From Hesseltinella vesiculosa (taxonomy: Eukaryota > Mucoromycota > Mucoromycetes > Mucorales > Cunninghamellaceae): 64,000 bases of DNA. The notes below the pieces were generated by a model that was not told the origin of the DNA, did no database searches, and saw only the letters and a list, made by a program, of their open reading frames with translations. This document shows positions 1 to 64,000 of this stretch, in pieces. The first letter of the stretch is position 1. Each line of letters begins with the position of its first letter. A program made the position numbers and the translations under genes. Location of the stretch: NCBI GenBank assembly GCA_002104935.1, contig MCGT01000012.1, forward strand, positions 372,001 to 436,000, in the 5' to 3' direction.

Positions 1-851
1 TTGAATCCAGGGCCACCTGTCTTGGTTTACGTTGAGGGCTCAGAGTTGCGAGGTTGGAAGCCAGGGCTAGTTTCAGATGCCCGTCAGTAGGGTGCTATGA
101 CGACAGTTGTGCCTCCACTGCCCCCGGGGACCCAGGGGGGCCGTGTCTAGCTAGCAACGGACCGTTTTCGCACAATGGTGGCACAGCAACAATTTGTGCA
201 CTTCCCTCATGATTCCAAAGCCTTTGAGGCAAAAAAAAAGCCATGCCACATAGCCCAGCATATGCCAATGATTTGACTGGTGGGTCAAAAGCAAAGGCGC
301 CGTGCCAGAGGGGGCCTGGCCAGCCACCTGGATCGATGTCTCTTGCAAAAAAAAAAAAAAAAGTGGTCAGTGCATCATGTTCCACAACGTTTCTGATTTT
401 TTTTTTTGGCATTTTTTTTTCTGTCTCTGACGTACCATTCAATTCCAAAACAAAAAAAAAGTGCTTGTTGCTCAGGGGTGCAATTTTTTTCGGTGCACGT
501 GTCCCTTTTGTTGCTTTTACGCGACGTCGCCCTCGTGGATCCCGGTTGAGGACAGGGGAGGCGTCGTCATAGCAAATTCCCTACCAAACAGACATCCAAG
601 CGCCGGAGAAGACGACCAACCATATAGTGTGGAGCCAGAGACTGCCAAGACAGGGGCCAAGACAGGCCAACGAAGGGGGGGGGGGAGAACTTGAACCTTC
701 GTTGGCCACACGCCACATCATCCCAGGAGCTTGGCTAGACATCAATGATTAAATAAAAAAAAAAAGTCGGGTGAGTATTGCCTTTCAGTTGCATTATTTT
801 TTCTCAACTTACGCAAAGCATCCCGAGACGATGTGGCGGGGGGGCCAAGAA
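1..851. other. 3' flank of the microexon gene with decayed exon copies
   Basis: No independent gene is supported here. On the minus strand the stretch 517-735 looks like a third, diverged copy of the terminal exon of the neighbouring gene: it follows an acceptor at 736 and an intron (736-811) that is visibly homologous to the gene's last intron (1132-1205). It opens with a residue run resembling the start of exon 18 (APG followed by a bulky pair and W) and stays open until a TAA at 517-519. Further left, 95-448 is open on the minus strand and has splice-like sites, but I find no protein similarity that supports calling it an exon. Confidence 0.4.
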
Positions 852-1623
852 TCAGGTTGGGCCCCCAGGAGCGCCAAACATTGGGCCAAGGTTCGCCGTG
901 AAGTTGGGCAAAGGTTTTGCCCGACGTCCACGGCGACCACCAGCGCGACAGCGAGAGAGACCTTGAGCAGGTGCTGCTGCACCAGCAGCACCACGTAACC
1001 AGCCAACATGGCCGGCACCGACGCTAATTGCGTGGTCGGCGCCGACCACTGCCGCCCCCGTCGCAGTGTTTGATGCCACAGCATTGTTGTGGCGGGGGCG
1101 GAGATACCACACCACCCCGGGAGCAATGGAACTAGTCATCAATAATAAAAAGTAAGGTGAGTATGGCCATTGACGTTGCATAAAATTTTTCTTCTCTCAA
1201 CTTACACAAAGCGTCCCGGGACGATGTGGTAGGGGGGGAACCCCAGAAGCACCGTGCGGCCACCAGGCACGCTAACCATTGGACCGAAGGTCACCACGAG
1301 GTTGGGCATATGGTTTGCCCAACGTCGACGGTGACCTTCAACACGGCGACCGCCATTACGGCGGCCGCGGAGACTTGTGGCAGGCGCTGCAGGTGCAGCA
1401 GCGCCAAGAGCACCGGCAAAAAGGTCAACAGGGGCCCCAGAAGCAAAGGGCCCACCAGCAGCAGAAGACACACAACCAACAGGTGTGCCAGGCACACGGC
1501 CAGCACCAACGCCAGACACAAGGCAGCCAAAGCAAGAGGCTGGGTGCACGGCCCGAGCGCGCTTGAACTTGCGCTCGGGCAATTCTTTGCGGACCGTCGC
1601 CTCACGAGAGCGCTTGCCGAGAA
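517..1623 (-). repeat. Three tandem copies of a terminal exon plus its intron
   Basis: Exon 17 (1206-1623), exon 18 (852-1131, similarity running on to 812) and the stretch 517-735 are related. Exons 17 and 18 share a PN-x4-LGPM/FGPM segment, then PGG, then HIV-x-G just before the GTAAGTTGAG donor, and the introns after them (1132-1205 and 736-811) are similar through their length. Copy 2 is 5 bp shorter than copy 1 around 835-860 and so falls out of frame; copy 3 is more diverged. Confidence 0.7.
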
Positions 1624-4227
1624 CTATGTTGAAAGAAAAAAAAGGATCGCCATCAGCACCAAGTAAAATGTTTTAAAGTGAACTGAGAGATATACTTACC
1701 TGTGTAGCTCTCGTGAGGACGACGGGGGGAGCACCAGTCAACATCTGCTCCGGAGAGCAGATAAAATATGCCCCAATAAAGGGCATTGCTGGCCAGCGCA
1801 CGATTGCTGCGCCAGCCAGCCACAGAGAAGCCAGCCAAAAGGTTTACCGCCCCCTTGGCAAATGTTTGTGCCGTGGTCTTGATGTTGAGGGGGCGGAAGC
1901 AGGAAGAGGGAGCCTTGCCTTTCATCTGGGGCTTTGATGCGCCAACGACAGGAGCATGTCGACGCACCAATTTGCCTACAAGCAGGAAAAAGGTCAACGA
2001 CAGGTTCAAAAATTGTACATCCGGTTATTCAGCTTACCCCAGATTCCATTTTTGTTCGTCTGGGCACAAGTAATGGCACCCTTCTGGCCAACAAATTTGA
2101 TGGGTGGCCAGTAGGTGCCAAAGTGCCCAGAACGCACATAAGCCGGGCCACGGGCCAGCAAACAAGGCCCAGGAAACAGAACCACGCCAGGAAGGTAGGG
2201 CAGAGTCGGGCCCAGGCCCAGAAATTGGTTTGGCCAGATGGCCCCTACCATTGTCGAGGGGCCAGACGCACCGGAGGAGACAGCTAAGAAAATAAAACCC
2301 GGGTGTTACGTCTATTGACAAGAACCGTCCCTATTTTCTTTTTAGCAAAACTTACACTTTGGGCCACGTCGGCCTACAAAAATAAGGAAGGGGCAGAAAA
2401 TGAGTGTGAGTGTGATTCGTAAAATGTTGCTTTCCTCAAAAGTACTGATACTTACCAGAGAAGCGGGTGTTGTCGTCCCACACCCCGCGTCGCTTATTGC
2501 CGACGCGGGCAGGAGCGGGAGAAGCAGGCGCGACAGGGCGAGAGAGCACAACGAATTTGCAGGCGTCTAGTTTTAAAAAAAGTGATTCTTAACAACATCC
2601 TCTAGGTAATTTTTTGTATGGCTTACGTTTTGGCCCGCGACGGTCTATAGAAGAAAACGAAAAAAAGTCAGTTTCAAAGGCTGCTTTCGACAGCGAAGAT
2701 GGCAAAGAACTTACTGGCGAAGCGGGCCGAGTCGTCGCCGTCCGAGCGGCGCTTGTTGGCTGCCCGCAACTTGAGTCGTCGGACAAGCAAGTTGCGGAGC
2801 AGCGAGTCCCCTGGCAAGGAGGACGGAGCCAAAGCACGGAACCGAGCTGCAGGTTGGGTTGCTGAAGGCAGTGGACGGAAAGCAGCCGAAAGGGCCTCGG
2901 ACACAGGACCCAACAGGGGAGAACCCACGGGCGACAATGGTGATGGTGGCAAGTGGGCGTAGCCAGGGCGAGTGATGGGCGCAGGGGCAGAAGACACCGA
3001 GACAGGAGCAGAAGACACAGAAGAGGTGGCATAGGGGGCATAGGTGTTTTTTTTGGCTTTTTCTACTGCATTTTCATAATTTTCTATTGTGAATAAAGAA
3101 ATGTTAAGCGGCTATATTATCCATGACCTTATTTGTGTCTCAATGACAGCATGTTAATCTTACTTTGGGTGTTTTCTTCTATGATTGCCAAGGGTAAAAA
3201 AATATAAAAAAACGAAAAAGCAGTTAAATCATACAGTTGTTTTAGCTTTTGTGTTTCAAAGCAACATACGATTTTCATCGGCGGGAACATAACCGGAATT
3301 GGGTGCTAGAGAAAAAAAATTGATGAGACTGGCTCATTTTCGTAAGAGTGCGGCACATTAAGCTCTTACAATTTTTTTCTATGTGGACAAGAAAATCATG
3401 GTCAGGGATCTTTAAATTTTGATTCATTTTGTTTCATTCTTTTTTTAATCGAATGATACTTACGGGTTTTTTGATCTAGAGCAGCACAATGGAATATAAT
3501 AGAACGAAAAATTGGTAAGCAACATGTTGCTTTGGTACTTGTTTTTTTTAAAGTAACTTACTTTCTTCATCGGCGGGAACACAACCGGAATCTAGAGAGA
3601 GAAAAAAAAAATAAATCCGACTCATTCTTGCAGGAGTCCGTGCACGAGTTCTCACCATTTTTTTCTATGCGGAGAAGAAAATGGACTAGGTCAGCGATCA
3701 CTGCATTAAATCGTTCATTTTTTTTAGTTTTTTCGAATGGCACTTACGGGTTTTTTGATCTAAAGCAGCAAAATGGAATAAAAAAAGAAAAACAAAAAAT
3801 GGTTAAGCATGAAGTTGATTTGGTTCTTTTTTTTTCAAAGCGACTTACAATTTTCTTCGGCGGGAACATAACCGGAATAAGGGGCGGCTAGTAAAAAAAA
3901 AAAAAAAAAAAAAAGGGTTGTGTGAGTAAACAAACATTGCGATACAATAGCAATGCCTAGCAAGCAGCCAATGGCACCTATAAAGGAATCTTACAGAAGA
4001 AGGTGGAAGGTGATGCGAATGATGGTGGTGGAGGTGAGGCACTACGGCCGGGGGAAGCACGGGAAGCAGAGGCAGTAGCTGAGGCAGCAGCGCGGTCGTC
4101 GTCTATTGAGGGGGAAAAAAAAATAGGAAAAGGATGTTAAAGTTAGCACAAATGCATCGATTAACTTGCATCCATCTAATCTATTAGACTTAGACAGATG
4201 GCAACCTTTCTTACAGGCAGGCATCAT
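852..4227 (-). CDS. Unrecognised serial-microexon protein (18 exons, 672 aa)
   Basis: Exons (minus, in order): 4215-4227, 3995-4102, 3849-3887, 3748-3759, 3656-3664, 3562-3591, 3464-3475, 3370-3378, 3270-3305, 3164-3178, 2715-3083, 2627-2644, 2456-2566, 2356-2373, 2038-2283, 1700-1975, 1206-1623, 852-1131. Ten exons are 9-39 nt. Every junction is AG/GT with GTAAGN, GTGAG or GTATG donors; introns 1-16 are all phase 1 and intron 17 is phase 2, and the 2019-nt sum stays open from ATG to TGA. Residues 41-94 come wholly from microexons and repeat SGYVPADEN-like, QKT and QKN blocks. Later parts repeat NKRR-DD-RF followed by RRGPK, then Ala/Gly/Pro-rich and basic stretches (KRSRE, RGRR) that hint at a nuclear or RNA-binding role. 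I know no family. The 3' end is uncertain because exon 18 carries a 5-bp net deletion relative to its paralogue exon 17 that brings in the stop. Expression is not shown by the sequence. Confidence 0.75.
3270..3887 (-). repeat. Tandem duplication of a ~290-bp microexon cassette
   Basis: The core CGGCGGGAAC recurs on the plus strand at 3279, 3571 and 3858, periods of 292 and 287 bp. Each full unit (3270-3561 and 3562-3848) holds three minus-strand microexons in the order 12 nt, 9 nt, then 30-36 nt; a 39-nt copy of the last type starts the array at 3849-3887. The 12-nt exon is identical in both units and the 9-nt exon differs at its last base, while introns have drifted. Because all exons are phase 1 and multiples of three, duplication or skipping keeps the frame. 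Confidence 0.85.
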
Positions 4228-5800
4228 CACGAATCAGGAAAGAAGAAAGAAGAAGAAGAAAAAAGAAAACACTCTTTCTCGACCCTTTTACCTGGTTTCC
4301 TTCGGCTCTAAGCCAATCATATTGCAGTATTCGTTGGCATTCTGCCCTTTTTCTTTACTTTTGAAACTCTTAGATCGAAGCAATGCGCTAGAAGTTCATT
4401 GAAATGACATATGATCAAGATAGCCTCCCAAGTAGTTTTCTTGATAAGTTAACACTTGATATCCTCCAAAAAGAAAAAAAGAGGCTGTTGTTAGGTTCTT
4501 TGACAGTGGATGACTGGACGATTGTCAACATTGAATCGAGGAAACTGCCTCAGAATATCTTTGTGCGAAAAGCCGCAAGCCACTATCCTGATGCCCGCTT
4601 TTCTCTGTCCCGCACCAAAGCATGAAGGGAGAGAGGGAAGGATGTAGTGCATGTTCCTTCATACTCCAAACTTTGAATTGGCTGGCGATTGAGGAGCTCA
4701 TCCCAACAACCTCTCTAGCTCCTCACCACAGCGTCAGACAGGCCAATGCTTTTAAGCATGATCTTATCTCATTATGTTTTACACGTTCGCAGACTTTGAG
4801 ATGAATTGGGCTTGTTTTCTTTATTGGATCGCCTGGGGACGTCTGACACAAAAAAATGGGAAAGTTCGAAAAAAAAAAAGAATGAACGCTGCGCAGAACT
4901 TTTGGAGTGACAGATCAGCGTGATATTTTGCATGGGAGCACAAACGTAAGATTAGTGATAGTGCTAAAAAATCATGTCGAATGGTGACAGGTTTCCAACG
5001 TTTAAGGCATGTGTTTTGAGCCGTTATAATTCCTCGGGCTATGTTAGATGTATGGAAAATTTGGTGTGAGCTGGTAGACATCAGACTTTCGATGATTTAT
5101 TGGCGAGCATATTGAGGCGAAGTAGAAGAAGAAAGGGGAAGAAAATAGGGTGTGTCCAAAAAAGACAAAAAAAAAAAAGTGCACAGACAAGAAAAGGAGA
5201 AAGCTTTTCAACAAAAAAAAGAACAGCGTTTTTGAAATTGGCTTTTTGGATTGGCTGCGGGCTGCAGGAGAATTGGAAATGGCTAAATATTCGCAGCAGC
5301 AAATTGGCTGGGTGACCTCCTTCGACCGACCTGAGTTTCTCGGTATCGTCATCATCGATGTGTTTTTGCATCTATGCAAAATTTCACATCAATCCATTTG
5401 GTCAAAAGTGCGGTAAAGTGCTGGTTCCATTTTGAAAAAAATGGAAAAAAAATATATCGCCAGCTAAAATCGCTGGCCGATCCAACAACGGTCGTCGATG
5501 ACGTGTTGTGACTGGTTGAACAACTGGATCAGAGATATGCTTCTTAGTTATGTCTAGGGTTGCACTACCTACTGATCATCGGGAGCGTGCAACGTTTTAT
5601 GGCTAACTTTTCTAAAGTGAACCCTATCCTGACGCTGGTAGGAAGCACGAGGGGGAAACAAGCTTCTTTATTAAAAACATTTCATCCAGGTTTGTTAGTA
5701 TGAAATCTAAGAGCCAAAGAGTGATGATGCGAAACGATGTTGCCAAAAGTCGTATCGGGGATGATGTTCAAGAAAATCAAGCTCGTACTTTGCCAAGCCT

Positions 5801-5833
<33 letters not shown>

Positions 5834-6406
5834 ACTGTATGTGTGCATTGTTAGTGGCTTCCCCCTTTCTACGACACCAACCTTGGATTTTCCAAAGATT
5901 CTAGTCGCAGGCTCGGTTGGGAAATGCTCCTTTTTAAAACGGTTGTTCTAGGTCCAAGCCTATATTTCCTTTGTCAATGTGGTGATTTGTTTGTGTGACG
6001 GCAAGGCACAATAACAAAGAAAGCGGATCCAGTGTGCAGCATGCTGAAACTTCTTGTTCGATGCATGTTTACGAGTTAATTTATGCACAGGACGAGCTTT
6101 GCAAAGTTGGCTGGCCGTGCGATGCCAGCAGGAAGCTAAAAGGAGCTTATCACAGCGCCGTTTTGGTTATGTCGTCTCCAAATCAATCGCATGAAATTAC
6201 AAATTGTCATTTAGTATTACATAAAAAAAACAGGATACAGACAAAAGAAGCATCAACAGGTATGGACGAAAAAAAAAAAAAAGGAGCGAGTCAAGATTAC
6301 ACAAGGAGGTGTGACAGATCAAGGGGTTGGAAAAAGGGGGACAATTGTCATTTGGAGATGAGGAAAAAAAAAATTGGGAGGCGTTGGGTATCAAGATTTT
6401 ATTTGG
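4228..6406. other. Intergenic, no supported gene
   Basis: This is the 5' flank of the microexon gene and the 3' flank of the kinase gene. It contains AT-rich DNA, a run of 30 T at 5802-5831 and several short open frames (for example 4404-4625) without splice partners, similarity I recognise, or coding-like composition. Confidence 0.5.
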
Positions 6407-8016
6407 CTACATCAATGACAAGGAGGTGGCATGATGACAAGTGGGTGAGGCGACACTAACCAAGCTGAGCTTTCGAGGAGCAGACAAAGGGAGCTGCTTT
6501 CTTGAGAGATCGGATAGTGTCGAGGAGCATTCTGAGGATGATTGGGATGAAGATGACGACAAGGAGAAGGAAGGTGACATGATGGGAGTGCGCTGGTCAG
6601 AAGAACGGCTGTTGGCAGAGGACGAGCAGGCAAGGGCGACAGTGGCTGGCATGGGGGTCTTGGGCAAAGGTGGCAGGGCGGTGGCATGTTCAATGTCGTA
6701 GTCTTGGATGTAGGTCATCAGGGTATCTTTCCAAGACTTTGACCATTTCATGTTGGGATTAGGCTGAGCAGAGGAGGCGGTGGGTGGCTCTGTGGGCTTG
6801 GGCGAGGTGGCCGGTGTCTTTTTTTTGCGGGCAAGGCCGAGGGATTGAGGAGGCAATGAAGAAAAGAGGTGTCGCTGTTGTCTTGGTTTAGGGGAGGTGG
6901 AGGAGAGAGAGGAGGATGAGGAGGCGTTGGAGGAAGGAGGAATGGGAGAAGGAGCGGCTGCATGGACGGTGGGCTTGGTGGAAAAAAAGAGGGAAGCCAA
7001 TGGGTTTTTTCTTAACGATCCAAACTGCCTTGAGGGAGTGGCAGGAGGGGTAGAAGGTGGAGGGTGAACAGGTTTGCGTGTGAAATGGACGCATTTTTGG
7101 ATGCGTAACCGCAATTCTGGAAGCGAGATGCGCAAGGCGGGGTCCAAGCAGAAGACACGACAGAGGATGTCGTCCAGCTCGTCGGAGATCTTGGGCAGGA
7201 TGCGTCGGAAGAAGTGCTTGGGTTGTTGCACAAAGGCGGCAAAGGTTGCATCGTCCATGTTGGCTTGTTTCCAAGGGTTGCGACCGGTGGTGAAGTTGAC
7301 CAGGATCACACCCAAAGACCAAATGTCATTCTTTTGTGTGCTGTAGCCCTTGATGCGTTGGTTATTGCGGATCATTCCGCTTTGGCATTCTGGAAGAAAA
7401 AGAAAAGATGGACCAGTTAGAAACAAAGTGGATGAGGATGATGATGTTTGACTCTACCAGGTGAAAAGTAAAAGGTGGAACCAAAACCGAACTCGGTCGA
7501 GACAGATTGGCAGGTGGCCAGACCAAAATCGGCGAGTTTGACGCGCCAGTCTGGAAACACGAGGATGTTTTCTGGTTTGAGGTCACGGTGAGCAACACTG
7601 TGTTTATGGCAATAGTCGACGGCGTCGAGGATCTGCAAAAAGATGTAGCGGATGGCTTCGTCATTGCCCATGAGCCCATGGACTGGGTGAGTGATGGCAG
7701 CAAACAGGTCGCCACCGGGGGCATATTCAAGCACCATAAAGGTCATGCCGTTTTCTCTCACGACCTTTTCAAAGGTCAGGATATTGTCATGGCCCGAGAG
7801 TTGGGCATGGATATCGATTTCACTGCGACTGACCTTGGTGTTGGATAGAAGTTTGATGGCGTATTTTTTCTGTGTTTTGCGCGTGTGGTGGCCGAGGTAG
7901 ACGATGCCATAGGCTCCGACACCAAGGATGGATTTCAATTTGATACGGCCATTATCGATGTGCGTGCCTAGTAATGAAGGTGGGTCAATGGTATGTGTAA
8001 CGGTATTTGCTGGCAT
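6407..8016 (-). CDS. Ser/Thr protein kinase, Ran1/Sks1/Ksp1-like
   Basis: Two exons, 7458-8016 and 6407-7389, joined in phase 1, give 513 aa. The kinase domain fills about residues 30-305. The glycine loop LGVGAYG is at 31-37, the ATP lysine is K55 in YAIK, the catalytic HRDLKPEN has D145, and DFG is at 163-165. The splice junction rebuilds the activation-segment end SPECQS, where PEC replaces the usual APE; this form is typical of the fungal Ran1/Pat1, Sks1, Vhs1 and Ksp1 group, which act in nutrient signalling and differentiation. The C-terminal 200 residues are Ser/Pro-rich and probably disordered. The start is the ATG at 8016; the frame stays open upstream but only through poly-A-derived Phe codons, which I take as 5' UTR. 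The donor GTAGAG is weak but gives the correct motif. Kinase identity is sure, subfamily is inference. Confidence 0.88.
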
Positions 8017-8805
8017 GAAAGGAAAATAGAATAAAGGAACACGAGGAGAGAGAGGCAAAAAAAAAAAAAAAAAAAAAAAAAAGGAAACAGCCGCTGTATT
8101 TATAGTCAAAAGGCCAAAGGGAAAAGACAAAAAAAAAGGAGAAGGTGGGTGGTGGTGAATGGGTTGTTTGGAAGCTAATCCAAGTCATTGGTAAAGACTC
8201 CTTGCAGCCAGTGACCCAAAAAAAGGACATTAGCGAACCCCCCTATTTTTTTTTTTTTTAAAAAAAAAAAACCTGACAATGGCAAGTGGCCACCTGAAGG
8301 TAACCAGATACAAGCACTCGTTGGAAAATTAGAATTGCCTCGAAGGAACGCGGGGTATTCTTAGTGGCAGTCTTTTCAACTCCAAAAGCATGAATCAAAT
8401 TTGGCAATTCCCATGAAAAATAAGCCTGCAATCAAGTAGCAGCCTGGCTTGCCTCAGGAAAGCGTCGTTTCACTTGTGCCAAAAGATGATCGGCACAACA
8501 TTTTTTTTATTTATTTCCAGAAGAAGTATGCGTGGTTAAATAAGCAACACAATTGAAACTGTACAAAATAATAAGAATAATAATAAAACGCTTGGTAATT
8601 CAAATAAAAAACCCATCGAAAAAAGGGAGCGAAAAAAAAAAAAAAAAAAAAGGCGTTGAGGCAAGGAGTAAACGATTTTTGAATTGACAAGGAGATGCAA
8701 AAAAAAAAAAAAAAAAAAAGAGAGAGAGAGAAAAAAAGTAATTCCTGTGGTAAAAAAATGGAAGAGGAGACACAGACCGCAAGATCCAAGTTTGGCCAAG
8801 ATCCA
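8017..8805. other. Intergenic between kinase and deacetylase genes
   Basis: Kinase 5' flank and deacetylase 3' flank, both transcribed leftward. It holds several long A tracts, including 26 A at 8057-8082 and tracts near 8637-8651 and 8700-8718. I see no gene. Confidence 0.5.
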
Positions 8806-11267
8806 TCAATCAGCGATCTCACCATCTTCCAGATCATCGTGGGCTTTTGATTGCCCCGAGATAGGTGTTTGTGAATCAACCTCGCCTTCTTCTTCACTTT
8901 CGGTATCCATGGTCATCTTTTTCGTGACAGAGGAAGTTTCGTTTGATGCTTGTACTACAAAAAAAGAAAGGGGTTTGCGTTTGAGTATTTTTTTTTATGT
9001 CATTAACTTTAATGCCTTCCGGTCTCCTTATTTTTCGTTCCACCCTGTCGCCTTTTTTTGACAATCATCTTACCAGACGTTGTAGGTGAGGTGGTGGTGG
9101 TGGATAGTGAGGGATCCAAATCCATAGCTACGTTTTCGTCGGCCATGGCACGGCTGTCTTCTTGTAGGACTTGGGCGATTTGCATTTCTTCGTCTTCGGT
9201 CATGACGCTGGCGGACCGAGGCACGTCCAGGGTCATGGGTTCCACAGACTCATTTTTAGCTTGATCGTCAGCTTCGTGCTTGGTATCACCATCGTTGGTT
9301 TCCCCGTGGTTTTGTTGATGTCGGCTGCCTTCGCCTTCGCCTTCGTCCGAGTCATAAAATTCGTTTTCAGGCACAATGCGTTTGTCCCATAATCGCTCTT
9401 GATGTGTCATAAGAAAGCGGCGAGTCAGGTCAAGGTTGCCTTCCATGTCTTCTCTTTCTGCTTACGTGGTTGTCGTTCTTCAGGGTCATCATTGTCTTCA
9501 TCGTCGGACATGTCGCGGTCTCGTGGCACCTCTATCAATAAAAAAAAAAAATAGCGATCAGTTGATCTGCCACCTGCGATTGAATGATGTTTCCTGTTGT
9601 TTGGCTACCTTGCATTTGCACACTAGGGGCAAACAGCGTTCGGGATAGGTTTTCAAATACTTGCGTTCTGGCAGCAATGGCGAGCAATTAATCATCGTGC
9701 AGTCTTGGTAATGAGCATTGACTTACTTTATCTTTTCGAGATATTCAGGAGTATTCATGTTTTCCATGTTGCTTGGATGCACATCCAACACATAGTCAGG
9801 GCCAAAGTATTCATAGTAATCATTGTAGGGCATTTCTAAACAAAATGGAAAGTTGGTTTCATCGTCATCGATCGGTTTGATCCAATCTCTCGATGAGGCT
9901 GGGGCTTGTGTTTTTTACCTGGCCCAATTTCTTCACCGACAATGGCACCTGTCTCATAAGCCCAGGCGCGAGCAACATTGCGCATTGTGTACCCGCCACC
10001 ACCAAGCACCAACGTAGGCAGGTTGAATTTCTTAACGTACTTGACACAGTTGGCATGGCCCTTCATCGAGAGGTTGAAGCAGCCCAGTTTGTCACCACTT
10101 AGCGAATCACCACCACATTGCAAGACAATGGCCGAGGGGCGATACCATTCAATCACCTTGTCAATCACCTGCGAAAAAAAAGAGCAGTGAGTCTACGAAC
10201 GGCGAGGATAGGGAGTGCTATGTACCGGTTCAAACACAGACTTGTAGCTTTCGTCATCAATGCCATCGCGCAATGGAAAATTGACGCTGTAGTATTTGCC
10301 CTTGCCTACGCCGACATCCTGTTTTCAAAAATAAAAGAGTCAGGCCACAGGCCAACGGCGGGTTTTTGCAAAGATACCTTGATATCGCCGGTCCCAGGGA
10401 AGAATTCGCCATACTTGTGGAAGCTGACGGTCATGACGCGATCGGTCGTGTAAAAGGCTTCTTCGACGCCATCGCCATGGTGTACGTCGATATCGATGTA
10501 CAAGACGCGTGCATAATAACGTAACAGTTCCAAGATACCCAGCACAATGTCGTTGACGTAGCAAAACCCAGATGCTTCGGATTTCTTGGCATGGTGCAGA
10601 CCACCCGCCCAGTTGATGGCGATGTCACATAAGCCTCGGTTCAGTCGAGCAGCACCCTCTGTGAAATAAGAAGAAAAAACCGTGAGAAAAGATGGATAGC
10701 CAATGCCGATCCTTTACCCATCGATCCACCAGCACTAAGACCACAGTATTCGAAAAGGCCCTCGAACACAGGCGAGTCGTCACCCACATTGACTAAAAGA
10801 AAAAAAAAGGCGTTGATGGCCCCGTTTTTGTTCTGCGTGTTTGTTGTTACATTTAGCTTGTTCCTTTTCGTAGCCTTCCATATTTTCAGGTGTGACGCGT
10901 GACAAAAAATCAATGTATTCATCGGTATGGAATTGGGTCATTTCCCAATTGTTGGCAGGTTTGGCTCTCTATCAAGCATCAGGCAGATTAGGGCCCGTGG
11001 CTGGCAAAGACAAATCATGTCACTTACAAAGACTTCCAACTTTTTATACAGTTTGTAATTCATGACAAGGCCATGAGTCATTCGGATTCTATGAGGACGC
11101 ATCGGATGGCCAGGCCCATAATGATAGTTGCCAACGTTGGCTATTTACATTGCAAACAAAGAAGAAAGGAGGGTAAATACTGATGCACGCCATGCCGCAT
11201 GCGTTCGCTTCTAACTATCCTTACCATCATAAAAATAACAAACACGTTTCTTCTGTTCAGATGTCAT
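8806..11267 (-). CDS. RPD3: Class I histone deacetylase, Rpd3/Hos2/Clr6 type
   Basis: Twelve exons: 11225-11267, 11028-11140, 10851-10968, 10718-10792, 10378-10658, 10226-10318, 9919-10168, 9727-9835, 9609-9667, 9466-9531, 9074-9397, 8806-8954; all phases close and give 559 aa. The enzyme removes acetyl groups from histone lysines in corepressor complexes in the nucleus. The catalytic His pair is H138-H139, followed by the SGFCYVND segment; the zinc ligands sit in [10 protein letters not shown] (D174, H176) and in the later Asp just before the [10 protein letters not shown] loop. The family pattern [13 protein letters not shown] near the N-terminus and NEFYDSDE in the tail match fungal Rpd3 orthologues. 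The acidic Glu/Asp-rich tail after about residue 395 is long compared with yeast Rpd3 (433 aa). The tail junctions at 9397/9466 and 8954/9074 are the least certain part. Confidence 0.92.
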
Positions 11268-11425
11268 CTTGCTGATCGATTAAATCAATTAAAGTGGATG
11301 TGCAGGGCTGCCAACAAACGAAAAAGAAGAGAGGGACGACCGGACGGGAAAACATTTTTTTTTTTTTTTTCTCAAAAATGCGGCTGTCCCTCCGCGGATT
11401 TTTTTTTTTTTTTCTTGCCGTCTTT
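11268..11425. promoter_or_regulatory. Shared 158-bp divergent promoter
   Basis: The ATG codons of the deacetylase gene (minus, 11267) and the C2H2-like gene (plus, 11426) lie 158 bp apart and face away from each other. The interval holds two opposed T tracts (11356-11370 and 11400-11413). A shared promoter is an inference from geometry; no specific factor site is identified. Confidence 0.45.
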
Positions 11426-12454
11426 ATGAATCTCGCCAAACCAATGGTTAGCATCAGCTGCAAAGTAAGCCTGCCATGTTGCTGTTCGGTTTCTTTTTCT
11501 TTTTTTACTCATGTTGCCTTGTAGTATTGTGGCGAGGTCTTTGCTGGCTGGGCCTTGTATGGACGACATGTCCTTGCAGAACACAATCCGCTTTCCCCAA
11601 GTAAAAATAGGATCGTAAAGGTTCCCAAAGCATGTGATGCTCAATACTTTGTTCAATGCCCTATAGAAGTAAAGTCGATACCCCAAAAACGCCCCTCCGA
11701 TACTCCCCATCCTCCCAGCGTACCCAAATCACGACGGCCCGAGTCGCTCAGCCCAGTCGATGCCAACCGTGACGATGGCTCCACGAGCAGCTCATCAGAA
11801 AAGAAGAAACCCAATCGATTGCATGAGCGTCTAGACTTCGAAGATGACAGCACGGTGCTGGAAATGTTGACGGTGCCTCAATACATTGTCCCTGACAAAA
11901 CACTGATGCCTCCTGAACGCATCAACTATGTCCACCCGCCGCCTCTGGTGATCCCTGACACGGGATTACTTGCCATGGAACGCTTTGTCTGGGGAGAGTG
12001 CGCGTAAGTCTCAGTCTGTGTTCTGAAAAGCCTCCCACTGCGACACAAGCGCTCATTCCCCTCCTTTGGTAGATCGCTTGTCAGCAGCAAAGATTTCGTT
12101 GTGCCTGACAATTATACTGACCTGCAGCAGGACACTGCTCACTTTATCGACTGCGTCTTCCGTCAGATAGCCAAACGATATCCATCTCATGAGATTAGCC
12201 ATGCCTTACGTACCCAAATGGATAGGTCAGCCATTGATTCGGTCATTGAATACCTGTTCCAGAGAACAGCCAGAGACGTGCATCGCCTTATCGACAACTT
12301 TCCATGGCATCACAACCTCCCACTCTACGACAGCCGTTGGACCAAAGTGAATGCCATCCTTGATCGCGATGCCTACCTATCGATTAAATTCCAATCTTCG
12401 TATAAGCAGACCGTAAGCACCGGGACAGAGGACCGCGTATTCACTTTTGAATGA
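11426..12454 (+). CDS. Unrecognised protein with an N-terminal C2H2-like finger
   Basis: Three exons, 11426-11464, 11525-12003 and 12073-12454, give 299 aa (phase 0, then phase 2). Joining exon 1 to exon 2 builds a classical spacing C12-x2-C15-x12-H28-x4-H33, which would be broken if the first intron were not removed; this supports the short first exon. The middle (about 50-95) is Ser/Pro-rich with basic runs and is probably disordered. The C-terminal 120 residues look folded, with a predicted helical segment around DSVIEYLFQRTARDVHRLI. I do not recognise a family. A role in nucleic acid or protein binding is only suggested by the finger. It shares its upstream region with the deacetylase gene, which could mean co-expression. 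Confidence 0.7.
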
Positions 12455-12779
12455 AGCTCATTCGTCTTCTCTTCATTGACGGGACCAGCGAATCGGCCAG
12501 TACTCCTCTCGACTTTCCATATACCCTGCCTCCTCAGTGACTCGCCTCCTAAAGAGGAAAACGCGCTCCTAGTTTCACCCCGGTCACCAATCCTTCTCTC
12601 TCAGGTCGGAAATCGCCCCACTCAGGAAGAAAGCGACACCCACATCTCCAAGCTATACCGAAGCCGTTGTCAGCACAAAAGAATAAAAAAACCTCGTGCG
12701 ATCTGCCAGTCATTGGGGCAAGACGGCCCAAGCTGAGGGGGAGGCCGGACTTGAACGTCACCAGGCGGGGTGGCTATTT
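12455..12779. other. Intergenic
   Basis: Follows the stop codon of the C2H2-like gene. Contains short plus-strand open frames that may be the eroded 5' part of the LINE fragment downstream; nothing in it can be called with confidence. Confidence 0.35.
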
Positions 12780-13340
12780 CATTTCGTCATTTTTCTATTG
12801 TCAGAGAATCACAGGCATCTGGACGAATCTTATCAAAAGTGGGCTGGCCAGAAGACAGTGGTGGCTTCACTCTCTGGTGACCCACTTCCCGTCAATCTGA
12901 GGTCTTCCCAGGCTTCCCACGACATTGCCCCTGACACGGTGTTGACAACCTCTGGCCCATCTGCCTTTGCGTACCTTGGGATCCCACTTGCCCATACTCC
13001 ACAGCGACTTTCTAGGTTCTTGGCCGATCTCTCGATCGGTAAAATTAAACGCGTTTGTGCTCTACACTCATCCCGAAACCTCTCCATCCTGGGGAGAACA
13101 CAGTGTGGAACACGTTGATCATGTCGAGGTTGTGGTACTTCCTGCGACACCATCCACAGCCTCCCCCCTTTCTATTCTCAGGTACAACGCATGTGCCGCC
13201 GGTTTATTAACAGGAAGATTGCCTCCAATCTCCTATTCTACCATGTGAGCCCCTAGGCGACTTGGTGGCCATGCCCGTCTTGACGCTGTACATCCGTCTC
13301 ACGCACTTCCAGTACGTTTTCTCTCGCCTCCACCCCTTCG
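12780..13340 (+). mobile_element. Decayed LINE-type reverse transcriptase fragment
   Basis: The plus strand carries, in order, segments that resemble the C-terminal half of fungal non-LTR reverse transcriptases: KTVVASLSG, then YLGIPL, then a SIGKIK / ILGR block, then NTLIMSRLWYFLR, then QRMCRRFINRKIA. These sit in two different frames (shift between 13095 and 13105, and back near 13173) with in-frame stops, so the copy is dead. No endonuclease domain, poly-A tail or target-site duplication is clear. Family-level placement rests on motif order and spacing that I recognise from Mucoromycota LINEs; it has not been searched. Confidence 0.6.
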
Positions 13341-13901
13341 ACCGTACCTTGTCCTGGTGTGTCCCTTCACTCGGCCGATCCCCTACTGGTACATGAAAAC
13401 TTTCAGGCTGATCTATATGCTAAGCGAAGAAGCGTATTTTTTATTTTCCAAATGGAAAGCGAAACCCCTTTTGCTCTGGATGCTTCTCGGGCAGTGACAA
13501 AATTGATTCACTTCAAATTCTGCATACAGTTGGTAGATGATCAGAGAAGGTGGTAAATAAATTTGCAGGTCATAGTGCTGTGGAGCCGCCCAAGTGTAAA
13601 ATAAAAGCGATCCATTAGGCAAACGCCTTATTAAAAAAAAACCGATTCAGGAGTAAATGAAACCAAGATCGACGCTTGCTTCTTGCATATAAAATAGATT
13701 GCTCTGTTGGGTTTTTGACTGCATGAAGATGAAAAAAAAGCGTGTTGCTTAGGACTGGTGTGCAAAAAAAGCAGTGTTTTGAAACGCGACCCCTGAAAAA
13801 AAAAAAAAAACCAAACCCTGTTGTTTTTCTCCTTGTCTTGTTTGTTTTTTTTATTTATTTCTGTATTATTGATATTTTTTATTTTATCGACGAGATTTTC
13901 C
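13341..13901. other. Intergenic
   Basis: AT-rich sequence between the LINE fragment and the next gene, with an A tract at 13796-13810. No gene seen. Confidence 0.45.
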
Positions 13902-14483
13902 ATGGACTACGAAAAATACAAGGCCATTCCCCTCTTGATCGATGCAGCTGCAGGGTCTCCTTCTTCATCCGAAAGCAAGCCTGAAAGTCCAGGAACGGAA
14001 AGGACGCCGGAGCATAAAGATCTGAATCGTAGATGTGGCCACGCTGCGTTTCGCCACAAGCTCCAACACACCATCCTCTGTCTCAAATGCAACGAACAAA
14101 TCGACGATGAACACACTGTGCAGGCCAATACGTTTGGCGATCGCATGAAAAAAGTCCACAATGTCAGCAAAGCATCAGAAGCCAACAAACCGACCTCGAT
14201 AACAGCACCGCCCAAAGTCAAGACCACCACCCGGCTGGGTAAACACACACGAGTTGAGCCAGACAAGCAAGACGAGCGAGCACAGGCCAAACGACAGAAA
14301 GTTGAACAAGAGAAGCAGCGCGAACACGAGGAATGGAAGCTGAAAATCGAAAAATGGCGACAGGAAGTCTTCACGTCCATCTACGCCCCAGCAATGGCCA
14401 CCCTTCTAGCAACGAACACCCTTTCTGTTCTGCATAATATCCAGTGCATGGCTCTTTTTTGGCCTCCGTCGAATCAACCTTGA
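13902..14483 (+). CDS. Unrecognised coiled-coil protein, 193 aa
   Basis: A single open exon from the first ATG at 13902, preceded by a T-rich leader. Residues about 45-66 contain two Cys and two His (CGH...H...H...CLKC), possibly a small metal site. Residues about 125-165 are rich in Lys, Glu, Gln and Arg and should form a charged coiled coil. The last 35 residues are hydrophobic. No family is recognised, and there is no intron evidence, so coding status rests on length, start context and composition. It lies between a LINE fragment and PacC, and an origin from mobile DNA is possible. Confidence 0.5.
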   Translation: MDYEKYKAIPLLIDAAAGSPSSSESKPESPGTERTPEHKDLNRRCGHAAFRHKLQHTILCLKCNEQIDDEHTVQANTFGDRMKKVHNVSKASEANKPTSITAPPKVKTTTRLGKHTRVEPDKQDERAQAKRQKVEQEKQREHEEWKLKIEKWRQEVFTSIYAPAMATLLATNTLSVLHNIQCMALFWPPSNQP

Positions 14484-14931
14484 TACCCCCCCTCTCTGTC
14501 TCTCCCATTGACCCTTCTGTCCATTTTGTGGAACGCATGAAATTCCCTGGCTCACTTGCACAAATCAACCATCACTCTCTTCTCATTGTCTCTCATCCTC
14601 CTTTCTATTTATATATGTGTCTCTCGATGGAAAATAAAGCATTGCTTAATGAGACACTCCTAAAATGCATGGGACGTCTTTCCGTCGACGCAGTGCGAGC
14701 TAATAAAAATAGTCAACAGCTTGTTGATAGCTTGTTGATTTGACATCCAGAGCTCGATCTATGTCCAATTGTGTGCTTTTGGCGATGACACCTTCTATTT
14801 TGACTCTGACACGAACAAATGTAACAAGTGTTGGGCATTTCATCTTCATGTGCCAAAAACGATCATAAATTGCGGACTCCAAACCTTGCTGACCCCTCTT
14901 CTTCTTCACTTTTTTTTATTTTTTTTTTCAT
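14484..14931. other. Intergenic, PacC upstream region
   Basis: AT-rich 448 bp upstream of PacC/Rim101, with a T-rich block at 14910-14929 just before the chosen ATG. The T-rich block could also be an intron 3' end, in which case PacC has a further upstream exon. Confidence 0.45.
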
Positions 14932-17086
14932 ATGCCAAGAACACGTTATCCATGTCGTTGGACAGGCTGTCAGAATGTGTATGACACTGTTGAAGGATTA
15001 TTTGACCATTTGTGCGATGACCATGTAGGACGACGAGCAACAAACAATCTCTGCCTCACTTGTTACTGGAACGACTGTGGAGCGACGGCCGCCAAGAGAG
15101 ATCATCTCACCAGCCATGTCAAAGTTCACCTCCCATTCAAACGTAAGGGCCAGTGCCGCTTATCACCATTGAATGACATGTTCTCCATTCGCTCGCTCAT
15201 CTTGATTCTTTTCTTTTCTCCCAAAGCCTTTGTCTGCCAGGTACAAAAGTGAAATCAAGGTTACACTTGCCCAAGCTCCGCTTGCCAAGAAACCTTTAGA
15301 AAAGTCTTGTCTTCGGCTTGGATCTCACCTCCTTTTTATTTTTACAGCAATGCCGCAAGCCTTTTAAACGACCACAGGATTTAAAGAAACATGAAAAGAC
15401 CCATACAATTGAACACCAGGGTAAGCCCTTCCTCTTTTTAGGACCCAAGCTCACGACTTTTTTTTTTTTTTTTTTTTTTTTACTAGCTTCTTTAATCAGC
15501 AACCAGCCTGGCTACAAGCCTGTGCGACGAAGGCGTCATAAATACGACAAGTCAAATGTCAAAGACTGCAACCCCAAACATGAAGGTAAGCCTGCCAGTG
15601 CCCAGCGTGCGCGGACCATGGTCCACATTATTATTTTTTAAATTGGTAGACGTGGAGATGAACATAGATGACATGGATGACTTGACCAGCGGGAATCCTC
15701 TGCAAGACTTGATCCAAGCTGTTCTAAAGGACGACTCCCTACCTCCTGATTACAATATTGGTAGGTGGATCTCAGGTCGGAAAAGAAGACAGCCTGATAC
15801 TGATTTTGTTATCTCCATCAGAGATGATGCGACGCTTGAACTCCATCTCTCATATCATCCAACAAAAAGACGAATGGACATTGGCCGTCCCATCCGACCA
15901 AGCCCACTCGATGCAAATGTGGCTGGAGCAATTGTCGGCCAACATCCAAACAGACTCCTGCTTATATCCGGGTATGGCCCAGGATGACGGTTTTGGCTTG
16001 GGCAATCACTTGGCCAGCGATCTGATCGAGCCCTATACCGACCTTGCTCCAGCCTCCACGGCTGCCTCGGTCAGCGGCAACGGCAAGGAGGACATCCATC
16101 CTCCATCACTCTCGTTATACCCCAGTCCCACATCCCACAGCCTGTCGAATCAATCTTCTCCTGCCGCATACCCTTGGTCACCCCTGGTGTCTACACCCGA
16201 GGCCGCCATGGGCAGCTACCCCTCGTCAGCAGCCGCCACGTCGCCTTCTTTGGACCCTGGCCTTCTCATGGACATAGCCACAGCGCCTATCGATCAGTCG
16301 CTCTACCCATCTTTCTTAGCTGCCACTGCTGCTACGCTCCCCACTTTGCCTCAGCCCCAATCCGACAACAGCGCCATGCAAGCTGATTCCACGCCTGAAG
16401 CCAGCCAGCCCACCCAGATCTTGGCCAAGTTCTGGAACCCAGGCAGCCAGCTGTCTGTCGTTCACAGCCAGCCGCTCTCAGGACCCACGCCAGCGGAAGA
16501 AATCGATTTCACGCCAAACAGCTTCCCGTCGCCTATCCCTGCCTCTCCAGACATGTTTGAAACCGAACAAGTGGCTGCGCCCTCTCAACCACCCGTCAGT
16601 CACGACACCTACCGCTTCAAAAAAGAAATGATGCACATGGTCAACGTGTTTGCTGCCCCTCAAGAAAAAGGCATTGCCGGTCACCCGCCTCCTTCGTCCT
16701 CTGCCACTTCATCTCCACCTGATGCCACCACAGACAACGTCAGTACCGGGTCCAACGACGCCGTGACAGGCACATCGGCAGTCCAGTCCGAGCCAGTCCA
16801 CCTGGACTCTCGCGCCAATGAGCAACCAAACGACGCTGACGCTGATGGTGAAGAACGTGACGACCACGATGACGAAGACAGCGACGACAGCGATGGGTCG
16901 TCGGAGGCGGACGAAGAAACCTCGCCCTATGCCAGCCTGACCGAAGCCCTTGATGGCCTCACCATTGGGCCTGCTCAAGAAGCCGTCTTACGCCAACGCC
17001 ATGCCAAGGTTGTGGAGATGCTCTGGAAAGCAACACAGCTCACCCTTTCAACCTCTAGTACAAAGCCAGCTGAATTGAGCCAATAA
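14932..17086 (+). CDS. RIM101: PacC/Rim101-type pH-response zinc-finger factor
   Basis: Six exons: 14932-15142, 15227-15240, 15348-15420, 15487-15585, 15650-15760, 15822-17086; 590 aa. Three C2H2 fingers occupy residues 8-94: C8/C13/H26/H31, C44/C49/H62/H66 and C74/C77/H90/H94, with the [14 protein letters not shown] signature of PacC finger 3. Exon 2 is a 14-nt microexon that encodes the first Cys of finger 3; only when it is included does the C-x2-C pair form. The following [11 protein letters not shown] segment also matches PacC. In the family, ambient alkaline pH triggers proteolytic removal of the C-terminal part and the N-terminal form binds GCCARG sites. The long Ser/Pro/Ala-rich tail ends in an acidic run (about residues 530-560). 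The start may lie further upstream. Confidence 0.88.
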
Positions 17087-17218
17087 AAGTACAGTAAAAA
17101 TTAGGTAGGACAAAATATTAAACGCCGACTGCATAAAAAAGGCCACAGGGTCTGGCCTGCCGGCTTGCGTTATTGTTTTTTTATTGCTTTTCATTTTAAC
17201 ACGACACGACATAAAAAG

Positions 17219-20093
17219 ATGCATCGTCATCGGTTTTTTTCAACAAACAAACGGGGTAAGTTCATTCATCTGTTTGTGGAGAAGAATCAACAGGACATGC
17301 TGAGCTAGATGCTGAGCACACTGGGTTTTTTTTTATTCTGAAATCTAGGTGAAAACTTTGAACTCAAGGCAGATCTCAACAGTGAGTATCGGCATGTTCG
17401 GAGCGATGCTGTCAAAAAGGTGATTGCCAACATGACAGTAGGCAAAGATGTCAGTGGATTGTTTCCCGATGTGCTGAAAAACATGCAAACGGAAAACATC
17501 GAGCTGAAAAAACTGGTCTACCTCTACTTGATGAACTATTCCAAGACCCAGCCTGAATTGGTGATTCTGGCCGTCAATACTTTTGTCAAAGTAAGCTGGT
17601 TCGTTGGAAGGAAAGGAAAAAAAAAAAAAAAAGACAGAGCCCGCCTTGAAGGATGGGGTGTGGGCGTGATAGCCATCGGCCTGCTGAGCCAATCATTGAC
17701 TTTTTTCATCACGTTTTAGGACTCGGACGACCCCAACCCATTGATTCGAGCGCTTGCTATTCGTACAATGGGATGTATTCGTGTGGATAAGATCATAGAC
17801 TACCTGACTGAGCCTCTGCGGAAGTGTCTCAAGGACGAGAATCCGTATGTACGCAAGACTGCCGCGACCTGCGTGGCCAAGTTATACGAGATGAACCCAG
17901 ACCTGACGATTGAACAGGAATTCATTCCCATGCTGCAAGAGATGGTGTCAGACGTCAACCCAATGGTCGTGGCCAATGCTGTCGTTGCGCTCTTGGACAT
18001 TAATGAGATGATGGCCGACGGCAAGGTGTTCAAGGTCACGCACAATAACGTCAACAACCTGCTGCACGCCCTGAACGAATGTACAGAGTAAGTACTGCAT
18101 TAAAGGAAAAACTGCACCTATCTAATGTTTTATTTGTTTGATTCGGTTGTTGTTGTATTAGATGGGGTCAGGTGGTGATTTTGACAGCTTTAACGGACTA
18201 CCGACCGCTGGGGGACAAGGAAGCCGAAGGTATTATTGAGCGTGTCATGCCTCGGTTACAACACGCCAATGGTGCGGTGGTGTTGGCTGCTGTCAAGGTG
18301 ATCTTGGCTCTCCTTCGTTACGAAAATGAAACCGACTTTCGAAACAACATCCTTCGCAAAATGGCCCCTCCATTAGGTAAATCTCACCCACGTCACCTGT
18401 AGCCAAAAAATAGGTTGACTCAACCGCATTTTTTTTTTTTTTTGGTTTCTGTGCGTGTAGCAACCCTGCTGGCCAACCCTCCCGAGTTCCAGTTCATTGC
18501 TTTGCGCAATATCCAGTTGGTGCTACAGAAATACCCAGCCATCCTCGACCGTGAAATGCGTGTCTTTTTTTGCAAGTACAACGATCCGCTCTATGTCAAA
18601 CTGGAAAAGCTGCAAATCTTGATCGACCTGGCCAACCCTCTGAATGTAGATCAGCTCCTGTCTGAATTGAAAGAGTAAGGGAAGGTTCTGGAAATAGGAC
18701 CCGCTCATGACGACGACTTGACACTTTATGTCCTATTTTTGTGCCTAGGTATGCCAACGAAGTGGACGTGGAATTTGTGCGCCAGACGATCCACGCGATT
18801 GGCCGGGTAGCCATCAAGATCGAGGAAGGAGCCGAGGCGTGCGTGCATATCTTGATGTCGCTGATCGAGACAGGCGTCAGTTATGTGGTGCAAGAAGCCA
18901 TGGTGGTGATCATGAATATCTTTCGAAAATACCCAAATCAATACGAGGCTGTCATTCCCCACCTGTGCAGTAATCTCGATGCTGTGGACGAACCCCCTGC
19001 CAAGGCTGCACTCATCTGGATGATTGGTGAATATGGACACCGCATCGACAATGCTACTGAGCTCATCGACCTGTTTTTTGAAACCTTCAGCGACGAAAGC
19101 AGCCAAGTAAATCAAAAAAAAAGGGGGGGGTGATTGTCTCTCACCTCTTTTTCTTTCACCAGGTGCAGCTGCAAATCTTAACAGCCACGGTGAAGCTCTT
19201 TTTGAAAAAACCACAGGAAACCCAAGATCTAGTGCAGCAGGTTCTACAAGTGGCAACGACGGGATGTGACAATGCAGATTTACGCGACCGCGGCTATGTC
19301 TATTGGCGGTTGCTCTCTACAGACCCCGAGGCCGCAAAGGTAAACGCAAGCACAATCAATGCTTTGTCGCTCACTTGATTTTGTTTTTAAAAATAATAAT
19401 AATTATTATTATAATCATCATAATCATAATAACGTTAAAACCTCTAGGGCGTGATTCTGTCGGAAAAACCACCAATTCAAGATGATGAGCAACAGGTGCC
19501 CCCAAGCCTGTTGGAAACCCTGCTCCTGCAGATTGGCTCACTCTCGTCTGTGTATAAAAAACCAGCCGAGACGTTTATCGCTGGCGAACGTTATGGTGCC
19601 AACCGAGTTCAACAGACGCCTTCAGAGTAAGTGACGAAAAATCCGCAAGGTGTCACAGAGTGGTCAAAGCGATTTACTGATGACGAGTTTGAAATTTATC
19701 TTTTTTATTGTCCAAAAAAGGTTGGAAGAAGAAGATGTGACCGCGCCTCCTCCCAAGATCCAAGCTGCGCTCAAAAACAACGACATTGGCAATCTGCTGG
19801 ACTTGGACTGGGACGAGCCAGCGTCGCCTTCGATTCACACACCCACCTCTGCCTTTAATAGCCCTCGAGTCCCCATTGCTGCCATCTCACAACAAACGGC
19901 CTCGACCTCTGGCCTCGACGATCTGCTGGGCCTGTCTGCCCCTAGCAATACACCGCCCACCGTCACCACACAGCCAGTTCAGTCCGATCCTATGGATGAT
20001 TTCTTTGGCATCTCGTCATCCGATGTGCAGCCAGTGATCCCTGCCCAGCCATCCACATCCAAGACCAATGATCCCTTTGCTGATCTTCTCTAA
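17219..20093 (+). CDS. APL2: AP-1/2 complex beta-adaptin (Apl2-like)
   Basis: Nine exons: 17219-17255, 17349-17590, 17720-18087, 18162-18376, 18461-18674, 18749-19106, 19163-19339, 19448-19626, 19721-20093; 720 aa. The N-terminal trunk (to about residue 590) follows the beta-adaptin helical-repeat pattern, with [31 protein letters not shown] and DPFADLL-type endings recognisable. Beta-adaptin is a large subunit of the clathrin adaptor at trans-Golgi and endosomes. A canonical clathrin box LLDLD is at residues 622-626. The protein stops soon after the hinge and has no appendage (ear) domain, like yeast Apl2 (about 726 aa) and unlike animal AP1B1 (about 950 aa). Exon 1 codes only 12 residues and its basic start replaces the usual N-terminus. 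Confidence 0.92.
19388..19434. repeat. AT-rich trinucleotide microsatellite in an intron
   Basis: Mixed AAT/ATT/ATC triplets inside intron 7 of the beta-adaptin gene. It lies between the donor at 19340 and the acceptor at 19447 and does not touch coding sequence. Confidence 0.8.
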
Positions 20094-21382
20094 TACATGC
20101 CTCTGTGCGCTTTTCTCTTGGCCCGTCAATCTGTTGCCCACAATAAATACAAAATTTCCCTTTTTTATACATCGAATCCCCACCCTTCCCATTTGACCTT
20201 TTTTATTTATTTTTGGAAGTGTCACACAGGAGGACAAAAGATACATCCATCTTTTTTTTTTACTTTTGTGAAGCACAACCAACCTACTCACTTGCCTCAT
20301 TGTGCTGGTGTTCAAAATGAAAAAGGTTGACTACAAATAGACAACGCTTATTCCATAAAAAGCACGAATGAACCGCATTTGTGTGGTTGTCATTGACAAA
20401 AGTTCTCTACCCATTCAGGCGCGCTTTCGAATAATCGACACTCAGAACGACATCCATCGAATCCTCTTGTTGACCATTTTTTGAAAAAGTTTCCTTTCAT
20501 CACTGCGCCATCGCAAAACGAGAGAACATGCAGTGCAAAACTGGCAGGTTGAACGCAACGGGGAGCATGTTTGATCGAGGAAACTTCCTCGTTACCAAGA
20601 GAAAACTGTGAAAGCGATGGTGACACAGCAACAGTTGGGTAAAATGAAATCACTTTTTTTCACAGCCTTGGACATGGCGTGCGATTATTATTTTTTTGAA
20701 GAGACTCGGTTCCCTTCCTCCCCACCTGTACAACCAAATGATGAAAACCAATCATCAAGCGCTCCCTTTGCAATGATGCCATAGCAGATCGTTTGGACTA
20801 TTTTTTAGGCATGAGCGGGTGGGGATCACAGTCGACGACGCCTTGGGTAAGAAGGTCCTTTTTGAACCGACACAGATGCTGATCATTCATTGGTTTCAAA
20901 ACGATGTAAGAACTGTCAATCTCTTTTTTAGATTTGAAGCTTCACATTTTTATTATTGTGGGGAAGAGCCACTACAAAACGGTGACCAATGTGGTCACAC
21001 AGGCAGATGCAGGCTTTTTTTTTTCCACCTTTTTTTTTCTTTGCTTTCCTTTTCTCACCATCGTTTTATTTGGGTACAACCCTATTGCCCCACCCACCCA
21101 TTGTCTTCTCTTTTTTGCATTTTTTTATCTTTTCATTACTATATTCACCTCGATTTTGGACGTGGATTGTCAACAACTCGCAGCCATTTTCCAATCCTGT
21201 TGAATCGTTTCAATACCGACCTCGACCTTCATCCTCTCCCTTTTTTTTTTAATTGATTCGTGTCTTTCTCTCCTCCCGGCTCATCCGAAGCGTACGTGTC
21301 TCCCCATCTAGTATATTCTCTCTTTTTTTGTTACCTCTCTTTCATTGATTCGTCTGGTCTATTATTTTAAAAACGACAAGCA
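20094..21382. other. Intergenic, no supported gene
   Basis: Beta-adaptin 3' flank and hexokinase-like 5' flank, 1.3 kb. The last 400 bases are strongly pyrimidine-rich (20999-21360), as expected for a fungal promoter. An ATG-led segment at 20813-20848 followed by GTAAG looks like a first exon, but I could not close a frame into the open stretch at 20932-21010. Confidence 0.45.
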
Positions 21383-23104
21383 ATGGCCAACCCCAACTCC
21401 CTCACACCTCTTGCGCGACCCATCACTGGCAATTATGGATCTTCACACCAAGTCAATGTCATGGAAGAACTGGAATCCATGTTCGATATATCCGATGACC
21501 AAGTCCAGGTCTTGATTCAAGGCTTCATGGACGAAATGAAGGCCGGGCTGGCCAACGGCCATTACGACCAGTACCGACGAAATGACTTGAAAATGATCCC
21601 CTCCTATGTCACTGGTAAAAAAGCAGAAACGCCTTGCCTGCGCTTTTGATTCACCGCCCTCTTTCTCTCCTTACAGGCCATCCTACTGGCAATGAAAAAG
21701 GAACGTACCTGGCCTTGGAAATCAGTGGCGTGGATATCTACGTATGTCAAGTGAAGCTCAAAGGCGAAGGAGGCAAGCTGGCGATCAATCAATACCAATA
21801 CAAGATCCCCGATCATTTGACGGCAGGTGACGACATTGGTGTGCTGTTTGACTACATGGCTGATTGCGTGGCCGATTTCCAGCGACGAGTCGGCACGTCC
21901 CCCACCAGCCCCGGTCAAGATGTCGACGACCTGGCGCCTCGCACGTACAGCATGGCCATCAGCATGGGCTTTGCCATTCGGCAAACGGGCCTGGCCAGAG
22001 GCACCATTGTTGCACTTGAGCATGGTTTTGAATTTGCTAATGCCATTGGCTGTGAGGTTGTCGAGGCCCTCCATGAAAAATTCCAAGCCAAAGGACTTGC
22101 CATTAAAATCGTTGCGCTGGCCAATGGTAAGCAAGCCAAGGGCAGACAGCCGCTGACCCCGTCCCGTTTCCTCTCTACCTTTAGACTCGGTCAGCACGCT
22201 ACTTGCCCATGCCTATCAACACCCATCGACTCGCATCGGTATTGTCCATGCCGCCGGCACGAACTGCGCTTACTATGACAAAGTGTCTAACATGACGGGC
22301 ATGCTTGCACAACACGAGGGGCCAGAAATCAACATGCAAGAAGAAATGATCGTCAATACGGAATGGTGCAATTTTGGCACCAGGAACCATTTACCCATGA
22401 CAGCGTTTGATCAGCAGCTCGATGCTGAAAGTAACAACCATGGCATTCATATTTTTGAAAAAATGACCACCGGTATGTACCTGGGCGAGGTGGTGCGGCA
22501 GGTAATTGTGTACTTGCTCGACCGTCAATTCTTGTCCTTTACCACCGACGACGAGGACTGCCTGATCCGAATTCCATACCACTTTGACACAAGCTACATG
22601 TACGTCTGCGAAGCTGATGAAGACCTTGATACCCTGGAAGACACGCGGGTCGTGCTGGAGGAAATGTGCAAAGTCGGCGCCACCACCCTCGCCGATCGTG
22701 AAATCGTGAAAAAGGCAAGTGGCACCCTGTTGGATTCTCTGTCTCACTTCTTTCATCCAGGCTTGTGAATTGGTAGGTCATCGGGCTGCTCATCTACTTG
22801 GGGCCAGCATCGCAAGTATTGTGCGATATACGTTTGACCAGGGCATTGGTCCTGATCTGGAAGGCGGTTTCGCCATTGGTAAAGACGATCAGCTCACCCT
22901 GGTTTTCTTGGCCCTGACTCTCTTTTTTTATGCATAGCCATCAGCGGAGATGTATACAAAGACTACCCATCGTTTCATCCACGGGTCTGTGAGACCTTGA
23001 AAGCATTGATTCCAAATGACATGGCAGCAAGGCTCTCGGTGGGGATCGTCCAAAACTCAAGAATTGTTGGAGCCGCCATTGTGGCCATGTTGTCTGAATC
23101 ATGA
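21383..23104 (+). CDS. Hexokinase-family protein without ATP motifs
   Basis: Five exons: 21383-21614, 21677-22126, 22185-22714, 22761-22878, 22938-23104; 498 aa, normal hexokinase length. Similarity runs along the whole chain, including ANDSVSTLL where D228 matches the catalytic base, AAGTN, and WCNFGT. However the phosphate-binding motif that should read DLGGTNFRV is EISGVDIYV (residues 92-100), the sugar-binding TNWTKGF region is VALEHGF, and the C-terminal adenosine motif GSGKGAA is NSRIVGAA. These changes predict loss of sugar phosphorylation and a regulatory or scaffold role, as proposed for other atypical fungal hexokinases; that role is inference. Intron 3 has a GC donor (AAG/GCAAGT at 22715). 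No frameshifts, so not an obvious pseudogene. Confidence 0.85.
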
Positions 23105-23413
23105 TGATCTTGTTCTAATTGCTTTTTGCTGTCCACGTCTTTTTTTTTTTTTTTTTTTTACCAAATAAATTGGATTTTTAACTTTTTTACTTTTTCATTG
23201 TTTTATTACGAGGTTTTTTTTTTTTTCCTGTTTACAATAAATCGAATTCATGTATGGAAAGGTGAGGCAAAGGGATCGACGGGAGAGAAGATAAAAAAAG
23301 AAAGTATGAACAAGGAAGAAAAAAATACATGAGGAAAAAAAAAAAAAGAGGTTCATTCAGAAGTGAGGTTGGGGATGCGAGTGGGAGAGTGTGCGTATAT
23401 ATTTTTTTAGCGG
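23105..23413. other. Convergent 3' ends
   Basis: The hexokinase-like gene and the G3BP-like gene converge here. The stretch has T tracts at 23141-23159 and 23214-23226 and A tracts at 23336-23346, consistent with opposed polyadenylation regions. Confidence 0.45.
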
Positions 23414-25013
23414 TTACTTTTGGTTGTTTCTAGACTTGTTGCCAGCATTATAGCCGCCACGGTTGCTGTTGGCATTTGCGTTGGCATTGTTGGCGTTGGC
23501 ATTTTGGTTACGGCGGTAGTTGTTTTGTTGACGGAAACCGTTTTGTTGTTGGCGGGCGCCAAAGCGACGGCGTTCTTCGGCCAAGACAAAGTGTTTGTTG
23601 GCGAGGAAGACTTTGTGTTGAGCCAAGGCCTTGGGAGCCGCGTCAGGAGTTTCAAAGTCCAAAAAGGCAGTGTTGCGGCCGGGGTTCATGGTGATGGCCT
23701 TGACAGGGCCAAACTTAGAGAAGGCTTCCTGCAGTTGCTCCATCGTCACCTGGTTATACACTTGCTTGATGAAGATGCTGGTCACTTCTTCTGTCAACGT
23801 GACGAAAAAAAAAAAAACAAAAAGGTGAGAATTGATCTTACATCAACACACCGGCTTCAAACTTTACCTTTGCGTTGGTCCTTGTTGGATTGCTGTTGTT
23901 GCTGTTGTTGAGATTGTTGGGCGGCAGGTTGTTGTTGCTGTTGCTGCTGCTGTTGTTGTTGTGGTTGTTGGGCAGCAGGTTGGGCATGTTCTTTGGCGGG
24001 CGAGGCGGGAGCAGTGGTGGTGGCAGGTGAAGGAGTAGCCTTGGTTTCTGAGACCTGGACACCCCATTTGGAAGATTCTTTGGCAGCAAGATCGGCCCAG
24101 GACTTTGGTGCTTCAGGTCGGGCAGCTGGAGTGGCAGCAGGCGAGGCGGGAGCCGCCGCTGCCGCTGGAGATTGAGTGGCAGGGGTGGCAGCTGGAGTGG
24201 CCACGGGAACGGGTTGGGTGGCAGCTGGGGCTGGCGCAGGAGCAGATGTAGCTGGGGCGGGAGCGGTAGCGACAGGAGCGAGGGTGACCACAGCAGCAGG
24301 GGTGGTGGCAGCCGAAGGCGTGGGGGAGGCGATGGGCTCTTGTTTCATTTCAGTGGCCTTGGGTTCGGCCTTGCCATTCAATTTGGGTTCCTCTTTGGCA
24401 GGGACCTCCGCAGCAGCGGGCTCTTCCTTTTTGGCAGGCTGTTCGTCATCACAGGTGTAGTAGTCGATGTCGACTTCGTCCTTGAGGAAGCGGAAAATGT
24501 CGTTCAAGACATAGTAGCCATTGGGCTGAGGGGCAAGGAAGAAGGTCTGGCTGAACTTTTGTGAAGGGCCGTCCATGATGCACATTTCCCCGAGCACTTG
24601 GATCAAAATGCCACCATTGGATGATGCTTGGCTGTCCACTTGCGTCACCAAGACCTTGCAGTCTTCAAAGTTGAGCTCCTCGATCTTTTGGCGAATGTCC
24701 TACACACGAATGGATGGTCATAGATGAGTTGATGGTGAGGATGATTTTTGGCATGATGCTGAGCCACATTGGCCTGAATAGGACAATGACTTACTTCTTG
24801 ACCATGGAATGTCTTGACGGTTTCACCTTCGTCACCACGCACAAAGTACGAATCCTTGCTGTAAAAGGCGTGGAGGCGATGAGGCTTCTTGTTCAAAAAG
24901 GTATAGTATTCCCGAACAAACAACAGGCCAACATCTTGAGGAGCAGTAGTTGGAGCAGCATCGGCTTTGGCATTGGTTTTGGTATGGTTCAATTGGGAAA
25001 CAGCAGCAGTCAT
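23414..25013 (-). CDS. G3BP/Bre5-like NTF2-RRM RNA-binding protein
   Basis: Three exons, 24795-25013, 23868-24699 and 23414-23790, give 475 aa. Residues about 25-150 form an NTF2-like domain (VGLLFVREYYTFLNKKP, then FEDCKVLVTQVDSQ and a FFLAPQPNGYYVLNDIFRFL end). A long Ala/Pro/Thr-rich linker follows, then a polyglutamine tract near 325-350, then an RRM (about 355-425) with IFIKQV as RNP2 and NTAFLDFE as RNP1. The tail is Asn/Arg/Gly-rich. This order is that of G3BP and yeast Bre5, stress-granule and ubiquitin-protease cofactors. The poly-Gln and Pro/Ala repeats make this a site of length variation. Assignment of domain order is firm; orthology to Bre5 versus G3BP is not resolved. Confidence 0.87.
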
Positions 25014-25498
25014 GATGGGGTAAGATTAGGATGAGATGAAGCTAAAAGAAGAAAATAGAAAGGAGAGAAGGCGGATGAGGTGAGATCGCCTGTCAACAAG
25101 AGAAAAAAAAAAAGTGAATAATAGAGAACAACTGGACTGTTTCCAAGATCAAAAAAAAAAAAAAACGAGAACAGTCCATGGTCACATTTCACTTGAAATC
25201 ACACTGTTCTCTATTTTTCACTCTCTCTTTCTTTAACATTACTAACATTACAAACTTACTGGTTATTGGTAAACAGAGATGAGGGGAAGGGTAAAAGAAG
25301 GATGAAGAAAGATGAAAAGATCAAACGCGATGAAAGAAAAAAAAAAAAAAAAATAGAAAAGAAAAGGGGATTGGGCTCTTCCGCCCCCTAAAAAAAATTC
25401 GTAGACCTTTTTTTTTTTTTTTTTCCAACCTTGGGCGATCTTCATCTTCATACTTTGGGCTTTTGTAACTTTTTTATTTTCTAAAACAACAGAGTTCT
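25014..25498. other. Intergenic
   Basis: 5' flank of the G3BP-like gene and 3' flank of the small mitochondrial-protein gene, both on the minus strand. It contains A tracts (25152-25164, 25337-25352) and a T tract (25408-25424); no gene seen. Confidence 0.45.
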
Positions 25499-26185
25499 CT
25501 AATAAGTGTTCACCTTGACATCAGACACATCTACATTGCCACCAGTTGTCAAAGCACGGGCACTAGAACGTTCCAGAGATCTATATAAAACGTGAGCTAG
25601 GCAGCGTGCGTTTGATGTCTTAAAACTTACTCCGGGTATCTCATACGGTGAATGGGTGCGCGTTGGGCTTCTTGGTAAACCAAACTAATTGGACAAACGA
25701 TGAGACGGCTCTCCTTTCATCCCTGTTAAATTTTACCGGTATTCAGCCAATTTTTGAGCGTTATCAGCGAACACTTGGTTCATCTTGTCGTTTTCATCAC
25801 TGGGCGTCATGACACCTTCGATCCACTTGGTGATCACATTCTTGTTCTATCATTGAAAATCAAGGTGACAGAGACAAGATGAGTTTAGCTTGTTGGAAAC
25901 AAGAAATAAAAAATCGAGTAGTCTTACACCAGCATTGCGAATGGATTGATCGACATTGTACCATACAATGCTAGCACCAACAATAACAGCAGTGGCCTTC
26001 CATGCAGAAGTGTTGAAGGCTAAAAAATGAGAAGAGTGAGACTGCTAGCGCAAAACAACGAAGGGTCTCCATGTTTTGGTCAACCTACTTTCAGCAGGCA
26101 CAGATTCGGTCGCCTTGGCTTCGGTAGCATAACTACGCTTCAATAAAGGAGTGAAGCGACGAGCTTGATGGGTGAATCGTTGCAT
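25499..26185 (-). CDS. Small mitochondrial membrane protein, possible complex I accessory subunit
   Basis: Five exons: 26089-26185, 25928-26019, 25737-25846, 25631-25684, 25499-25580; 144 aa. The N-terminus MQRFTHQARRFTPLLKRSYA is basic, without acids, and ends in RSYA, a typical mitochondrial presequence. A single membrane segment follows (about 38-52, ATAVIVGASIVWY). The soluble end contains ITKWIEGVMTPSDEN and a conserved-looking RAPIHRMRYPE. The pattern resembles the fungal 17.8-kDa accessory subunit of NADH:ubiquinone oxidoreductase, by my recollection of that family; the mitochondrial location is better supported than the complex. Exons are very short, and the reading ends just past a site that could serve as another donor (GTGAAC at 25514). 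Confidence 0.65.
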
Positions 26186-26336
26186 CGTTTTGTTTAAAAG
26201 AAAGAAAAAATAAAAAATAATAATAAAAAAACAAAAAGCTTGGGCGGGGTCAGAGACAGTGGACTTTTTTTTCTTTTTTGGCCCAGCACGTTTATTGCCC
26301 TTTTTTTTCTCACCCAATACAAACGGCCTTGCTTGA
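26186..26336. promoter_or_regulatory. Shared 151-bp divergent promoter
   Basis: Lies between the ATG of the small mitochondrial protein gene (26185, minus) and the ATG of the ankyrin gene (26337, plus). It contains a run of A/T tracts on each side. Sharing is inferred from the distance only. Confidence 0.4.
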
Positions 26337-27617
26337 ATGAAACGCCCTCTGGACACCGTTGTCGAGCAAGATATTAACTCGCCATTGAAGAAACATTCTC
26401 CATCTTCTACATCGTTTACTCAGCCTAGCCAAGATGGCGATGACTTGACCACCGCTCTTTGGCAAGCCATCGACTTGGATGCCCTCGATATGAAGGCCTT
26501 GTACCAATACATTAAGAAAAAAGGCGACCTGACCGTGCTGAATCCCGAAGGCTATGGTCTGCTGTACTTGGCTGCAAGGAACAATAGCATGGAAGCTCTG
26601 CGCCTATTGCTACTGCAAGGCGACCTGGATATCAATCAAGCCCATGGCCCCCACCAGGAACAGGCGCTGCATGCCGCCGCCAGTGCCGGAAACTACGATG
26701 CCATTGAACTGCTCCTGGAACATGGCGCCCTAACAGACGGCATCGATAGCCTTGGTCACACAGCTTTATCCAACGGTCTGTTTGCAAAATCGCTGCCTTG
26801 CTTGGAAATGATACTTGACGCCGGCTCACCCCTGGACACTGTGGACCGGCACGGAAACAGCCTACTGCACCTGGCCTCCTCCAACCAATTTGTCGACGCC
26901 ATCCCTTTGCTGGTGACCAAAGGCGTGCCGGTCGACCAGTGCAACTTACGCCGCCTGCCTCCCTTGGCCATCGCCATCAGCTTGGGCTACCAGGACATCG
27001 TCGACGCCCTGATCGACAACGGGGCGGACGTCAACGGCAGTGTGCGCTGTGCCACGCTGGTACACTATGCTGTGATGTGGAACCGCTATGGAGCCCTGGA
27101 ATCCCTGGTGAAAAAAGGGGCCAAAGTCAATGTGGCCAACGCCATTGAAGAAACGCCGCTCCTCGTCGCTGTGCAACAGCGCAAAATCGACATGGTCAGC
27201 TACTTGGTGCAACACGGGGCCGACCCTTGCTATAGCCCGTCAACGGACGATGACAGCCAGCCCGCCACCAACCTACCTTTGTTGTATGCAGCAAACCACG
27301 GCTACACCGAAATGTGCACGCTGCTGATCTCAAGCAAAACATCGCCTTATTTTATCCAGATGGCAGCCGACATGAGCCAGCGGATGGGCATGACCACCAC
27401 CGCCACTTATCTTCGCACCAAACTCAACACCCCCATCAAGCAAGACGACGCCCCGGCTCCCTCCAAGCAATCTGTGTCTTCCGCCTCGACAGACCCTCCG
27501 GCACAAAGCCATCAAGAAACCTCGTCACCTCGCATGATCGATGCCGATTTCAACTCCTTGATCAACTCCTTCAGTGACGACGAGGACCTAACTGCCACCC
27601 ACACTGCTGCCATCTAG
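26337..27617 (+). CDS. Ankyrin-repeat protein, 426 aa
   Basis: One uninterrupted exon from ATG 26337. Residues about 65-345 hold roughly eight ankyrin units, visible as repeats of the LHxAA..G/N...+..LL..GA..D/N kind: GLLYLAARNN, ALHAAASAGNYDAIELLLEHG, LLHLASSNQ, PLAIAISLGYQDIVDALIDNG, VHYAVMWNR, PLLVAVQQRKIDMVSYLVQ and LLYAANHGYTEMC. The N-terminal 40 residues and the Ser/Pro/Thr-rich C-terminal 70 residues are likely disordered. Ankyrin repeats bind partner proteins; the partner cannot be read from sequence. A basic pair cluster near the start (LKKH) might target the nucleus but is weak. The CTCTCT run at 27619-27636 lies in the 3' UTR. Confidence 0.88.
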   Translation: MKRPLDTVVEQDINSPLKKHSPSSTSFTQPSQDGDDLTTALWQAIDLDALDMKALYQYIKKKGDLTVLNPEGYGLLYLAARNNSMEALRLLLLQGDLDINQAHGPHQEQALHAAASAGNYDAIELLLEHGALTDGIDSLGHTALSNGLFAKSLPCLEMILDAGSPLDTVDRHGNSLLHLASSNQFVDAIPLLVTKGVPVDQCNLRRLPPLAIAISLGYQDIVDALIDNGADVNGSVRCATLVHYAVMWNRYGALESLVKKGAKVNVANAIEETPLLVAVQQRKIDMVSYLVQHGADPCYSPSTDDDSQPATNLPLLYAANHGYTEMCTLLISSKTSPYFIQMAADMSQRMGMTTTATYLRTKLNTPIKQDDAPAPSKQSVSSASTDPPAQSHQETSSPRMIDADFNSLINSFSDDEDLTATHTAAI

Positions 27618-27845
27618 ACTCTCTCTCTCTCTCTCTGTCTCTCCCTATAGATACCCCTCTCTTGACACATAAAAGGTTTCTTCATTTTTCAAGTATACAC
27701 AAGCTGTAGGGGTTTTTTTTATTGCTCATGAAAGAATGACAAACAACGAAAAAAAGGTGGGTGACATGGACAGGAGGAAATTGTTGTGCGATGAAATGAG
27801 ATTGGCATGCAAAAAATAATAAAAGTTGAAAGGTTGATCTTTCGC

Positions 27846-28395
27846 TTAGATTTCGGCCAATTCACGGAGACGACGAACAGTGGAGCGAACAGTAGCAGCA
27901 GCAGTGGTCCTAGTGAAAGAGGGTAAGCATCGTTCGTCTCGATCCATGCTTCTCTGTACTTACGACACAGTGTAAGCACCACCAGCCAACACCTTGGAGC
28001 AGCCCTTGCACTTCCAGATACCAACGGCAGTACGCTTGACGGCGTCCTAGAGAAAAACAGCTCAGTCAACAGCAAACCAGCCGGCGTTTCTGACTTACCT
28101 TGCCACAGAAAGTACAGGTGTACTTGGAGTGTTGAGTGATTTCCATCTTCTTCACTTGCTTACGGAGGGAAGCACCATAACGAGTACCGTATTTACCAGT
28201 GATGCCTACTTTCTTGGTGCGCTTAGCCTACATCATGTCAAAATGGTCGTCAGTGATCTCTGCATGCCAATCCGCAGGACATCCATCCTTCCCTCCCAAA
28301 AACATCCTCGGATAGCCCAGTTCATTCAAAGGAAGGATGGATACTCTATCCTATTTTTTTTTTATGATGGCTCTAATGGATGGATGCATTACCAT
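27846..28395 (-). CDS. RPL43: 60S ribosomal protein eL43 (L37A)
   Basis: Four exons: 28393-28395 (the ATG alone), 28099-28227, 27964-28046, 27846-27909; 92 aa, the usual length. The product is a zinc-binding protein of the large ribosomal subunit. The four zinc cysteines are visible as CTFC and CKGC, and the protein starts [20 protein letters not shown] and ends [10 protein letters not shown] as in other eukaryotes. The start codon is separated from the rest by a 165-nt first intron (donor GTAATG at 28387-28392), inferred because no in-frame ATG exists next to exon 2 and the protein normally begins MAKRT. Placement of the ATG exon is likely but not certain. Confidence 0.88.
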
Positions 28396-28805
28396 ATCGA
28401 TGTAATATGTTGAGAGAAAGAAAAAAGAAAAAAAAATAATGGCAAGCTGGCCTTTTTCATCTGGACGCCGCCCGCCAAAGCTTTAGCGCATGATGCTTCC
28501 CGCCAATCAAAAACCTTGTTCAACCATTTCAGTGTCAGCCGTTGTTGCAGCTTTTTTTTTTTTTTTTCCTTCTTCAACCATTTTTTTCTGTTGATCCATT
28601 TGACAGATTGTGGTGTCGATCTACCCTTTCATTCCCCCCCCCTCTCATCACCTCTCCATCATTTGTACAATCTCCCTTTTTATCCTATTCTTATCTAATT
28701 TAGTTCCATAGTTTAGCTCATTTCCCTTGTCATTGTATTGTTTTACACCTTTCCATAAACTACCCCCCCCCTTTTTTTTTCAGCGCACTGTCCCATTTGT
28801 GACAA
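28396..28805. promoter_or_regulatory. Divergent upstream region of eL43 and the kelch-BTB gene
   Basis: 410 bp separates the two start codons. It is pyrimidine-rich on the plus strand toward the kelch gene and contains A and T tracts (28430-28437, 28552-28567) and a C run at 28765-28772. No named factor site is recognised. Confidence 0.4.
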
Positions 28806-30902
28806 ATGGGATCACCACCAGGAACTCCTCGCTCTGGTCACAGCTTCCGCACAGCAAGAGAATTGACGCCATCGTCCTCTATTGAACAAGAAGTGCCGAT
28901 CCGAACCAAAGGCGAATCGTTGGCATGTTTGGTGGGTGCTTCAGTCACGGTCATTGGACAGAATGTCTATGTGCTGGGCGGCTTCGATCGCTACAGTGAT
29001 GAAGTTTTCAATACCCTCTACAGTCTTCATCTGGATGGCTCACCACCCTATACATGGACCCGCATGAGCTACAATGAACAACAGCCTGTCATGGCCAAGC
29101 GCAATGATCATTCGGCCACGCTCTGGCGCAATCACCACCTGGTTGTATTTGGTGGCACAGGCGACGACGATGACGATGATACCTATTTTTCGCAGATCGC
29201 TGTACTACATCTGCCTTCGCTGACATGGGAACTCCCCCAAACCTCGGGCATGGTGCCTCTCACCGGCCGCATCAAACACTCAGCCACCATCCACAACGAC
29301 AAGCTCTACATCGCCGGTGGCCTGGAACCCGGCGGCCACTACGCCAACACTGTCCTGATCCTCGATCTTGTCCGCAACGAATGGTTAACACCCATCCCAT
29401 TCGTTTGCCGATCCCAGCATGTCACTTTTTTTTACAACCAGCGGCTGTACCTGTATGGTGGCTACCACGAAGACCTCACTCGTTCCAACAACACCCTGAC
29501 CTTTCTTGATACCAACTCCCACACCGTCACCCAGCTTGAAATCGATTCACCCAATGCCCCACGTCTGCATGGCCAGCAGTATGCCCAGATCTGTGGGGAC
29601 CAGCTCGTTGTCGCCGTGATGGATCCCGACCATGTCGAAGCCTTGGACGACGAAGAGACGGCCACGGATGTCGAACAGATGGACGAAGACGAGGACAGTC
29701 TGGAAAACCACGACATGGTAGAGCCGATGACACTGCGATCCCAGCGCAGTCGGGCCCAGCAGCGCTCGCGTGCCACCCGCCGCTCCACCTCGACCTCGTC
29801 TTCGACCTTGAAGAAAAAGGGAAAAGCGGCGGTCCGCCATGCCAGCAAGCCCACCACCGGCGTTTGGCACCTGGACCTGGCTGCGATGCAATGGCAAGCG
29901 CATCAAGACGTGCCTGTGATGTTGGATGGCTGCCATTGGCAGATATTTGGCATGCAAGAACACGCTGACTGGTTTGCTCTGTTTGGCGCCTCGGACGACG
30001 ACCTTGATGAGTACTATGGCCTGGTGTTGCGCATTCAACTCAAAGAACACGGCATTGTGGCCATCCCGCCCTCTCGCCTGGGCATGGATCTGGCTGGGTT
30101 ATTGACAGACGACGGCCAGGCAAGTGCTGATTTCGTCATCCGCTCCAGTGTCGACCCAGACGCACAAGAGCTCCATGTCCATCGCCTGGTGCTGCTCGCT
30201 CGCTGGCCCCACTTTGCCCATCTGATGCAAGCCGGTATGGTCGAGTCTTTCAGCAACAGCATGACCCTGCCAGAACCCCACCAAGTGCTCCACTGGTTTG
30301 TCCACTTCCTCTACACCGACGCCTTGGACGATGCCATCTCGCCCTTGCTGGTGGCTGACCTGATGATCATGGCCAACTTGTACATGCTCCCTCGATTGCT
30401 GGCCCTGTGTGTGCGCCGCCTCTATGCCAACGTCACTGTCGACTACTGCAGCAAAATCTACCAAGCAGCCGTCCAAGCTGGCCAGGATGGCCTTCAACAA
30501 ACTGCCCTCACCTACTTGTTCCGCCACTTTGGCCAAGTTGTGCAAACCGCCCCCTTTCATGCCCTGCCAGCCCCTGTCCTTGCCAACCTGCTGGACCAAG
30601 TCCCTTATTTTTCCTCCATCGCCATCTCGCAACTGCATGCCAATGATACCCCTGCTACGACGGCTACACTTTTTACCAACCAAACCGCTGCCCTTCCACC
30701 CTTCCTCAACATGATGCCTTCCACTTCTCTCCCGCCTCGGTCCTCCGCCCCCACGCCCGACATCGTCATTAGCGGTCGGTCCACTCCAAATCTACCCTCT
30801 GCATCTCAGTCCCTTCGAGTCCAACCACACCTTTTACAGCAATACGACCATCTTGCTGAACCTCCCTTTGTCCTTCGCCCTCCAAGCCCCATGCAAAATT
30901 AG
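28806..30902 (+). CDS. Kelch-repeat BTB protein (Ral2/LZTR1-like architecture)
   Basis: Single exon, 698 aa. Kelch blades cover about residues 40-260, with the GG doublets VYVLGGF, LVVFGGT, LYIAGGL and LYLYGGY each followed by a spaced Y/W. A linker (280-350) is acidic then basic, with a run of DDDDDD inside a blade at about 120. A BTB fold occupies about 440-545 (DFVIRSS, LHVHRLVLLARWPHFAHLM, FLYTDAL) and a helical BACK-like tail follows. S. pombe Ral2 and animal LZTR1 have this order and act on Ras signalling, often as Cullin-3 adaptors; the same job here is an inference from architecture. The lone long exon contrasts with intron-rich neighbours, and the ATG lies just after an 8-base T run. 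Confidence 0.85.
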   Translation: MGSPPGTPRSGHSFRTARELTPSSSIEQEVPIRTKGESLACLVGASVTVIGQNVYVLGGFDRYSDEVFNTLYSLHLDGSPPYTWTRMSYNEQQPVMAKRNDHSATLWRNHHLVVFGGTGDDDDDDTYFSQIAVLHLPSLTWELPQTSGMVPLTGRIKHSATIHNDKLYIAGGLEPGGHYANTVLILDLVRNEWLTPIPFVCRSQHVTFFYNQRLYLYGGYHEDLTRSNNTLTFLDTNSHTVTQLEIDSPNAPRLHGQQYAQICGDQLVVAVMDPDHVEALDDEETATDVEQMDEDEDSLENHDMVEPMTLRSQRSRAQQRSRATRRSTSTSSSTLKKKGKAAVRHASKPTTGVWHLDLAAMQWQAHQDVPVMLDGCHWQIFGMQEHADWFALFGASDDDLDEYYGLVLRIQLKEHGIVAIPPSRLGMDLAGLLTDDGQASADFVIRSSVDPDAQELHVHRLVLLARWPHFAHLMQAGMVESFSNSMTLPEPHQVLHWFVHFLYTDALDDAISPLLVADLMIMANLYMLPRLLALCVRRLYANVTVDYCSKIYQAAVQAGQDGLQQTALTYLFRHFGQVVQTAPFHALPAPVLANLLDQVPYFSSIAISQLHANDTPATTATLFTNQTAALPPFLNMMPSTSLPPRSSAPTPDIVISGRSTPNLPSASQSLRVQPHLLQQYDHLAEPPFVLRPPSPMQN

Positions 30903-31164
30903 CAAACCCGTAATAAATAGCATTCTCGTGTCTGTTCTTTTTTTTTCACACCCATCTGCTGGACTCACGATGAGGTGTCCGAGAGAAAAGGGACACATGA
31001 TCAACTTTATTAGGTCTGTAGAAACTTCAGAGCTGCCCACCCTCCCCCCCCCCCATTAGGCATTGGTCGGTTTGCCAAATGCGGAATGAAAAAAACCTCT
31101 GCTGGCGCAAGCGCTCATTTTTTTTTCCTTCTTCCTCTTTTTCTTTCTCGTTTGCTTGTCCGTC
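30903..31164. other. Intergenic
   Basis: 262 bp between the kelch-BTB stop and the uL29 start codon. Includes a C8 run near 31044-31054 and T runs; pyrimidine-rich near the uL29 ATG, as expected for a ribosomal protein gene. Confidence 0.4.
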
Positions 31165-31969
31165 ATGGTAAGGACCACCATCCATCCATCCATCCATCCA
31201 TCAACGCGAATGCCTGCCTCATTGTCTCTATCGTTATCATCTGCGATTACCCTTGCACGACATTCGCTTTTTTTTTGGGGGGAGAGGGCTATGGTAGCAT
31301 CAAAAAGGAACCTCGACATTTTGTACCCCATGCACCTGTCAAATGAGAGATTCTGCTACCATCGATGCTTACCTCAGCTAAGCAGCACCTTTCTTGTACT
31401 GACGACATCAACAGAGGGAGATCAGCCATCGGCAACTGCGCCAATCCAAATGAAACGATAGAGATCGCAGGCTCCGATGTTGGCATGGCATGGCTTCCGT
31501 TTATTGTGAAAGTGTAAGACTCACCCATTTCTTTTTTTTTATTGACTAGGCCGTCATCAAAGCTCAAGAACTTCGCAACAAGAACAAGGCTGAACTCGTC
31601 AAGACCCTTGATGAAGCCAAGCAAGAACTTGCTTCTCTCCGCGTCCAAAAGGTTGCTGGTGCCTCTTCCGCCAAGCTCCAAGAAATGTAAGCTATTTTTT
31701 TCTTTCTACAGAGGAAGACTAACCTTTTGAAAAAAAGTGGTGAAGCTCGCCGCAACATCGCCCGTATCTTGACTGTCATCAACCAAACCCAACGTGAACA
31801 ATTGCGTCTCTTCTACCAAAAGAAGAAGTACACTCCTTTGGATCTCCGTGTCAAGAAGACCCGTGCCATGCGTCGTGCTTTGACTCCCTTCGAACGTAGC
31901 TTGAAGACTTTGAAGCAACACAAGAAGGAACAAGCCTTCCCTCAACGCAAGTACGCTGTCAAGGCTTAG
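31165..31969 (+). CDS. RPL35: 60S ribosomal protein uL29 (L35)
   Basis: Three exons: 31165-31167 (ATG alone), 31550-31686, 31738-31969; 123 aa, the normal size. The protein lines the exit of the ribosomal tunnel. The helical hairpin [16 protein letters not shown] and the basic tail [14 protein letters not shown] are characteristic. As with eL43, the first exon is only the start codon, here followed by GTAAGG; exon 2 then begins AVIKAQEL. The first intron is 382 nt, the longest in a gene of this window apart from the Ndt80-like gene, and carries an ATCC repeat at 31178-31201 and a plus-strand pyrimidine tract. I looked there for C/D-box snoRNA signatures and saw none that is convincing. Codons are strongly biased toward AAG, CGT and GCT/GCC. 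Confidence 0.92.
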
Positions 31970-32249
31970 ATCTCTTTTTACCATCGTTGCTTTTGGGGTG
32001 AATAAAAAAATAAATTGTCGCAATTTACTCCTTTTGAATGGTTATTTTGGATTTCATTGTGTTCGACTCTTTCGTGATCTCTCTGCTTTTTTCTTTCTGC
32101 TTTGGGAAATGTTTATGCAGACGATGTTTTTTTTTTATTATTACTGACATCGACAAAAAGTCTTGTTTGATTCTCTCTCTTCTGTTCATCCTACCTACCC
32201 TCCTTCACTCCTTCCACTGCCCATTCCATTCCCTTTACTTCATGCCATT
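31970..32249. other. Intergenic and HMG-gene leader
   Basis: 280 bp between the uL29 stop and the HMG-box gene start, mostly T-rich. It includes the short overlapping upstream frame at 32242-32265. Confidence 0.45.
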
Positions 32250-32265
32250 ATGCCTTCTCCGCTGA
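32242..32265 (+). promoter_or_regulatory. Upstream ORF overlapping the HMG-box start
   Basis: An ATG at 32242 opens a seven-codon frame that ends with TGA at 32263-32265 and overlaps the main ATG at 32250 in a different frame. Ribosomes starting at the first ATG would pass over the main start, so translation of the factor may be reduced. Effect is inferred; the transcript start is not known. Confidence 0.5.
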
Positions 32266-33273
32266 CGCCTCTCACTCCCTCACAACTTCGAGACGTCCGC
32301 AAGTTAATTGACCATGTCCAAACCCTGCCTCGTAACCGCCGCGTGCGGGCCAAGCGTCAACGCCAGCAAGGCAGTGAGCCTCCTCGGCCCATGAACTGCT
32401 TTTTGGTCTACCGCTGTGAAAAGCAGCGCCAGATCACCGAGTTGTGTCCCGGTGCCAACCATCGAATGATCTCCAAAATTGTCGCCAGCTGGTGGAAAGC
32501 CATTTCGCTGGAGCACCGCCGCTTGTACCAAGAGCAAGCCAGCCTTGAGAAAATCAAGCATCTGGATCAGTAAGCGGACTTCCTTTTTTTTTTTTTTCCT
32601 CGCTTGCTGACACCCTGCTTCTTTTAGGTACCCTGATTACAAGTACATGCCCAAGCGCAAACCCTCGGTGAAGCTAGACTCAAACCAGGTCGAGACTTTC
32701 AAAGAGGCAACACCTGAGCTCATGCCTGGTGCCGATATTGATTTGAAACTCGAAACGGTGGATCGTCTTCCGGACCCCAATGGCCCTATCAAGCCCGAAC
32801 CTGTTGCCACGGCCCCACCTATGCTTAACTCTCACCAGCATCCCACACCCCCGGCCACCAATCCCCCCGTCTTTCTTGATCCTCTGCTGATGCCTCCATT
32901 GGCCCAAAGCGCTACAAACGCCTTTGTAGGCATGCCCAACGGTGCACCTGATTTGACCGAGCCTCTCTTTTGGCCTAACCCTGTGACCTCTCTGTTTGAA
33001 GACAATCTCGCCAATCACCTGTCAATGGTCGCTCCCTTACGATTCTATCCTCCTTTCGCACCTCTGACACATCAAACTCGATGGCCGGATTTATACCCGG
33101 GTATCCTGGCGCCACCCTCCTTCTTGGAGAGCTATCTCCCATTTTTTAATGGGATGAGCGGAGCCATGGATTATCTCGTTTTCTCCCCGGAAGCGTTTGG
33201 CACTGTCCCTCCTTCTACCACTTTCCACCCCACCTTTGGCCATCCTGCCCTTGCCACAAACCATACCCACTAA
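32250..33273 (+). CDS. MATA-type HMG-box transcription factor
   Basis: Two exons, 32250-32569 and 32628-33273, joined in phase 2, give 321 aa. The HMG box spans about residues 45-115: RPMNCFLVYRCEKQ, then ISKIVASWWKAIS and YPDYKYMPKRK across the intron. The RP-N-F-L-Y-R start and the SK-x2-x-x-W centre place it with the fungal MATA_HMG / sex-determination group and Ste11-like factors rather than with HMGB. The rest is Pro-rich and probably disordered, with an FEDNLANHL stretch. It is not flanked by the triose-phosphate transporter and RNA helicase genes that frame the Mucorales sex locus, so I do not call it sexM or sexP. Confidence 0.85.
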
Positions 33274-33722
33274 CGCATTTTCAGCGTTGTCTTCACTGAA
33301 ACGGTGCCTTTTTGACCTGTTTGCTATCAAAATATTAAAAAATGAAAATTATCTCATTGTTTCAACACAAACGAATTTCTCGAGGTTACGTACGATTCAA
33401 TCCTAATAGCTGAAGAGGAACGAAGGGCCTTCCTTTTTTAGGAAGTAAACTTTGCCGGCGGCATTTGAAACAACAACACGGCGCTGGTCTATCCGCAAGC
33501 CACCTAAGACGCAAAAGAAGAAGGCGCGCTTCTTTTTTTCTTTCAAGGAGTAGGACACTTTTTTTTTTTTTTGAAAAAAGACAATTTTATTTCGGAAAAG
33601 CTATACATTGCAACAAAAAAAAAGGCAGGGCTTTCTTTTTTTTTTTTTTTTGGGTCAAATCAAATGAGGGAGAAAGGAGGGCGGATGATGCGAGAGAAAT
33701 AATAGGACGGAGGTGAGGGAAT
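33274..33722. other. Convergent 3' ends of HMG and Hsp90 genes
   Basis: 449 bp with A and T tracts (33560-33572, 33637-33650). No gene is supported; the open frame at 33465-33716 is made largely of homopolymer codons. Confidence 0.45.
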
Positions 33723-36068
33723 CTAATCAACTTCTTCCATCTTGGAGGCTTCAGAGACTTCTTCAATGGGAGCTTCGTCGACAGGTTCGTCAGCAACAAC
33801 ATCGTCTTCATCAATGGAGAGACCGAGAGAGATCATGCGGTTGATGCGCTTGGCAAAGTCGGAGGGGTCTTCCAAGGAGAAACCAGAGGTCAACAAGGAG
33901 GTTTCGAACAACAAGGTGGTCAAGTCCTTGACGGTGCGGTCAGAAGCATCGGCGGTGACCTTGGCTTCGAGGGCCTTGACAATGGGGTGGGAGGGGTTGA
34001 GTTCCAAGGTCTTCTTGGAAGCCATGTAGGCGGACATGGAGTTGTCGCGGAGGGCTTGAGCCTTCATGATACGTTCCATGTTGGCGGACCAGCCGAATTG
34101 ACCAGTGGTGAGGACACAAGGAGAGTCGGTCAACTTGTTGGAGACGACGACCTTTTCGACCTTGTCACCGAGGATGTCCTTGACAACCTTGCAGAGGTTT
34201 TCGTACTTCTTTTCTTCCTCTTCACGGGCCTTCTTTTCTTCTTCGTCTTCTTCGATTTCAACACCTTCCTTGGTGATGCACACCAACTTCTTGTCGTCGT
34301 ATTCCTTGAGTTGGGTGGTGGCGTATTCATCGATGGGGTCGGTCATCAACAAGACTTCGATGCCACGCTTCTTGAAGCCTTCCAAGAAGGGTGAGTTTTC
34401 GACAGCAGCACGGGATTCACCGGTGATGTAGTAGATGTTCTTTTGCTTTTCGGGCATGCGGGTGACATAGTCCTTGAGAGAAGTCATTTCTTCGCCAGAC
34501 TTGGTGGAGTGGTAGCGGAGGAGATCAGCAAGCTTGTTGCGGTTTTGGGCATCTTCGTGGATACCGAGCTTGAGGTTCTTGGAGAAGGCTTCGTAGAACT
34601 TGTCAAAGTTTTCCTTGTCTTCGGCGATTTCTTGGAACATTTCCAGACACTTCTTGACGAGGTTCTTGCGGATGACCTTGAGGATCTTGTTTTGTTGGAG
34701 CATTTCACGAGAAATGTTGAGGGGCAAGTCTTCCGAGTCGACCACACCCTTGATGAAACCGAGCCATTCAGGGATCAATTCTTCGCAGTCATCCATGATG
34801 AAGACGCGACGGACATACAGCTTGATGTTGTTGCGCTTCTTGCGGCCTTCGAACAAATCAAAGGGAGCACGCTTGGGCACGAACAAGATGGCGCGGAATT
34901 CCAATTGACCTTCCACGGAGAAGTGCTTGACAGACAAGTGGTCTTCCCAATCGTTGGTGAGGGTCTTGTAGAAGTTGGCATATTCGTCTTCCTTGATGTC
35001 TTCGGGGTTGCGAGTCCACAAGGGCTTGGTCTTGTTCAATTCTTCGTGATCAGTGACCTTTTCCTTGATGGTCTTCTTTTCCTTCTTCTTGTTGTCTTCA
35101 TCTTCGACTTCTTCGATCTTGGGCTTGTCTTCGCCTTCCTTGACTTCTTCCTTTTCGTCATCAGAGACTTCGACATCGACTTCCTTTTCGACAGTCAATT
35201 CAATGGGGTAGGAGATGAATTCAGAGTGCTTCTTGACGATGTCCTTGATGCGCTTTTCATCCAAGTATTCAACCTAGGCAAATTCAAAAAAAAACGGTCA
35301 GTTCACCTCGCTCATCCAAAAAAAAAAATAACCTACTTGGTCTTCCTTCAAGAACAAACGCATTTCAGTACCACGACCAAGGGAGGGGTTGACTTCATCG
35401 CGAGTGATAGTGAAAGAGCCACCAGCAGAGGATTCCCAGATGTATTGTTCATCATCGTTGTGCTTGGTGATGACTTGGACCTTGTCAGCAACCAAGTAGG
35501 CAGAGTAGAAACCCACACCGAATTGACCAATCATGGAAATATCAGCACCAGAGGACAAAGCTTCCATGAAAGCCTTGGTACCAGACTTGGCAATGGTACC
35601 CAAGTTGTTGACCAAATCAGCCTTGGTCATACCAATACCAGTATCACGGATGGTCAAGATGTTGTTTTCACGATCAGGGGTGATACGGATGAACAAGTTC
35701 TTTTCAGAGTCCAACACCGAGGGATCAGTCAAGGATTGATAACGGATCTTGTCCAAAGCATCAGAGCCGTTGGAGATCAATTCACGCAAGAAGATTTCCT
35801 ATCAAGAACAAAAATGTGAGCCACATAATCCAACTCGACACTCTTGAAGATCATTCCCTTTTTTTTTTTTGCCCACGCCAGCATTTTTCACCCTTTTGTC
35901 TTGTTCATCACGCTCTCATCCTGTTTATCTTCTCTTTGTTCCCCCCCCGTCACGCTCATCCACTAGCTTTTTTCCTGTGCTTACCTTGTTGGAGTAGAAG
36001 GTGTTGATGATCAAGCTCATCAACTGAGAGATTTCAGCTTGGAAGGAAAAGGTTTCAGCTTCAGGCAT
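33723..36068 (-). CDS. HSP90: Cytosolic Hsp90 chaperone
   Basis: Three exons: 35985-36068, 35337-35798, 33723-35273; 698 aa. Hsp90 is the ATP-dependent chaperone for kinases and receptors. The N-terminal ATPase domain shows [45 protein letters not shown] and [15 protein letters not shown]; a charged Lys/Glu-rich linker follows at about 220-265; the middle domain has [19 protein letters not shown]; the C-terminus ends in MEEVD, the docking site for TPR co-chaperones, which marks the cytosolic form. All phases are 0. Codon use is strongly biased (AAG, GAG, TTC, GAC), as for a highly expressed gene, and this bias leaves a 458-codon antisense open frame over it that is not a gene. Confidence 0.97.
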
Positions 36069-36299
36069 GTTGTTAAATGTTATATCCCAAAAGGTGAGAG
36101 AATAGAAGAAAAAAAAAAAAAGAAAAACAAAAGAAACTCGCGGGGGTGCCAGTTAAATAACAAAAAAAAAAAAAAAAAAAACTCGAAACGCCGCTGCTCC
36201 CCAGTGCTTCCAGCACCTTCTTTCACTCAAAATAGCCTTGCCCAATCACAAGCCCGATCACACACCAACGGCAGCCTGCCAACCTCCTCGCATCTACTG

Positions 36300-36312
36300 G
36301 AAACTTTTTGAA
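36300..36312. promoter_or_regulatory. Heat-shock-element-like site upstream of Hsp90
   Basis: The bases read GAA, two spacers, TTT, two spacers, GAA: three alternating 5-bp units with one mismatch (TTT for TTC). It lies about 230 bp upstream of the Hsp90 ATG. Position fits an Hsf1 site, but a single imperfect match is weak evidence. Confidence 0.35.
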
Positions 36313-36438
36313 ACACAGCATGGCCTGTTTCAGCTCTTCCATTGATCCACGGAAAAAAAAAAAAAACCACAGCGAGTCATGTCCTATTTTTTATTGGTAT
36401 GAGGTGAGAGAGTAAGAGAGTAAGAGTAGAGTTAGAGT

Positions 36439-37285
36439 TCATTGATTGTTGAACCAGATGGACCCTTTTCGCTCGCCAAAGCTTGGGTCATAGGTGTCAA
36501 ACAGGCCTTCTACAAATTTTTCTCGGATAAAACAATCTAACACATCGGGTATCGTAAGACTATAGTCACGCCAGAAGCTGGAGCCTGCTTTGTTGTCATG
36601 ACGTCCAACAGCCAACAACATAAAATCCGGCGTTCGCTTGGTATGTCTATTTTGAAAAAAGCTGAGTTTCAAAGTTTCAAAAATTTGGGTGGCTGTGATA
36701 GCCTCCCCTGATTTTTCTTACGCAAAGATTTGACCAAGACCGTACTTGTGTTTCTCGATCAGATCCAGTACGTTGGGGTCCTTGACATAGAGGATCGAGT
36801 CGGCCTCGATGACCATTTTTTCAGCAAAGTAGATTTGCACCTTGCGCTCAAAATGACGGTTGGGTAGATTGCTTTGTTCGTACATGGGTCGGTTGTAAAT
36901 GATTTCCACACGGCTGGGCACATTAAAATAGGCAGACACAAGCCGCTGCAGGTTGCCAGACGCTTGTAGCAGCATCCGTTGCACCGGGGAAAATGCCTCG
37001 GGCAACTGGACAAACACGTTTTTCGACGACACTATCAGCGAGGCACAAAAAAAAAAAAAAAGGTGAATGGCTTTCGTCCTTGTCATTCCCATTTCCATGG
37101 CCCCATGTGGTTCTATGATTTGCTATCATTACTGCACTGCTGTTCCGCATGCGCGCAAATCCAGTTTTGCCTGGCAGTGATCAGAAATGTCATGATCGAT
37201 CGTGGTAGGACTTACGTTCTTCGGTGAACTGGAATGGTAGCATTTCATAGTCGCTTGTTCCAGGAGGATTGGGAAGCTTGAACAT
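36439..37285 (-). CDS. Chorismate-lyase-like protein (DUF98 type)
   Basis: Three exons, 37216-37285, 36722-37031 and 36439-36646, give 195 aa (phase 1 then phase 2). The central part, LSPF/FSPVQRMLLQASGNLQRLVSA-like start, then R-V-E-I-I, then a YFAEKMVIEADSILYVKD stretch and a YGLGQIF turn, follows the order of the UbiC/Rv2949c-like (PF01947) lyase fold. Bacterial members split pyruvate from chorismate; the role in fungi is not known to me. ATG 37285 is chosen because it is the first Met of the open exon, but the frame is open upstream to an acceptor-like site at 37310, so an additional 5' exon is possible. Fold assignment is moderate, activity is a guess. Confidence 0.6.
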
Positions 37286-38318
37286 ATTGTAAACTAAGTA
37301 TGGATTCTATGTCTATGGAAGGGAAAAATATGGCATGTATTTATACGACAAACAAAAAAAAAAAAAAAAAAGGGTGCAAAAAGAGTAGGGAAATAAAAAA
37401 CGCCTCCCTTTTTTCGCACGGCTGGATTGCCTTGGGCGGAGTTTCTCCACCCTGGTTGCTGTGGGCGGTTGGCCTCGACCCATCGCTCTAGTCAGCTGCA
37501 GAGAACCCGGGAGCTACCAAAAAAGTACAACCCTGGACATTCTTTAGGAACCACGGCTGACCAACCGGTTCGGCTGGTTACCAAAAATTTGGAAATACAA
37601 CAATGCAAGTTACATACGCACAAGGTCTGCTGTCACGGATAGAGCACCTGTTGATGCAAGCAACTCGTTGCAGGTGCAGCAGCAGCAGCAGCCAGGCTAC
37701 CCCAGTCTGCTGCAATCCTACCAGGAAGACAAACTTCATGCCCCTTTTATGCTAAATCAAGTGAATCTCACCGAGACATACGCGGCAAGGGCACACCCGA
37801 TAATGAACAAGGCTCGCTTCCCTTGTCTCATCGCTTTTATTATTTTTCCTCGTACACAGCTAGAAAAAGGGTGAGGCCATGGTGTGCAAAAAAAATAAAA
37901 CCTTTTGGTGATCAAGATTTGTAGGAATATGCAGGGTATTGCAGTAAACCCGTATGCATGAACAATAACTAGGATGGAATGTTTGATTGCTTTTTGCTCA
38001 GGGAGGACCGCAGGCCGCAATGCAAGACACCCCAGTCGTTGTCGACATCTCCCTCTTGCTTTTTTTTTTTTTTTTTCATTCCACCATGTTCACCTGCACC
38101 AGTCAAAAACATGTTTGTAAAAATCTCGATCAATCATGCTACTGCCTCTGCCTATACTAAATGATACTAATCCATTCCACTGCTTTCCAAAGTTTCTTTC
38201 TGTTTTAATGCCAGAGTCTGTGTCACACGGGAAGGAAAAAAGGAAAAAAGCGCCTGCAGCTTCGATTTTTCCAGCTTGCTTTTATCTTTTCAGCTACTTC
38301 ACCTTCGGCCAATTGAAA
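37286..38318. other. Intergenic, no supported gene
   Basis: 1 kb between the divergent lyase-like and chitinase genes. Holds a CAG run at 37675-37691, an A tract at 37351-37370 and a T tract at 38060-38077. Short open frames lack any supporting signal. Confidence 0.45.
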
Positions 38319-39859
38319 ATGTCAGCACCTCCACCTGTGGTCAATGGGCTTGTTGTTGCAGGTTACTTTGTTAACTGGTAAAGTGATTTAGTATGAAGCG
38401 ACTTACCCAATCCACCTTTTGGACACAAGTAGTAGAGTGCTCACACGCATTTAACTTCTTTACTGACAGGGGGATCTATGCTCGCAATTACAATGTCATT
38501 GACCTTGCTCAAAAAGCATCGAGCCTGACCCACATTCTCTATGCATTTGCCAATCTAGAATCGAGCGGTCAGGTCATACTTGGCGTAAGTATCCATTCCT
38601 TTTTTAGTTTTTATTTTTAGCTAGCGGAGCTCTCCTAGTCTTGGCACTCACGCAACTTTGTAGGATGTTTGGGCCGACAAGGACAAGCATTTTCCACCAG
38701 GTAGGACTGTCATAGCAAACAAGCCGAAGCGTTGCTAACATTGTGGGCGCGATTTTTTTAAGAGCAAACCGTCAATGGCAAGGGCGATGCATGGTCCGAG
38801 AACGATAGCGGCAACTTGTTTGGCAACTTGAAACAGCTCTATCTATTGAAGCAACAGAACAGACATCTAAAAGTATCCTTGAGTATTGGTGGTTGGACAT
38901 GGTCAACCAACTTTGCAGCTGTCGCCACCGACCCACAAAAACGAGCCTTGTTTGTCCAATCGGCCGTCAAACACCTGGCGGACTTGGGGCTAGATGGCAT
39001 TGGTAAAAAAAAAAAAAAATAGCTTGCAGGCTGTGACAGGTGATCTGGCGCGTAGAGTTATCTTACAGCCATTTTTTTTTCTCGCGTAGACATCGACTGG
39101 GAGTACCCAAAGAATGAGCAAGAAGCCTTGGCCTACGTGCATCTGTTGTACGACATGCGCATTGCCCTGGACCAATACCAGCAATCGCTGGGTCAAACCC
39201 ACGAACCTCGATTGACCCTCTCCGTAGCTGTGCCTTGTGGACCTCAACAATACCGACTCCTGCGCCTACGTGACATGGCTGCCTATGTCGACATCTTTTA
39301 CCTGATGGCCTACGATTTTGCTGGTAGCTGGGATCCCCACACTGGCCATCAATCGGCATTGTATGGCGGCTCCTTGAATGTCCACCAAGCTGTGTCGGAT
39401 TACATCGCAGCCGGTGTGCCGAGCAACAAGCTGGTCATGGGCATGCCCGCGTACGGTCGAGCGTTTTCCAACACCAACGGCCAGCCTGGCCAACCTTACC
39501 AAGGCACTCCTGAAGGCTCCTGGGAACAGGGTCAATTCGACTACAAGGCACTGCCGCGGCCCGGCGCTCAAGAGCAGCATGATCCAACCAACGTGTGCTC
39601 GTGGTCCTATGATCCAGCGCGCCAGGAGTACGTCACCTATGACTCTCCAATCGTCGTCCAATCCAAGTGCGATTATATCCTCCGGGCCAACCTTGGCGGT
39701 GCCATGTTCTGGGAACTCTCAGCCGACCACCCCGTTGGCCATCCTCGTAGTCTTGTGGAAGCTGTTGCCCGAAGCTTCCAAGGCCGTCTGGACACCATGC
39801 CTAACCATCTCGCCTATCCGTCCAGCCAATATCAAAACATGCGAGCCCCTTTGTCTTAG
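38319..39859 (+). CDS. GH18 chitinase, probably intracellular or non-classical secretion
   Basis: Five exons: 38319-38377, 38470-38584, 38664-38700, 38763-39002, 39090-39859; 406 aa. Glycoside hydrolase family 18 enzymes cut chitin; the signature D-x2-D-x-D-x-E is D148-GI-D151-I-D153-W-E155, and E155 is the catalytic acid. It is split by intron 4, whose removal restores DGIDIDWEY. Other family marks are AGYFVNWGIYARNY at the start, KVSLSIGGWTWS, YDFAGSWD and the GGAMFWELSAD near the end. The N-terminus has no signal peptide (the first 20 residues are only mildly hydrophobic) and there is no chitin-binding domain, so it fits the short, cytosolic class V group with a role in wall remodelling or autolysis. 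Confidence 0.92.
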
Positions 39860-41298
39860 AATCACCCCATCCTCGCTTATTATTTCTGTCCTGTCCTGTC
39901 CTGTATTTTTGTCCATTTTATCCACCCCACCCCCACCATCATAAAACACAGATTAGCCAAAGTGAGAACAGGGAACGGACTAGTAGAGATGGACATCCAA
40001 AAACCGCCTGTCCCCGGCGCTGCCTGTCAGAAGCGATTCTTCGAGGGAAAGAGCAAAAAAAGGCAAGAGGACAGGCTTCATTGCACTTGTTGGGTCGTTT
40101 GGTTTTGGGTGACATTTCCATACCACACATGGCGGTTCTGCAGGCTTGGAATCATCCAATAAACTATGTTTTTCTGCTCTGTTTGCTCCATGTTAAATTA
40201 AAGTGCGCAAGCAAGGAAAACCGGATGCGCGAGAAATCGGTATAATGCATGTTTGCCGGCCATCTCGCTCATCCCTGTCTGAGAGAGCCGCAGTTTTTAT
40301 TCAGGGTCATTTCTCACCATTTTTTCACTGGTTTGGAAAATTTGGGATGAATTTGTTTAAAGAAATTTGACACTGTGATCTTTGATCAGATCGCTTGGGT
40401 CCCCTGAGGGCAATGGATGGTTTTTTTTAGCGGAGGAACCAGATGTGTCAAAATATAAAGTGAGCAAGCATTGGCTTGGCGACCTTCACCAATCGACCCG
40501 ATTTATTTAACACCATCATCATTCATGCACATACGTACCCTTACAAAGTCTCAGATCGATCCAGTCACTCGAACGTGAGGTGGTGGATATGCTTTTTGTT
40601 TTTATTTTCAAAAGGAAGAAATTGGATGGTCTCAATCTCTGTACAGGGTTTTCGATACCTGGCTACGCACGCAGAGCAGCCATCTCCAAAGCAATCCAAA
40701 AACCAAATGTCCTGATTTGATAAAGAAACCAGCACCTTGATCATGTCGGACTTACCGTTGGCACCAGCTCTGCATCAGCAAATCCAAGGCATTGTGCGGA
40801 GATGGAATACGGCCATCCAAATTCCTTCGTCATTTTGAAAAGAAAAAGCAGATGCTTTACAGCACTTTGAGTGACTGGGTCGTTCTGAGACTTTGTAAGG
40901 GTACGCATGTGCATGAATGATGATGGTGTTGAAAAAATCGGGTCGATCGGTATTCCTCCGCCAAAAAGAAAAAAAAATTGGTTGTCAGCCAAATCAACAG
41001 AGGCCCCTGCTGCTTTTCAAAAAAAGGAATGCAATGCGTGGCACATTTGATCGATTGGATCAACCTGAAATTTTGAGTAAGAGCAGTATATTGCAAAAAC
41101 TTCGTTTGCTGAAAAAATAAAGTCGATCAGTGATGGTCACCCAGCCCAGGAAGTCAAAAGAACAAAAAAGGCTCAGCCAACAGTAAAATTTCAGTATCCG
41201 ACCTTTCCTCAGATGCTTGAAACTCCAAGCGCAACACGTCTCTTTGCTCTTTTTCCTTTCTTTTCCTTTTTCTTTTTTTGTCGTTTGCACCTTGGTTA
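39860..41298. other. Intergenic with a foldback repeat
   Basis: Chitinase 3' flank and ATG5 5' flank. Apart from the inverted repeat at 40424-40978 I see no feature; the short frames over that repeat are mirror images of each other, as expected from the fold. Confidence 0.5.
40424..40978. repeat. Long imperfect inverted repeat (foldback)
   Basis: The left arm (from 40424, GCGGAGGAA) and the right arm (ending 40978, read in reverse GCGGAGGAA) mirror each other. The best-kept part pairs 40494-40568 with 40877-40948: both read GACCCGATTT, CACCATCATCATTCATGCAC and CCCTTACAAAGTCTCAGA with few mismatches. Similarity falls toward the centre near 40720-40760. Such a shape fits a foldback/MITE-type element or a hairpin-RNA source. 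No transposase is inside. Confidence 0.7.
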
Positions 41299-42401
41299 AT
41301 GTCGTCTTTAGACCTGGACATTTCAAAAAGAATTTGGTCTGGGAAGATCCCGGTGCAAATAGTCCTCGGTACTCATGATCCTGCCGACACCTTGTTTGTA
41401 AGATGAGGACCATTTTACGTAAAAAATTGTGAAGTCTCATATCAATTGCGTCCATGTCGGCTTTAGATGGAAGTGCCACGCTGCTCGTATTTACCATTGC
41501 TGACCAGCACACTATGCACCCAATGGGATAGATTGGAAACCATCGATCCTGGGATTATTTGGTATGATTACGATGGCGAGCCACTCAAGTGGTAAGTAGG
41601 CTCCTCTTTTACTTGTCTCCTTTCATTGACCCACTCTTTTACGGCGGATGGCGTAGGCATTACCCTCTGGGTTTACTGTATGACCTGTGGTGCACGGCGT
41701 ATCAGAAGGAAAAGAAGTCGATCAAACTCCCTTGGAAGCTCACGCTTCACACCGACACTTATCCGGACGTTTTGCTCCAGAACCCGACCATAGACACCAT
41801 GAAGGATATGTACATGGCCATGCTCAAAGAAGCAGACTTTTTGCGACACGGCTCCACCAAGAAAGTGATGAATCTCTCTAAACAGGATCAATCACAGCTA
41901 TGGCTAGCGTTGACGACAGGTAAAAACCATGCAAGGGAAAGATGTGGCCTCTTACTTTGCTTGTTTCTTCGGTTAGAACGTTACGATGATTACTGGCATG
42001 TGAACCATCAGATCTTAGATGACCGCACCGGCCCAGCCGGCACTGAGGATACAGCCAGCCATGGGCCACGCCATGTTCCTTTGCGGCTCTATCTTCCAAA
42101 CCAATGTCCTGTGGTTCAAGACCTTGTTTCCTTTGTCACCGAAAATGGTAAGCACAGCTTCAGCAAGGGAAAAAAAAAGAATCCGTCAGTGATGTCTTTG
42201 GGTTGATCAACTCGTGTCTTTTTATGATGTTCAGGTGAACCCAATCAGCTAGATAAGGCCATCCGCCAGCTGGTTCCAAGCATGCCGTTGGATGTGCGAG
42301 TCATGGCTCATGGCGTGCAATTGCCAGGCTCTGTGCCTATCCGTTGGGCAGCTGACTGTCTTTCCTACCCTGATAACTTTTTACATCTGGTAGTCTACTG
42401 A
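41299..42401 (+). CDS. ATG5: Autophagy protein ATG5
   Basis: Five exons: 41299-41397, 41467-41591, 41657-41919, 41977-42147, 42235-42401; 274 aa, normal for the family. Atg5 is covalently joined to Atg12 and with Atg16 forms the E3-like complex for Atg8 lipidation on the phagophore. Family marks are IWSGKIPVQIVLG at the N-terminus, [28 protein letters not shown] across intron 2, and the C-terminal VRVMAHGVQLPGSVPIRWA and YPDNFLHLVV. The acceptor lysine for Atg12 should lie near KKVMNLSKQDQSQLW (about residue 140-155), where the family has a conserved Lys before the helix. The N-terminal start at ATG 41299 gives the expected length. Confidence 0.93.
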
Positions 42402-43540
42402 CGATGGTAAACCCGCCATACTTTTTTTGTTCTTTTTTTTTATTATACCCCCTATCCACAAGCACACATGGCCGCTGACCCTTCCAAACATGCACGTGTA
42501 TTACAGTAGCATCAGATTAAAGCAAGATTTATTACTATTATTTTTACCTCGTGCCAGCCAACCTTGCCTAGTTTGAAAAGGAATAAAAAGGGAAGCGCGT
42601 ATAAAAACCGGCAAGAGTTCTGACTCGGTCCTTTGCCAAGGAGGGTGCTGACGAGGGAAAGAGACCCTGGCCTATGACGATGAGTTGATTTTTCTCTCTC
42701 GCGCTTAATACCAACCTGTGGGATTGGAACAAACCAGAAGATCGTCTCACCTCAGCCCAGTTGCTCCCCCCCCCCCAATCAAAATCGTAACCTCAGTCCT
42801 CATTCTTGCTCCTCTCTCAACCATTAAATTTTGATCTCAGTACGGCAATCCTATTTTCTTCAACACTCTCGGAGGTGCGTGCGCCGTATGAAAGGTGGAG
42901 AGATGTGGGATCAAGAGCCTCCGTTCACCAAAAATTCAACATCCGATATCACCGCATTGGACCTCTCTCATTTGCTGGCACCCATGCTATATGACCACAG
43001 GGAAAAGCACAGATCACTTGGGCATGGTGGCACAGACCTGGAAGCACAACTTTGCCACCGAGGGAGTAGTTTCAGCCCTTCCAGCGGTGACGGCTGTGCC
43101 ACTGTCGATTTTTTGATGAGATTTTAAAAAAATTGAAATAATATTTATGGCAGCAACTTCAAAACGATACAAAAAAAAAATTATAAACATGGTTGGAGGG
43201 AAGGTCTAACCAAGGAGAAAAAAGGGGAGGGGAAAAGGTAGTGGTGAAAAAGCCAATGCTTAAAAAACTAATAGACATAAGAGGACGTGGTGCATTTACA
43301 GCAAGTAAAAGGCAGAAACCTTTCGCTTAAACCCAAGGATACAAGTTCATGTACATGGACGAAGATCGTCCTAAAAAAAAAAGTGAATATAAAAAAAGGA
43401 GGTCTAAAAACAAAGGGGAGATAAAAATGGGATGATGGAAGATTAGATTGGCCAGAGAAATAAAATACACGCAGACACAGAGATAAAAAAAAAAAAAGAA
43501 AGGCAAAAAGTATAGATCCAAAACAAAGAGACTAGGGGTT
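42402..43540. other. Intergenic, no supported gene
   Basis: ATG5 3' flank and Pumilio 3' flank. Plus-strand frames around 42806-43127 overlap in three phases and look like decayed coding DNA, but I cannot name a source. Several A tracts lie at 43170-43180 and 43372-43381. Confidence 0.4.
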
Positions 43541-46500
43541 CTAGTTGGCATCGTCCTTGACAATAGCGTCTTGATGATCAGCACCAGCTAGGCCGTCGGA
43601 CTTGATGGATTCAGAGGGCAAGAGGGAAGGCGCAACAGCAGATTCATCGGTGACAACGGTCGCCGTGGAGGAGGAAGACAATGGCACGGAGGCGGGGTCG
43701 GGATGCGAGGCGTCAAGGTCATCATTCAGTAGCAGGGACTCGGTGCCGTCGGAAAGAGGGTTCATGATGGCGAGTAATTTTTCAACCTTTTGGATCAAAT
43801 GTTTCCCATAGGTATACTTCTTGAGGGATTGCAGATGAGGTCGGATCTTTTCGACAAGGAGATCACGCTGGTCATCGTCGACGACATCGAGCATTTTCTG
43901 CACCACATAGTTGGCATACTGATCTTTCATCATGCTGACCAAAGGGTATGAGCCGTCGGGGCGGTTCTGTAGCACCTCATCAATGAGCAACTGGCGATCG
44001 CGCTTGGAACCATAGTCGACACATTTTTCTACCACATTGCTGGCGAACTTGTGCTTACTGAGCTGGAGCACTTGGCCACGGATCTTGTTGATGACGATGG
44101 CTTTGTCGACGGGGCGGCCGCGCTCGAGGATGTGCTGGATCACATAGTTGCCATATTGGTCTTGGACAAGTTGGCTTGTGCAGCGGTGGAGTTCATCCAA
44201 CAACGGGCCGGTTTGCATTTCCGTGCAGTGCTCAAACATGCGCTGGATCACACGGCAGCCATAGGGGTGGGTGGCCAGGTTGTACACTTGGTTGTTGAAT
44301 GCGTCAATGATGAATTGGATGTGTTGAGCAGGCACCCGTTCAATTGCCTATGAAGAGAAGCGAACGAGTCAGGGGCGGACGATCTCTTTTTATCGTAGGA
44401 CATACCTTTTGAATGACATGGTTACCGTTTTGATCCTTGATGCATTTCAGGACACAGCCGTCCAATTCACTGACGAGTTTGGCTTGTTGCTCGGTCAAGA
44501 CATGTTCCAGGGCTTTTTGCACAACACGACAGCCGTACATTTGAAGAGAGAGGGAGATGACATGACCTTCCATTTGCTTGGCCAGGATGGTCTTTTGCAT
44601 TTGGTTGCCATGCTCAAAGAATTTCTGGAGGACGTAGTTGCCAAAGACGTCGGTCATGAGCTGCAAAGCATTGGGCAGGACTTCTTCAAACACCATCTGC
44701 TTTTCTTCGCTGTTGGCGGTTTCGAGCTTTTGTTGGATGAACCGCGAGCCATGCTGGTCGCCGCTGAATTCCACAATGTGGTTGGCGATGTCCTTGAGCT
44801 CGTACTTTTTGTTCTTGGAGTTGCGGAACTCCTCAAGCAGGGGGCTGCGGATGTTGAGGGCGAGGTCCTGGGACGTGGGGGTGTGGTGTGGCGGTTGGGA
44901 CGGGTGGGGGTGGTTGTGCACGGCAGCGGCGGTGTGGCGCAGGCGTTGGGGGTTGGCAGTGACGTTTGCGGCAGTGGGCGACGAGGGGTGATGCACGTGC
45001 GTAGAATGCTGCTGATGATGGTGCAGTTGCTGTTGGAGGAGCAGTTGTTGGCGAGCAGCAATGAGTTGCTGCTGCTGCTGCTGAAGAAGTAGCTGCTGTT
45101 GGTGCATTTGTTGCAAAGAGCGAAGTTTTTTGCTGTCGTTGGCTGAGCCACTGGGTACAAAGGGGCTGTCCATAAACGCATTGGGATCCATGCCGGCTGG
45201 AGCAGACAATGGGCCGTTGGGACCAAAACCACCGGTGTTCACTACGAGTTGAATGACAAAAAAAAAATACAGTTAGCGTTTGGTTTCAGGAGAGGAGGTG
45301 CTAAGATGTACCTGATCGGCGGTACCCGCCTTCATTGCCCCAGCGCTGTTGATCTGCCTTGAAGAATTGATCGTCGGCAGGCTCCAGCATAGAAGGTGTC
45401 AAGGGAGGGTTGCTGAGGGCTTGCATTTGGCTGTACAGCTGAGGGTTGCCGAGATTGCCATAATAGGAGGCGTTGCCACCGTAGCCACCTTGGGACATTT
45501 GTTGCATACGAGCTACTTGCTGTTGTTGCATTTGCAAAAAACGAGCTTGTTGTTGCATCATCATACCATCCTAGAAATTGTCAAAAAAAAAAGTCAGAAT
45601 TTGCGCTTTCCAGCTTTACGGTGATGAGAGATGGGGGTGGAGTAAGTACCTCGTCATTCAAACCAAAGGAGGCGAACTGCTTAAGTAGCATTTCGTTTTG
45701 GGGATCCATGGCCAAGGCATTGTAATCGGTGTCAGGTGCATGGGGATTAAAGTTTCGTCCAGGAGGAGTAGAATTGGAGCGGGCAGGAGGAGGATTGTTG
45801 AATTTGTTTAAAGGAGGTGACAAGGCACGCAAGGCATTGGCGCGGCTTCGATCGGACTCGTCCATCATGTTGAGCATGGCCATGGGGTCGGTCGGGTCGT
45901 CATGAAATGGGGTGGATCGACCAGACAAAAGGGCATCATAATCGGCGTCCTCCTCACCATTCAAGTTGTTATGGCGCTGTCGAGCTTGCTGATGCAAGGC
46001 AAACAAAGGAGACGATGTGCGAGGAAAGTCCTGCTAATATAATGTATAAAAAAAACGCGGATCAGATGTTGACGGAGGCGATTTTTTGTTTACCTCTTGC
46101 ATGAAATCTACCAAATGACGGCCACGGCGGGGCATAGCTTCATTGGATTTCAGTTTGTGACGCTTTCCTTGGTCATTTTGTGAAGAAGGGTCTGTAAATA
46201 GGGAGTCAGTTACTTGTGAGAGTCAAGAGAAATAAAAAGAGTACACACCATCCCAAAATTGTTTCCATTCATGTGTGGCATTGTAGCTGGGGCCAAAGGA
46301 GTCGATTTTGCCACTTGGAATGGCGTCTTCTTTGACCATTTCGGTTTGGCTGCCATGGCGCGAATGGAACATGTTCTGGTGGGCTTGGGTCGGAGGAGCG
46401 CTGTTTGAGCGGTCATAGGCATCATCGTTGGGAAACAAACTGGAAGCACCTGAATTAACAAACATATCATAGTCATCTTGATCATATTTGCCATGAAGAA

Positions 46501-46701
46501 GCGCAGCCAGCTATCATCAAGCACGGTAAAGATAATAATAATAAAAAAAGTGCCATAAGAAAAGAATGAGTGTTTGATGTGCAGATTTCTTTTCTTTCTT
46601 ACCTGGCCTTGGGGTTGATTGGTGGCTCTAGGTTGGTGAAGATCATAAATCTGTTGGCTTGGTGACAAGGATGGATTCTCGTCAAAGATTCTGGGCATCA
46701 T
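43541..46701 (-). CDS. Pumilio-family (PUF) RNA-binding protein
   Basis: Seven exons: 46603-46701, 46249-46510, 46094-46191, 45650-46033, 45312-45570, 44406-45241, 43541-44347; 914 aa. The C-terminal half (about 520-850) has eight PUF repeats. Their base-contact triplets read SR-Q, NY-Q, CR-Q, NH-Q, CR-Q, NY-Q, SN-E, NY-Q in order, the same set as human PUM1, so the predicted RNA site is UGUANAUA in 3' UTRs. These proteins recruit deadenylases and repress mRNAs. The N-terminal half is Gln/Asn/Pro-rich with poly-Gln runs and His repeats (about 395-470) and probably disordered. The intron between 44348 and 44405 splits repeat 4 from 5 (NHVIQK / AIERVP). Paralogy to yeast Puf3 or Puf5 is not resolved. 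Confidence 0.92.
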
Positions 46702-47524
46702 CTTGCAAACCAGGGAATCAAATTAAAACAAGACAGGGAAGATCAAGGTGGGAAGGATGTAGAAGAAGATAAAGGGAAGGCTATATAACAATGCGAACAC
46801 AGAATGTGGCGATGGAGGGTGAAGGATGATATGTAAAAAAAAAAAAAAATGAAGCCTTATCAAACAAGAATGTAAAAAAAAAATGCTATGACAAAGGTTC
46901 AAAAGAGGGGGAGGAAGAAAATAAATACAAGGAACAAATATAAAATCTTCAAGAACAGAAGAATTCAACTTTGTCTAGTATGTACAGAATATAAACAGGG
47001 TGGTGGAAAGGAGAAAAGAGGGTTCAAAAAAGAAAAACATTATGGCGGGAAGGGAGGACAAGAAAAAAAATATTTCAAATGCCGACGAGTTTTTTTTTTT
47101 TTTTTGCTTGTGACGACGACGCATTCCATCTTTTTATTTTTATTTATAGTTTTGGCCAGCCCAGGTGGTTGAAGGGTTCCTTGGCAAAGATGAGACCATG
47201 GAAAAATCAATGACCTAGTTTCCTTTTGAACACAAAGGTGCCTTGATCGAGCAGTTTACCGAGGTCGAAAAAGTTTATGATGTTTGGCCAATCGCGGCCA
47301 TCAAACATGACTCCATAATTGAATCTGAGTCCAGGGACATGGCGTGGTGTGACCCAAGAAAGTTACAGTCTCTTTTTTATTGGAAAGAATGGCTAAGTTT
47401 ATATGAGAAAATACAAGTAAAGGCGTAATAATAATAATAAGTCAACGCAAAGGGAAAAAAAAAAGGTAAGGGTAACGTCATGGGGGGGATGTCAAAGGTA
47501 AAAGAGATGGGATGGAAAGCCAGA
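46702..47524. other. Intergenic
   Basis: Pumilio 5' flank and Ndt80-like 3' flank, both on the minus strand. T-rich on the minus strand over 46702-46960 and with a T tract at 47090-47105. The short plus-strand frame at 47243-47428 has no support. Confidence 0.45.
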
Positions 47525-49793
47525 TCAAGAGGTTTGCTCGGTAGTATGGTGATCAAATTTGCGACTAAAGGGAGTAGTTGGTGTGGGAGGTGCACCATTG
47601 GGAGGTTGTTGCTGAATAAAGTAGGAACCTTGATCTCCATTACCAACTGGAGAAGGCACAGAGCCGGTAGAGTGATATCTTGAGCGCGACCAGTTATTGT
47701 CGACAGGCATGGATTGGATACTGATTTGCGAAGGGTGGGGACCTTTGTCGTGGAGGACAGCAGGTACAGAGCCAGAGGTAGTGGATGAGGTGGCACTAAG
47801 AGGAGGTGGATAGATGTCAGGTGAGGAGGATTCGGAGGAGGAGGGGTCAGACAGGCCATGGTGATGTGAAGGGGGGGATGAAGTGGCGGCGGGGACCGAG
47901 GAAGATGTCGAGTCATTGACAGCCGAGGTTTGAGGATGCATGGTTTGGGAAGTAGCAGAAGATGAGCTCTGGCTGGGGTGCATCATCATGCTTGGCGGGT
48001 AGGGAGCAGGTGCAGGGGTGGGTGGCGCATTGGATGCATAGCTACCATAGTAGTAATGTTGATAATCTGTCGGCATCATGGGGTTGGGACGATTATAGCC
48101 TTGCTGTGGTTGTTGATAACGGTCATCGACGTGAGGAGGCATCATCATGCTGGCGGCAGAAGCGGCGTCGGCCTCAGGACCAAGAGGAGGAGGTAAGTGG
48201 CTGCCGGTGGCCAAGGATGTTTGGGAGCGGTTTTGGTTGTCAGCATAGTGACCAGGGCTGCGGCCACGGACGACCAAGGGAGACGACAGGCTGGAGGCAA
48301 TCAGGACATGCTCGCCATCATGTGTCTCGGCTGAGAGCTCGACCACGACCACATAATATTGCTGAGCAGCACGGCGTTTTCCGTTGTTGGCAGTGGCAGT
48401 CTTGAACTGAATGCGTTCAAATGTAGCGATGCTCTGGTTGGCGCCAACCGAGCTGAGGCTGAGGTTGCCGCCGGGCACAATGATTTTTGGCTGAGGGGTC
48501 ATTTGGGGACCTTTGTCTCGTTTGGGGGTGTGTTGGACGAGGTTGACGGGTTTGTCGTTGGTGGAGACGCGGGCAGTGATACCGACCACAAAACGGGCCA
48601 CAGGCTGGATGCCATGATTGAGGGTCTGGACAAAGCATTGTAGTTCGTGGTCACCATAATAAGGATTGAGGCCATGGATGGAAAAAGTACTGCTCACTTG
48701 GAAATAGTTGCGGCGGTAACAGGTCCAGTCGTTATCAGCCAAAAAGAACCCACGATCCATTTTGGATTGTATCCTGACAGTCAGCCTAAAACAAAAAAAA
48801 AAAAAACAAAAAAAATATTAGCAAAGTTTCTCAAAAGTGCGGAGGGGTCATTATGTGTTTCATCTTTTCTCTCCTAGTATCCTGTGGCTTACAAGTTGGT
48901 GCGGTCGTGTGAGTAGAGGTTATCCAAAGGCTTGGCAGCAGCAAAAGAAGGGCTTGTTTCGGCGGAGAACATGGAGTTGTCGCTTCTTGTGCGCGTCCGT
49001 CTGGGTAACGTTGGGTAAGGATTGATGGAAGTGTAAGGGGCGAATTGACGTGATTTTTTAGAAGTGGATGGAGCGTTGTCTTCAGGCACCATGGCGTTCG
49101 GACGAGGTGTACCGGGTTGAGACATCATCATCATACTACAATGTGGCCAAGTTGAATGAGAATGAGAAATAAAAAAAAAAGGAGAAAGAAGAAGCGGTGA
49201 GAAAAAAAGCCCGGTTTTTTTTTTTTTTTTTTGTAAGCATGGTCAACACACTCTTTATTTACCCAGGCAATCTTGGATCGGCTTCATTTTTGACCGTAGA
49301 CATAAAAGTGGTATGCATATGAGGAGGTGGATAAGACCTTGTAAAAAAGCGAATAAGTTTGTGTGACCAAGGCTTTTTCACATGACATCCCAACAGCCAC
49401 CCGCTTTTTTCTAACCTGTTTCACGCACCCAAAGAATCGCCTTTTTTTCTTCCTCCGCTGGACCCCCTTTTTTCCTCTGCCCTTCCAAGTCACTGCATAT
49501 TTCCAGGCAGTTTGTAATTCCTGGTGAAACAAGAACAAGTTGCACCAAACAAGCGGCATCAACCGCATAATTGACAGCAACAAAAAAACACGACCCTTTT
49601 TTTAAAAAAAATAAAATAAAAAGACTTACAATCCAGGAGGTGGCATCATGGAGGGCTGACCGTAAGGATAAGGTTGAGCCATGGAAGGCGAAGATGAATA
49701 GTTGGGTGGAGCAGGGCCGTTGACGGCTGATCCAGACAGTGCAGCATCGTGGTTCATTGACCACTCTTTGTTATCGTTACTGGGTGGAATCAT
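47525..49793 (-). CDS. Ndt80/PhoG-type transcription factor
   Basis: Three exons, 49630-49793, 48893-49135 and 47525-48785 (all phase 2 junctions), give 555 aa. The Ig-fold DNA-binding domain spans about 135-330: KMDRGFFLADNDWTCYRRNYF, VVGITARVS, QHTPKRDKGP, FERIQFKTATANNGKRRAAQ and PLVVRGRSPGHY, all hallmarks of the family. Members control meiosis, nutrient-stress acid phosphatase and development. The C-terminal 220 residues are Pro/Ser/His-rich. The start at 49793 (MIPPSNDNKEWS) is not certain: an upstream exon, ATG at 49913 with a GTACGT donor, could join instead at an AAG acceptor just before EWSMN, replacing the first residues. Intron 1 is 494 nt, the longest here, with a 20-base T tract. 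Confidence 0.9.
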
Positions 49794-51701
49794 CAAAATT
49801 GATCAATAATAAAACGTATTGGAACAAAAAAAGGAAGAAAAAAAGAGCACAAAAAAGAGAAGAAATTGGGACGTACCTTTTTCATTCCTTTGGGTACCAG
49901 CGGACATTCAATCCAAGGGCTCTTCAAAAAAAAAACAAATATCAAAGGGTAAAAAGAAGGTTTACTTGTGAGCAAGCCCAAACCTGCTAAACCGTCCTTT
50001 TTTTTCGGGGGAGGAGGGTGGGGTCATCCTCTACTTTATTGAACGCTGTTACGAGTCATTTCAGAAATCCTTGTTTGATACAAGCTTGAATAAAATCAGG
50101 AGTGCATAGGAAAAAAGGATCTGCAAGTCAGTGAAACGCCAACTTTGCCCATTGTTTTTCTTCGTTTTTTATTCCTTGCGTTAATAAAAACCGCTAACCT
50201 AAGAAACTTGTTCATGGTTTTTTGAGTTTGAGTCTTTTTTGTTCAGAAGTGGGTACCTCTCGTGTAACATAAAATGCCTAAAAATAGGTTTTAGCGTATG
50301 ATATTTTACTCTATTGATCCTTCCTGTATTTAGAGCCATTGATTCATTCAATACTTGACAAAAATGCAATATCAACCTCGGGGTTGCCATGGCTACAAAG
50401 AGATGAAAAATGTGTTTCACCGTAGATCGAGCCAATGAAAAAAAATGGATTGTGGTCAACGGGGAAAACAAAGTTTTACTGTTTTGGGCGGATTTCCATT
50501 TTGAGTAAGAACATCCAAAAGAAAAAAAGGCAGGCGTTTGAAGATGATGAGATGACCCCTAGAGTCATTGGCCAATCAAAATGGTGAATACAAGAAATAT
50601 GGTCTGTCCGTTGAAACGTGTTTCTCCCTTTTTTTTATTTTATTATTATTATTTTCTGCGCCTCAAAAAATGAAGTTGGTTTATTTGGTTGAAAGAGGCA
50701 AAAAGAGACTTTGGAGAAATGCATCTCCATGGCAACACAAGCTGGAACACACATGAGTGCTGAAGGAGTCTGTGCGTAAGTTTCCAAAAATTTTTGTTCA
50801 ACCTCACTCAAACAGCTATGCTTTCCAGTAGGTGGCAATAGGCAGAGGTGAATGAACTTGGTTCATTGATCATTTATCATGCATATCCCAAAAAAGTGTC
50901 ATTTATCTTTTGTTAGCGCGCAAATGCCAGCCAGAGACTCCGAACATGCTTTTTTGCCAGTTTTCTTGGCTTGCACTAGTCTTTTCAGGGATCGTTTTTC
51001 TATTTATTTTGCAAGGCTGTGGTGATCAATGAAGCAATCAGTCTTTTCGGTCCACCCTCCGACCCCCATCCATTTATGCCTTTTTTCCTAGGAGGGTGAG
51101 AAAAAATTGGTATCCGTCGTGACCTACTCTCAAGGCAAGGCGAAAACAAATAGAGAATGAGAAGCGCCCATTTAAATTTGAATCTCCTTCCTTTTCCCCT
51201 GCTTTCTATTTTTTTTTTTTTTGTGCGTCAGTTGATCTGAAACAGAATCGTTCTTTTGTTGTTGTTGTTACAGGTTGTGCAGATCTTGTTACATAAAGAC
51301 CCTTGACAACAAGTGTAATGTACAACGTCCATGTCAAAAATAGGGTCATCCTTATCCCCTGTGCATTCATTGACGAGAGCTTTCTTTCTCTCGCTCTCTT
51401 TTTTCAGCACAGATACGCCATTTTTTTCAGGTGGTCGTGAGTTTTTCAAGTTTTCCCAGTTGTGCCACCTTCGCGAGGTCCCGAATGGGAAAAATAATGA
51501 CGCCAGCCCTCCCCTTTGAAAACAATAAGTTCACGAGCACAATAAATATTAGCAAATGGTGCGACGTTGCACGACAAAGCATTGACAATGCTCACCTTCT
51601 TTTTTTCCGTAGTAAAAGATCATAGCGGTCGGAACTGTGGTAGGAAATGCTTTAGTTGGAGGTGGAAAATATAATTAAAAAAAAATGCAACAAGAATGGG
51701 T
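49794..51701. other. Intergenic, no supported gene
   Basis: 1.9 kb with T and A tracts and only short frames. I looked for tRNA A/B boxes and for exon-intron chains on both strands and saw nothing that holds up. Confidence 0.45.
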
Positions 51702-53775
51702 CTATACTAAAAGGTCATCAGCTGCACTTTCTTGCAGAAGTTTGCGTTGACCCAGCAAGGAGGAATACAGATCTTCAATCATTTCATCATGCCATTGACC
51801 TGAAGGAATAGGGGCCATGAAGTTTTGGATCTTTTCATGCACGTTGAATCTAGAATAAAAAAGAGTTTGTCAGCCATGGATCCGAGGCAAAAAAAAATTT
51901 TTTTCAGGGGGTCAGGCATTTACTTGAGCTTTCTTCCTTTGGATGCCTTGGTGTCGACCTTCACCTTTTTCTTTTTGACTTCATCTTTCTTGCTGGCAGC
52001 CCATCGCATCCCTGTAGCCATGGGATCGTCATTGTCGACCATTCTTGACTCGATCAGCTCGCGGAGTTGCTGTTGGTAAAAGTCGTTGTCATCAAAAATT
52101 TCTTCATCATAGGTATCGTTGTATCGCTTCATCTTTTTTCGGTCTTGCGTTTGATCCATCTCTTCAGGTTCATCTGCTTGCTCTTCTCGTTCCTAAAAGA
52201 AAAAAAGGTAAACCGGCTCGGTCAAGAATATGGTCTCTCCCTCTCTACGCCTACCTTGCCAACAATGGCATACTCGGCACGTTGTAATTGTGTTCGCTTG
52301 ATCAAGCTTTCCTTTTCAGCCATCACATTGTCGATTTGAGTCAAAACGTTCTACCGCAAAAAAAAAGGGGTGCCGTCAGCCTGAGATCCTTTTGGCTCTT
52401 CTCGATGATACTTACTTGATCAAAGGCTTTGAATTTCTTGCCCATGTTTGCTGTTGACGAGGCTTGAACTTTGTTGCTCCATTTCTCCAGCGTGCCATTT
52501 CGATAGGAAGCAAACCTACAGGATAATATAGAGTCAGTGTGCCATCTGTTTTCCTTGTAGATTGGACGTACGCAGTGTTCACTTCCGAGGTGTCGTGCCA
52601 TAAAGCATCGTAGTAGCCGTCGTCCACTTCATTACCATCTTCGTCCAGATGTCGCTTGCGTGTGTTGTAGGACAATTCGTCGACATCCACAGCACCACTG
52701 CTTTGCAGCAGCCCTGTACGCAATTCCATCAGATCGTCCAGCACTTGACGAAGCTCCGCCTTGGTTTCGTTGATGTCGTCACTCATCTCGTCCTTTATCT
52801 CATCCCAACGGTCGTGCTAGGGTCGTCATCATAAAAGAAAGAGCAGATGAGCAAAGGGAGACGTCTTTTCTTAACACTGTACCTGGGGCAGACGATTCGC
52901 ATTTTCAACCACTTTTTGCATACGGATACGGACTTCAAGCACATTGTCCCACAGAGTCTAATCACAGATATGAAGAATCATGAGCGGGCCGGGGCGTTTG
53001 CGGACAAAAGGTCCCTTACCAGTTGTTGACGGACGTGCTGACCTTTTTCCACATCATCCGAGGCTGATTTGGTGAGTTGCTGAAGCATGGTCCTAACAGA
53101 AAAGAATGGTCAGGGTTGCCACTTTGAGAAGGGGGGGTGGCACTTTTACTTTTCTTCTTCTTGGATCTTCTGCAGCTCTTCGGTCAAGGCTTGATCTTCT
53201 TGTGGGTCGTCCTCTTCGGCATCGCTGCTGAATTGTTCGTCGTCGTCGTCATCTGAGCCTTCACTATCATCGTCGACAGCACCAAAAGGCACCGTTTCGT
53301 CTTGGTCGTATCCTTCCGTATCCGAGTCCGACTCGTCCGAGTACAGCTCCTTGCGGCTTGTACGTTCACCAGAATAGCGAGGATCGTCCATCAGCAAGGG
53401 CTGATTGTTGCGCAATGAGCTCTTGCCCATCTTGACATAGTGACTGCGACCATCGTGCTCCTCCATATCGGATCCATCTTCCTCGCTCAAGTTGGCATCG
53501 TTCATGGGTTCCACCAGATCTTCAGGATCGTAATCTACATGGCCAAACATGGCATGAAAAGGTGAATATAGTTGGACATTGTGCCATTCATCTCTGTACC
53601 GAGATCGCAACGGTCGACTTTACCTCTGGGCGCAGTGTTGTCCAGATCAGCAAGTTGATCAGCAAGCGATTTCTTTTCTACGGAAGAGGAATGCAAAAGG
53701 GAAATGAATGAATCCTGCTATAGTTGATTGCATTCTTGTCTATTTTTTTTTATCCTTGATAAACATACTGGCCAT
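51702..53775 (-). CDS. BFR2: Bfr2/AATF-type ribosome biogenesis protein
   Basis: Ten exons: 53769-53775, 53624-53677, 53150-53534, 53020-53092, 52883-52957, 52572-52816, 52416-52515, 52255-52350, 51924-52192, 51702-51849; 483 aa. The first coding exon is just seven bases (ATGGCCA). The family acts in the small-subunit processome at the A0-A2 cleavage steps. Recognisable parts are the start [16 protein letters not shown], a DYDPEDL motif, an acidic middle (about 110-150) with runs of Asp and Glu, a long charged helical domain ([22 protein letters not shown]) of the AATF leucine-zipper type, and the C-terminal TRAUB domain: [32 protein letters not shown]. All phases close through nine introns, which strongly supports the model. 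Confidence 0.93.
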
Positions 53776-54018
53776 GGTGTTGGTATCGATTGTAAAAAAG
53801 GGAGAGCGAAAAAAAAAGGAAAGACAAGGAAAAAAAAAAAAGGTGAGGTTGGCTCAGTGGCTTCAAGCCCAGAAAAAAAAAAAAAAAAAGTGCCGTGCTT
53901 TCCTAAATGCGTCTACGGCGGTCATCCAACTCCTTCAGAAAAGTGCACAAAAGGGTTTATTTGAGATGCGAAAGAAATAAATAAATAAAACGATCTAATT
54001 ACAAGAAACAAGGGAAGA

Positions 54019-55380
54019 TCACCAGGTAGTCATGGGCAGAAATTGGCAAGAATGCTGGGCTAATAGGTCGGTTTGGACTTGCGCAGCCCAGGCGGCGGTC
54101 ATGATGTCGGGATCTTGGTCCATCCCCACGAGATAGTCCATGCGGGACAAAATGAGCCAATCCATCAAAGGGCGTGCATAGGTGGCCTTGAGTTGGTCTT
54201 CAGACACACCAAACAGCGGTTTGCCAACAGCCGTCGAGGACGAGGTATCCCAGGACACAAAAGGGAAGGTGTCTGGTAGGGTATGTAAGGTGAAGGACGG
54301 TGAGCTGGGCTGGGTCTTCTTCGGCAAGCGTTTCTTGAAGCGTTGGAGCAGGCTGGCGCTCGTCGAGGCAAGATACACATGGTATTCTTTTTTGTCGCTG
54401 ACGTCGCAAAGGTGACGCACCTGGTGCCACAGGCAATCGAGCTGTTTGTCGTCCAGGGCTGTGCTATCGACCAGTCGCAGACCCAAACGGAACCAGTCAC
54501 GCGCTACATCAACATGCACTTGGTTTCCAGCTTCCATTGCCGATACGGACTCGCCATACTTGACGCTGCCGCCCATCAGACGCTCAAAGGGCAGCAGCTT
54601 GCTGGACAGCCAGTCATTGGGGTTCAGCAGAAGGCGATGCATGATCCAAAACCATTCGGATTGCGCGAGCTCGTTCAGTCGGTACTTGCCACGTAATTGG
54701 TTCATGCTGGGTGATGATGAGAGGGTGGTCCAGGTATCTACGTGCCATCGGGTGGTCTGGAGAATGGTGATTTTGGCCGAGGCATCCGCTTCGCTGCGGA
54801 ACTGCTGGAGGTAGTCGACGTCGGGGCTGAGACGCATGACCTCGGTCGTCTTGTTGGAAAACTGGCGGTCGAGAGCTTGATCGCGTAGATTGGTCAAGTA
54901 CTGCTGACCTTGGTTGGATGGGAGCTTCATGTAGCCAGGGTGGGCAACAAAGTAGTGATTGAGGTCAACTGGCCAGGTGGCGTCCCAAGTGTAAGCAGAC
55001 CCATCCAGCAACATGGAGAAATAGTAGCTGTGCATCATATCCAACAACCGCTGACCCCATGAACCGCAATGCATGTCCTGTGAAGTGCAGCCTTGGATGA
55101 TCAAGAGCGGAGGAGTGTCAATGTCAGGTGTGCGGTTGGCGACGTAACCAAGTCGAATATGGCCCAATGCAGAATAAGCAAGCTGCAGCCGTTTCAGGGT
55201 TTTAAATCGGTTGAATGGATTGACAATAGGCAAGGATGTGGATGGTCGCTGATCTTCTTGTTTGACGAGTCTTGATGATGACGACCCTGGTAAAAAAGCG
55301 GATAGGAAAAAGAGCATCGTGCCTATAAACACAATCCCGAGTAGATTCACTCGTGCCCCCAAACGCCTCAGGTGAATCAT
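54019..55380 (-). CDS. Type II membrane protein, glycosyltransferase-like
   Basis: Single exon, 453 aa, start at ATG 55380 because the open frame further upstream is a poly-A-derived phenylalanine run. A short basic cytoplasmic end (MIHLRRLGAR) precedes one membrane segment (about 11-30) and a luminal domain, the layout of a Golgi glycosyltransferase. The motif CGSWGQRLLDMMHSYYFSM, followed by D-x-x-WPVDL and a later W-rich block, resembles the G-DR-L-G start of GT23/NodZ-like fucosyltransferases; this is a weak, remembered similarity. Cysteines near CTSQDMHC could form a disulfide. No catalytic residue can be assigned with confidence. The gene lies head to tail with Bfr2 (243 bp apart), transcribed in the same direction. 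Confidence 0.6.
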   Translation of the reverse strand: MIHLRRLGARVNLLGIVFIGTMLFFLSAFLPGSSSSRLVKQEDQRPSTSLPIVNPFNRFKTLKRLQLAYSALGHIRLGYVANRTPDIDTPPLLIIQGCTSQDMHCGSWGQRLLDMMHSYYFSMLLDGSAYTWDATWPVDLNHYFVAHPGYMKLPSNQGQQYLTNLRDQALDRQFSNKTTEVMRLSPDVDYLQQFRSEADASAKITILQTTRWHVDTWTTLSSSPSMNQLRGKYRLNELAQSEWFWIMHRLLLNPNDWLSSKLLPFERLMGGSVKYGESVSAMEAGNQVHVDVARDWFRLGLRLVDSTALDDKQLDCLWHQVRHLCDVSDKKEYHVYLASTSASLLQRFKKRLPKKTQPSSPSFTLHTLPDTFPFVSWDTSSSTAVGKPLFGVSEDQLKATYARPLMDWLILSRMDYLVGMDQDPDIMTAAWAAQVQTDLLAQHSCQFLPMTTW

Positions 55381-55898
55381 TTGCTTTTGTATGTTCGTCT
55401 GCTTTGGCTGCTCAACAATAGTAAAAAGAGAGTTGGGATCAACAAAAGAGAATGAAAAGGTGAGGAAAAAAAAAAAAAAAAAAAAAAAGATCGCCTCTTT
55501 GTCTGTCCAATCAGGCAGCGAGGAATTTCCCTCCAAAAAAGCAGTAGCAAAAAAGGGGTTGGGTTCAAACCTTGTGGCCCCCGTGCGGCCGACCAAGAAA
55601 AGGCAATGGTGCACATTCTTTCCTCACTTTCCCGGCCCCACCTTTCGGCATCAACCAAACATTCATGAAAAAAAAAAAGAATTCATTGTATTTTATGGAG
55701 AGAAAAAGGGAATTAAAGACATTGAAATATAAGAGTGGGAACGAGTCGTCGTCAAGACAAATAAAAAGAATGAAAGAGCTGGAGGGAGATAGAGTTTAAA
55801 GGGAGCTAGCAAGTAGAGAGACGGAAACGACGAGAGAAGGAATGAGCTTCTATGTCTTTCTCGAGGAAGGACAGTTGTTTAAAAGCGGCAGTCTTGGG
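55381..55898. other. Intergenic
   Basis: 5' flank of the glycosyltransferase-like gene and 3' flank of the CYSTM gene. Contains an A tract at 55465-55488. No gene supported. Confidence 0.45.
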
Positions 55899-56345
55899 TT
55901 ATAAGCATTCTTCCATACAACAACAGCAAAGCATACCCGTACAGCTACAAGTTTTTGAAAAGAAAAAAAAGGTTCAACCACACTTTTTTCTTTGTGGCCC
56001 GCATTCTCTCTTGTTACACATCCTCATTTGAACGTCTCTTCCTTTTTTCCACTTACAAAGCACAGCAAAAGTCGTCATTCTGTCGTTGAGGTTGTTGTTG
56101 AACAATGACAGTTTGAGGAGCAGGTCTATTTAGCAACAATTAAAGAAGTCTATGAGTCAAAAATCGCAAAAAAAAAAAAACCAGGCCCAGAACCAATAAA
56201 TTGGAACCTATTGGAATGTTACGTACGAAGGTTGGTAGTAGTTGGGTTGTTGGTAGTAGCCAGGCTGAGGAGGGGGAGGAGGCTGACCATAGCCAGGTTG
56301 TTGTTGTGGATAATAACCTTGAGGGGGGGGCTGTTGGTACGACAT
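55899..56345 (-). CDS. CYSTM-type small cysteine-rich membrane protein
   Basis: Three exons, 56227-56345, 56057-56125 and 55899-55944 (phase 2 junctions), give 77 aa. The first 60 residues are Gln/Pro/Tyr/Gly-rich with GYYPQQQPGYG and QPGYYQQP repeats. The end, DDFCCAFCTGMLCCCCMEEC, is the cysteine-rich transmembrane module: a short hydrophobic patch packed with Cys next to an acidic pair. Members in plants and fungi sit in the plasma membrane as a tail-anchored lid and are linked to stress and metal tolerance. The model is spread over three tiny exons that no single-frame search would join; the module only appears after splicing, which is good support. Confidence 0.82.
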
Positions 56346-57725
56346 TTTGGATGAAAAGTAAAGAAAAGAGACAAAAAAAGACTGAAAAAATAAAACCTCA
56401 CAGGGGAAAATTGACCTTTTTTATATGGGCCGTTGAGGCGCCGCCCCACTTCCCAGAAAAATTTCCACCTTGGCAAAGTGGCTCATCTTTCGCCCCCCTT
56501 TATTAAAAGAAACATCAGCATCTGTTAGTACATTTTTAGCATAATATTTCTTTATTATCTTGCCGATGCCCCTATAAAGCAACCACCACAGCATAAACAT
56601 TTGCTCATATTGTAATGATAGCCAGAGCAACAAAACCTCTCTGGAGCTGCTAAATTTGGCATCACACTCCGCTCATTTTTGTTTTGGGCAAAAAAGCTCG
56701 ACAAGGACCCAATGGGTGAAAAACAGGGAGATCCTGATGCAGTTTCAAAGTCTGAGCGTGGTCAACTGCTTGCGATCAAGTTTGGTGCAAGCCCAACTCT
56801 CCCCTGATTGGATGAATAAGAACGCCCCCCCTTTCTACACCAATCATCACTGTCCAATGGGACACCAGCGTTCCAAAATCTTGGCACTTTTTATTTCATT
56901 CATTTCTGCTGACTCCAATGGTCACGGTATTAGCCAAGATGCGCCGAAAGCAAAAATAGGGCTGAAATACAGTATGAGAGCTGCTCCCTGATTTTTTTTA
57001 AATTTCGGCTGAACGGAAGCTCAGCAATATTTTTGGCACTCATAATATCGCCTCAGGGATTTTTTTTTGTGTGTGCCCGGAGTGCGAGTTTGTGTTTGCA
57101 TTGTCAAGGAGCTTCTGAGCAATATGTGACAATGAAAATAAAGACAGTGACTCGACACAGCCACTTTATGGCGTGGCGATGCTGCGCATGAGTGCCGAAG
57201 CACGTGCCGGGGTGCGATGTTGACAAACGATGAAACTTGCATGGAGTGGCGCAAATAAAAAAAAATCTCGGTAAAATGGTCGCCAAGCGCATTTAAAAGA
57301 CAAACAAATGCTTCTGAGGCGCCTATGTAACCTAATGTTACCCTTGATAGTCACGTCCTTTTTCCAAAATTCTGTGCAATTGACACCTATTTCCCTAAAA
57401 GGGAAAGGTGGAAAGCAAAACACTGCTGCACGCCATTCTGAAATCGTTGCTCTCAACCAAGGTCTTTTATTCCTAATTTCTTGACTTTCATTGAAGACAA
57501 TACATAAACCAGAGGTAAAAGAGCGAGGGCTTTTCGAAGATCTTCCAGCTGTTTTACTGCAATGTAGTATGACTATGATTCCAGGCAGAGTATATTTTAT
57601 TAAAATTCAATGCACGCACAACTGGTCGCACAGAGCTACCTATCAAAAAAAAAAAAGGTATTTCTTTCAATCTTCCTTTCCGGTTCATATCGCCTCTTTT
57701 TCTCTTTCAAAAAAAAAAAAAAGGA
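56346..57725. other. Intergenic, no supported gene
   Basis: 1.4 kb between the divergent CYSTM and SFF-repeat genes. Only short frames, some antisense to each other; A tracts at 57644-57655 and 57709-57722 precede the next gene. Confidence 0.45.
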
Positions 57726-58175
57726 ATGTCCTATTCTGACCCAATGCTGCTCGGTCAGACGCCTCATGTCAATGACATGGCAAACTCCTTTTTTGCTACT
57801 CCTCCATCGAATCCAGCAGACATTGCCTGCCCGGATCTCAGGGAGCATCACAATGCAAAGAGCGACATCATCACCTCGTTTTTTGCGCCTCGCTCCTCGG
57901 CCCTGGCCAGCGAAAAGCTGTCTGAAACCACACAGCACAAAGGACATCACGGGCTCCTCTCCACCCTTCTCTCGCACAGTTCCCCCACTCATGAAACATC
58001 CCCTGACACCCAACCTCTCCACATGCAAGAAGACGATCCTAGCAACGATATTGCCTCTTCATTTTTTTGCCCACCGCCTGCCAATGACTCCTCTGATTTC
58101 ATTAAGCGGAACAGCATAGCCGAAGGCGCCGATATCAATTCCTCGTTCTTCCCTCCTCGGCCACCAAAGGAATAA
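57726..58175 (+). CDS. Unrecognised protein with four SFF motifs, 149 aa
   Basis: Single exon from ATG 57726. Four copies of a short motif, D-[MI]-x-x-SFF-x-P, are spaced through the protein: DMANSFFATP (about 17-26), DIITSFFAPR (48-57), DIASSFFCPP (109-118) and DINSSFFPPR (136-145). The linkers are Ser/His/Pro/Asp-rich and should be disordered. Such an even set of identical short linear motifs in a floppy chain usually means one partner bound several times. I know no family and no partner. The frame has few codons of homopolymer type and ends cleanly. It lies 216 bp left of a transposon end, but shows no likeness to transposon sequence. Confidence 0.65.
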   Translation: MSYSDPMLLGQTPHVNDMANSFFATPPSNPADIACPDLREHHNAKSDIITSFFAPRSSALASEKLSETTQHKGHHGLLSTLLSHSSPTHETSPDTQPLHMQEDDPSNDIASSFFCPPPANDSSDFIKRNSIAEGADINSSFFPPRPPKE

Positions 58176-58391
58176 ATGTAACTCTCTTCCATTCTCATCA
58201 TGAGATACAAGTATGTTGCTTGCTATGTGAAAACGATTGCCGTGAATCTTGCCCGGCTCACCTAAGCTTGCGCGCTGGGTGACAACAGAACATCGGGCTG
58301 CACCTATCCCAGCCCAGAAAAAGCATTCTCTGACGTGTGCAGAGTAACAGTGTAGAGTCGATCGAAACGGATTCATTCGTCCTGGTCTTTT

Positions 58392-60125
58392 TACACTCTT
58401 TCCATGAATAAGTGGCGGCTCTCCTGGAAGACGGATTGCGGACTTTGGATTTCTGAATGTCGCACGAGCCAAGACAAATTTGGCGCAGCGTTTTTTTTTT
58501 TTTGTCGTAGATATTTTTTTTTCGTGTCGTAATAGACTTGTCGTGCGACAAGTTGTTTATTAAATACAACTACATAGGAGTCCTATGGAAACAGTCATTG
58601 ATCCGGGCAGCAGAATAACCGATAAAGCCATGCAGACTCTTGATAGAAACATTATTACACGCCGCCTTGACTCGATGAGACAACAACTCGTCATCTTTCA
58701 GCTCGTCACGCCTAACCTTGCTCTTTACGGCCGACCAGAACTGCTCAATCGGATTGAGCTCAGGGGAATAGGGCGGAAGATACATGCATCGATACCCACG
58801 GTTCCTGATGAAGGTGTCGATGGCCTTGGATTGATGAATTGGTGCATTGTCCATCACCAAATAGTAGCCCTCAAATTCTGGGTGTTGGTCCATAGTATTC
58901 ATGACCTCATTCAAGAAGGCGATGTAGTGATGAGTGTTTGTGCCGACTCCAATGTGCTTGTAGATATCTTGATCAAGTTTGCGTTTCTTGTTCCCTGTAG
59001 GCGGGCTTCTCATGCTGATTTGAACAACACCAGCAGCACAAATAGCACCAAGGATCGTATGCGTCTTGGATTTCGTGGCGGCTGCTTCCACGACTGTCTT
59101 TGATCCGACACGCGACCAGCCTACTGTTCGGCGCAAATTGATGCTAAATGACGCTTCATCGATGAAGACACAGTTCTTTATAAAATCCATGTCTGTTGCA
59201 GTCCACTGCACCGCCCATGCGAGTCGCTTGTCGAGCGTTTCATCCGCGTTTCGATTCTCAGCATGCACTCTGGTCCTCTTGAGCGACAATCGGCAGTCAT
59301 TCACCATATACTTATGTATAGTCGATTTCTTGATAGTCAACCCTTGGAATTCATGAATGAGTGCATCCACAACGTCGCATACCGTCGCTGTCGGCTTGTC
59401 GTCGATGAAGGAGATGATGAAATCCTTGTGATCATCAAGCAAGATAGTTTTCCGTCCGGCGTTTTTTGTCTTCATGTCTATCGTTCCCTCCTCGTCAAAT
59501 TGCTTGCACCACCTCTGGGCAGTTCTTGAGTCAACATTGTGCCGACGTCCAGCTTCAGCTGCTGAACAAAGCTTTTCCAACTTGTAGGTGACAACAAGAC
59601 GCTTGACTTCGTAATCATGTCGCGGCTTTCGCTTCCCAACATTTTTCTTTGGGCTGATTTCTTTGTCGGTGGACTCGGATATCACTGCTTCAATCAAATC
59701 GGCAGCAGCAATTCCTTCTGACAGATATTGATTGAGGTTGGTCAGTGTTTCAACTTCCATCATCGCGCCTGGATCCAGTTCAATGGTTGGCTCCTCATCA
59801 AGGACCATCGCTTGACCGCTGTCATCCGTTATTTTCCCAAAACCATCGTCGTGGACAAAGCTGAACTTTTTCATACGTAATAACCAAAATCAGTGACCTT
59901 TGAAATGTACAACTGCCACACATTAGATCGCTTCTTATATACTTGTTTATCGGGGAAACATGGAAAAAGGCAACTTTCTCAAAATGCGACATAGTCCATT
60001 TGGTCATCCCGACAAAAAAAAAAAAACGCTGCGCCAAATTTGTCTTGGCTTGTGCGACACTCAAAAATCCAAAGTCCGCCACCTGTCTTCCAGGAGAGCC
60101 GCCACTTATTCATGGAGAGAGTGTA
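58392..60125 (-). mobile_element. Full-length Tc1/mariner-type element, copy 1
   Basis: The 1.73-kb element is bounded by TA at 58392-58393 and 60124-60125. Its terminal inverted repeats are about 115 bp; each begins TACACTCT-TCCATGAATAAG (one mismatch between ends) and runs on through GGCGGCTCTCC and TTTGGCGCAGCG to a T tract. It carries one transposase gene on the minus strand with an intact frame, so it may be able to move. Confidence 0.88.
58570..59874 (-). CDS. DD34E transposase (Tc1/mariner - IS630 type)
   Basis: Single intact exon, 434 aa. Residues about 85-200 form helix-turn-helix parts: YEVKRLVVTYKLE, SRTAQRWCKQFDEEG and TIHKYMVNDCRLSLKR. The catalytic triad is D239 (in FIDEASF), D342 (in LVMDNAPIHQS) and E377 (in YSPELNPIEQFW), with 34 residues between the last two, hence DD34E. 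The enzyme cuts both strands at the element ends and inserts at TA. No stop or frameshift is present, unlike the related pseudogene at 63049-63911. The first 80 residues are acidic and lack similarity I recognise to other transposases; that segment also starts the pseudogene (HDDG/YDDG-x-G pattern), so it belongs to this family. Confidence 0.9.
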   Translation of the reverse strand: MKKFSFVHDDGFGKITDDSGQAMVLDEEPTIELDPGAMMEVETLTNLNQYLSEGIAAADLIEAVISESTDKEISPKKNVGKRKPRHDYEVKRLVVTYKLEKLCSAAEAGRRHNVDSRTAQRWCKQFDEEGTIDMKTKNAGRKTILLDDHKDFIISFIDDKPTATVCDVVDALIHEFQGLTIKKSTIHKYMVNDCRLSLKRTRVHAENRNADETLDKRLAWAVQWTATDMDFIKNCVFIDEASFSINLRRTVGWSRVGSKTVVEAAATKSKTHTILGAICAAGVVQISMRSPPTGNKKRKLDQDIYKHIGVGTNTHHYIAFLNEVMNTMDQHPEFEGYYLVMDNAPIHQSKAIDTFIRNRGYRCMYLPPYSPELNPIEQFWSAVKSKVRRDELKDDELLSHRVKAACNNVSIKSLHGFIGYSAARINDCFHRTPM

Positions 60126-60899
60126 CACTGTTTCCATGAATAAGTGGCGGCTCTCAAGGAAGACGAATTGCGGACTTTGGATTTCCGAGTGTCGCACAAG
60201 CCATGACAAATTTGGCGCAGCGTTTTTTTTTTTTTGTCGTAGATATTTTTTTTTCGTGTCGTCATAGACTTGTCGTGCGACAAATTGTTACTTAAATTCA
60301 ACTACATAGGGGTCCTATGGAAGCAGCCATTGATGCGGGGAGATGAATTACCGATAAAGCCATGCAGATCCTTATAGAAACATTATTACACGCCGCGTTG
60401 ACTCGATGCGGCCGACCAGAATTGCTCAATCGGATTGAGCTCAGGGGAATAGGGTGGAAGATGCATGTATCGATACCCACGATTCCTGATGAAGGTATCG
60501 ATGGCCTTGGATTGATGAATTGGTGCATTGTCATCACCAAATAGCAGCCGTCAAATTCTGGATGTTGGTCCATAGTAATCATGACCTCATTCAAGAAGGC
60601 GATGTAGTGATGAGTGTTTGTGCCGATGCCAATGTGTTTGTAGGTAACTTGATCAAGTTTGCTTTTTTGTTCCTTGTAGCCGGACTTCTCATGCTGATTT
60701 GAACAACACCAGAAGCACAAGGACCAAGGATCGTGGATAAAGGCAACTTTCTCAAAATGCGACATTATGCATTTGGTCATCCTGCAAAAAAAAAAAAAAA
60801 CGCTGCGCCAAATTTGTCTTGGCTTGTGCGACACTCAGAAATCCAAAGTCCGCCACATGTCTTCCAGGAGAGCCGCCACTTATTCATGGAAAGAGTGTA
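60124..60899 (-). mobile_element. Internally deleted element, copy 2 (non-autonomous)
   Basis: A 776-bp derivative that starts at the TA shared with copy 1 (60124-60125) and ends at TA 60898-60899. Both terminal repeats are kept. The interior keeps about the last 150 transposase codons with stops and a gap near 60395-60410, and lacks the first 280 codons and the catalytic D239, so it cannot make an enzyme but could be moved by copy 1. Confidence 0.85.
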
Positions 60900-61675
60900 C
60901 ACTGTTTTCATGAATACTGTAAGTGGCGGCTCTCCTGGAAGACAGGTGGCGGACTTTGGATTTCTGAGTGTCGCACAAGCCAAGACAAATTTGGCGCAGG
61001 ATTTTTTTTTTGTCGTAGATATTTTTTTTTCGTGTCGTAATCGACTTGTCGTGCGACAAACTGTTACTTAAATACAACTACATAGGGGTCCTATGGAAGC
61101 AGTCATTGATGCGGGGAAAAGAATTACTGATAAAGCCATGCAGATCCTTGATAGGAACATCATTACACGCCGCTTTGACGATGCGGCCGACCAGAACTGC
61201 TCAATCGGATCGAGCTCAGGAGAATAGGTTGGAAGATGCATGTATCGATACCCACGATTCCTGATGAAGCTATCGATGGCCTTGGATTGATGACTTGGTG
61301 CATTGTCCATCACCAAATAGCAGCCGTCAAATTCTGGATGTTGGTCCATAGTATTAATGACCTCATTCAAGAAGGCGATGTAGTGATAAGTGTTTGTGCC
61401 GATGCCAATGTGTTTGTAGGTAACATGATCAAGTTGCTTTTTTTGTTCCTTGTAGGCGGACTTGCCATGCTGATTTGAACAACACCAGAAGCACAAGGAC
61501 CAACGATCGTGGAAAAAGGCAACTTTCTCAAAATGTGACATTATGCATTTGGTCATCCTGACAAAAAAAAAAAAAATGTTGCGCCAAATTTGTCTTGGCT
61601 TGTGCGACACTCGAAAATCTAAAGTCCGCCACCTGTCTTCCAGGAGAACCGCCACTTATTCATGGAAAGGGTGTA
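60898..61675 (-). mobile_element. Internally deleted element, copy 3 (non-autonomous)
   Basis: A 778-bp sister of copy 2, starting at the TA shared with it and ending at TA 61674-61675. It has the same internal deletion junction (KVAF-HD-WSLCFWCC region on the minus strand) as copy 2 and a small insertion in its left terminal repeat (TACTG after the GAA at 60911). A further trace of a left end follows at 61674-61700. Confidence 0.82.
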
Positions 61676-63048
61676 CACTTTATTCATGAATGATTGTCGC
61701 AGATAAAAAAAATAAATGTCACAAGGGAAAACATGAAGATGTCGCAAGTCAAAAAAGGAAATGCCGGATGAAGTGAACGAGACAGGAGAGAAATTACACC
61801 AATGACAAAGGGATAACCAAGGAAAAAAACAGGCCAAGTTGAAATAAAGAGAAATGAATGGAGACGTTCATACAAATAAAAGTGTGCACTTACTTATGGC
61901 GCTACGCCACTGTATCTAAGCCGTTAGGCGACAGGGCTGGCGTCAACCACCCCGGAAATTGTTGTTGTTAAAAATGGCGTAATGGAACACACGCAGTGAA
62001 CCAACTACCCCAGAAAAAAAAAAGAGAGAGAGAGCAGGACAGGGAGCTTGGGGTTGGCGTCAGAAACACACCAACCAGAGAACAGGCTTTGTCTTCAAAG
62101 GACTTGATTACATTTTGGCTTGTATATTTGAGAACTTGAGAATGAGAAAGAAAGTAAAAAAAACTGGGAACTTCCACTCCTTAAATACCTTTTTAGTAAG
62201 AAGGTTGCCAGCGGCCTCTCCTGACCACAAAATCTGCATGACAAATCGTTTTTTTTTCTCAATGAAACTTGTTGCGGAAAACACGCCCCTGAATCCTGGG
62301 TTAAGAACACATGCAGGTTACTGCTAATTAAGTGTTTCATGTGGTTCACTATTGACTTGACAACTCTCTGTCCCCTTCGGGGCTATTATTGGACTGTACA
62401 TGTGTAGCTTTGTGTCCACCATGTACTATTTTTCCTTGGCTGAATTTACTTATACAACCAGATAGTTGCAGCAAGCATGGCAGCGCAATGCACTTTTGTT
62501 GGAAAAAAAAAGGGGAAGGAGTGGACGCATGGCTGGATGACCAGAACCACCTCCTGCGACTTGTCCCATTCTCTTTGTTGAGCGTGCTTTAAATATTGAA
62601 AAAAAGATAATTCCGCTCTTGTCTTGCCCAACGTTCCCAACAAAAGGGACAGTCATTTATTCACAACACGGACAAATCAACTTTTTATATACAAAAACAT
62701 GTGGAGAACAAAGGAAATCAAGCCTTCTGATTCACACAAAAAAGAGGGGGTTGGTTTGGGGCATAGGAAAATCTGAGAAGAGGGAGTGCTCAGCGTCGTT
62801 TTTTTTTTTTTTTTTTAAAAAAAAATAAGACTGAATAGTTGATTCACCCCTTCAACCATATCATCAGTCTCACTATGACACTTTGACTTTAACAAATTTA
62901 GCCATCTGTCCATCGTCTCAACAATAGCAATGTCCATAAGATCTCACTCAATACAGCTTTGCGGTGGCCTTCGTTGACTGAAAGCTATCAAAAGTAAAGC
63001 GATCTACAGAATCATGCACAGTGCCGATTCTAAAAAAAAAGCTGGAGG
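61676..63048. other. Transposon flank, no supported gene
   Basis: AT-rich sequence between the chained elements and the frameshifted transposase. The first 25 bases resemble a decayed left end of the same element family. Later it has an A tract at 62007-62020 and a T tract at 62801-62815 but no gene or RNA I can support. Confidence 0.4.
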
Positions 63049-63911
63049 TCAGCTCAAGAAACCGAAACCAATGATTGGATAATTTCGTAGGGCAAGGGCT
63101 TGCGAATGGAAACTTGAATTGGTTGTGCGGACAGAAACTACAGGAGTCGTCCCTTTCTTTGACCAGCCAGATGATCGATGCAGATGGATGCTAAACGCTG
63201 CTTCGTCTATGAAAATGCAATTGGAAAGGTAGTCCATATTCGTCTCTTCTTGCATATGCTTGACCCATTCATATCGCGCTTCGATTGCTTCAGGAGAATC
63301 CCGAGCTTCGGCGTGCAGCTCCACCTTCTTAAACGCCATCTTCATTTCGTGCTTGAGGAAATTGCTTACAGCTGACCGCTTAATTTCCAGACCGACGAAA
63401 TCCTTCGTCAACCCGTCTGTCGCTTCATCAATTGTTGCTGTTGAGTTATCGTCGAATAGGGCTATCAAATAAGCCTTATGGTTCTCGTTCAATATCGGCT
63501 TTCTTCCTCCGTGTTGCTTCCTCATGAGACCCTCATCACCATGTTTTCGAAAAGCTTCCACCCACCGCTGGGCTGTGCGAGGCACCTTGAGTCCATACTT
63601 TGCAGCAATAACTGTGGTTGGTATTTGGGGTTTTTCCAGGCACTCGTCAACGATGATCTTCTTGAATTCATATGAATAGTGCTCTCCTTTTTTTGAGGTC
63701 CTGTTTTCTGTTTGGAAGGCTGCTCTGGCTTCATGTCAGTCTCAGGAACAGAGGCAATTTGCTGCTGCATGTGCTGCCGGTGGTCGTCGAGCGACGTGAT
63801 CCCCTCGACTTCCATCTTGACATCCTCAGCAGCCACAATGTCCATGGCATCGTCACCATGCTCATTAAGCACATGTCCGTTACCATCATCATATATAAAC
63901 TGAAATGGCAT
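63049..63911 (-). pseudogene. Frameshifted, truncated Tc1/mariner-type transposase
   Basis: Reading starts at ATG 63911 and opens with an FxxDDGxG-type acidic segment like the intact transposase. A frameshift at an A7 run near 63693-63699 separates it from the helix-turn-helix part (VPRTAQRWVEAFRKHGDEGL). The DDE core is kept only up to the first Asp (CIFIDEAAFSIHL); after VSVRTTN the frame ends within 25 residues and the second Asp and the Glu are missing. The copy is dead, and clearly older or a different subfamily compared with copies at 58392-61675, sharing only about a third of residues by eye. Confidence 0.82.
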
Positions 63912-63952
63912 CACAGAAAAAAAAACTCGTCGAGACAAAGTGAAAACGTCAA

Positions 63953-63986
63953 AAGAGGAAGAATCTGACAAGAGGAAGAATCTGAC
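63953..63986. repeat. Two tandem 17-bp repeats
   Basis: AAGAGGAAGAATCTGAC occurs at 63953-63969 and again directly at 63970-63986. Its position just upstream of the dead transposase fits a remnant of subterminal repeats of that element. Confidence 0.8.
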
Positions 63987-64000
63987 AATTTGAAAACCAA

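Follow-up and report, generated by a model that had tools for sequence, protein, structure and literature searches.

A gene on the minus strand of the window (the whole stretch of 64,000 nucleotides from Hesseltinella vesiculosa, Mucorales) belongs to a set of at least 14 related copies in the genome, most of which contain strings of exons of 9-42 nt that can be removed without a change of frame. These copies form an orphan family whose splice sites are conserved, and a model of the window gene has been deposited. We propose a microexon family with a chain built from cassettes, dispersal as a circle and a basic, disordered nuclear product; taken as a whole, this explanation seems to us fairly probable. 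Three word-seeded protein searches, which scored 7992 candidates in the first two and 2160 in the third and which unannotated or very divergent relatives would escape, found no homologues outside the species and returned four Hesseltinella proteins only.

The frame proposed by the sequence-only reading (4227..852, minus strand) joins 18 exons into 2019 nt, i.e., 672 codons and a stop. All its exons are present, and the deposited model DM01DRAFT_1373689 (668 aa) has the same chain minus the 9-nt exon 5; it starts at the second Met and includes the 9-nt exon 8. The ten tiny exons (39, 12, 9, 30, 12, 9, 36, 15, 18 and 18 nt), with AG and GT borders in ten of ten, as well as phase 1 of introns 1-16, were re-read as claimed; intron 17 has phase 2. 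The introns are 60-112 nt long, and 15 of the 17 donors are GTAAG, the others being GTGAG at exon 5 and GTATG at exon 9. An alternative acceptor of microexon 5 would extend it to 30 nt (3685-3656). The features are as follows.

4215..4227, minus strand: exon 1, ATGATGCCTGCCT, 13 nt, start (in the deposited model, translation begins at the second ATG)
4103..4214, minus strand: intron 1, with the block CTAATAGATTAGATGG (4172-4187), strongly conserved across subfamilies
3995..4102, minus strand: exon 2, 108 nt
3849..3887, minus strand: microexon 3, cassette 1, SGYVPAEE, 39 nt
3748..3759, minus strand: microexon 4, cassette 1, QKT, 12 nt
3656..3664, minus strand: microexon 5, cassette 1, donor GTGAG, 9 nt, omitted from the deposited model
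3562..3591, minus strand: microexon 6, cassette 2, SGCVPADE, 30 nt
3464..3475, minus strand: microexon 7, cassette 2, 12 nt
3370..3378, minus strand: microexon 8, cassette 2, 9 nt, in the deposited model
3270..3305, minus strand: microexon 9, cassette 3, SGYVPADE, 36 nt
3164..3178, minus strand: microexon 10, cassette 3, 15 nt
2715..3083, minus strand: exon 11, end KRRSDGDDSARFA, 369 nt
2627..2644, minus strand: microexon 12, NRRGPK half of the repeated basic motif, 18 nt
2456..2566, minus strand: exon 13, end KRRGVWDDNTRFS, 111 nt
2356..2373, minus strand: microexon 14, GRRGPK half of the second basic motif, 18 nt
2038..2283, minus strand: exon 15, 246 nt
1700..1975, minus strand: exon 16, 276 nt
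1206..1623, minus strand: exon 17, NLS-like KRSREA...KRAR, ends in phase 2, 418 nt
852..1131, minus strand: exon 18 and stop, 280 nt; its terminal part is a repeat of that of exon 17 (76%)
1..4988, minus strand: window part of a dispersed repeat unit (copy at C4, about 367.9-377.0 kb)

The phase-1 microexon plan is kept in ten modelled copies (three models set by hand, seven lifted) from three subfamilies, between which protein identity is only 41-63%. GT is found in all 147 assessable introns and AG in 146 of them, the exception being an alignment slip; the introns of the modelled copies are 60-133 nt long. In copies A, B and C, phase 1 extends as far as intron 16; in C1b it reaches intron 18, and in the five copies of the third subfamily it covers every modelled intron. 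The presence of a serial-microexon gene in Mucoromycota, suspected from one locus, is thereby supported by splice-site conservation among paralogues within this genome. An 18-nt motif of intron 1 occurs 11 times in 27 Mb when one mismatch is allowed (ten matches are exact, and one has a mismatch), each time in a family copy and never outside the family.

The dN/dS ratio is below 1 in 13 of 14 copy pairs, which argues against positive selection making the exons outrun the introns. Intron divergence is below synonymous divergence in every one of these pairs (dS/intron 1.9-7.1) and is roughly matched or exceeded by dN (ratio 0.99-3.6); thus, constraint is not demonstrated with introns as the yardstick. 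The microexons are nearly fixed among A, B and C (one difference in 66 codons); those of the third subfamily are not fixed, with up to 11 differences in 39 codons (C67-C19). C1a has differences that break the frame, and in C one nucleotide of exon 17 is missing.

Exons 3-5, 6-8 and 9-10 lie in repeats of a single cassette with 73-79% DNA identity. Tandem duplication of this cassette, which comprises three microexons, made the chain longer, and the 5' half of the gene is a symmetric phase-1 chain that originated in this way. Gain, loss or skipping of cassettes or single exons can therefore leave the frame intact, and the length and composition of the N-terminal linker would be set by the number of microexons and perhaps also by the choice of splicing.

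The layout permits in-frame skipping, as the sequence-only reading stated; this is meant as a possibility. The deposited family proteins do omit different microexons: the set left out is the same in P0001 and P0002, and others are left out in P0003 and P0004. These omissions may be an annotation artefact reflecting software choices. One can go further and presume that the microexons are always included, that their symmetry is a by-product of cassette duplication, and that the omissions in the deposited models are annotation errors. The near-identity of the A, B and C microexons noted above and their intact donors and acceptors agree with this presumption, and gene predictors frequently overlook 9-nt exons. 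Against it, the omitted sets differ (P0001/P0002, P0003, P0004), the omissions in P0001, P0002 and P0003 preserve the reading frame, and exon 5, which is absent from P0001 and P0002, has the weaker donor GTGAG in A, B and C. We regard constant inclusion as a serious possibility, to which we nonetheless give somewhat less than even credence.

The gene sits in a dispersed repeat unit of about 6-10.5 kb. Closure of the unit was judged in eight copies from two subfamilies (six further copies, including C1a and C1b, are outside this count): five are self-closing circular permutations (C24b, C67, C34, B and C), and closure was not seen in the other three (A, C19 and C49). The openings of C24b, C67 and C34 share 2-8 bp (read by eye), and B and C close once a little sequence (5-8 bp; about 60 bp) is taken as lost. 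The opening points differ among copies, and there are no fixed ends. The block at the C67/C24b junction includes an abundant dispersed repeat and reaches past it on both sides. LTR-like ends were considered and rejected, because the X block contains an abundant dispersed repeat. Circular permutation together with self-closure in five copies strongly suggests that the gene-bearing unit dispersed as a DNA circle. The circle would be opened at another point at each integration.

Alternatively, the copies could be what is left of an ancient head-to-tail tandem array whose pieces were spread by segmental duplication, with no circle involved. At the unit boundary of C1z, C19 and C49, the end of the downstream region is followed by X-like sequence (by eye); this order is also expected from an array, and copy A is not closed. 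However, pieces of an array are expected to have arbitrary lengths, so near-exact closure counts against this origin: in C24b, C67 and C34, the start and the end fall within 2-8 bp of each other on the cycle, and the same nearly holds for B and C. We consider the array unlikely.

A similarly low probability is assigned to the proposal that the repeat is an autonomous selfish element, with the gene as its sole protein needed for circle formation or upkeep. It is in line with the permuted circles and with at least 14 dispersed copies and their conserved non-coding parts. It also agrees with the Pfam scan of six further ORFs, in which nothing reached the curated cut-off (26 ORFs were listed for the unit, exons of the gene among them). 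On the other hand, Pfam detects no replication, recombination or transposase domain in the product or in these six ORFs, and fixed ends are lacking. Helitrons and Cryptons have fixed element ends and carry their own replication initiator or recombinase gene; unlike in them, the opening points of the repeat unit vary between copies, and among the product and the six ORFs scanned, none has an initiator or recombinase domain. Moreover, a horizontally acquired segment of wine yeasts reportedly spread likewise (PMC3053389). A more specific form, in which a self-propagating circular DNA element encodes as its only protein an orphan nuclear factor made from serial phase-1 microexons, appears to us more doubtful still. 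Such an element would multiply as a circle and integrate at any opening point, and the changing cassette number and splicing would alter the protein, e.g., to escape host silencing or recognition.

The wine-yeast segment (region B, 17 kb) is described as amplified via extrachromosomal circular DNA (PMC3053389). Dispersal by a circle in Hesseltinella resembles it in dispersed permuted copies, no fixed ends and little breakpoint homology; it differs in unit size (about 6-10.5 kb), in greater divergence (about 3-13% in the main blocks) and in the single recognised gene that the units carry. No literature match for circular DNA in Mucoromycota was found in one open-access library.

The product is probably a basic, largely disordered nuclear protein. 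In its four segments, Ala, Pro, Ser or Gly make up 41-48% of the residues; the basic motif KRR-x3-DD-x2-RF-x2-RRGPK is repeated and split by an 18-nt microexon, and the NLS-like KRSREA...KRAR is present. Pfam gives nothing at the curated cut-off for the window product, P0003 and P0004, the best match among solved structures has an E of 0.67, and Rfam has 0 matches on four loci. The AlphaFold2 model of P0001, run with three paralogues, is uninformative (mean pLDDT 29, no residue at or above 50).

It had been suggested that such a layout fits a secreted effector-like or variable regulatory protein, and a secreted variable effector family like the schistosome MEGs or aphid bicycle genes is in line with the tiny symmetric exons, the multiple copies and the divergent large exons. 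According to PMC9168663, bicycle genes have about 17 exons, many of them very small, with internal ones nearly all beginning at codon position 2; the Hesseltinella internal exons begin likewise, and both families diverge fast. For the MEGs, PMC10526429 reports a series of internal exons whose lengths (6-81 bp) are mostly multiples of three, an N-terminal signal peptide, multiple copies, isoforms from central-exon splicing and introns of 0.1-5 kb, the central ones reaching 4-5 kb. The present family shares the many internal microexons mostly divisible by three and the multiple copies, but differs in introns of 60-133 nt rather than kilobases, long 3' exons and no signal-peptide-like N-terminus. 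The latter follows from a hydropathy scan of P0001 (best 12-aa value 0.42 in the first 40 residues, no dedicated predictor), which agrees with the original remark that no signal peptide is visible and does not support the effector suggestion. The motif of bicycle genes is a paired CYC; this string is absent from P0001-P0004, and no sequence relation to these genes was found for the fungal family. The basic NLS-like motifs and the dN/dS values also speak against a secreted effector, which we hold to be very improbable.

The schistosome and aphid precedents named in the sequence-only reading stand, and a fungal one had to be added: the nank family of Tuber melanosporum, with serial fungal microexons reported in 2012 (cited in PMC4986451, PMC10197012). 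According to these papers, it is an expanded family with multiple tiny in-frame exons, a proposed source of protein variants. Our family is likewise expanded, with multiple tiny in-frame exons; in contrast, these are of 9-39 nt rather than 3 nt, the phylum is different, and splicing is read from gene models. In addition, the window product, P0003 and P0004 have no NACHT or ankyrin domain (Pfam, curated cut-off). Xlr2 of Trichoderma contains a functional fungal microexon (PMC11121469), which is a single regulated one in a transcription factor as against the serial chain here. Genes with serial symmetric microexons have been described in flatworms, in aphids and in a single ascomycete family.

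For Mucoromycota, no report of serial microexons was found in the same open-access library, which is weak evidence of absence; among the matches listed, the one Mortierella paper that has the word "microexon" uses it for a mapping option. An orphan multi-copy family of this kind, in a fungus of an early-diverging lineage, would add one more case that probably arose independently. Hesseltinella, which we take to be a saprotroph, would be suited to asking how 9-nt exons are recognised. The permuted units would tie microexon gene structure to circular-DNA dispersal and would allow a seldom-observed way of amplifying genes to be tested in a filamentous fungus.

The assertion that chance would not produce such a chain withstood a direct scan under set rules for donor, acceptor, phase and absence of stops: region 3100-4300 contains a chain of 8 microexons versus a maximum of 2 in 1000 dinucleotide shuffles, and non-overlapping 2-kb windows in the rest of the window have longest chains of 2 (plus strand) and 1 (minus strand). 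At exon 5, the scan chose the 30-nt variant with the alternative acceptor over the 9-nt exon. With a branch-site match required, the chain is 4 versus a maximum of 1 in 300 shuffles. Under slightly wider rules, sense chains of 3-10 microexons are found in 12 of 14 family loci and antisense chains of 1-3; the sense chain of 3 at C1c is no better than the best antisense one. Tandem DNA repeats of 222-296 bp underlie the exon chain, so the splice-like sites of one repeat would be copied along with it, but a chance reading of non-coding repeats is scarcely credible and is rejected in view of the shuffles, the deposited models, the three-subfamily conservation and the length changes that keep the frame.

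Points beyond the first reading are the multi-copy family, the cassette origin, the circularly permuted unit and the 76% repeat shared by the ends of exons 17 and 18.

On the minus strand of the window, 18 exons read between 4227 and 852 join into 672 codons, and introns 1-16 are all in phase 1. The sequence-only reading had proposed this single frame and the common phase, and both are borne out on the rejoined exons; the ten tiny exons came out with the same lengths and AG/GT borders on rechecking. The product matches a deposited protein of Hesseltinella vesiculosa, a fungus placed in the Mucorales family Cunninghamellaceae: P0001 (DM01DRAFT_1373689, 668 aa, 99%), which has the same exon chain, the 9-nt exon 8 included. 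Its start corresponds to the second Met of our product and it lacks the 9-nt exon 5, reading YQKT-H-SGCVP where the window product reads YQKTQKNDSGCVP. Upstream of the gene, at 6407-8184 on the minus strand, we recognised by eye serine/threonine protein kinase-like ORFs.

It had also been claimed that chance cannot yield such a chain. Under a fixed set of rules for donor, acceptor, frame and intron length, with phase-1 exons of at most 39 nt, the longest microexon chain is 8 at the gene (the scan took a 30-nt variant at exon 5). Neither the 1000 dinucleotide shuffles nor the other windows of the 64 kb, on either strand, gave a chain longer than 2, which supports the claim. A stricter scan that included a branch-site match reached a chain of 4, and 300 shuffles never exceeded 1.

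The gene (hereafter A) is one of a family. Searching the 27-Mb genome with pieces of it found 14 copies, which is a lower bound; C4 is the window's own contig, and the other contigs are named likewise.

Family copies found by genome search with gene pieces
Window 4227-852, minus strand: A
C4:529-533 kb: B
C4:480-484 kb: C (main blocks of A, B and C 90-96% alike)
C1:1463-1468 kb: C1a
C1:1508-1515 kb: C1b
C1:1532-1536 kb: C1c
C24:36-43 kb: C24a
C24b, C67, C34, C19, C49: a five-member set, the third subfamily, main blocks 87-97% alike
C4:521.7-524 kb: C4d, partial copy
C1:36 kb: C1z, partial copy

Ten copies were modelled, A, C1b and C24b by hand and seven lifted by alignment. Their splice borders have GT donors in 147 of 147 cases and AG acceptors in 146 of 147; the one departure, at exon 3 of C49, comes from a slip in the alignment, since the chain scan of the 14 loci found a proper AG there. 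In that scan, with slightly wider rules (exons to 45 nt), 12 loci have sense-strand chains of 3-10, C4d and C1z, the 5' half of which seems to be missing, have chains of 2, and the antisense chains over the 14 loci are of 1-3; the sense chain of C1c (3) lies within the antisense range and is not outstanding. Protein identity between subfamilies is 41-63%, yet the exon plans agree: exon 1 measures 10-16 nt, and SG-x-VPA exons, QKT- and QKN-like exons of 12 and 9 nt and RRG-like exons of 18 nt recur. As counter-evidence, C1a has frame-breaking differences, exon 17 of C has 1 nt missing, and C49 breaks off within exon 1. From the lifted model and the alignment break, an in-frame deletion at about C34:268274-268380 appears to fuse exon 8 to exon 10, taking out exon 9, the RRG microexon of 18 nt, along with the introns on either side.

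In the window gene, the exon groups 3-5, 6-8 and 9-10 each lie in one copy of a repeat; the three copies measure 296, 286 and 222 bp and share 73-79% identity. There are four such cassettes in C1b and about one in the third subfamily, and since every border is phase 1, whole codons are gained or lost with each. The four deposited family proteins, assigned to copies by shared 10-mers (P0001 to A, P0002 to C, P0003 to C1b), differ in microexon sets: exon 5 is absent from P0001 and P0002, P0003 is without two microexons of its second cassette, and P0004 is without several and diverges further. P0004 shares most 10-mers with C1b, yet on visual inspection some of its residues are those of C1a, a copy with a broken frame in its model. 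These differences could stem from RNA or from annotation software; the presence of any 9-nt exons in deposited models suggests RNA support behind them.

Microexons were treated separately; for the larger exons (1-16 in A, B and C; 1-18 in C1a/C1b; the full 13 modelled ones of the third subfamily), dN/dS ranges from 0.34 to 0.75 in 13 of 14 paralogue pairs. Measured against synonymous sites, the reading frame is thus under constraint. The fourteenth pair, C1b-C1a, has 1.08, from 4 substitutions in 106 codons. The introns of the family are unexpectedly conserved: across the 14 pairs, which are not independent, the ratio of synonymous to intron divergence is 1.9-7.1 in every one and that of dN to intron divergence 0.99-3.6. 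The excess of synonymous over intron divergence could be caused by conserved introns, exon hypermutation or gene conversion. Among A, B and C the microexons show 1 difference in 66 codons; within the third subfamily there are as many as 11 in 39. A block of intron 1 (window 4172-4187, minus strand, motif CTAATAGATTAGATGGAT) is nearly invariant across subfamilies with strongly different exons; the 18-nt motif has 11 genome matches at one mismatch or fewer, every one in family copies, and at that threshold was not found in C1c, C4d or C1z.

Pfam gave no family for the product, no relative was found among solved structures, and protein searches found no homologues outside Hesseltinella vesiculosa. 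In an AlphaFold2 model from a 4-sequence alignment no residue reaches pLDDT 50, which is compatible with disorder and is not proof of it. Residues 100-668 of P0001 hold 77 Lys+Arg against 16 Asp+Glu, and 45% are Ala, Pro, Ser or Gly. Two KRR-x3-DD-x2-RF-x2-RRGPK motifs and a KRSREA...KRAR stretch resemble nuclear signals; the N-terminus is not hydrophobic, in agreement with the earlier remark that no signal peptide is visible. We therefore propose, only tentatively, a nuclear, disordered and possibly nucleic-acid-binding protein.

The gene is like the aphid bicycle genes (PMC9168663) in about 17 exons and in internal exons that begin at codon position 2, and like the schistosome MEGs (PMC10526429) in microexon lengths that are multiples of three; it differs from the MEGs in its product without a visible signal peptide. 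The sequence-only reading knew of no serial microexon genes described in Mucoromycota, and we found no report in the open-access literature searched, partly under a loose search rule that showed little. The broader claim of none in fungi would fail, because the Tuber nank family (PMC10197012, PMC4986451) is a fungal precedent.

The similarity of the copies reaches past the gene, in units of about 7.2 kb (C24b, C67), 6.2 kb (C34) and 10.4-10.5 kb (B, C), and these five are circularly permuted. C24b spans 113158 to 106002, its ends matching C67:601230 and 601222; C67 spans 601588 to 594269, its ends matching C24b:106367 and 106362. In C24b coordinates, C34 starts at the equivalent of 112623 and ends at that of 112619, lacking, in cycle order, about 106490-106002 and 113158-112818. 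At the openings of C24b, C67 and C34, 2-8 bp are shared. By eye, the opening of C lies at about B:533400, where it has lost 5-8 bp, and that of B at about C:489085, with some 60 bp missing just inside. The assessment covered ten copies (C24a, C1c, C4d and C1z were left out): A is not closed (some 0.8-1.7 kb of its cycle is either absent or has diverged), nor is C49, with its cut, nor C19, with X-like sequence at both ends; C1a and C1b have one permutation in common, and closure cannot be judged there.

The block X at the C67/C24b join calls for caution, as it holds a repeat present at no fewer than 40 places (40 scored of 966 candidates); the block common to C67 and C24b (367 bp, 97%) is longer on both sides than the repeat's match elsewhere (q513-879 against at most q521-829). 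The repeat measures about 220-280 bp in the compared part and lies at C67:601330-601547; its matches in the window (4869-4992, 5264-5462, 40421-41146) are weak, at 65-75% identity.

The permuted units are most simply explained by a circular DNA intermediate, which would integrate opened at a different point each time; descent of the copies from an old tandem array is the competing explanation. With a circle, the units would resemble the 17-kb segment of wine yeasts, for which PMC3053389 describes a circular DNA intermediate integrating at varying opening points.

Downstream in the unit, at C4:369.0-371.5 kb on the minus strand, tandem repeats of about 200-350 bp contain short stretches that resemble introns (GTAAG...AG) and may represent a spliced non-coding RNA; nine further family copies carry similar sequence. 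Just beyond the unit, at C4:362.1-366.3 kb, the ORFs read as two tandem membrane transporter-like genes, with blocks about 74% alike.
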